Of a stretch of 36,358 nucleotides of DNA, positions 1-36,358 are shown piece after piece (positions within the stretch are counted from its first letter, which is position 1; each line of letters opens with the position of its first letter). Below the pieces are notes generated by a model, which saw only the letters and a program-made list of their open reading frames with translations, searched no databases and was not told the origin of the DNA. The position numbers were made by a program, and so were the translations under genes. This stretch comes from Bacteriovoracaceae bacterium (GTDB taxonomy: Bacteria > Bdellovibrionota > Bacteriovoracia > Bacteriovoracales > Bacteriovoracaceae): the NCBI GenBank assembly GCA_016784965.1, contig JADHTQ010000046.1:1-36358 (forward strand), written 5' to 3'.

Positions 1-153
1 AATCATACTTTTCTTTGTATAATAGGCCAACATTTATTGTTTGCAGACTGCTTAAGGAAAAATATCGTAAAAATGACCATGTCAATGACCAGGACAGGTA
101 TTTGAAGATCAGATCAAGTTTAGGATGAAAAATTCAGGTGTAAGGAGCTACCG
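1..153. other. left edge without intact gene
   Basis: No reading frame here gives a convincing protein. The frame of the following giant gene is closed by TAG at 121-123 and by a TGA at 115. The other two plus frames give short peptides without Ig-like or signal-peptide character. A good Shine-Dalgarno (AAGGAG, 142-147) lies inside this stretch, followed after six bases by ACG in the frame of the giant gene, where ATG would be expected. Confidence 0.5.
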
Positions 154-240
154 ACGGCCAAAAACGCACCAGCATCAATTGCTCAAACATCAAAAATCGA
201 GGGAACGGGCCCGATTTTTGCTGACGGTGAGGCACACAGT

Positions 241-3200
241 GTGATTTCAATCGTACTGGTGGACGCTGAGGGGAAAATTCTCCAAAACGTGGTGCCGGAG
301 TTTCGGGCGACAAACACAAATAACGGCAATTCATACGGAGCGTGTCCTGCGACTGATGTAAACGGCTTCACCCAGTGTACTTTAAAATCTACTGTTGCTG
401 AAAACAAGCAGTTGTGGATTGTATCGCCGGAAGCGTTTTCTGGAGGCAGCGTCCAGTTTATTCCCAATGAAGCAACGGATCTGCGTTTTAGAGTAAATCC
501 TGCAGCTTCCATGTTGGTGGGTGAGACTATGGCGGTCGATCCCGTGGTGGAAATTTTAGATATACTTGGCAATCAAATTGTATCCAGTATTGGTTATATT
601 GAGTTAGAGGCGTTTACTGACTCTAGCTGTACAGTGCCAGCTACTGGAGTACTATATGTTGATCAAAACCCCCTCTCTCCCGGCGGCATAGCCACTGAAG
701 TGACCTTCACCGGAATCGGCTACTCCAAGCAAGATGACATCTACTTAAAAGCAAGTACCCCCGATCTAAACTCAGCTTGCTCTTCTCTAGTGGCCGTCAG
801 GCAGTTCGTTGATCACGACGTAAGTGGCATCGTGGGGACTAATACAGTAGCAAACGGTAGTAACCCCTCGCAGATTACCATTACTCTAATTGATACTCTC
901 GGTAACCCCATGTTTGGAACGGTTCCTACCTTTATTGCAACGGACACAGGTCATACTAATATCTACGGGGACTGTACCCCAGCTGATACTCAAGGTATAT
1001 CTCATTGCCTCTTGAAGTCCACCAAGGCCGAGGAAAAAACCATATCTCTTAAGACCCCTGCGGTTATGACTGGAAATACAGTTACCTTTGAGCCAGGCCC
1101 TGTGGCAACTACTACTTCAAGCATAACGGGAACGACTGATGTCGTCGCCGATAATTTTGAAATATCATATATCACAGTTACCCTTTTAGATGCTTACAAC
1201 AATCCGATTAAAGATTTTACTCCCACATTTGCTGCAACTGGTAGCGAAAATACCCTGATAGGGTGTACACCAACTAGCAACACCGGGGCATCTACGTGTT
1301 CTTTAAAATCAACAAAAGCGGAGGATAAGGTTCTATCCATTGTTAACCCATTCATTCTAACGGGAGATACCGTAACATTTATAAATGGGCCACTGGCCAA
1401 GCTAGATTACTCTACTGCTCCAAGCTCACAAGGGTATGCCGACATCCCATTAGAGGTTGCACCTACACTACGGGCCCTGGATGCCTTCGACAACCCCGTT
1501 TCTGCACCAAATGTCAGTGTAACACTAGCTCCTTATACTAATGCTGCATGTACCATTGCTTCATATGGAACATTGAGTGCTGACAACATTACAGTCACAA
1601 CAGTAAACGGAATTGCTACCTTTAGTAACGTAAAACACTCAAAAGCTGAAACTCTTTATATAAGAGCGATTAGTGGTGGGTGGGCAGAATGTTATGGCCC
1701 AATTAATATTGGTGCAAGGCCAGCACTAACATTTTCAAGCGACGCTTTTGTTGAAGCGGCCACTAATATCGGTGCCATGTCTGGCAGTCTAACTATCGAC
1801 TTAGTAGGCACTACCTTCAGTGGCAGCAACTCCAGTGATTTAATCGCTGCAGGTAAGGTAACTGCATCCAATGTACCAGACGGATTAACTGCTGTAGCGA
1901 TCAAAGTTAGTGATACCCAGCTAACTATCTCACTAAATGGAAATGCTACAGAACACGGCAATGGCGCCAATATTGATAACTTGGCCTTTGAGTTTTTGGA
2001 TACCGCCTTTACAGATCTAACTGCCGATCTTGTGTTAGACCATAATAGGGATGACTTGAAGATAGAGTTTGATAACGCTTACACCTTAGCTTATGCAGGT
2101 AGTAAGTTTTCAGAGGTTATAGCAAATACCGGTAATACTGAAGATACCATCGTGCTATCACTTGCGGGGACCACCTTTACAGGTGCTCAATATGAGGACT
2201 TTGTGGCCGCAGGCAAGTTAAATATATTAAACCTACCAGACGGAATGACCTTTGTGGCCATTAAAGATAGCAACACTCGAATGACTGTCTCAATTACAGG
2301 AAGCGCAAATGCTCACGCCAATACTAATGATGTCACAAACCTCACCCTCCAGTTTCAAGATAACGCTTTTGCTAGCGGATCAGCTGCCGGAGTATTAGGT
2401 GCTAATAAGGATGACTTAGAAATTGATTTTGAAGGCCCAGCAGTTCTAACTTATAGCGAAGCTGCCTTTACTGAGGTTCTGGCCTCTGATGGATCAATTG
2501 CAGGAAGCATCACTATAACTCTAACTGGTGATACATTTTCTTCACCCTTTGTATCAAGTAACGTAACGGCAACAAATGTGCCAGAGGGTCTAACTTTTAA
2601 TATTGCCAACTTAAACAGCACTACCATGATAGTGTCTCTTAGTGGCCATGCCTTAGCGCACACAGATGCAGATGACGTAACTAATATGCAGATTTCATTT
2701 GCCGATGCCACATTTGTCAATAACACTGTGGCAGCTAACGTAGAAAATGCCCAAAAAGATGACCTGCTAGTAGATTTTATGGGCCCTGCCATTTTGGATT
2801 ATGGTCCTGGACTATTTAATGAATCCCTAGCAAACGATGGTAGTGTCAATGAATCTTTAACCATAACATTAGACGGAGATACCTTTGCAGCGAGTATTGC
2901 AGGAAAAATTTCAGCATCGAATGTACCTACAGGCCTAAGTGCTGCCTTTACTAGGTTGAGTGATACACAAATCAAAGTGGATCTCACAGGAAACGCCAGT
3001 AATCACTTGAGTGCAGATAGCATTAATAATTTAGGCATCGCCTTCATTGCCTCTGCATTTGTGAACATTACAGATATTGCCAACATAACCAATTCAGTGA
3101 AGTCGGATTTAGGTGTGCAGTTTAGGGACTATCCCTCAATTGCCTATGACTCCACCGTTTTTGATGAGAGGTTTGAAAACGATGGCGCTATCACCAATAC

Positions 3201-6200
3201 TTTGATTATCACTCTAGATGGAGACGTCTTTGCACCTGATTTAGCTGGAAGAATTAATGTGACCAATATCCCCGCAGGCCTCACTGTAAGTCTGATAAGA
3301 GATAGTGACACTCAAATCAGTATGTCTCTAACAGGCAACGCAACAAACCACAGCGATGAAGACGACGTTAGTAACTTAGGGGTTACTTTCTTAGCATCAG
3401 CTATTGTCAACGTGTCAGACATCACTCAGGTGGCAAATTATAATAAAAATGACCTAAGCGTTGACTTTGATAACCCAGTAGGACTGGCCGTCAGTGACGA
3501 AGGTGGAAGCACTACTAGTGGAGTGACAAGTGAAGATGGAGGTAGTGCTACATTTGGTTTTGCCCTAGCAGCAGAGCCAATTGCAGATGTCACTATTTCG
3601 TTTACCAGTAGCGACACTTCAGAAGGGACACTAAGTGTGTCATCTTTAACTTTTACTCCTGCAAACTGGAGTAGTGCTCAGACCGTTATTGTTACAGGTG
3701 TCGACGACTCAATTAGTGATCCTGACCAAGCCTATAGTATAGATTTTAGCGCCATCACCAGTGCTGACTCTAGGTACAATGGTCTAACACCTCCAAGTAT
3801 CTCAATGACCAATACTGATAACGAGGTGCCAGGGATTACTGTTTCGGCAATAAGCGGTGACGTAGATGAAACTGGAACGACTGCTACCTTTACTATTAAA
3901 CTTGATTGTCTGCCAGGTGAGGATGTCACCATAGGCATCTCAAGCAGTGATTTGACCGAAGGTACTGTAGCACCTGCTAGCTTAACTTTCACTAGCGCCA
4001 ACGGCACCACAGCTCAAACTATAACTGTCACAGGTGTTAATGATGACCTATCTGATGGTGATCAGCTGTTTAATATAATAACAGCAGCGGCCAGCAGTAG
4101 CGATCTTGGTTACAATGGAATGAACCCAGACGATGTGGCGGTTAATAATATTGATGACGACGTAACTGTCGCCATCAGTGCAATCTCTGGAAATACATCT
4201 GAAAGTGGAGACAGTGCTACCTTTACAGTCTCCCTTGATACTGAACCAATTGCCGATGTGACAGTATCCTTTTTTAGTAGTGATACCACTGAGGGAACTC
4301 TTGGCACCAGTCAGCTGACATTTACTCCTGCAAACTGGAATGCACCTCAGACGGTTACCGTTTATGGAGTTGATGATCTAGTAAGTGATACGGATCAAAC
4401 CTATTTTATAATTTTTGATGCTATTTCAAGTTCAGACTTTAGATATAGTGGTATCATCCCAGAAAGCATCGAAGTTACCAACATAGATAATGAAGTTCCT
4501 GAGATTATAGTTTCTCAAATCAGTGGAGACGTTAGCGAAGGTGGCGACACGGCTACCTTTACAGTTGTGTTGGGGTGTCTACCTACCTCTGATGTAACCA
4601 TCGGACTAACCAGTAGCGACCTAGGTGAAGGGACTATATCTCATGAAAGCTTAACCTTTACAAATACAAACGGGATGACTGCTCAAACTGTAACTGTTAC
4701 AGGGGTTGATGATGAGTTAGTTGATGGAACAATTACTTTCAATATTGTAACAGCAGAAGCAAGTAGTGATGATACAGGATACAATGGAATTAATCCTGAC
4801 GATGTGGCGGTAAATAATCTTGACGATGAAATTACTATAGGTCTCTCCATTAGCGCAATCTCAGGACCTACTTCAGAAACTGGAGACTCTGGAACCTTTT
4901 CTGTAGTGTTAGAATCAGCACCAACAGAAGATGTTTCAATCACCTTTATAAGTAGTGATTTATCAGAAGGGCTCTTGGGACTATCGGAGCTAACCTTTAC
5001 TCCAGATAACTGGAATGCACCACAAGTAGTTGTTGTAACCGGTGTTGATGATGATATTAGTGATGGTGATCAAACCTACTATGTCGTTTTTTATGCTTCT
5101 GAAAGTCAAGATGAAAGGTATCATGGAATCATACCTCCAAGTATTTCAGTAGTTAATGTTGACGATGAAACACCAGGCATTACAGTATCAGAAATTAGTG
5201 GTGACATAACAGAAAGTGGCGATACGGCTACCTTTACCGTGGTTTTAAATTGTCTGCCAAATGATGAAGTAACTATTAATTTAAGTAGTAGCGATTTAGG
5301 TGAGGGGACCGTTTTACCTGCTACTCTTACATTTACATCCACAAACGGTACTTCACCACAAACAGTAACAGTAACCGGAATCGATGACGACATTATAGAT
5401 GGTACTCAAATTTTTGATATCATAACTGCAGCTGCAACTAGTAATGACGAAGGTTACAATGGGATAAACCCAGCAGACGTATCCGTTAACAATTTAGACA
5501 ATGATGGTACTATTGGAATCTATGTGGGTCCAATTTCTGGACCAACTTCTGAGGCCTCTGCAACGGCCATCTTTTCAGTGGTACTTTTATCAGAGCCAGC
5601 AGCTGATGTGATAATTGATCTAAGCAGCAGTGACACTGGTGAGGGTGTAATGCTTCCATCAAGCTTGACCTTTACTCCAGAAAACTGGAATGCAGGCCAA
5701 GTTGTGACCGTTTATGGGTTAAATGATAATATTCAAGATGGTGACCAACAATACAAAATCATCACAGCACCTGCTATCAGCTTAGATCCTCGCTATAATA
5801 ACTTTAACGCTGAAGATGTAGATGTTATTAACCTAGATGATGATAGCTGGGGTATTCAAGTTAGTGAGATTAGTGGTGAAACATCTGAAGGTGGAGATAC
5901 GGCAACATTTACTATTGTGCTAAATTCAGGGCCTACCGCGGACGTGCTAATTACCTTTAGTAGTAGTGACGAAACAGAAGGCACTGTTGAACCATCGTCT
6001 TTGACATTTACTTCAGACAACTGGTTCTCACCTCAAGAAGTAACGGTAACCGGTGTCGACGATACCTTGCAAGATGGTAGGCAAGTCTACAACGTAGTAT
6101 TTGAGCCAACCTCTAGTACAGACGATCGTTACAATAATATTTTACTAGCAAGTGTTGCTGTTACCAACCGAGATGATGATTACTCACACGGCTTCTTATT

Positions 6201-7941
6201 AACTGAGGTGACAGGTAATACTGCAGAGACTGAGACTGCTAGCTCGTTTACCATCCAACTTACATCGGAGCCCTCTGACGATGTTGTAATAAGTGTAACC
6301 AGTAATGATGAAACAGAAGGGATCGTGAGCGTTTCATCAGTGACCTTTAACTCCGATGACTGGTCATCTCCTCAAACTATAGTAATAACAGGTGTGGATG
6401 ATGATCTTGAAGATGGTAATCAGTACTACACAATAATCTTAGGAGTAGCAGCAAGTAACGATAGTAATTATAATGGACTAAAACCAAACAATGTGTCCCT
6501 TTATAACTACGATGACGACACACCAGGAGTTACCGTCTATCCGAAAAAAGGCCTAGCAACAACTGAGGCAGGTGGTGAGGCCAGCTTTACCGTAGTGCTA
6601 AATACTCCTCCAACTGTCGATATCGTTATTAACTTGAGTAGCTCAGATACCAGTGAGGGTACAATCGATGCTTCAAGTTTAACCTTTACTCCAGATAACT
6701 GGGCAGCAGAACAAACAGTTGTTATCACAGGTGTCGATGATAATAAAAGAGATGGTAACAAACCATACAAAATTAGACTTGAGCAAATTTCTAGTAGTGA
6801 TCAAAAGTATAGTGGTATCAACCCAAGTGATGTGTATGTGACAAACTACGATGACGAAACACGCGGTATTAAAATTGGTCCACGTAGACTTAAAGTATCA
6901 GAAAATGGAACCACTGCAGACTTTTCGGCAAGGCTAACTTCCAGGCCAACTGCAGATGTAACATTTTCTCTAACCAGCACAGACCTCACTGAGGGTACTA
7001 TTTCAGTTTCATCTTTGACCTTTACTCCAGATAACTGGAATGCTCCTCAAATTGTAACCGTTACCGGTGTTGATGATGATATCAGAGATGGTACTAAGAA
7101 ATTTAAAATTAAGTCCGGTAAGGCAACTAGTGCAGATAGCAGGTACAACAACTTAAGGGCAAAATATGTGAAAGTCTATAATTATGACAACGATAAACAT
7201 GGCTTTCACATAACTCCAAGGCCTCATCATGATAGACCATTGATTACAACTGAAGATGGTGGTACAGCAGAGTTTCGTATAAAACTGCATTACGCACCAA
7301 CTCAAGATGTTACCATACCAATTAGTAGTAGTGATACCAGCGAGGGTACTGTAGATAAATCTAGCATAACCTTTACTCCCTCTAACTGGAATCAACAACA
7401 AACTGTAACCATTACAGGTGTTGATGATCAAGTAAATGATGGTAATAAAAACTACAAAATTCTATTTGGTAGAGCAACTAGTAGTGATAACAGTTATCAT
7501 CATCACTACATCAGGTATATCAATGTAAGAAACATTGATAATGATGACGCTGATTTTGTTATCAGCCAAAGACCTCACTGGCACTACTGGCGTTACTGGA
7601 ACCGTTGGTCTCATATGACACCAGTATTTGTAGTGAGAGAAAGCTCTGGAACTTGTGAAACCTTTACAGTTAAGTTGTCCAAAGCACCTACACATAATGT
7701 AACATTTAGCGTTCATAGTAGTAATGATAATGAGATAACGGTTAGTCCAGAAGTAGTAACGTTCACTCCACAAAATTGGAATGTACCACAAACAATTACG
7801 GTACAAGGTGTTGATGATGGAGTTAGAGATGGTGACCAACATATCAAAATTTATTTTGGTAAGGCCACCAGTGGCGACAACCGCTATCACAACAAGTGCC
7901 CAAAAAGTTTTAGGGCCAAAAACGAAGACGACGACGATTAA
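241..7941 (+). CDS. giant multi-repeat surface/secreted protein (Ig-like, beta repeats, Calx-beta-like repeats)
   Basis: 2566 codons from GTG 241, which has a weak GAGG site eight bases upstream. Residues ~1-490 hold several Ig-like (Big_1/invasin-type) domains, each with a pattern like VTLLDAYNNP, then a Cys pair and LKST(K/V)AE. Residues ~495-1080 are five ~117-residue beta repeats ending in a DDL.(I/V).F motif. Residues 1081-2566 are thirteen Calx-beta-like repeats marked by LTFTPxNW and VTGVDDDxxDGxQ, whose acidic loops suggest Ca2+ binding. The C-terminus becomes basic and His/Trp-rich, then ends in an acidic tail. No signal peptide, transmembrane segment or sorting signal is visible. 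The first Ig-like domain appears to begin upstream of GTG 241, at about base 155, so the true start is earlier or the 5' end is damaged. The likely role is an adhesin or envelope structural protein, inferred from domain type only. It is convergent with the M20 gene, with a terminator between. Confidence 0.85.
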   Translation: MISIVLVDAEGKILQNVVPEFRATNTNNGNSYGACPATDVNGFTQCTLKSTVAENKQLWIVSPEAFSGGSVQFIPNEATDLRFRVNPAASMLVGETMAVDPVVEILDILGNQIVSSIGYIELEAFTDSSCTVPATGVLYVDQNPLSPGGIATEVTFTGIGYSKQDDIYLKASTPDLNSACSSLVAVRQFVDHDVSGIVGTNTVANGSNPSQITITLIDTLGNPMFGTVPTFIATDTGHTNIYGDCTPADTQGISHCLLKSTKAEEKTISLKTPAVMTGNTVTFEPGPVATTTSSITGTTDVVADNFEISYITVTLLDAYNNPIKDFTPTFAATGSENTLIGCTPTSNTGASTCSLKSTKAEDKVLSIVNPFILTGDTVTFINGPLAKLDYSTAPSSQGYADIPLEVAPTLRALDAFDNPVSAPNVSVTLAPYTNAACTIASYGTLSADNITVTTVNGIATFSNVKHSKAETLYIRAISGGWAECYGPINIGARPALTFSSDAFVEAATNIGAMSGSLTIDLVGTTFSGSNSSDLIAAGKVTASNVPDGLTAVAIKVSDTQLTISLNGNATEHGNGANIDNLAFEFLDTAFTDLTADLVLDHNRDDLKIEFDNAYTLAYAGSKFSEVIANTGNTEDTIVLSLAGTTFTGAQYEDFVAAGKLNILNLPDGMTFVAIKDSNTRMTVSITGSANAHANTNDVTNLTLQFQDNAFASGSAAGVLGANKDDLEIDFEGPAVLTYSEAAFTEVLASDGSIAGSITITLTGDTFSSPFVSSNVTATNVPEGLTFNIANLNSTTMIVSLSGHALAHTDADDVTNMQISFADATFVNNTVAANVENAQKDDLLVDFMGPAILDYGPGLFNESLANDGSVNESLTITLDGDTFAASIAGKISASNVPTGLSAAFTRLSDTQIKVDLTGNASNHLSADSINNLGIAFIASAFVNITDIANITNSVKSDLGVQFRDYPSIAYDSTVFDERFENDGAITNTLIITLDGDVFAPDLAGRINVTNIPAGLTVSLIRDSDTQISMSLTGNATNHSDEDDVSNLGVTFLASAIVNVSDITQVANYNKNDLSVDFDNPVGLAVSDEGGSTTSGVTSEDGGSATFGFALAAEPIADVTISFTSSDTSEGTLSVSSLTFTPANWSSAQTVIVTGVDDSISDPDQAYSIDFSAITSADSRYNGLTPPSISMTNTDNEVPGITVSAISGDVDETGTTATFTIKLDCLPGEDVTIGISSSDLTEGTVAPASLTFTSANGTTAQTITVTGVNDDLSDGDQLFNIITAAASSSDLGYNGMNPDDVAVNNIDDDVTVAISAISGNTSESGDSATFTVSLDTEPIADVTVSFFSSDTTEGTLGTSQLTFTPANWNAPQTVTVYGVDDLVSDTDQTYFIIFDAISSSDFRYSGIIPESIEVTNIDNEVPEIIVSQISGDVSEGGDTATFTVVLGCLPTSDVTIGLTSSDLGEGTISHESLTFTNTNGMTAQTVTVTGVDDELVDGTITFNIVTAEASSDDTGYNGINPDDVAVNNLDDEITIGLSISAISGPTSETGDSGTFSVVLESAPTEDVSITFISSDLSEGLLGLSELTFTPDNWNAPQVVVVTGVDDDISDGDQTYYVVFYASESQDERYHGIIPPSISVVNVDDETPGITVSEISGDITESGDTATFTVVLNCLPNDEVTINLSSSDLGEGTVLPATLTFTSTNGTSPQTVTVTGIDDDIIDGTQIFDIITAAATSNDEGYNGINPADVSVNNLDNDGTIGIYVGPISGPTSEASATAIFSVVLLSEPAADVIIDLSSSDTGEGVMLPSSLTFTPENWNAGQVVTVYGLNDNIQDGDQQYKIITAPAISLDPRYNNFNAEDVDVINLDDDSWGIQVSEISGETSEGGDTATFTIVLNSGPTADVLITFSSSDETEGTVEPSSLTFTSDNWFSPQEVTVTGVDDTLQDGRQVYNVVFEPTSSTDDRYNNILLASVAVTNRDDDYSHGFLLTEVTGNTAETETASSFTIQLTSEPSDDVVISVTSNDETEGIVSVSSVTFNSDDWSSPQTIVITGVDDDLEDGNQYYTIILGVAASNDSNYNGLKPNNVSLYNYDDDTPGVTVYPKKGLATTEAGGEASFTVVLNTPPTVDIVINLSSSDTSEGTIDASSLTFTPDNWAAEQTVVITGVDDNKRDGNKPYKIRLEQISSSDQKYSGINPSDVYVTNYDDETRGIKIGPRRLKVSENGTTADFSARLTSRPTADVTFSLTSTDLTEGTISVSSLTFTPDNWNAPQIVTVTGVDDDIRDGTKKFKIKSGKATSADSRYNNLRAKYVKVYNYDNDKHGFHITPRPHHDRPLITTEDGGTAEFRIKLHYAPTQDVTIPISSSDTSEGTVDKSSITFTPSNWNQQQTVTITGVDDQVNDGNKNYKILFGRATSSDNSYHHHYIRYINVRNIDNDDADFVISQRPHWHYWRYWNRWSHMTPVFVVRESSGTCETFTVKLSKAPTHNVTFSVHSSNDNEITVSPEVVTFTPQNWNVPQTITVQGVDDGVRDGDQHIKIYFGKATSGDNRYHNKCPKSFRAKNEDDDD
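1723..3480 (+). repeat. five tandem ~117-residue protein repeats
   Basis: Coding repeats of the giant protein, residues ~495-1080. Each copy runs: hydrophobic-x-Y, F.E, G(S/D)(L/I)TI.L.G.TF, NVP.GLT, SDTQ(I/L)..SLTGNA..H, a D(D/S)(V/I).NL..F strand and K.DL.(I/V).F. Two of the copies have lost GNA or alter the DTQ signature. I do not recognise a named family. The copies are diverged at DNA level, so duplication is not recent. Confidence 0.75.
3481..7938 (+). repeat. thirteen tandem Calx-beta-like repeats
   Basis: Thirteen copies counted by the VTGVDDxxxDGxQ signature, averaging 114 residues. Copies 1-6 alternate between two subtypes and form three super-units at 3481-4161, 4162-4830 and 4831-5508 (681, 669 and 678 bases). 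Odd copies carry NW and RY.G..P.SI. Even copies carry a single Cys in CLP, NG in place of NW, and GYNG.NP.DV.VNN. Copies 7-13 are singles. Copies 10-13 are enriched in Lys, Arg and His. Confidence 0.85.
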
Positions 7942-7966
7942 ATTTTGGGTACCCCCCAAAGCAAAT

Positions 7967-8016
7967 GATGCCAGTACAGCTAGTTAAAGCCTGACAGTTG
8001 TACTGGCACCGTTTTT
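7967..8016 (+). terminator. Rho-independent terminator of the giant gene
   Basis: Perfect inverted repeat GCCAGTACA (7970-7978) / TGTACTGGC (7999-8007), extended by a T-A pair, with a 20-base loop. GTTTTT follows at 8011-8016. It lies 25 bases after the TAA of the giant gene and abuts the stop of the convergent M20 gene, so it may also end transcription from the other side, where the T tract is weaker. Confidence 0.75.
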
Positions 8017-9190
8017 AAGGCAAAAAATTCTCACAAATTCTCACAAACATTTCCACCCCAATTGGTAGTACATCTTCATCTATATCAAAGCTTGGATGGT
8101 GTTGAGGATAGAGGATGCCTTTTTTATCGTTACCTGCGCCGATAAAAAAGTAACAACCTGGGACTTTTTTTAAGTAGTAAGCAAAGTCTTCACCCCCCAT
8201 GGTCTGTTTTTGTAAAATTTGAGATTTGTCAAACATATCATCTGCAATGAGCATAACTTTTTTAGTTACGACTTGGTCATTTACTAAAGATGCATAGCCA
8301 TTAGATAAGTCAATTTTATATTGTGCCCCATTTGCTGCACAGATCCCCTTTAAAACCTCTTCTAACCGGGCCTTGATATACGCTAGGTTTTCATCTTTCA
8401 TGGCGCGTATAGTGCCTGTAAGCTCCACACAGGCATCTATGACATTTTGTTTGCTTCCCCCTTTAATCGTTCCAAAAGTAATCACACCGGCATCAAGTGG
8501 ATTTAAGTTCCTACTTATAATACTTTGGACGGCCGTGATGTATTGGGCAGCAACAACAATTGGATCAATAGTTTCGTGGGGCATCGCCCCGTGACCTGCT
8601 TTACCTATAATTTCTATTTTCACTTCTCCGGTAGATGCCATAATGGGACCTGGCAGGGTACAAAAGCTCCCCAAAGGGTACTTGCTCCAAACGTGCAGGC
8701 CAAAGATAGCATCAACTTTGGGGGCATCTAGGCATCCTTTATCAATCATGTCGAAGGCACCCCCTTCCATCTCCTCTCCTGGTTGAAAAATAAAGCGAAT
8801 AGTTCCCTTTAAAGTGTTGGTGCGTGTAGAGAAGTATTTGGCCACTCCCAATAAGATGGCAATATGTGCATCGTGTCCACAGGCATGCATGCTTCCATCA
8901 TTAAGTGACTTATAGCTGCAATTGCTGATTTCTTGAATCGGTAGTGCATCCATGTCAGCACGAAGTGCAATAACTTTGCCTGGAAGTTTTCCCTTCAAAG
9001 TTCCTATAATTCCAGTTGTGGCAATTTTTTTTGTTTCAATACCTAGGTTTTGTAAATATTCCTCAATAACTTTACTCGTTCTAACTTCTTTAAATCCTAG
9101 TTCTGGATACTTGTGAAAATCGCGCCTTAGTGTGGTTAGGTGGTCTGATAGAGTTGTGATACTGGGCCTAACTTTGTCTTTGTTGATCAC
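8015..9190 (-). CDS. M20-family amidohydrolase (N-acyl amino acid/hippurate hydrolase type)
   Basis: 391 residues, a typical length for the M20D amidohydrolases that release amino acids from N-acyl or similar conjugates using two divalent metals. Visible signatures: LRADMDALPIQE (residues 76-87); MHACGHDAH with C104 and H106 as metal ligands; FQPGEE with E139/E140; GLHVW with H166; GKAGHGAMPHE around 197-205 in the lid domain; MGGEDF near 340; and the final HHPSFDID metal motif. The start is GTG 9190, supported by AAGGAG seven bases upstream. No signal peptide, so probably cytoplasmic. It follows the histidine kinase gene on the same strand, with a receiver-domain fossil between them. Substrate cannot be told from sequence; amino acid scavenging is an inference. 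Confidence 0.9.
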   Translation of the reverse strand: MINKDKVRPSITTLSDHLTTLRRDFHKYPELGFKEVRTSKVIEEYLQNLGIETKKIATTGIIGTLKGKLPGKVIALRADMDALPIQEISNCSYKSLNDGSMHACGHDAHIAILLGVAKYFSTRTNTLKGTIRFIFQPGEEMEGGAFDMIDKGCLDAPKVDAIFGLHVWSKYPLGSFCTLPGPIMASTGEVKIEIIGKAGHGAMPHETIDPIVVAAQYITAVQSIISRNLNPLDAGVITFGTIKGGSKQNVIDACVELTGTIRAMKDENLAYIKARLEEVLKGICAANGAQYKIDLSNGYASLVNDQVVTKKVMLIADDMFDKSQILQKQTMGGEDFAYYLKKVPGCYFFIGAGNDKKGILYPQHHPSFDIDEDVLPIGVEMFVRICENFLP

Positions 9191-9201
9191 TAGTGATCTC
9201 C

Positions 9202-9273
9202 TTAATTAATAAATTGACCTATTGTTTTATTTATAGTGTCTAGTTTAACAGGTTTTGTTAAAAAGGCATCCAT
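9202..9273 (-). pseudogene. remnant of a response-regulator receiver domain
   Basis: The minus strand between the kinase and the M20 gene encodes ATG plus 22 codons whose product, MDAFLTKPVKLDTINKTIGQ and three more residues, reads like the C-terminal end of a receiver (REC) domain: G-M-D-x-(F/Y)-L-x-K-P-(V/I), then the last helix. K-P is the conserved Lys-Pro of the phospho-acceptor domain. A stop (TAA) lies four codons before the ATG in frame, there is no ribosome site, and no other part of a REC domain is present in any frame nearby. The fossil's TAA overlaps the Shine-Dalgarno of the M20 gene, as a true gene end in an operon would. I read it as what remains after an internal deletion removed most of a hybrid kinase's receiver. 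Confidence 0.6.
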
Positions 9274-9304
9274 TTGTATTATTTATGGCCATCTAAAACG
9301 ACAG

Positions 9305-10696
9305 TCAAGCTTCTTGTAGGCTTAATATGACAGTTGTAGTGGTGCCCATATGTTTTTTAGAAGATATATCAATCGTGCCTCCCAATGCATCAACGATATG
9401 CTTTACAATCGCCAGACCCAGCCCAGCTCCACCATGGTTTTTTTTCAAAGACGAGTCTTCTTGGGTAAATGGTAAAAATAACTCTGTCATATAGCTATCA
9501 CTGATTCCAATACCTGTGTCCGAGAGACAAAATTGAATTTTTTCCATATCAGCTACATGACCAATCGGTGCGATATATAGCGAGATGACCCCTTTTGTAG
9601 TGAATTTGATTGAGTTATCAATTAAACATTGAAATATTTTGGTAATATAATTTTTATCGCCTTGGTAACATTCTTTAAGCGAAGGATCCATAGATAAATC
9701 AAAATCATTGTTTTCAAAATTTAAATTTTTTTTAAGCTCATCAAAGATCTGTTTTAAAGAAAATTTATCCTGTTGCATAACCAAAGCTTTGGATTCAAAT
9801 TGGGCCATGTCAATTATATTGTCCATAACATTTAACAGGGCCTTGCCACTTTGATCAATGCGGCCAATATATTCAAGGGAGTTGTGCTTTTTTGCTAGTT
9901 CACTTAGGCCTTGGATGTTGCAAATTGGGGTTCTAAGTTCATGGCCAATATTTGCTAAAAATTGAGCTTTGGCCAGATTTGTCTTTTTTAAGTCCGTTTC
10001 AATTTTTTTTTGTTGCTCAAGACTCTGTTTGACTGTCAGATGTAGTGAGTTGAAAGATTTGACTACTTGGTCTAGTTCGTCAATTTTGCCTGATTTTCTA
10101 TTTAATAATAGAGGGGAAAATTGTGTTGGATCAATGTGTTTTAAGTAAGTAGCAATGCTTTTTAAATGTCTTGTTAAAAGATAGTTGATAATTAAGACAA
10201 TGCAAAATGATGCAAGAAAAGTTTTAAACATGTTGATGGATAGCATTTGGGCCAACATCTTTAATAATTTGACATGTATACCACTATAGCTCACTGCTAT
10301 TATCAGCTGTCCTAACTCAACTGGCCTGTTGTTGACCAGATGCTTTATGGTGAATATTTTGATTTTATTATTTTGATTATAGTTTGGTGTTCCTTTAAAC
10401 ATATTTATTTTTCTGTCTTGCAAATCACTTTTAACTTGTACAAATACAACACTTTCGTACTCTATGATATGATTTAAGACGATATTTAAATGTTCTTTAT
10501 CTAACTTGTAAAGATCTGCTCCGACAATGTCTAGGTAACTACTTTCAATATGATATATTTTTTTATCAATATTTTTATATTCTTCAAGATACTGTAAATA
10601 CAGCGAAAAGGCAGTGGCCAGGAGAGCAAATAGGGAGCTGCAAAGGATAACACTGATTAGAATCTTGTAGGATAAGCTCTTTTCTACGTTGGACAT
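9305..10696 (-). CDS. membrane sensor histidine kinase
   Basis: 463 residues from ATG 10696, chosen over an upstream ATG at 10750 because TAAGGAA sits correctly before 10696 and nothing precedes 10750. Order of parts: membrane helix ~11-33; extracytoplasmic segment ~34-150 with no family I can name; second membrane helix ~155-175; HAMP-like linker ~176-230; HisKA box FLANIGHELRTPICNI with phospho-accepting H252; then HATPase_c with N box (N360), G1 SDTGIGIS (from D392) and G2 GGAGLGLAIVKH (421-432). It ends right after the ATPase domain. All catalytic boxes look intact, so the kinase should be active. It has no receiver of its own, but the fossil just downstream suggests it once was a hybrid kinase. 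Signal and partner regulator are unknown; none is encoded in the window. Confidence 0.93.
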   Translation of the reverse strand: MSNVEKSLSYKILISVILCSSLFALLATAFSLYLQYLEEYKNIDKKIYHIESSYLDIVGADLYKLDKEHLNIVLNHIIEYESVVFVQVKSDLQDRKINMFKGTPNYNQNNKIKIFTIKHLVNNRPVELGQLIIAVSYSGIHVKLLKMLAQMLSINMFKTFLASFCIVLIINYLLTRHLKSIATYLKHIDPTQFSPLLLNRKSGKIDELDQVVKSFNSLHLTVKQSLEQQKKIETDLKKTNLAKAQFLANIGHELRTPICNIQGLSELAKKHNSLEYIGRIDQSGKALLNVMDNIIDMAQFESKALVMQQDKFSLKQIFDELKKNLNFENNDFDLSMDPSLKECYQGDKNYITKIFQCLIDNSIKFTTKGVISLYIAPIGHVADMEKIQFCLSDTGIGISDSYMTELFLPFTQEDSSLKKNHGGAGLGLAIVKHIVDALGGTIDISSKKHMGTTTTVILSLQEA

Positions 10697-10814
10697 AGCA
10701 TATTCCTTACACCTATTGGTAATAGACAATACCAATTTAAGTACTTGCATAATATGTAATGAATATGTTTAATTTATGAGTTTTTATTCACAATTTATTT
10801 ATATTGTGAACCTT

Positions 10815-11774
10815 CTAGAAGAGGTGCTTCAAACCTACACCAATTTCTAGTACATCCTGGTCGGTGCTTTTGGTATTTTGTTGATTCCAGTTAAAGTATG
10901 GAAAGACAGACAAGTCACCGTTTGTGATGTCTATACGAGAGGCAACTTCGTAGCCTGCATCGATGTCACTACCAGGTAAAAGTAGACCTGCTTGTAGGTT
11001 TAAATATATTAATAAACTATCTGATTCGCTGATTAACAAATTTGTATTTAGTGCTAAATTGCCAATCCATTCGTTGCCAATTTTAAAAATTTCGTCAGCA
11101 ATCTCAGTGGCAAAAGGTCGCTGTTTAATTCCCAGCAAGGCACCATAGCGATTGTTACCCCGAAGATAGTGACTGCCAAGGTGTGCACCAAAATAAGTAG
11201 AGGAGTCGTTTGTAACTTCTGCTGTACCCACTTTTTTATAAGAGGCCTTCTGTAGTTGAATATTTAAAGATGAAACAAATTTTTCACTCCAATGATAAGT
11301 TGTCTCTAATTGGGCCAAGTAGGTAAAAGGCGAGACCAAGGTAGCTTGTTTTACATCGTTTGGCTCTGTAGTAGTTAAATATGATAAAGACAAAAGGGCC
11401 GAGCCATCAAAACTCCATTGACTTTTTGAATTATCTTCTAAGACAATCTCTGTCTGGTTAGTTGAAGCTTTAGTAGTTGCTGCCTGCTTGAGCAAAACTT
11501 TATCTTCTTGTACAGAGTTTGCAAGTTCTACGTTATTATTAATAAGAATTTGGTCATTGGGGTAGATTAGGTTTGGATTTTTAATCTGAGGATTAAGGTC
11601 TAATAGTCTTGCAAGTGATCCATTTGGTCCATAAATTTTTCCTGGAAGATGGTCTTGTGAGATCTCAGAGAGCGTATCGCCTGGTTTTACTGTATAGGTT
11701 AGTCCACCTAAACTGAGGGAGGAATATAAAATTGAGGCCAGTAAAACATAAACTTTGATTCTTGAAACTGCCAT
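10815..11774 (-). CDS. LysM-domain outer membrane beta-barrel-like protein
   Basis: 319 residues. Residues 1-24 are a Sec signal peptide (MAVSRIK, then a hydrophobic stretch). A LysM domain follows at ~25-80 with TYTVKPGDTLSEISQ, NPQI and IYPNDQILI, expected to bind peptidoglycan glycan chains. A linker of ~50 polar residues leads to a C-terminal ~190-residue region of alternating hydrophobic/polar strands (SFDGSALLSLSYL, YHWSEKFVSSLNIQL, GNLALNTNLLI) and a terminal phenylalanine (GVGLKHLF), the usual outer-membrane beta-signal. The likely arrangement is a barrel anchored to the cell wall by LysM. ATG 11774 has AAGGAG eight bases upstream. A sigma70-like promoter lies ~100 bases upstream. Specific function unknown. 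Confidence 0.8.
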   Translation of the reverse strand: MAVSRIKVYVLLASILYSSLSLGGLTYTVKPGDTLSEISQDHLPGKIYGPNGSLARLLDLNPQIKNPNLIYPNDQILINNNVELANSVQEDKVLLKQAATTKASTNQTEIVLEDNSKSQWSFDGSALLSLSYLTTTEPNDVKQATLVSPFTYLAQLETTYHWSEKFVSSLNIQLQKASYKKVGTAEVTNDSSTYFGAHLGSHYLRGNNRYGALLGIKQRPFATEIADEIFKIGNEWIGNLALNTNLLISESDSLLIYLNLQAGLLLPGSDIDAGYEVASRIDITNGDLSVFPYFNWNQQNTKSTDQDVLEIGVGLKHLF

Positions 11775-11877
11775 CTAAACTTCTCCTTCTCAAATAAATT
11801 GACTTGTAAATTTATGACAAAAGGCCACTTCCTTTCTTTTTAAATTCTCCCAAGAAATATCGGGAGTATAGTCTATC

Positions 11878-11906
11878 GTCATACTAGTAATCAATATTAT
11901 TGTCAA
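11878..11906 (-). promoter_or_regulatory. promoter of the LysM protein gene
   Basis: On the minus strand TTGACA (11901-11906), a 17-base spacer and TATGAC (11878-11883). It gives a leader of ~100 bases before ATG 11774. The leader contains a small inverted repeat, CTCCC/GGGAG (11847-11851 and 11862-11866), that could fold near the 5' end of the transcript. The rest of the 249-base gap to pyrD shows only AT-rich sequence with T tracts behind pyrD. Confidence 0.55.
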
Positions 11907-12023
11907 TGGAATCTCAATGATGCTTTTAAAGCGTGTAAAAACTACTCATGTTTTATATAAAATTGAGGTCAAAATGACACCACTTAAAAAAAATTAAAAA
12001 AATAAGTATTGCTATAACTTGTT

Positions 12024-13082
12024 TTAAAACTGTGAGAGAAGTTCTTGTAAATTTGAGGCACCTTGTTTTTTGAGTAAATCATCAATGCCAACTTGTATAT
12101 CACTTAAAATTTTTGGTCCTTGATAAATAAAGGAGGTATAAATCTGCACAAACTTACCACCTTGTTTCCAAAACTCATGAATTTGATCAAAGTTAAAAAA
12201 TCCACCAACACCAATTATTTCCAAATTCTTTGTTTCGCGGGTTAAATCAAGTAGATACTTTCTAACTTCAAAGGCCTTATTGTAAAGGAGTGCTCCTGAT
12301 ACACCACCTGGTCCCTTTTGCTCCATGATGGTTGTATTGGTGGCCACAATACCTGAAAGTTCAAAAGTTTTGGCAACCTCTACAACGTCTGCAATTTGCT
12401 CTTTATCCAAGTCGGGAGAAATTTTTACAAACAGCTTTGTTTTGTGAATATGTCTTTGCTCCCATAATGCTCCCAAAATTTCCTTTAGAGCTTCACTGCT
12501 TTGCAATTTTCTAAGTCCTGGTGTATTGGGAGAAGAGACATTGATGACCAAGTAGTCACAAATGGGAGCAAACTTTTTATATAGTAGTAAGTAGTCTCTA
12601 AAGCTTTGATCATCTGGAGTTAATTTATTTTTTCCAAGGTTTACACCAATACAATTTTGTCTAAATTGTTCTACTCTGTCAGCGATTACTTCCATCCCTT
12701 CGTTGGGAAAGCCCATTTGGTTTCTGATACTTTTCTCTTCCACGTAACGAAAGATGCGCGGTTTGGGATTACCAGGTTGTGGCAGAGGTGTTACAGTGCC
12801 CACTTCTATCGCTCCAAACCCAATCTTGGATAAAAACTCTAACGCAATGGCCTCTTTATCAAGCCCTGCTGCCACTCCAACGGGAAAGCTCCAGGATAGT
12901 CCATCCAAAGAGGTAATTCTGTAGCGGTTGTGATCTCCATAAGCTCGATTTACTCCAGCAAAGGTGTTAGCAAAAAAATCTGGGTATTTATGGAAAAGAG
13001 CAAAAGATTGATTGTGTATAAGCTCGGGGTTTAGCTTAAATGCAGCTTTTTGAATTAGTGGGAAGAGTTTTTTTTTAAACAT
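12024..13082 (-). CDS. pyrD: dihydroorotate dehydrogenase (quinone), class 2
   Basis: 352 residues from ATG 13082 (AAGGGAG eight bases upstream; an earlier in-frame start would overlap pyrE). Oxidises dihydroorotate to orotate with FMN and passes electrons to membrane quinone, the fourth step of UMP synthesis. The ~50-residue N-terminal extension before the barrel marks the membrane-associated class 2. Motifs: GVAAGLDK (69-76), GTVTPLPQPGNPKPR, NQMGFPNEG, GVNLGKNK, VINVSSPNTPGLR with S184 as the class 2 catalytic serine, KISPDLD, ATNTT, GGVSG, GVGGF and the closing QIYTSFIYQGP. Last gene of the pyrCFED operon, 26 bases after pyrE. Confidence 0.97.
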   Translation of the reverse strand: MFKKKLFPLIQKAAFKLNPELIHNQSFALFHKYPDFFANTFAGVNRAYGDHNRYRITSLDGLSWSFPVGVAAGLDKEAIALEFLSKIGFGAIEVGTVTPLPQPGNPKPRIFRYVEEKSIRNQMGFPNEGMEVIADRVEQFRQNCIGVNLGKNKLTPDDQSFRDYLLLYKKFAPICDYLVINVSSPNTPGLRKLQSSEALKEILGALWEQRHIHKTKLFVKISPDLDKEQIADVVEVAKTFELSGIVATNTTIMEQKGPGGVSGALLYNKAFEVRKYLLDLTRETKNLEIIGVGGFFNFDQIHEFWKQGGKFVQIYTSFIYQGPKILSDIQVGIDDLLKKQGASNLQELLSQF

Positions 13083-13108
13083 TGCAGCTACTCCCTTACG
13101 TGGGCCAA

Positions 13109-13732
13109 TTAAACATCTACCGCTTTGATCCACTGGTGAATAAATTGGGATTCATCTTGAGTTATCACGTTCATATCAATACATTGGGCAATCAATGTTT
13201 CAAAATTGGTGAGGGTAACAAAGCTCATTTTGCTTGCTTTAAAGTTTTGAGTTGCTTTTGCAAAACCATAGGAAAAGATGGCCATTACCGTTAATACATC
13301 AGCTTGTTCCATTGTGATCGCTTCGGCTGCCTTGAGGCAGCTGCCTCCGGTAGAAATTAAATCTTCAATGACGATGACTCTTTGACCTTTTTGCAACTGG
13401 CCTTCAATTTTATTTTCTCTTCCATGTCCCTTGGCCTTACTTCTTACATAAATGAGAGGTAAGTTTAATTTCTGTGCCACCATGGAGGCATAGGGGATTC
13501 CTGCCGTGGCCACACCCGCTATAACTTCTACGTCTTTAAAGTTTTGTTCAATTTGATTTGTAAATCCCTCTACGATTAACTCCCGAATTGTTGGATATGA
13601 TAAGCTTAGACGATTATCACAATATACCGGTGACTTTATACCTGAGGCCCAGGTAAAGAGGTTATCTGGACTTAGAATAAATGCCTTGATGTCAATTAAC
13701 GCTTTTGCAATGAGTTTACTGTGGTTTTCCAA
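13109..13732 (-). CDS. pyrE: orotate phosphoribosyltransferase
   Basis: 207 residues. Transfers phosphoribosyl from PRPP to orotate to give OMP. The PRPP loop VIVIEDLISTGGS is at 119-131 (acidic pair E123-D124). GVATAGIPYASMVA (~73-86) and YVRSKAKGHGRENKIEG (~95-111, catalytic Lys/Arg/His loop) are intact. The start is TTG 13732, supported by GAGAGG five bases upstream; that site overlaps the TAG of pyrF, so translation is probably coupled. The next upstream and downstream genes are pyrF (10 bases) and pyrD (26 bases). Confidence 0.96.
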   Translation of the reverse strand: MENHSKLIAKALIDIKAFILSPDNLFTWASGIKSPVYCDNRLSLSYPTIRELIVEGFTNQIEQNFKDVEVIAGVATAGIPYASMVAQKLNLPLIYVRSKAKGHGRENKIEGQLQKGQRVIVIEDLISTGGSCLKAAEAITMEQADVLTVMAIFSYGFAKATQNFKASKMSFVTLTNFETLIAQCIDMNVITQDESQFIHQWIKAVDV

Positions 13733-13742
13733 TGAGACCTCT

Positions 13743-14444
13743 CTAGCTTATGGAGTCTAAAATTTTATTAAAGGCCGCACTCGGGGAGGGGGCCTTAGTT
13801 ACTTCTCTTCCTACTACAATATGACTTGCACCAAAGTTGATGGCATCACGGGGAGTTGCAACTCTAGTTTGATCATGTGTGTTGGCAGTGTTTAACCTTA
13901 CACCGGGGGTGACGATTAAAAAATTTTCTCCCAATGACTTTCTTATCACTTTGGCTTCTAGCGCTGAAGCTACAACACCGTCAAGACCGGCACTTTGGCT
14001 TAGCTTTGCAAGCTTTAATACGTGATCCTCAATGCTTCCTTTTACACCTAATGTTTGATTTAGATCTTGGTCTGAAGTACTGGTTAGATGGGTAACTGCA
14101 ATAACTTTCGGTCTATTAATTCCAATGAGCTCATTTTGCATTGTAATTACATCATTCATCATTTTAAATCCGCCCAAGCTGTGGACGTTGATTAAATGCA
14201 CTCCTAGTTTGGCCAAATTTAAGCAGGCATTTTGCGCCGTATTTGGGATGTCGTGGACTTTTAAGTCGAGAAATATTTTTAAATCTTTTTCCAATAAGTA
14301 TTCAATAATTTCACTACCAAGAGAGTAAAATAGCTGCATTCCTACTTTTACGTATTTTAGGTCCGTGCCTAGTTTTATAACAAGGTCTTCGACTTGTTGT
14401 TTAGTGGTAAAGTCAAGGGCAACAATTACTTTTTCATTTACCAT
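13743..14444 (-). CDS. pyrF: orotidine 5'-phosphate decarboxylase
   Basis: 233 residues from ATG 14444. It decarboxylates OMP to UMP. Catalytic residues are all present: D11 (VALDF), K33, and the D60-x-K62-x-x-D65 array in FLDLKVHDIPNT. TPGVRL near residue 180 and VGREVTKAPSP near 210 form the phosphate site. The ATG overlaps the end of pyrC by seven bases (ATGGTAA, where TAA is the pyrC stop), with GGGAG inside pyrC as ribosome site. This argues against the longer in-frame version that would begin 54 bases further upstream. Translational coupling with pyrC is likely. Confidence 0.96.
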   Translation of the reverse strand: MVNEKVIVALDFTTKQQVEDLVIKLGTDLKYVKVGMQLFYSLGSEIIEYLLEKDLKIFLDLKVHDIPNTAQNACLNLAKLGVHLINVHSLGGFKMMNDVITMQNELIGINRPKVIAVTHLTSTSDQDLNQTLGVKGSIEDHVLKLAKLSQSAGLDGVVASALEAKVIRKSLGENFLIVTPGVRLNTANTHDQTRVATPRDAINFGASHIVVGREVTKAPSPSAAFNKILDSIS

Positions 14445-15742
14445 TTTTTCTCCCACACAACATTTCCTTTTAATATTGTAAGACTGGGCCAACCCCATAG
14501 TTTCATACCGGCAAAGGGTGTATTTTTTCCTTTAGAGACAAAGGATTCGGGATCAACTTCTTGGACTCTTTTTAATTCAAAGACAGAAAGATCTGCACTG
14601 TGGCCCTCTTCTATGTCCCCCCAAGGTAGATGAAAAACTCTTGCTGCATCAATGCTCATTCTAGAGACTAGAGTTTTTAAACTAATTTTATTAGTTAGAA
14701 CTAGATGTGTGTATAGGAGCGGGAAAGCAGTTTCTAAACCAACTACTCCAAAGGCCGCACCATGGATATCTTTTTGTTTGTCAAAAATTGTATGAGGAGC
14801 ATGATCTGTGGCGATCATGTCAATTACGCCAGAGTCTAGTGCTTCTACTAAGGCATCGCGGTCTTGTTTGGTACGCAGGGGAGGATTCATTTTAAAGTTG
14901 GGTAAAAAATTAGCAGACAGAAGGTCTTCATCACATAAGACTAAGTGGTGGGGGGTAACTTCAGCACTTACTGGCAATCCTTCTGCTTTTGCGCTTCTAA
15001 TTAAATCCACCGATTCTTTACAACTAATGTGCATGACATGATATTGGGCAGGGTGTTTGCGGCAAATTTCTAGATCTCGCTTAATCATCTCATACTCTGC
15101 ATCTGCAGGGATCCCAGCGATCTCTAATTGTTCAGCGACTTCCCCTTTATGGATAGCTCCACCATTTGAGAGATGTGAAACTTCGCAATGTTGCATGATT
15201 GTAAGATGATTTTCTAGGGCCTTTTTAAACGCCTCTGTCATTATCTTATCACAATTGATGCCCCTGCCATCATCTGTAATTCCAAAGATATCTTTGTGGT
15301 GATACATGTTAAAATCAGCGAGAGTCTTCCCTTTCATCTGTTTGGTGATAGCAGGAATGGGGATTACTCTACAAAATTTGTGTTCTAGGGCCGCTTCTCT
15401 TACAGAGTCGATTAGCTCTGCAGTACAAATTGGAGGGTTGGTGTTTGGCATACAAGCTATAGTGGTAAAACCTCCTCTAGAAGCTGCTTCTGTGCCGCTT
15501 TTAATATTTTCTTTGAGGTCTTTATTAATACTGCTTTTATCGGGCCACCTTAAGTGGACGTGCATGTCAATGAGTCCCGGTGTCACCAGTGCCCCTCTAA
15601 CATCATACTCTTTTTGCGCCTGCAGTCTTTTTGTTGATGAGCAAATATTTGAGACAACATTGTCAGTAATTAAAATATTGGATAGTCCAACTTCTGGGCC
15701 AGCTGATATTAGTTGGCAGTTTTTAAGTAGGATTGTATTCAT
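14438..15742 (-). CDS. pyrC: dihydroorotase, class I
   Basis: 434 residues. It reversibly cyclises carbamoyl-aspartate to dihydroorotate. Metal ligands are visible as H61-x-H63 in DMHVHLR, D157/D158 in GITDDGRG, H185 in MQHCE, H238 in MHISC and D313 in IATDHAPH. The length and the DDG motif place it in the class I (long) type rather than the short E. coli type, and the catalytic set is complete, so it should be an active enzyme and not an inactive PyrC-like subunit. First gene of the operon, with AGGAGG seven bases before ATG 15742 and a TATAAT about 20 bases upstream. Confidence 0.96.
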   Translation of the reverse strand: MNTILLKNCQLISAGPEVGLSNILITDNVVSNICSSTKRLQAQKEYDVRGALVTPGLIDMHVHLRWPDKSSINKDLKENIKSGTEAASRGGFTTIACMPNTNPPICTAELIDSVREAALEHKFCRVIPIPAITKQMKGKTLADFNMYHHKDIFGITDDGRGINCDKIMTEAFKKALENHLTIMQHCEVSHLSNGGAIHKGEVAEQLEIAGIPADAEYEMIKRDLEICRKHPAQYHVMHISCKESVDLIRSAKAEGLPVSAEVTPHHLVLCDEDLLSANFLPNFKMNPPLRTKQDRDALVEALDSGVIDMIATDHAPHTIFDKQKDIHGAAFGVVGLETAFPLLYTHLVLTNKISLKTLVSRMSIDAARVFHLPWGDIEEGHSADLSVFELKRVQEVDPESFVSKGKNTPFAGMKLWGWPSLTILKGNVVWEKKW

Positions 15743-15761
15743 AAATATGCCTCCTGCGCTG

Positions 15762-15778
15762 ATTATAATTGTAACAAT
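15762..15778 (-). promoter_or_regulatory. pyr operon -10 box with overlapping palindrome
   Basis: On the minus strand a perfect TATAAT (15762-15767) lies 19 bases before the pyrC ATG. Directly upstream is the palindrome ATTGTTACAAT (15768-15778, five-base arms). No good -35 is found, as expected for an activated or regulated promoter. The predicted leader is only about a dozen bases, too short for a PyrR-type or UTP-sensing attenuator. Confidence 0.45.
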
Positions 15779-15784
15779 AATTAC

Positions 15785-15814
15785 TTGTACACATCAAAAA
15801 GATTTTATTAAAAT
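15785..15814 (+). promoter_or_regulatory. promoter of the aspartokinase-DAP decarboxylase gene
   Basis: TTGTAC (15785-15790), an 18-base spacer and TAAAAT (15809-15814), about 53 bases before ATG 15868. The leader is too short for a lysine riboswitch, and I see none of its conserved elements. Confidence 0.45.
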
Positions 15815-15867
15815 ATTCTTTTTAGTTTCTTCCCAAGTAATATAAGCAAGTGCAAAAAGGGCAGGTC

Positions 15868-18450
15868 ATGGAACAAAAATGGGTTGTATTAAAATTTGGG
15901 GGTACCAGTGTATCCAATCTGGATAATTGGGGAGTAATAAGGTCGGTTATAGAGCAGAGGATTGCCGAGGAATACACTCCAGTAGTTGTCTGTTCAGCAA
16001 TTTCTGGTATTTCAAATCTATTAGAGCAAGTAATTAAAAATGCCATAAACGGAAAATATCAACAAACCCTAGATAAACTACAAAACAAACACCTCAAGCT
16101 GTGTAGAGAGTTTAAGATAGATTTTGAAAAAACTATTGGAGTTGACTTTACAAATTTGGTTGACCTTTTGTTGGGGGTATCACTACTTAAAGAAATTGGT
16201 CCCCGTATCCAGGCACAAATCATGTCTGTTGGCGAGCTGATGTTGACCAAAATGGCCCATCGTTTTCTTGTAAATAACGGTGTTGACATTGTTTGGCAAG
16301 ATGCAAGAGAGTGTATGCATGCCGCCACTAACGATTTCTCGGCGGCCCATTACCTTTCAGCACATTGTCAGTTTGATCCGCGCGATGATGTAAAAAAATT
16401 ACTACAACCCCACAAGGCCATTATTACCCAAGGATTTATCGCCAGAGATAATCGTGGTGACACGGTTTTGCTTGGTCGTGGTGGGTCAGATACTTCTGCA
16501 ACAACTTTTGCAGCTTTACTGCAAGCGTCAAGTTGTGAGATCTGGACTGACATTCCGGGCATATTTACTACTGACCCAAGAACCACTCCCGAAGCATTTT
16601 TACTAAAAGAACTTGACTATGATGAGGCACAAGAGCTTGCCTCAACGGGAGCAAAAATCATCCACCCCAAGTGTATCGCTCCGGCCTATAAATATAATAT
16701 CCCCATTAAAATAAAATCGGTGTATCACCCCCTTCTTGAAGGTACTCAAATTACCAACTTCGGTCACAGCAATGCCCCTAGAGTAAAAGGCATTGCCATG
16801 AAAAAAGATGTTAAGCTTATTTCTATCGAAACGGTTAATATGTGGGGGCAATCGGGATTTTTGGCCGACCTTTTTTTATGTTTTAAAAACCATAAAATAT
16901 CAATTGATTTAATTTCAACTTCAGAAAGCAACATTACAGTGAGCTTAGATACTCTGCCAAACTCTTTAGACAAACACCTCATGGAGCTATTATTGAGTGA
17001 TTTAAAGAAATTTGGAGATGCCAAGTTAATTGGTCCTTGCGCTTCAATAGGGCTTGTTGGTAAAAAAATTAGAACAATTTTACATCAATTGACACCAGTT
17101 TTTGAGCTATTTGAAGAACATAAAATTCATCTAATTTCTCAAGCTGCAAATGATCTAAACTTGACAATTGTGGTAGATGAACAACAGGCACAAAGATTGT
17201 TACCAAAGCTGCACTCTCAACTTTTTAAAGAGGGGGCATCTAACATATCGATGTTAGGTCCCACTTATAAAGAGTGCACTCAAAACTTGGATGCTGATGT
17301 TGCTTCCACTTACTCTACCTGGTGGAGCAATCAAAAAGAGGTCCTAAAGGCCATGGATGTTTCAGACGTGCCAGTATATGTATACAACCAACAAACTATC
17401 AAAGACTCCATCAGCGAGCTAAAACAACTAAAGGCAGTGGATAAAATATTCTATGCCATGAAGGCCAACTTTAATCCTCAAGTTCTTGAGACCATATACA
17501 ATCAAGGGATTGGTTTTGAGTGTGTTTCAACAGGAGAAATTAAAGCTATTTTGCGTTTGTTTCCAAAGATTTCACCACAAAATATTATCTTTACCCCCAA
17601 TTATGCTTCATATGATGAGTACAAATATGCTCTGGAGCAAAATGTATATGTTACCATTGATAATCTACACCCGCTTAAACATTGGAAGGAGTTGTTTAAA
17701 AACCGCTCACTTTTTATTCGCCTAGATCCTGGTATGGGGGCCGGCCATCACAAGTTTGTCAAAACTGCTGGGATGCAATCGAAGTTTGGAGTTTCACCCG
17801 AAAACATTCCTTCTCTTCTAGAAATGGTAGATGAGCTAAAAATTAAAGTAGTAGGTCTACATGCCCATATTGGTAGCGGGATTTTTTCTAAGACCAAGTG
17901 GAGCGAGACGGCCTTATTTTTACACTCTTTTACATCTGTGTTTAAAGATGTAAAGATTTTGGATCTTGGAGGGGGACTTGGAGTTTCTGAGCGAATAGGT
18001 CATGCAGCAATAGACCTGGTGGCCATTGACGATCATTTAATGCAGTTTAAAAAAATTGCTCCCAATATAAAAATTTGGATTGAGCCCGGTCGCTTTGTTG
18101 TAGCAAACTCTGGAGTAATGTTAACTAAAGTCAATCAGATTAAAACCAAAGGACAAAAGCGCTACATCGGTGTAAATGCAGGTATGAGTTGTTTTATAAG
18201 GCCTATGCTCTATGGTTCATATCACGAAATTGTAAACCTAACTCGTCTTGAACAGGGACCTTCAATGGTTGCCGATATTGTAGGGCCAATTTGTGAGTCT
18301 GGTGACACCATAGGTTTTGCGCGCAAATTGCCCGAGACGACAGAGGGAGACATTCTTTTAATCAATGCAACAGGGGCATACGGATACGCCATGAGTTCTG
18401 GCTACAACTTAAGAGATAAACCTCGCGAACACTTTATCAAGGCGAATTAG
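15868..18450 (+). CDS. bifunctional aspartate kinase / diaminopimelate decarboxylase
   Basis: 860 residues from ATG 15868 (GTG 15850 is in frame but has no ribosome site). It fuses the first and last enzymes of lysine synthesis. The N-terminal aspartokinase has KFGGTS at 9-14, GFIARD, LGRGGSDTSAT, WTDIPGIFTTDPR and GAKIIHPK, then tandem ACT domains to ~455, the usual site of lysine feedback. The C-terminal fold type III decarboxylase (~475-860) has the PLP lysine in YAMKAN (K532), ECVSTGE, LDPGMGAGHHKFV, GLHAHIGSG, LDLGGGLG, EPGRF, GPICESGD and ATGAYGYAMSSGYN. Both halves look complete. Such fusions are known in a few Gram-negative groups, including Xanthomonas-type bacteria. Its end overlaps the convergent small gene by 14 bases. 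Confidence 0.95.
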   Translation: MEQKWVVLKFGGTSVSNLDNWGVIRSVIEQRIAEEYTPVVVCSAISGISNLLEQVIKNAINGKYQQTLDKLQNKHLKLCREFKIDFEKTIGVDFTNLVDLLLGVSLLKEIGPRIQAQIMSVGELMLTKMAHRFLVNNGVDIVWQDARECMHAATNDFSAAHYLSAHCQFDPRDDVKKLLQPHKAIITQGFIARDNRGDTVLLGRGGSDTSATTFAALLQASSCEIWTDIPGIFTTDPRTTPEAFLLKELDYDEAQELASTGAKIIHPKCIAPAYKYNIPIKIKSVYHPLLEGTQITNFGHSNAPRVKGIAMKKDVKLISIETVNMWGQSGFLADLFLCFKNHKISIDLISTSESNITVSLDTLPNSLDKHLMELLLSDLKKFGDAKLIGPCASIGLVGKKIRTILHQLTPVFELFEEHKIHLISQAANDLNLTIVVDEQQAQRLLPKLHSQLFKEGASNISMLGPTYKECTQNLDADVASTYSTWWSNQKEVLKAMDVSDVPVYVYNQQTIKDSISELKQLKAVDKIFYAMKANFNPQVLETIYNQGIGFECVSTGEIKAILRLFPKISPQNIIFTPNYASYDEYKYALEQNVYVTIDNLHPLKHWKELFKNRSLFIRLDPGMGAGHHKFVKTAGMQSKFGVSPENIPSLLEMVDELKIKVVGLHAHIGSGIFSKTKWSETALFLHSFTSVFKDVKILDLGGGLGVSERIGHAAIDLVAIDDHLMQFKKIAPNIKIWIEPGRFVVANSGVMLTKVNQIKTKGQKRYIGVNAGMSCFIRPMLYGSYHEIVNLTRLEQGPSMVADIVGPICESGDTIGFARKLPETTEGDILLINATGAYGYAMSSGYNLRDKPREHFIKAN

Positions 18451-18673
18451 CTACTTTTTCCAAGTAACTTATCATCTTTTTTCTTAACTCACTCATAGGT
18501 AACGTGTTTTCGCTTAAGGATAGCTCTTTTTTGATGTACTCTGTAGGAAATCCAACTAGATGAGACAAAGAAGAGAGATCAACATTTTCTGCCTCATCTG
18601 CCGCTTTCATTTGCGGTCCTGCTTGTTTTATATCAACTTTGGCAATGCACTCCTGTGCTTTAGTAATATCCAT
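18437..18673 (-). CDS. small hypothetical protein
   Basis: 78 residues with no family I recognise. It is soluble, mostly helical in appearance, with no signal peptide or membrane segment and a single Cys (CIAKVD). It looks real: AAGGAAGG sits five bases before ATG 18673 and a near-consensus promoter lies upstream. It overlaps the 3' end of the lysine-pathway gene tail to tail by 14 bases, and the insertion sequence lies ~20 bases beyond its -35 box. Confidence 0.7.
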   Translation of the reverse strand: MDITKAQECIAKVDIKQAGPQMKAADEAENVDLSSLSHLVGFPTEYIKKELSLSENTLPMSELRKKMISYLEKVANSP

Positions 18674-18745
18674 TTATACCTTCCTTTGTAGCAACTTCAA
18701 CATCCTGGTTGAATACTGCGCTTTTTTCCAAATGTGACACCATAA

Positions 18746-18775
18746 ATCATATCGATACAAATTTAAATGTGTCAA
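18746..18775 (-). promoter_or_regulatory. promoter of the small hypothetical gene
   Basis: On the minus strand TTGACA (18770-18775), an 18-base spacer and TATGAT (18746-18751), one mismatch from consensus in total. The -35 box lies 20 bases from the end of the insertion sequence, so the element landed just outside the promoter and probably left it working. Confidence 0.6.
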
Positions 18776-18795
18776 CTAATTTTACAAAAAATTTT

Positions 18796-18822
18796 AGTTG
18801 TGCAAGCACAACTGATGATCAG
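18796..18822 (+). repeat. left terminal inverted repeat of the IS
   Basis: The first 23 bases match the right end exactly in inverse orientation. Structure: palindrome AGTTGTGC-AA-GCACAACT (18796-18813), overlapping a second palindrome CTGATGATCAG (18812-18822). Confidence 0.85.
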
Positions 18823-18968
18823 ATAAATGTATACCTCAAACTAATATCATGACCAAGAGCGCTATCGCATAATTGCTGGTAGCGCAATATGATGATCTAT
18901 TAGACACAAATGATAGTTGGTAGCATCAATATAACCGCTTAAGAAGGAATTCTTTTGTGATAGCAACT

Positions 18969-20144
18969 TTATACTCCAACATACGGTGTAATTCTAACTC
19001 TAGAGTACTTATACTGCCTTCTATACAACTCCACTTCCTGTTGATCAAAATCCGCATGGGTTGCATGCCTTCTCATATCGAAAAAGTCCGAAAATGAATA
19101 TATCGATTTTGTCAACCCAATATAGGTGGCAGGTGATTGTTTTCCAGCATGTACATCACCCTTATTCCCTTTAGCAAACTTTGAGCGCATAAAATTTTTA
19201 TGAATTCGATTTAGGGTAACCATGTCCATTAGTCCGGCTTCATGCTTATTAAAAGCGATGGTTTCTCTTCTATGGGCCGAGTTAAAGTGCCTCTTAATCA
19301 TATGGAGATGATTGACAGGAAACAGAGGGTTTTTAGGGGTGCGTGCTTGCTTAGAATTTGTTGTATGATGCTCAATAGTGCCATCTGGCAGGTCAAATTT
19401 GATAGCATTGAGATAAGCCTTGTGCTCATCTGTGTGCAGCTTTAGTGGAAGTGTTTGACAGTAGTTGAGCAGCTTTTTAAAGATATAACTGCTTTGTTGT
19501 CTTATAGAATCTGTGGGGTATTTTCCATGTTTTTCTCTCAACTTTTTATTGGTTTGTTTTTGTTGTTTAGTCATTCTTCCTTTGCGATTGAGGGGGCTAA
19601 ACGTTGTGGCATAAGTGTAGAAGCTCTGGCTGCCGACTGCTGTATTGACATAGCACGGACTAAACTGAGAATGCGAAAATGTTTCAAAGCCGTCATAGGC
19701 AACATCTTCTTTGATTACAATCTGGCGCGCGAGCAGGTTTTCTTTTATCATTGCCTGTCTTGAAAGGTCGGCACATCTTTTTCGTGACATATCTTCACTG
19801 ATATTAAGCAATTTGCCGACTGATCTATGAGTCATGCCATTTGCTTTTAACTCCATAATTATAGGGTTAACCCCAGCGATTTTTTTTCGAAAATCCATGG
19901 TAAAAGTGTTGCTTGAAAATTGAGTTTTGCAGTATCGACAAATATAGCGCTGGTTTACAAATGGGAATTTTGCAGTTTTGATGACTCCATTTAGGTAGTA
20001 GAATCGACAATTTGGGGTGTGATGATGCATGCAATCTTTGTTAGGGCAATAGGGGGGTGAAAGAGAGTAAGGAGTACTTTTTGTCTGCTTCATGCGCGGC
20101 ATTTTGATGGGTAAATTTAGATTTATTAGTTGTGTTTGATCCAT
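18969..20144 (-). CDS. IS transposase, zinc-ribbon plus DDE type
   Basis: 391 residues from ATG 20144. A TTG 24 codons further upstream (20216) is also possible; neither has a clear ribosome site. Numbered from the longer form: a zinc ribbon with C57-x4-C62, C70 and C93-x2-C96 (YICRYC); a helix-turn-helix-like stretch, ANGMTHRSVGKLLNIS (125-140); then a probable RNase H-fold core with D175 in AYDGFE, D263 in LHTDEHKAY and E318 in HRRET as the best DDE candidates. A basic Lys/Arg/Gln-rich insertion lies at ~211-245. The zinc ribbon plus HTH plus DDE order recalls IS1 and IS1595 family enzymes. The reading frame is intact, so the element may still be active. Confidence 0.8.
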   Translation of the reverse strand: MDQTQLINLNLPIKMPRMKQTKSTPYSLSPPYCPNKDCMHHHTPNCRFYYLNGVIKTAKFPFVNQRYICRYCKTQFSSNTFTMDFRKKIAGVNPIIMELKANGMTHRSVGKLLNISEDMSRKRCADLSRQAMIKENLLARQIVIKEDVAYDGFETFSHSQFSPCYVNTAVGSQSFYTYATTFSPLNRKGRMTKQQKQTNKKLREKHGKYPTDSIRQQSSYIFKKLLNYCQTLPLKLHTDEHKAYLNAIKFDLPDGTIEHHTTNSKQARTPKNPLFPVNHLHMIKRHFNSAHRRETIAFNKHEAGLMDMVTLNRIHKNFMRSKFAKGNKGDVHAGKQSPATYIGLTKSIYSFSDFFDMRRHATHADFDQQEVELYRRQYKYSRVRITPYVGV

Positions 20145-20258
20145 AGTGATCAAGTAACTGCATTTGTACAAAATTTTCCAAAGATGTAAGCTCCTAAAAT
20201 TATTGATCGCCCTCAAAGGGGGTAATCAATAAACTACCCCTATGAGTTCATATCTTCA

Positions 20259-20290
20259 CTGATTTTTTCATCAGTTGTGCTTGCACAACT
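20259..20290 (-). repeat. right terminal inverted repeat of the IS
   Basis: Inverse copy of the left end over 23 bases (20268-20290). The central pair of the 18-bp palindrome is TT on the plus strand where the left end has AA, which confirms inverted orientation. The second palindrome is present as CTGAT-TTTTTC-ATCAG (20259-20274), five bases longer in the loop than at the left end. Confidence 0.85.
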
Positions 20291-20296
20291 TACAGT

Positions 20297-21127
20297 CTAC
20301 CAAAAAATTTCAAATGATTCAGTCGCATCTCCCTGGTGCACAGTAGTTAATACCTTAGTTTGTGCAGGAGTGGGTCTTATGTAGTATAAATGGGCAGCAC
20401 ATGTGCTGTGTCTATACAAGCTTACGTAGAAATTATCAATGATATGAGATTGAAATTCTTCAGCCCTTTCATCTCTTGTTGTAACTTCCACGACTATGGA
20501 ACATGCTCTTTTTTTAGCAATGGTATAGTTAAAATTTGTCTCATATTTAACAATATACTCATTAAATAGTTTTTCAAATAGATCCATTTCTGAAGTAGCG
20601 TTAGCAAAATATTTTGCAAAAGACCGGTTTTCTTTGATGGTGAAAATATTATGTCCCATTTTAATAAAGTCGTGATAGCTAAAACTTCTTCTTGCTACCA
20701 TTGTCGCGAGGATATCTGAAAGTAGTTTGATACTAACTTTAGTATCTGGATTAGCGATAAAGTCTTTTGGAACCTTAAGCTTTTTTAAAATAAAACTTTT
20801 ATAGGCAGGTCCCCCAAGAAGTTGAGCATATCTCAAGGCGGGCAAACTAGTCCTGACTGTTGAACCTAGAGATTGTTGATAGATAGCGGGCAGGATTGGA
20901 TTTTTAATCCATTCATAATCTAGATTTCCTGTAAGAAAATCCTCAATAGTTATTTCAAAATAGTCACAAATGTTAAGGATGGACTGGCATTTGGAAAAAT
21001 CGAACTCCCCTTTTTTATTTTTTAAGATGTTGAGATGAGCGCTAAGCTCACCTATATCTATATTTTTTAGACTACACAGTTTCTTCGCTCTTTGTTGCCA
21101 TAAGATGTTTTTATTTTCTACTACCAT
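20297..21127 (-). CDS. regulator-like protein, second of a tandem paralogous pair
   Basis: 276 residues. Paralog of the preceding gene by matching layout: an N-terminal HTH-like region (~8-65), a middle region with RYAQLLGG, LKKLKVPKDFIANPDTKVSI and a following helical stretch, and a C-terminus ending in F-W. The HTH is degraded compared with its partner; the recognition-helix region holds KNKKGEFDF, so DNA binding may be lost. The middle part resembles the effector domain found before the AraC-type DNA-binding domain of some regulators (dPd.rv pattern), but this is my reading and not a family match I could test. ATG 21127 overlaps the previous gene by seven bases (ATGGTAG) without its own good ribosome site, so expression is probably coupled. 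The insertion sequence begins six bases behind its stop. Confidence 0.65.
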   Translation of the reverse strand: MVVENKNILWQQRAKKLCSLKNIDIGELSAHLNILKNKKGEFDFSKCQSILNICDYFEITIEDFLTGNLDYEWIKNPILPAIYQQSLGSTVRTSLPALRYAQLLGGPAYKSFILKKLKVPKDFIANPDTKVSIKLLSDILATMVARRSFSYHDFIKMGHNIFTIKENRSFAKYFANATSEMDLFEKLFNEYIVKYETNFNYTIAKKRACSIVVEVTTRDERAEEFQSHIIDNFYVSLYRHSTCAAHLYYIRPTPAQTKVLTTVHQGDATESFEIFW

Positions 21128-21999
21128 TTTATTGTATGATATACCTTGCTAATTTGGTTAAAATCGTCAATTGCTTCGTGCACATACTCAGTAGATACTT
21201 TTACTTGTTTACCAGAAAAACTTTGGGCCAAATCATGCAAAATTGCACCAGCAAAGCAACTATAGACTCTTTGAGCATTGTTAAAAGCAAAGTCATCCTC
21301 TGTTTTTTTGTTGTAGTGATTAATGCTTACAAGTATTGAATTTTTCTTGCTTTCTTTAATGATGAAATGTGGAACAGTTTCATGGAGACCGCTCGTTTTA
21401 ATAAAGTTGGTGAAAAAGTTTTTAGGATTAACACCAGTAGCGTTTATAAACAACTCGCTTTTTGTGTTTTCTGGTATATTGCGGGTTAGTTTTTTATATA
21501 TATCTTTATTATTTGTAAATAAATGTCTTTGTACTCCATGGTCTATGAGCTCCCATAAAGGACGTATGTTAATTGGTATTGTGGGATCTGCTAGCATATA
21601 AGGTGTAATTTCTAATTGCTTTAAGATATTTAAAAAATCTTTATTATCTAATAGACAGCGGTAAGTAGCAATAAATGGGTAAATTATTGAAATGGTTGTT
21701 GTGGGATTTTTTAAAAATTTTAGGTTTAATAATTGGTGATTCCTGTTCATTTTTTTAGCGCACTTAAAGTAGGGAATAACACCATCAAAAATAGCATCAG
21801 CAGAGACCGAATATAATTTTCTGATGCCTTCTAAAAAATTGATATCTGGAGTTAGGGTATTGTGTTCAACTTTAGACAATGTACTTTGGTCAATTTTTAA
21901 ATAATTGGCCACTTCTACTTGGGTAAGTCCACAAAACTGTCTTAAATACTTAAGGCGCAGATGCAGAGCAATTGGGGGTAAAATTGGTGAATTTGTCAC
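21121..21999 (-). CDS. XRE-family regulator with large C-terminal domain
   Basis: 292 residues from GTG 21999; the GAGG six bases before it supports this over TTG 22011, four codons upstream. A classical XRE helix-turn-helix is seen at ~18-70: LRQFCGLTQVEVANYLKIDQ, then STLSKVE and a helix after it. The C-terminal ~220 residues have LKQLEITPYMLADPTIPINI, which aligns in pattern with LKKLKVPKDFIANPDTKVSI of the downstream paralog and with effector domains of AraC-type regulators. The last residues (IKW) match the F-W end of the paralog. Likely a ligand-responsive transcription regulator acting with its diverged partner. Target unknown; the 76-base gap upstream could hold its own operator. Confidence 0.75.
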   Translation of the reverse strand: MTNSPILPPIALHLRLKYLRQFCGLTQVEVANYLKIDQSTLSKVEHNTLTPDINFLEGIRKLYSVSADAIFDGVIPYFKCAKKMNRNHQLLNLKFLKNPTTTISIIYPFIATYRCLLDNKDFLNILKQLEITPYMLADPTIPINIRPLWELIDHGVQRHLFTNNKDIYKKLTRNIPENTKSELFINATGVNPKNFFTNFIKTSGLHETVPHFIIKESKKNSILVSINHYNKKTEDDFAFNNAQRVYSCFAGAILHDLAQSFSGKQVKVSTEYVHEAIDDFNQISKVYHTIKW

Positions 22000-22087
22000 G
22001 GCAAGCCTCAAAAAGTAAGTTGTTTAAATATAGTCTAGCTATGTTAGTATATTTACAGACTACAAAGGCCGTCAACATTTTAAAAAA

Positions 22088-23293
22088 TTAAATGAGGTCT
22101 ATAAAACTATCAACTTTTAGCTGCATTTCTTTAAACTCAACTTGTGCACTACTTTGCAAAGTTATCCCCCCACCGGCCTTATAACTTAGAGTTTGGTTTT
22201 TTAGATTAACTTCCGCTGAGCGAATGTTAATTGAAGAGGCCAATATAGATTTATACAAAACAATTGTTGAACCACAATAAAGGCCGCGTGTATAATTTTC
22301 TAGCTCATAAAGTATGTTGCCAACTTTCTTTTTTGGAGGTCCCATAATACTGCCACCAGGAAATAGTGACTTAATAATGTCGTTTAAGTTTATGTGATAT
22401 CCAAGATCCACAGCGATAAGTGAATACTGATGTAAAATGCCTGGAACAATTAGCGGTGCTTTAAGCTTTACAACCCTAGAGCGCGGAAGATCTATTGCAG
22501 ATAAATCGTTGCGCAAAAGATCGGTAATCATAAAAAGCTCAGCTTCATTTTTTTTACAATTGGTAAGCTTCTCCCAAGTTTTGCTAAATTGGGAGAAGCT
22601 ATCCAAAGGCATGGTGCCTTTGATTGGCATTGACCACAGTTTGAAGTGTTTAGAGTGTTTTTTGATTTGAAACAGACACTCAGGAGAATTACTTAGATAC
22701 ATCACCTCGAGTGGTCCAATAACGCTGGCGTGGGCATATGCAGAGCAATTGGCGTAATTTTTAAACAACTTGGAAATCAAAATGTTTTCTGCATTTGGTG
22801 CTTGAAGGTCAAACTGGTAGGGAAGGGTTAGGTTTAACTGATAACAGTTGCCAGCAAGTAAATGTTCATATGCTTTGTTAAAAATATTTTCATAGTGGTC
22901 AAATGTAGGAGCGCTTAGTTTTTTTAAAGTGATCTCCCCCTTAACTTTAGGCGGCACATATGGCGTAACTTGGCAGTATTGAAGCTCAATGGCCAATAGG
23001 TCATCATCTTTAATATTACCTAAATTGTGCAAATACAGATGTCCCAGCTCATAAAACAAATGCAGTACAATGGGAGTATTAAAAGTTTGTTTGAAATTTA
23101 GTTTACTAAAATGTTGACGTAGCTCATCCAGTGAAAATTTGCTTTTTTTTCCTGTAAGTAAATTGAGTCTATAGTGTTTATAATAGGCAAAGGCAGATGA
23201 TGTATTATGAAACTTTAAAAATTTTATGCCTTTGTTGCCTGTTGCTACAATGGTATAAATATTGTCAATTTCTGGTGAATTGTTGTGAGTCAT
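22088..23293 (-). CDS. pabB: aminodeoxychorismate synthase component I
   Basis: 401 residues from ATG 23293; a TTG at 23326 is also in frame and the ribosome site is weak for both. It converts chorismate to aminodeoxychorismate for folate synthesis with an amide-donating partner (PabA), which is not in the window. The chorismate-binding domain is seen from ~150: PIKGTMP, where Lys distinguishes PabB from anthranilate synthase (PIAGT); AELFMITDLLRNDLS; LFPGGSIMGPPKKK; TRGLYCGS; NIRSAEV; YKAGGGI. There is no fused lyase (PabC) domain. The start lies inside the end of dnaB (29-base overlap). Confidence 0.88.
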   Translation of the reverse strand: MTHNNSPEIDNIYTIVATGNKGIKFLKFHNTSSAFAYYKHYRLNLLTGKKSKFSLDELRQHFSKLNFKQTFNTPIVLHLFYELGHLYLHNLGNIKDDDLLAIELQYCQVTPYVPPKVKGEITLKKLSAPTFDHYENIFNKAYEHLLAGNCYQLNLTLPYQFDLQAPNAENILISKLFKNYANCSAYAHASVIGPLEVMYLSNSPECLFQIKKHSKHFKLWSMPIKGTMPLDSFSQFSKTWEKLTNCKKNEAELFMITDLLRNDLSAIDLPRSRVVKLKAPLIVPGILHQYSLIAVDLGYHINLNDIIKSLFPGGSIMGPPKKKVGNILYELENYTRGLYCGSTIVLYKSILASSINIRSAEVNLKNQTLSYKAGGGITLQSSAQVEFKEMQLKVDSFIDLI

Positions 23294-24629
23294 TATTGTA
23301 TTTAGAGTCGTTTGACAGTTGTTCAAAGCTGGTATAACGCCCTACCCATGCAAGTTTAGCAGTGCCATTTTCGCCACTTCTATTTTTACATACTATAATT
23401 TCGGCCACACCTGGATCTTTTGAATTCTTGTCATAAAAATCATCGCGGTAGATCATAATGACGATATCAGCATCTTGTTCAATTGAGCCAGATTCTCTAA
23501 GGTCAGAAATCAGAGGTCTCTTTTCAGTCCTGGATTCAACTCCTCGATTTAGCTGAGAAAGAGCAAGAATCGGGCACTCCAACTCTTTGGCCAGAGATTT
23601 GAGCCCTCTGGACATTTCAGAAATTTGTTGTTCTCGGTTGGGGTTATTGCTGTGGGGTCTAAGTAGTTGTAGGTAGTCAATAACGACTAGACCAAGGCCC
23701 CTTTCTGCTTTGATTTTACGACAATGACCCTGGATGTCAATTATGGTTGTAGCACCTGAGTCATTTATAAAAATTGGAAATTTAGAAAGCTCACTGACAG
23801 AATTGTTAATGTTTCTAAGGTCTGTATCTAAAAAGTTTTTGGTTCTAAGCTTAGTAGAATCAATTTTGGCCCGAGATGAGAGCATCCTCATACTGAGCTC
23901 CCGGGCCAGCATTTCCAAAGAAAAAATGGCCACTGGAGCTGCTGAGTGTTCACACGCTGAAACGGCAATATTTACGGCCAAAGAAGTTTTTCCCATACCG
24001 GGTCTTGCCGCCAAAACAATTAGTTGACCAGGCTGCATTCCCAGCAGGTAACGATCAAGTTCTGGGTATCCACTACTGATACCTTCTATTTCACCATTTT
24101 TGCGCGCCGGAGCGGCCAAGCTTTTTAGATTATCTTTTAAACAATTGTTAAGCATCCGCATACCGCCTACGCGGGCCTTACTGGTGAGCTTAAAAAATTG
24201 TGCCTCCACATCTGAAATAAAATCTTGTGTGTCACCAGAAAAGCTCATTCCAGTATCTGCGACTTTCATCGCTGTGCGAATAATATTTCGCATGATGGAT
24301 TTATCTTTAATAATTTTGGCGTATTGGTAAATATTAGCAGCAGATGCTTGGTCCTCAACAATCTCTAAAATTGTAGCTTGCCCCCCTGTCATCTCTAATT
24401 GACCTTTATCAGAGAGCTTAGAGCAAACTGTAACGTAGTCAATCGGCATGTTTTCGATAGAGAGCTCTCTGACGCATTCAAAGATTAGACCGTACTGTGG
24501 ATGATAAAAATCTTCTTTTACAAGTGATAGATCGGAAACTTCATTAATCGATGTCCCATCAATTATTAAACAACCAACAAAAGATTTTTCTGCCAAAAAA
24601 TCGTGAGGGAGCTCTTTTACATGAGACAT
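23265..24629 (-). CDS. dnaB: replicative DNA helicase
   Basis: 454 residues, normal length and no intein. The DnaB N-terminal domain (~5-105) begins with LPHDFLAEKSFVGCLI. The RecA-like domain follows, with Walker A ARPGMGKTS (208-216), the catalytic Glu in FSLEM (E239), Walker B LGLVVIDYLQLL (D318), the SQLNRGVE sensor and DLRESGSIEQDAD near the arginine finger region. It unwinds DNA at the replication fork. Neighbours (rplI upstream, 31 bases) follow the widespread rpsF-rpsR-rplI-dnaB order. Its 3' end overlaps pabB. Confidence 0.97.
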   Translation of the reverse strand: MSHVKELPHDFLAEKSFVGCLIIDGTSINEVSDLSLVKEDFYHPQYGLIFECVRELSIENMPIDYVTVCSKLSDKGQLEMTGGQATILEIVEDQASAANIYQYAKIIKDKSIMRNIIRTAMKVADTGMSFSGDTQDFISDVEAQFFKLTSKARVGGMRMLNNCLKDNLKSLAAPARKNGEIEGISSGYPELDRYLLGMQPGQLIVLAARPGMGKTSLAVNIAVSACEHSAAPVAIFSLEMLARELSMRMLSSRAKIDSTKLRTKNFLDTDLRNINNSVSELSKFPIFINDSGATTIIDIQGHCRKIKAERGLGLVVIDYLQLLRPHSNNPNREQQISEMSRGLKSLAKELECPILALSQLNRGVESRTEKRPLISDLRESGSIEQDADIVIMIYRDDFYDKNSKDPGVAEIIVCKNRSGENGTAKLAWVGRYTSFEQLSNDSKYNNDSQQFTRN

Positions 24630-24660
24630 ATTGTTGATCCGATATTGCTTCTAAAGTTTT

Positions 24661-25278
24661 TTATTTCTTTGCTTCTGTTTTTGTTTTTTCAACTTTAGCT
24701 TTTGGTTTTTCGGCATTAGTGTCTTCTGCAATAGCTTCCTCGGGATCTGTGGCCTCTGCTTTGGTTTTCTTTTTCTTCTCAGAGGCACGTTTTGCTGCGG
24801 CTGCTTGCTTTGCTTTTTCCTCTTGGGCCTGCTTGGGGTCCATAGCTACTTTTACATTAAAAACAGCTTCAACGTCAGTAAAGACTTTTGCTTTCACTTC
24901 AAAAGAGCCTAAAGTTTTAATGGGTTTTTCAATAGAAATTTGACGCCTGTCAATTTCTACTCCTTTTTCAGAAAACTCTTTGGCCAACTCGGTGTTTGTA
25001 ACCGTTCCAAAAAGTCTCCCGTTGCCACCCACTTTTTTAGTAAGCTCTAACGTTTGGCCATCAATTTTCTTTTTGATTTCTAGGGCCTTATTTTTTTCTT
25101 CAGCAATTTTTAAGGCGAGCCTTCTTTTGTTGTCTTCAAATTGTTTTTTATTAGTTTCATCTGCTAGGACAGCAAAATTATTGGGAATCAAATAATTTCT
25201 AGCGTGGCCTTTTGAAACATTAACCATCTCTCCTACATTGCCTAAAGTAGAAATGTTTTCTGTTAATATAACTTTCAT
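24661..25278 (-). CDS. rplI: ribosomal protein bL9 with extended C-terminal tail
   Basis: 205 residues against the usual ~150. Residues 1-~147 are a standard L9: MKVILTENISTLGNVGEMVNV, SKGHARNYLIPNNFA, the long central helix and GGNGRLFGTVT in the C-domain. Residues ~148-205 are an added low-complexity tail of Lys, Ala, Glu and Thr (for example RASEKKKKTKAEA). It binds 23S rRNA at the L1 stalk base. The start overlaps the stop of the upstream membrane gene (ATGA). Confidence 0.96.
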   Translation of the reverse strand: MKVILTENISTLGNVGEMVNVSKGHARNYLIPNNFAVLADETNKKQFEDNKRRLALKIAEEKNKALEIKKKIDGQTLELTKKVGGNGRLFGTVTNTELAKEFSEKGVEIDRRQISIEKPIKTLGSFEVKAKVFTDVEAVFNVKVAMDPKQAQEEKAKQAAAAKRASEKKKKTKAEATDPEEAIAEDTNAEKPKAKVEKTKTEAKK

Positions 25279-26306
25279 GTATTATCTCCTTCACTTTTAT
25301 TATTATTATTTTTTTTAAAAAATTTTCTGAAATTTATCCACATATCAAATACGCCGATCAGGGCCAAGACTTTCCAGGCCATAATAGTGGTAAATACCAG
25401 CAACATGGTTCTAAAGAACCTAAAAATTCTAAGGTGAGTTAAAAGGTCTAAATAAATGCCTACTCCTTGAAAAAAATAAAAAATTCCCAGGGAGTAAAGT
25501 AGGTTGCCGCCAATAATTGGCCCGAACTCTCCGATGATGTATTCTCCTCCAAGAAGAAGTACCAAAGAGACAATTAAAGGCCAAACAAAGATTTCTGGAA
25601 CCCTAAAGTGGATAAAATCTTTGGTTAAATACTGGTAATGGATTTTTTTTCTCCATACTCGGCCATTTCGCAAAACCATAAACAGGTTTGGCCAAAGCCC
25701 GATAAAAACACTTATAAAAATTGTTGCGGGTCCCCAGTATAATATCTCTTTTGCAATATCTTTGGGGTTTGCAAATAGGTCTTGCAGCACTCTAGCATCG
25801 TTGCCTCCACCTTTTAAAAAACTTGGATTTTGCGTTTTAAACTGCATAATTGCAGAAGTGATGATCTCTTCAAGTTGACCGAGCAGAGATTTTTCACTAA
25901 TGATTGCAATTAAAAACACAATGCCAAACGTTATACTAACAAGTATAAGGCCTGTTTTGACAAACCCGACTTGAGGGTGGATCTGCTTCCATATAATTCT
26001 AGACAAAAGCAGTGCATAAAAAAATGCGACCACAAAAAGTCCGCTAAGCAGTTGTGGTACCTCATACTGAAAGCTCAAAACGGACAATAGTAGAAAGCAA
26101 CCTAGGCCCATTCCCCAAGTCTTTAAGTTGCCGTATAACAAAAAGGCCATAGTTAGAGGAAAGGGTGCAAAAATAGATAGGGGGGCAAACGAACACAATA
26201 AAACACTAGATACTCCAAGAAATATCAAGTGTGCCCAAGTGAGCTGTTTTTCATTCCCACTTTTGTCAAATTTAGTTGTGTCGTCATTCATTCTTATATA
26301 ACTCAT
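25275..26306 (-). CDS. DUF2232 (YybS-like) membrane protein
   Basis: 343 residues with about eight hydrophobic membrane segments (for example LIFLGVSSVLLCSFAPLSIF and FVWPLIVSLVLLLGG) and a charged Lys/Asn-rich end. The topology and the position between rpsR and rplI match DUF2232 family proteins, which occur in this ribosomal-replication cluster in many bacteria. Function is not established. It may begin at ATG 26306 or 26291; neither has a clear ribosome site. The stop overlaps the rplI start by four bases. Confidence 0.75.
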   Translation of the reverse strand: MSYIRMNDDTTKFDKSGNEKQLTWAHLIFLGVSSVLLCSFAPLSIFAPFPLTMAFLLYGNLKTWGMGLGCFLLLSVLSFQYEVPQLLSGLFVVAFFYALLLSRIIWKQIHPQVGFVKTGLILVSITFGIVFLIAIISEKSLLGQLEEIITSAIMQFKTQNPSFLKGGGNDARVLQDLFANPKDIAKEILYWGPATIFISVFIGLWPNLFMVLRNGRVWRKKIHYQYLTKDFIHFRVPEIFVWPLIVSLVLLLGGEYIIGEFGPIIGGNLLYSLGIFYFFQGVGIYLDLLTHLRIFRFFRTMLLVFTTIMAWKVLALIGVFDMWINFRKFFKKNNNNKSEGDNT

Positions 26307-26325
26307 CGCTAGATTTTAAAAAAGT

Positions 26326-26952
26326 TTATTCTGCTATGCGGTTTGTTATATGGCTGACAACACCAATTTGCCTTGCTCTTTTGATGGCAAGATTTGAAAA
26401 GCGTTGGTGCTTACAACTAATTCCTGTAATTCTAGCAGGAGAGATTTTGCCAAATTCATTGATCAACCAAGTAAAGGTCGCAGGATCTTTCCAGTTTGCT
26501 GTAACCTTTTTTGCGGTGAACCAACAGCTTTTTTTGCGTACAAATTTGCGGCGGTCTTTAGAGACATCCATACTGTTTTCGCCGTCTACTAAATCTAGTA
26601 CACTGCCATTGTATTTTTTTGAATAAGGTGTTCTGTAACCTTTAATGATTTTTTCAGTTTCATCATTTTCACCCAATTTAACGGTGAGAGTTTTAATAAC
26701 GACTTCATTAATTTTAAGACGTCTTGCTAACTCGGAGTTACATTTTGAGCATGCTTTGAATATGAAGTATAAAAAGTGTCCTCGGTTTAGGCCTTTAGAT
26801 GTAGCTTGAGCAAGTTTGCGCTCGCCCCAATCATCTTGTAGAACTACTTCACCATTTTCTTCCTTGATGACGCTGTGGATCAATTCAGTTAATGCAGTGA
26901 TTTTTTCATCACCGGTGCCGGATTTTGCCACAATGGCCAATTCATAAATCAT
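26326..26952 (-). CDS. rpsF-rpsR: ribosomal proteins bS6 and bS18 as a single fused ORF
   Basis: 208 codons with no stop. Residues 1-~104 are bS6: MIYELAIVAK at the start, DDWGERKLAQATSK, GHFLYFIFKA, LARRLKINEVVIKTLTV. Residues ~105-131 are a linker (SKKYNGSVLDLVDGENS). Residues 132-208 are bS18: RRKFVRKKSCWFTAKKV, WKDPATFTWLINEFGKI, ARITGISCKHQR, LAIKRARQIG. Normally these are two genes. I translated the junction by hand and it stays open. An ATG at the start of the S18 part (MDVSKDRR) could allow separate S18, but the site before it is weak. Promoter side: AGGAGG five bases before ATG 26952 and a TTGACA at 27039-27044. Confidence 0.93.
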   Translation of the reverse strand: MIYELAIVAKSGTGDEKITALTELIHSVIKEENGEVVLQDDWGERKLAQATSKGLNRGHFLYFIFKACSKCNSELARRLKINEVVIKTLTVKLGENDETEKIIKGYRTPYSKKYNGSVLDLVDGENSMDVSKDRRKFVRKKSCWFTAKKVTANWKDPATFTWLINEFGKISPARITGISCKHQRFSNLAIKRARQIGVVSHITNRIAE

Positions 26953-27107
26953 TTTAACCTCCTGGTCGTGTAAGGCCCCTACCTGTTAAATTGGTGATAA
27001 GAGCGAGATTATTTAGTGCGAAAACATAACACTCTTTCTGTCAAAATACAATTGATCTTCTGCAATCTTAATGCAATTATGCTTTAAAATTATAGGAGAA
27101 AAGTTGT

Positions 27108-27704
27108 ATGCAAAGAATTAAATCATTTATATTTACATCAGTCCTAGGTGGATTGACTGTTATTTTACCCATCGCAGTAATTATCATGGTGTTCAATTGG
27201 GTTTTTTGGAAAGTCACCAACCTTATTCAACCAGTTACCAATATGCTTATGGCCAAGATGAAATTTCATATAAGTGAAGTTTTGGCCGATTTAATAGTTA
27301 TTGGGCTCATTATTGTCGCATGCTTTCTAGTTGGACTTATTGAGCGCACCAAGCTGGGGCACTTTATCTTTAAAAGCATTGAGGACCCATGGCTTTTAAA
27401 AATTCCAGGCTATAAAATTATTAAAGAGACTATTTTACAGTTTATTGGTGATCAAAGCTCACCATTTTCCTCCGTGGCCTTGGCCCGTATCTTTGGTAAC
27501 CAGACAAAAGTGACCTGTTTTGTTACAGATGAGCACCCAGATGGCAGTTATACGGTTTTTGTACCAACAGGCCCAAATCCAACTTCGGGCAATATTTATC
27601 ACCTAGAGGCACAATTTGTACAAAAGCTAACTAATTGTTCCGTAGAAGATACCATGAGGTCGATAATTGCATGTGGGGCAGGCTCGAAAAAGTTGCTCTC
27701 CTAG
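27108..27704 (+). CDS. DUF502 family membrane protein
   Basis: 198 residues with two strong N-terminal membrane helices (~10-32 and ~58-82) and a C-terminal domain containing the family motif GPNPTSG (~175 in the tail), preceded by IPGYKIIKET and FVTDEHPDG. These are hallmarks of DUF502 proteins, conserved inner membrane proteins of unknown role that are related to plant COV proteins. AGGAGA lies eight bases before ATG 27108. It is divergent from the ribosomal operon (155 bases between) and its TAG shares a CTAG palindrome with the stop of the convergent gene. Confidence 0.88.
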   Translation: MQRIKSFIFTSVLGGLTVILPIAVIIMVFNWVFWKVTNLIQPVTNMLMAKMKFHISEVLADLIVIGLIIVACFLVGLIERTKLGHFIFKSIEDPWLLKIPGYKIIKETILQFIGDQSSPFSSVALARIFGNQTKVTCFVTDEHPDGSYTVFVPTGPNPTSGNIYHLEAQFVQKLTNCSVEDTMRSIIACGAGSKKLLS

Positions 27705-28096
27705 ATAAGTCCCATATCCTTACCCTGGCGCATAATCTCCTGTTTTTCCTCTGGAGTCATATTTTCAAAGGTTTCTTGAATGCGTTGAAGTTCTTCTGGA
27801 GACATTTTGTTCATCATCTCCATGGCCTGCTTCATGAGATCTTCTTTTTTGTTAGGGTCGATGTCATTTGCAAGTTGTTGGGTAAAGATAATGCGATCAT
27901 CGGTTTTTTCAGACACGATTGAATGATCGGTTTCCAAGGTCTCAAGAACTTGGTTTAAATTTAGGCCTTTATTTTCAGCAATTTCATACATTTTTTCAAG
28001 AGGAAGAGAAACTCGCTTTTGTGGAAAACCATTATTTTCTAAGTTGTTAATCACAGATTTAATAAAATTTACTTTCTTAGGATTGGGGGTACTCAT
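27701..28096 (-). CDS. hypothetical acidic protein
   Basis: 131 residues, no family recognised. No signal peptide or membrane segment. The N-terminal half has helices and a possible winged-helix-like region (VLETLETDHSIVSEKTDDRIIF). The C-terminal third is Met/Glu/Gln-rich helical: MNKMSPEELQRIQETF, ENMTPEEKQEIMRQG, with two SPEE/TPEE repeats. It has a good start (GGAGA six bases before ATG 28096) and lies 18 bases after valS on the same strand, so it is probably co-transcribed with it. Confidence 0.7.
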   Translation of the reverse strand: MSTPNPKKVNFIKSVINNLENNGFPQKRVSLPLEKMYEIAENKGLNLNQVLETLETDHSIVSEKTDDRIIFTQQLANDIDPNKKEDLMKQAMEMMNKMSPEELQRIQETFENMTPEEKQEIMRQGKDMGLI

Positions 28097-28114
28097 CTAC
28101 TATCTCCACATTTT

Positions 28115-30760
28115 TTATTGATTGTCACTTAAAGTTATATCTACTTTAAGTAGCAATTCATCTGGGGTATCTGTTTCAATTAGCTCTACACCACTTGAGG
28201 ACACATTGCCAGCTTGCACTACATCATTCATGACTTGTTTAAAGTTATTTATAAGGGGAGCGGCCCCTTTTAGCTCTAGTTTTTCGACCTCCCATTTGAG
28301 GCTTTTTTGAGCATTGGTTTTGGCACTTCTAATTTTGTTTAAGACAAAAGTTGCGCTCACTAAAAGGTCGTTAGAGGCCATCTCGACACTTTGAATCTCT
28401 GAAGACGACGGCCATTTGGCCTGGTGGATGTGTGCTGTATCGTCTTGCTCACTAAAATACCACGACCACACTTCTTCGGTGATATAGGGAACAAAAGGAG
28501 CAAAGAGCCGCAAAAAGACCTTCAATGAGTAGGCCAAGGTGGCCACACCTGATTGCCCTTGGGAAGTATTTTTTTGTTTGTAAGTTCTATTTTTAACCAG
28601 CTCTACATAGTTGTCACAAAAATCCCAAAAGGTACTTTCAGTTTTTGATAGGACAGCTGAGTATTCGTAGTTTGCAAACCTCTCCTGAGAGAAGTTGATC
28701 AGATCATTGAGCTTATTTATCCATGCCCGGTCTAACGGTTCTTTTATGTCACCTATACCCCAGTCAATTGTGGTGTCGCCGCCACCTTCTTCTTTTAGCT
28801 GAAGCATGACGAATTTGGAGACATTAAACAGCTTAGTGATTAAACGTTGCCCAATCTTGAACACACTCTCGTCAAACATGGTGTCTTGACCAAGTTTTGC
28901 TCTACCTGCCCAATAACGCAAAGAGTCAGCAGAGTATTTTTCTATTAAACCCTCCGGAGTTACTACCTTGCCCTTGGATTTACTCATTTTTTTCTTATCG
29001 GGATTAACTACCCAGCCACTTATCACAATGTTTTTCCACGGAATGGCAGATTCATGCATCCAAGCTTTAGCGATAGTATAAAATGCCCAGGTTCTGATAA
29101 TTTCGTGTGCCTGAGGCCTTACATCGGCCGGGAATAGTTGGCCATGTCTAGCTTGATCTTGACTCCAGTGGCTCGATATCTGCGGAGTTAAAGAAGATGT
29201 TGCCCAGGTATCCATTACATCGGGATCACCGATAAAACCACCAGGCATCCCTCTTTGTTCTTTTTTATAACCCTTCGGCAGATCCACTTGTGGGTCAACT
29301 GGCAGTGACTTAAAATCTGCGAAAATGGGGTTGTCGTAATCTGGTTGTCCACCCTCATCCAGTGGATACCAAACGGGAAATGGCACACCAAAATATCTTT
29401 GACGAGAGATGCACCAGTCTTGATTTAGCCCTTCAATCCAACTATCTAGGCGCTCAAGCATGTGTGGTGGGTGCCACTTTACTTTTTTACCCTGGGCCAA
29501 AAGAGAATTTTTATGTTCTAAAACTCTAATAAACCACTGTCTAGTAGTTACATACTCTAGAGGCAAATCACCCTTTTCGTAGAATTTCACTGAGTGTTTG
29601 GTAGGTCTGGCATCACCCACAAGTGCGGATCCCATACCCAGCAAACACGTATGTTCACTACCTAAAAGCTCGACAACTTTTGCTCTGGCTTGCTTGGCAT
29701 AGAGACCTTGAATTGTGCTGTAGTACTTATTGGCCGATACTGGATTTTCACTACCATAAACTCCCTCTCCAAATTTAATATCCAGGAGTCTGCCGCTTTT
29801 GCCAATGATCTCTTTTAGAGGAAGTTTTTGTTGTTTCCAAAACTCCACATCGTGAATATCTCCAAAGGTACAGACCATTAAAATTCCGGTCCCCTTTTGT
29901 GGATCAGCATGTTCTGCGGCCATAATGGGTACTTTGGCCTCAAATAATGGTGTGATGGCATATTTGCCAAATAGATGTTTAAAGCGCTCATCATCGGGGT
30001 GGGCCACAACTGCTACACAAGCTGCCAAAAGCTCCGGCCTTGTGGTGGAAATGATAAATTCACCGCCGGCCTCGACTTTAAAGCGGATATCATAATAGGC
30101 ACTATCTCTTTCTTTATCCTCAACTTCAGCTTGAGCAACCGCCGTTTGAAAAGTGGTATCCCACATGGTAGGAGATTTGTGACTATAAACATAACCCTTG
30201 TCCACCAAATCCAAAAAAGACGCTTGAGAAATTTTTCTTGGGTGTTGGGCAACAGTAGCGTATTGCTCATTCCAATCAATTGACAGACCTAAGTTTTTCC
30301 ACAATGCCTCATACTTGACCTCGTCTGCTTTTGTCTGGATGGCACAGGCCTTTAAAAAGTCAGGTCGGGAGACTTTTTGAAACTGATTCATTTTTTTATT
30401 TTTAGTAGGAGTTGGACTCCAATCTTTTTGGGGAGCAAGTGTGGGATCACAGAGGACGCCAAAAGAATTTTGAACTCTACGTTCAGTGGGCAGTCCGTTG
30501 TTGTCCCAGCCCATAGGATAGAATATATTTTTTCCCATCATCCTTTGAAAGCGCACCAAAATGTCGGTTTGAGTGTAACTAAAGACGTGCCCTATGTGCA
30601 GGGAGCCCGAAACGGTGGGAGGAGGTGTATCTACCACAAAAGTATTTTCTCTTGAAACACTGGGATCATACTTGTAAATTTGTTTAGAGTTCCAGGCTTC
30701 GGTCCAAAATGGTTCCATCTGGCCGGCATTGTACTTTTTAGGTAATTTTTTAATCTTCAT
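28115..30760 (-). CDS. valS: valine--tRNA ligase
   Basis: 881 residues from ATG 30760 (AAGGA upstream; an earlier in-frame GTG at 30793 has no ribosome site). Class I synthetase: HIGH at 55-58 in GSLHIGHVFSYTQTD, KMSKSKG near residue 590, the editing domain between (TTRPELLAACVAVVAHPDD), MDTWATSSLTPQ before the C-half, and the anticodon domain. The WDNNGLPTERRVQN block matches the valS type seen in actinobacteria and some other groups rather than the E. coli type. The C-terminus ends after the anticodon domain, without the usual bacterial coiled-coil arm. It charges tRNA-Val with valine. Confidence 0.95.
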   Translation of the reverse strand: MKIKKLPKKYNAGQMEPFWTEAWNSKQIYKYDPSVSRENTFVVDTPPPTVSGSLHIGHVFSYTQTDILVRFQRMMGKNIFYPMGWDNNGLPTERRVQNSFGVLCDPTLAPQKDWSPTPTKNKKMNQFQKVSRPDFLKACAIQTKADEVKYEALWKNLGLSIDWNEQYATVAQHPRKISQASFLDLVDKGYVYSHKSPTMWDTTFQTAVAQAEVEDKERDSAYYDIRFKVEAGGEFIISTTRPELLAACVAVVAHPDDERFKHLFGKYAITPLFEAKVPIMAAEHADPQKGTGILMVCTFGDIHDVEFWKQQKLPLKEIIGKSGRLLDIKFGEGVYGSENPVSANKYYSTIQGLYAKQARAKVVELLGSEHTCLLGMGSALVGDARPTKHSVKFYEKGDLPLEYVTTRQWFIRVLEHKNSLLAQGKKVKWHPPHMLERLDSWIEGLNQDWCISRQRYFGVPFPVWYPLDEGGQPDYDNPIFADFKSLPVDPQVDLPKGYKKEQRGMPGGFIGDPDVMDTWATSSLTPQISSHWSQDQARHGQLFPADVRPQAHEIIRTWAFYTIAKAWMHESAIPWKNIVISGWVVNPDKKKMSKSKGKVVTPEGLIEKYSADSLRYWAGRAKLGQDTMFDESVFKIGQRLITKLFNVSKFVMLQLKEEGGGDTTIDWGIGDIKEPLDRAWINKLNDLINFSQERFANYEYSAVLSKTESTFWDFCDNYVELVKNRTYKQKNTSQGQSGVATLAYSLKVFLRLFAPFVPYITEEVWSWYFSEQDDTAHIHQAKWPSSSEIQSVEMASNDLLVSATFVLNKIRSAKTNAQKSLKWEVEKLELKGAAPLINNFKQVMNDVVQAGNVSSSGVELIETDTPDELLLKVDITLSDNQ

Positions 30761-30892
30761 GGCACTTAAATCCTTAACGTTTTTTGTTTTCACATTTAAA
30801 GTACTTATTTAACACAAAATATGTCGAATTGTGAAAACTTTTAAGCGATAATAGTAAGGGTTATATTACTTTGGTTTTTTAGGAGCCCATTC

Positions 30893-31486
30893 ATGGAAAG
30901 AAAAAATGTGAATAAAACTAAAATGATTTTAGTTTGTATCCTCTTTGTGCTAAGTGTCGATGGCAACGCCACAAACAAGGCCAAACAAATTAAAAGTGGA
31001 GCAAAGGCAGAGGTGTCGGCCGATAAAGTCGCCGGAGTAGAGGCATTGGCCACTTCCGAAGATGAAGACTTAGTTCCCCTTGAAGATGATAAAGAATTAA
31101 AGCTGCTGGAGCGTCCGAAATTTCCCAAATTTGTCGATCCCCAGGAAAAAGAGAGGATTGAGAGAGCTTGGATAGAAAAAGTAAGGCAAATAAAGCAAAA
31201 AAAGGCCGCCAGGAAAAAGGCAAGACTCGCCAGAGCTAGAAAAAAACGAGCAAGCTTAAAAACAGCTAATATGCAAAAAACAAATAACGTCAAAACTAAA
31301 AAAGCAATTGGAAAAAACATTAACCCTAGCACTAAAGGGACAAAACAAACTGTTAAAAAGGTGAGCCAATCAACGGACAAAAGAAGCATTTGGCAAAGGT
31401 GGAAGAGTAAGGCCATTAAAAACTATCGGGCAATCAAAAAACAAATTGTAATCAAGTATAACCAATTTGTTAAAACATACTTGTAA
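30893..31486 (+). CDS. basic secreted protein, unknown
   Basis: 197 residues. An N-terminal signal-like stretch (MILVCILFVLS) is preceded by a short basic region and followed by NATNKAK, consistent with Sec export. An acidic segment (SEDEDLVPLEDDKELK) then precedes a very Lys/Arg-rich helical region (KKAARKKARLARARKKR), and the tail has WQRWKSK and aromatic residues. No family recognised; the basic part could bind acidic polymers such as lipopolysaccharide, teichoic-type or nucleic acids. AGGAG lies seven bases before ATG 30893. It is divergent from valS and is the first gene of a three-gene run. Confidence 0.65.
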   Translation: MERKNVNKTKMILVCILFVLSVDGNATNKAKQIKSGAKAEVSADKVAGVEALATSEDEDLVPLEDDKELKLLERPKFPKFVDPQEKERIERAWIEKVRQIKQKKAARKKARLARARKKRASLKTANMQKTNNVKTKKAIGKNINPSTKGTKQTVKKVSQSTDKRSIWQRWKSKAIKNYRAIKKQIVIKYNQFVKTYL

Positions 31487-31523
31487 AATTGATAAGATCT
31501 ACATTTAAATTAGGGAGAAGTAG

Positions 31524-33245
31524 ATGGAAGCACAAATCGGGCAGTTACTGGATGAGCTGGCATTGCAAAGTTTAGGTTTAGAAAAGACTAAAGAGATAGA
31601 GGACAAACTCAAAAAACTAATGCAACTTGATGAGTTGAATTTAGTTTATTTTTTATCCCTTTATTTTAAATATAAAAAAAAGGGACAAACTCAAAGGCCT
31701 CTGGCCATTAAAGATGAGTTGCATAATGATGACAATCAAGAATATGCCCTGGTCTATCCCACTGCTATGGCGCCACAGGAGCTTTTAAAGCAGCTACCTT
31801 ATACAAGCTACACAGACCTTAACTCTTTGTACGATCAGGATAAAGCACCAAATGCAGTTTTGTGGATTAAAAAAATGCAAGCAGGGACAGGTTCCTCAAT
31901 TCATCGCAATAAGTATTTGGCCTATCACTTTGGGATTGATGAAAAGGATGTCGAAATAGGTGCCAAAGGTACTGATTTATTTGTCAAATTAAAAAGTGGA
32001 GACATAGTCAGCTTGGCAGAAATTCAAATTTTGCAAGCAATAAGTGATGCCGAGGGGGCAAAATTTAAAAAAATTATTCTCCATGATATTATCAGCGATG
32101 AAACCAAAGACTCTATCGAAGCTATATGGAACAAACAGTCTGTCGTGAACAAAAAGCTCAACTATAAACAAATTGTAGAAGATGCAAAAAACCTTGAGTA
32201 CTTTGGTAAAACATTTCAGTATCATGTACCCACCATTGATAGCGATGGTGGAATTTCTTACAATCGACAGGCCCCAGCAGGCCATGCCCTCTTTGGCGTT
32301 GATGCCATGAGGGCCGCTTATATCGATAGTTTGCGCCCAAAAATTGAAAATGGAGAAACTTTAATCAGCTGTGTTGGAAATGGTGAAGATTTAAGTAGTG
32401 CCCCCGATCCGCTAATAACAAATTGGATGATAGAAAAAAAGGTACCACTTGTTATGGTGACTACCACCAAAACGGAGATTGATTTAAAAGGTGGGCAGAT
32501 CTCAATTTTGCCGGATCCAAGCTCATCACAGACTTTTATAACCATGGTTGAAAAGGCCCAAGCACAAATGAGTGGGCAACTTGCACTGTTTGAAAAGCTA
32601 GGTCTTCGAGATGGTGATGGTGAGGCCTTTTTTAACACGAACATGATTTTAATTAACTACAATGAACTGACTCCTATTATAAAAAAGCTCGTAGAAGAGA
32701 TAGGAGAGGCCGCATTTTTAGAAGTTATCGCACCTAGTTTGATTCAAAACCAAAAAAAGCAGCTAGACAATGACGGAGTGGAGCGCACCTATACACAACT
32801 TGAAGGAGCGATGGGAACAGTTATTTTAAATCTGGATAAATATTGGAGGAGTCGGTACAAAAAGGGGCTGGTCCATTTTTTAAATGTTGATGAGACAAAT
32901 CGTACAAAATTTTTTAGTCCAATTAAAACCGCATTTGATTATTTTATGCAGTTTAGATCTGACCGCTTTGAATTTGATGAAAAGTCATTTAGACTAGTTA
33001 ACAAAAATTGTGGGATGCTTCCCAATGTTGCTTTAAAAGATAAGTTTTACAAGAGCGTCCAAAATGTTTTGGATACCTTTTTAGGCTGTCAAATTATCGA
33101 TTTAAAGTCTTTGATAGTAGAAGGGAAGGCCGACTTTAGGGATGTAACCTTAAAAGGAAACATTGAAGTCAAAGTTATCAGTGATGAAGTTGTAAAGGTT
33201 AAAAGCAAGTGGCCGTCTTTAGAAGATGAATCGCTTACTATTTAA
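31524..33245 (+). CDS. UDPGP-family nucleotidyltransferase (UTP-sugar-1-phosphate uridylyltransferase-like)
   Basis: 573 residues. Landmarks of the UDPGP family in order: WIKKMQAGTGSSIHRNKYLA (~113-132) at the nucleotide-binding loop; PAGHALFGVDAMRA; LISCVGNGEDLSSAPDP (the NAD/N-D-N metal region, where others have SN(A/S)DNLG); PLVMVTTTKTEIDLKGGQI; FFNTNMILI; QLEGAMGTVI; KFFSPIKTAFDYFMQFRSD; and a C-terminal left-handed helix-like end, IVEGKADFRDVTLKGNIEV. The family makes UDP-glucose or UDP-N-acetyl sugars; the substrate is not decidable here. The core loop departs from the usual GGLGT form, so activity is uncertain. GGGAGAAG lies before ATG 31524. It follows the basic secreted protein by 37 bases. 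Confidence 0.7.
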   Translation: MEAQIGQLLDELALQSLGLEKTKEIEDKLKKLMQLDELNLVYFLSLYFKYKKKGQTQRPLAIKDELHNDDNQEYALVYPTAMAPQELLKQLPYTSYTDLNSLYDQDKAPNAVLWIKKMQAGTGSSIHRNKYLAYHFGIDEKDVEIGAKGTDLFVKLKSGDIVSLAEIQILQAISDAEGAKFKKIILHDIISDETKDSIEAIWNKQSVVNKKLNYKQIVEDAKNLEYFGKTFQYHVPTIDSDGGISYNRQAPAGHALFGVDAMRAAYIDSLRPKIENGETLISCVGNGEDLSSAPDPLITNWMIEKKVPLVMVTTTKTEIDLKGGQISILPDPSSSQTFITMVEKAQAQMSGQLALFEKLGLRDGDGEAFFNTNMILINYNELTPIIKKLVEEIGEAAFLEVIAPSLIQNQKKQLDNDGVERTYTQLEGAMGTVILNLDKYWRSRYKKGLVHFLNVDETNRTKFFSPIKTAFDYFMQFRSDRFEFDEKSFRLVNKNCGMLPNVALKDKFYKSVQNVLDTFLGCQIIDLKSLIVEGKADFRDVTLKGNIEVKVISDEVVKVKSKWPSLEDESLTI

Positions 33246-33268
33246 ATTTAAAAGGACTAAAAGATATT

Positions 33269-33616
33269 ATGAATGCAGGTGTTCAAACGATAGTGCTTTT
33301 AATTGCTTCAAATATTTTTATGACATTTGCTTGGTATGCTCACTTAAGACATTTAAGTGGGCGTTTTTGGTTTTGGGCAGTACTTTTTAGTTGGGGGATT
33401 GCTTTTTTTGAATACCTATTGCAGGTACCTGCCAATCGCATCGGTTTTACAGTATTTTCACTGCCCCAACTAAAAATTATTCAAGAAGTAATTACATTAC
33501 TAATCTTTATCCCATTTTCAGTGTTTTATATGAAACAGGCGATGAAGTGGGACTTTGTATGGGCCTCACTGTGTTTAGCGGGGGCAGTGTATTTTATTTT
33601 TAGATCAAAATTTTAA
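33269..33616 (+). CDS. DUF486 family membrane protein
   Basis: 115 residues, four membrane segments. The family pattern is strong: IASNIFMTFAWYAHL at the start, FSWGIAFFEYLLQVPANRIG in the middle, LPQLKIIQEVITL and a closing KWDFVWASLCLAGAVYFIFR. DUF486 proteins look like small drug/metabolite-transporter relatives, role unknown. It lies 23 bases after the nucleotidyltransferase on the same strand. Its TAA shares the palindrome TTAA with the stop of the convergent gene. Confidence 0.93.
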   Translation: MNAGVQTIVLLIASNIFMTFAWYAHLRHLSGRFWFWAVLFSWGIAFFEYLLQVPANRIGFTVFSLPQLKIIQEVITLLIFIPFSVFYMKQAMKWDFVWASLCLAGAVYFIFRSKF

Positions 33617-34098
33617 TACCCAGCGCACTTTTTGTTGACGCTAGCTATTTCTTCTAGATCATCACAACCAAAAGAACCAAGTCGCTCACACATAAAATCG
33701 ACGCACTCTAAGTCAAATACTCCACGACAGCTATTGGCCAAAGTAACCATCTCTTCTAGGTCATCATATTCAAATTTGTGCATGAAAGTGATACTTTTTG
33801 TAATACAGTCTCCATCGTAGTTGCCGCGACAAGCACGAAGAAGCTGATCGATTTCATTGTCATCATCACACTCAAAGGCCCCAAGATTTGAACAAGCAGT
33901 TTTAAAACAGCCTCGGCCAGAAGGTGGTCGACACCTATCACGATCTGCTCGCGTGAGATGTTTGTTCTCTATGGATTGAAATTTTGTGAGCTGAAAATAC
34001 TCTTCAAAAATCTGATTTAAATTTGGGGTGGGGACTTGCTTACCATAGGCAAAAAAACTCATAAACAAGATACATAGGGTAGAGATAGCTACTTTCAC
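33613..34098 (-). CDS. secreted cysteine-repeat protein, unknown
   Basis: 161 residues from GTG 34098, chosen because AGGAGG lies six bases before it, whereas it touches TTG 34104. A Sec signal peptide (KVAISTLCILFMSFFAYG) is followed by ~35 residues and then three exact 34-residue repeats at ~56-89, 90-123 and 124-157, ending in CAGY. Each repeat has CR at 1-2, C9, C14, C22 and DD at 23-24. The middle copy has Ile and Tyr in place of C14 and C22. Eleven cysteines in the mature chain suggest a disulfide-rich periplasmic or exported protein. Convergent with the DUF486 gene. Family not recognised. Confidence 0.8.
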   Translation of the reverse strand: MKVAISTLCILFMSFFAYGKQVPTPNLNQIFEEYFQLTKFQSIENKHLTRADRDRCRPPSGRGCFKTACSNLGAFECDDDNEIDQLLRACRGNYDGDCITKSITFMHKFEYDDLEEMVTLANSCRGVFDLECVDFMCERLGSFGCDDLEEIASVNKKCAGY

Positions 34099-34200
34099 AA
34101 TCAACCTCCTGAGGTATAGGGTATAAAATATTACTTATGCATTTTAAGTATTATGCATAAATGCAATGAATGACAACGAGATTTTTTAGGAAGAGACGAT

Positions 34201-34228
34201 TTGAGTATTAATTGTAAGAAAATATAAT
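34201..34228 (+). promoter_or_regulatory. promoter of the large lipoprotein gene
   Basis: TTGAGT (34201-34206), a 16-base spacer and TATAAT (34223-34228), ~155 bases before ATG 34383. The leader contains GGTGC (34241-34245) and GCACC (34277-34281), which could close a stem-loop. A second TATAAT at 34333-34338 lacks a clear -35. The part of this gap before 34200 holds the upstream region of the Cys-repeat gene with two ATGCAT sites 16 bases apart. Confidence 0.4.
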
Positions 34229-34382
34229 ATTAAAAAACAAGGTGCGCAGATTCCTGTAGGCTCCGCATTATTACTAGCACCGAAAGTCTTAGGTAAAAAA
34301 TTCTGGATCTTTATTATCACCTAATATCGATATATAATCACTATAACGATATTCGTAGAAAAATCGTAGTCGGGGATAAAGT

Positions 34383-36197
34383 ATGAAAAAACAAACAATT
34401 TTCCAAATTATTGGATTGATCTTAATGCTTTTGCTATTTGGCTGTGAAAATAGCAATGATTTGGCCGATAATGCAAAATTTTGGGGCAATGGAATTACCC
34501 GGGATAACTTTCAAAGTTTTGGTGCTAAAAAACAACAAGAGTACAGAAAACAATATGAGGATGCGCACCAGAAAGCGGCACTAATTATGCGTACCGACAA
34601 TAGTAGATTAGCAAGAGGTACATCTCCATTTAGTAGTATTCCAACTCGTCACTACTTGGATGAATTTAAAAAACAAGGTGGATGTTCTGCAGTACGAAAA
34701 GGGGGGATACCTTTTAATTTTGGATTTAAAAATTGTAGTTCACCCTACGGCAGTGATGAAAATAAAGAGCACTTCAAGACCAAATTTAAAGCGCTCATGG
34801 AAGATTTAAAAAATATGGCACGTTTAAACACAATGCTACTTAAGGCCCATATGGCAGAAGAGCTAAAAATTCACCAAAATGCCCTAGAAGAAATCCCCGT
34901 GGGAGTTGCTAAAAAACTATTTATTGATACGCATAATGCCCGCCATTTTAGAGATAAAATTGACTCTACTCATATAATTCTTCCACCTGGTGCCGATGTG
35001 GCCCTTAGAAAAACTAAAGCAAAATATAAGAAGCTGCAAAAACTGATAAGTGAATTACAAACACTACAAAGGGCCCAGGGCCAAGACCGCAGTGACAATG
35101 CTGATTTAGGCCGGGAATTTTTAAAAAAGAGAATTCATAGAGCATTAACTGAATATAACGAAATCAAGTTAGATAAAGATATCAAACAATTAAAAAAGCA
35201 AGGCTTTCAGTTTTCTAAAGTGGATGGTAGGGAAGTTGAAGATGTATTAAAAGACCCCCTAAAGTCTGTCGATTCTTTAGTCATGACCCCTAAATGGCTT
35301 GTATCTGAAGAAGTAACTGGCAAAAAGGTATCTGCAGCAAAATTACAAAATCAGATCACTTCTTTACAAAAGACACTAAACACACAATATCAATCTTTTG
35401 AAGATGAAATCTTCAAACAATCCGGACACGCTGGAGTGGGGAAAGGGTTTTTTAGTAGCTCTAGCAATGTACTGCTGCAAAAAGTAAGAATTAAAACCGG
35501 TTGGCCATTTTCTCCAGAGCAGAAGTTTAATCTTGTAAAAGGTATCATTGACGCCAAACCAATGAGTGAAAAGCAAAGCGTTTATCGCGAATTGTTTGAC
35601 AGATTAAAGCGATCAAACATCCCAGGTGGAGGCAAGGCATCTCAAGCGGCAAGGTTTTTTGATAACCAACAGCGATTAAAAACTCTAACGGGACATGAAT
35701 ATTTACAAAAGCAATTTTTAGATAAAATGGATGACCTAGAAAAAGGAATTAAAGATAAAGATTCAACTTTTACTCGTTGGAAAAAAGAGTTATGTAGTGG
35801 GGTAGAGCGTACAATCTCTTTGGGGTCTTGTGATATTAGTGACATTTACAAATCATTCAATGCTGTGGGAAAAGGTCATGATGTAATTAAAGACATGGCA
35901 AAAATGCTAGGCATTGACTTAGGTGGTGTCAAAAATATTCATGGACTATATGCTAGTGGAAATTTTAATCAGTATCTAAAAGATAACTTAGCCAATATTG
36001 AGCAATTTCATCGCTGTCTAATGGATACATTTGGCAGAAGTTGTACAGGGGACGGATATGGTAGCTATATAGACCCAGACATTGATGATATCAGAAAACA
36101 CAAAGGAGACCCACACATGTACGATCGAAGAAGAGGGTTACCTACAAAACCTATGGTTGCCCCTGCGATTCAAGATCCAACAAGCACCTCAAGGTAA
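34383..36197 (+). CDS. large hypothetical lipoprotein
   Basis: 604 residues. A lipoprotein signal peptide is clear: MKKQTIFQIIGLILMLLLFG followed by C21. The mature part is mostly charged and helical. Its remaining six cysteines come in three close pairs (~99/117, ~475/489, ~553/560), so three local disulfides are likely. It ends in a proline-rich, probably disordered tail (LPTKPMVAPAIQDPTSTSR). The positions after the lipid Cys (ENSND) do not include an Asp at +2, so retention in the inner membrane is not indicated and outer membrane sorting is likely by E. coli rules, which may not apply. No family recognised. GGGGA before the start. Confidence 0.8.
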   Translation: MKKQTIFQIIGLILMLLLFGCENSNDLADNAKFWGNGITRDNFQSFGAKKQQEYRKQYEDAHQKAALIMRTDNSRLARGTSPFSSIPTRHYLDEFKKQGGCSAVRKGGIPFNFGFKNCSSPYGSDENKEHFKTKFKALMEDLKNMARLNTMLLKAHMAEELKIHQNALEEIPVGVAKKLFIDTHNARHFRDKIDSTHIILPPGADVALRKTKAKYKKLQKLISELQTLQRAQGQDRSDNADLGREFLKKRIHRALTEYNEIKLDKDIKQLKKQGFQFSKVDGREVEDVLKDPLKSVDSLVMTPKWLVSEEVTGKKVSAAKLQNQITSLQKTLNTQYQSFEDEIFKQSGHAGVGKGFFSSSSNVLLQKVRIKTGWPFSPEQKFNLVKGIIDAKPMSEKQSVYRELFDRLKRSNIPGGGKASQAARFFDNQQRLKTLTGHEYLQKQFLDKMDDLEKGIKDKDSTFTRWKKELCSGVERTISLGSCDISDIYKSFNAVGKGHDVIKDMAKMLGIDLGGVKNIHGLYASGNFNQYLKDNLANIEQFHRCLMDTFGRSCTGDGYGSYIDPDIDDIRKHKGDPHMYDRRRGLPTKPMVAPAIQDPTSTSR

Positions 36198-36233
36198 CCC
36201 TCCTCAAGGTAACCGTCACAAGGGTGATCGCAC

Positions 36234-36358
36234 TTAATCTTTGACATTAGGACGCTCCATGCCACTTATGACTGCCAGCAAATAGTTGTTGTCCCAAGCG
36301 GACTTCAAGCGTTTTCCTTTAATACTTCTTTTGCTCGTTTTTTCTTTTTTCAACAAGT
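36234..36358 (-). CDS. 3' end of a gene cut by the right edge
   Basis: The minus strand reads open from the window edge for 40 codons to TAA at 36234-36236, ending in RLKSAWDNNYLLAVISGMER and four further residues. The reading is protein-like (basic then mixed) while other frames break quickly. Product not identifiable from this fragment; the start lies outside the window. Convergent with the lipoprotein gene; between them at 36188-36215 there is a direct repeat, CCTCAAGGTAACC-type, with no clear terminator. Confidence 0.4.
   Translation of the reverse strand, partial: LLKKEKTSKRSIKGKRLKSAWDNNYLLAVISGMERPNVKD

Follow-up and report, generated by a model that had tools for sequence, protein, structure and literature searches.

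The gene at the centre of this study raises the question of whether a bacterium can make ribosomal proteins bS6 and bS18 as one polypeptide and, if so, whether that chain enters the ribosome intact. To our knowledge, bacterial ribosomal proteins are nearly always separate chains, and S6 and S18 are separate nearly everywhere else. In the window, by which we mean the whole 36,358-nucleotide stretch analysed (contig JADHTQ010000046.1, from a Bacteriovoracaceae bacterium), the first-pass annotation had described a single 208-codon open reading frame with complete S6 and S18 sequences and a stop-free junction, and the reading frame and the Pfam and NCBIfam matches agree with this description (Table 1). 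The frame lies on the minus strand, begins at an ATG (26952) preceded by a strong Shine-Dalgarno sequence (AGGAGG), and ends after 208 codons at a stop (26326-26328). Pfam Ribosomal_S6 covers residues 3-92 (E 4e-19) and Ribosomal_S18 covers residues 149-197 (E 1e-13). The S6 part is matched over its whole domain, with both PF01250 and the NCBIfam equivalog TIGR00166 above cut-off, and the S18 part is likewise above cut-off for PF01084 and the equivalog TIGR00165. Both domains lie in a single frame and neither has a second copy: a family-model search of the genome itself (4.59 Mb, 97% complete) detected no second S6 gene and no second S18 gene. With no other S6 or S18 found in the assembly, every ribosome must draw both proteins from the fusion gene. 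The joint consists of the tail of S6, which reaches to about residue 118, an acidic linker (about 119-134) and the basic S18 N-terminus (135-142), for which the linker of about 27 residues noted earlier was a fair description.

Table 1. Features of the S6-S18 fusion locus (positions in the window)
Feature	Position	Strand	Evidence
rpsF-rpsR fusion gene, bS6-linker-bS18, 208 aa	26326..26952	-	ORF, Pfam/NCBIfam matches, single genomic copy
bS6 domain, residues 3-92	26677..26946	-	Pfam PF01250
bS6 C-terminal tail, residues 93-118 (K-x-Y-[KR]-x-P motif, then SKKYNGS)	26599..26676	-	
Variable acidic linker, residues 119-134	26551..26598	-	46% D/E, pN/pS 0.13, low AlphaFold confidence
bS18 part, residues 135-208, K191 and R194, broken zinc motif CWFT...GISC	26329..26550	-	
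Leader hairpin GCUCUUAUC...GGUAGGGGC, upstream of fusion gene	26975..27004	-	Stem recurs in relatives
GACCAGGAGG, conserved CC beside fusion-gene Shine-Dalgarno	26958..26967	-	
DUF2232 membrane protein gene, downstream of fusion	25275..26306	-	Domain match, conserved order
rplI (bL9), same operon	24661..25278	-	Pfam/NCBIfam matches, conserved order
dnaB replicative helicase, same gene order	23265..24629	-	Domain match, conserved order

Related genomes were searched for rpsF and rpsR as one ORF, with Bdellovibrionota as the scope of the survey. Among 129 genomes of the Bacteriovoracaceae and Halobacteriovoraceae (order Bacteriovoracales), a clade that includes Halobacteriovorax marinus and Bacteriovorax stolpii, 119 gave a match, as did all 73 of the family genomes with a completeness of 90% or more and a contamination of 5% or less. 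As read from the table of matches, both domains lie in a single frame in 112 of the 129 genomes, representing 41 genera; these 112 include two fragments that span the junction, and the carriers include the cultured Bacteriovorax isolates DB6_IX and BSW11_IV. Separate, adjacent S6 and S18 genes were observed in five relatives from four genera (G001, G019, G025, G130 and G028; four of the loci were inspected and G130 was scored from two separate matches), and one matched genome (G106) had an S6 match only. For the other Bdellovibrionota families (about 240 genomes), in whose ranking a fused frame is expected near the top, there was no stop-free two-domain match among the matches listed; as far as these go, S6 and S18 are encoded separately in those families. 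We found no prior description of an S6-S18 fusion in the open-access literature. Because the frame is kept in 112 family genomes and the window's own genome has no other detected S6 or S18, the arrangement is beyond chance: the bS6-bS18 fusion is genuine, lineage-wide and under selection. Of the options offered by the first-pass annotation, that of a true fused subunit is the better supported.

The gene order fusion-DUF2232-L9-DnaB is kept at 72 of 80 relatives' loci. Elsewhere in the window, on the plus strand, an 866-residue ORF (15850-18450) carries amino acid kinase, ACT and PLP-dependent decarboxylase domains and resembles an aspartokinase-diaminopimelate decarboxylase fusion (LysC-LysA), and a 2566-residue ORF (241-7941) with Calx-beta, Big_1, invasin-like and fn3 domains probably encodes a giant surface or adhesin-like protein.

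An AlphaFold2 model built from an alignment of 44 family members (pLDDT 82, pTM 0.77) predicts both domains well, with pLDDT below 50 only at residues 123-140, and the linker is accordingly predicted to be disordered. When the model was used for a fold search of the PDB, the best 50 matches were all S6 or mitochondrial S6-like chains. In E. coli, K60 and R63 of S18 contact C719/C720 of 16S rRNA (PMC4647458), and the equivalent residues, K191 and R194, are invariant in the 44 fused proteins. The bS18 family exists in a zinc-containing C+ form and a zinc-free C- form (PMC9976891). In the window, the S18 motif reads CWFT...GISC and lacks the CxxC ... C set of the C+ form. The zinc cysteines are lost in every fused locus checked (L002-L051 and L100-L179), and the CWFC...C cysteines persist in each of the five separate-gene relatives (L052-L055 and L207) and in most outgroups checked, showing that loss of these cysteines accompanies the fusion.

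The region upstream of the gene is also conserved. A hairpin preceded by CTC recurs ahead of fused genes, and a CC[A/G]GGAG-type motif is present in 85 of 91 leaders. A comparable anchored stem was found in 83 of the 91 leaders versus a mean of 19.7 after shuffling, and with a strict anchor in 71 leaders versus 0.6 in shuffles. The upper stem pairs vary through many pair types, a count that is biased upwards as the stems were selected for pairing. The window leader itself folds modestly better than its shuffles (z -1.25), and an Rfam search with it gave no credible match. S6 and S18 normally heterodimerise before binding rRNA, and the rpsF leader is bound by the S6:S18 heterodimer, with rpsF repressed only by both proteins together (PMC4647458). 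The fusion-gene leader fits this described rpsF leader and is a candidate S6:S18 site. Similar rpsF leaders occur in separate-gene outgroups, and an rpsF leader is apparently shared by the phylum; in several leaders from other families (L058-L070), ACC(A)AAAGGAG comes after a CCTTGCTC...GGGC hairpin.

We hypothesize that the gene product is a tethered S6:S18 heterodimer, the sole source of both proteins, which enters the 30S platform as a unit and autoregulates its own mRNA, and we consider this probable. bS6 and bS18 would be held in one polypeptide by a short, flexible, acidic linker, so that the heterodimer would be preformed, with S6 and S18 supplied 1:1 and folding against each other. The fused pair would bind the S15-16S rRNA platform in a single step, and excess fusion protein would bind the leader of its own mRNA, at the hairpin and the CC at the Shine-Dalgarno sequence, and shut off translation. 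We infer an uncut chain on the ribosome, its assembly as a single unit and a role of the leader as the S6:S18 binding site. Counted against the tethered heterodimer are the five separate-gene relatives, a TAA in the linker of one relative (G026), the modest z of the window leader and its lack of an Rfam match.

The main rival, which we regard as unlikely, is that the chain is a polyprotein whose linker is cut after translation to yield ordinary S6 and S18. Ubiquitin-ribosomal protein fusions of eukaryotes are cleaved after synthesis in this manner, and the linker, which is 46% acidic (D/E) across relatives and predicted to be disordered, would be accessible. However, the linker is variable and has no residue common to all 44 proteins, and no universal cleavage motif; the stretch TPFSKKYxGSVxD is conserved in one clade and absent from the other, and the joint, measured between the S6 tail motif and the S18 cysteine, ranges from 22 to 39 residues. 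The best-conserved element, K-x-Y-x-x-P, in which P109 is invariant and K104 nearly invariant among the 44 fused proteins, is likewise the end of S6 in most relatives whose genes are separate, which argues for a feature of the S6 tail and not a cut site. Where the genes are separate, the S18 N-terminal extension is longer, is acidic in several and ends in the same DKDRR-like stretch. Since both the S6 tail and the S18 extension have such counterparts, the linker may most simply be what remains of the S6 C-terminal and S18 N-terminal ends.

Alternatively, S18 could also, or only, be started within the linker, as the first-pass annotation had suggested, but this seems very improbable. The window linker does contain one in-frame ATG (M128), and 46 of 92 distinct linkers have an ATG; against this, 43 of the 92 lack any ATG, GTG or TTG, M128 has no Shine-Dalgarno sequence, and an internal start with a Shine-Dalgarno match of at least 4 bases, easily given by acidic GAG codons, is present in just 19 of the 92 (the S6 start has such a match in 80 of 92). 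Across 22 independent close pairs, pN/pS was 0.13 for the linker, 0.15 for the S6 domain and 0.05 for S18, and the near equality of linker and S6 domain indicates that the linker is read as protein. Re-initiation at S18 is thus not general. The chance that a sequencing or assembly error removed a stop or shifted the frame is negligible. Metagenome assemblies make up many of the genomes and G026 does show a stop here, yet the frame is intact in 112 genomes from many laboratories, cultured isolates among them, with diverged sequence and purifying selection. These 112 diverged, selected frames refute sequencing error as a general explanation, and with so many independent genomes a base missing at the junction, a concern voiced earlier, is for practical purposes excluded.

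In G026 (L042, G026:C61) a single TAA lies within the linker at the S6/S18 junction, and when an S18 start (ATG, GTG or TTG) was looked for after it, none was found. Its S18 is without zinc cysteines, as at fused loci, and for this reason the locus is most simply explained by misassembly or by a stop that a fused lineage gained later. Three causes are conceivable for the TAA: misassembly, readthrough or a newly split gene. Unless it is a misassembly, it would be evidence that the chain need not be continuous in every case.

As to the origin of the fusion, a tree from five markers leaves G001 and G028 unresolved at its base and groups G019, G025 and G130 with one of the two fused clades. RpoB by itself did not place the separate-gene relatives. 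Constraining all fused lineages, including G026, to one clade gave p-AU values of 0.22 for RpoB, 0.043 for RpoB and RpoC, and 0.098 for five markers, so that one origin or several are possible and a single clade is not clearly rejected. The SecA marker left out G025 and G130, for which the fetched locus was a paralogue; G019, G025 and G130 have two SecA genes each, and the SecA match of every family member, and of G061, breaks at model positions 473-511, as though some 38 residues were absent. Only tentatively, and with rather less than even confidence, we propose that the fusion arose more than once in the lineage, that S18 lost its zinc site on each occasion, and that the tether replaced stabilisation by the zinc ribbon. 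If true, a platform protein pair would have shifted from being metal-stabilised to being tether-stabilised. RimI, the S18 N-terminal acetylase, was uninformative, since it misses the curated cut-off in almost the whole family, whether the genes are fused or separate.

The order Bacteriovoracales includes bacterial predators, and the ribosomes that use the fusion seem to be assembled with S6 and S18 as a permanently joined pair. This natural, lineage-wide link lets the role of the S6:S18 heterodimer in assembly and feedback be tested, along with the need for a fixed 1:1 stoichiometry and the replacement of zinc by a tether, and cultured Bacteriovorax and Halobacteriovorax make the fusion directly testable. 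Annotation tools that expect separate genes may call S6 or S18 missing in such genomes.

Among known systems, adjacent rpsF and rpsR genes with rpsF-leader autoregulation are alike in protein families, gene order, partnership and rRNA-contact residues, and apparently in a leader hairpin with a CC close to the Shine-Dalgarno sequence; the fusion differs in being one polypeptide, whose joint leaves neither the C-terminus of S6 nor the N-terminus of S18 free, and in the loss of the zinc cysteines. A fusion of bL9 to a signalling protein (NCBIfam NF011110), known here by the model's name and matched by the window bL9 below cut-off, also joins a bacterial ribosomal protein to another protein, but one that is non-ribosomal. 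In the ubiquitin-RPS27a and ubiquitin-RPL40 fusions of eukaryotes a ribosomal protein likewise lies within a longer chain; there the partner, which is no neighbour in the ribosome, is removed by cleavage. Finally, the fused S18 is by its sequence of the C- type of bS18, but unlike a zinc-regulated paralogue it is the sole genomic copy, and its cysteine loss tracks the fusion.
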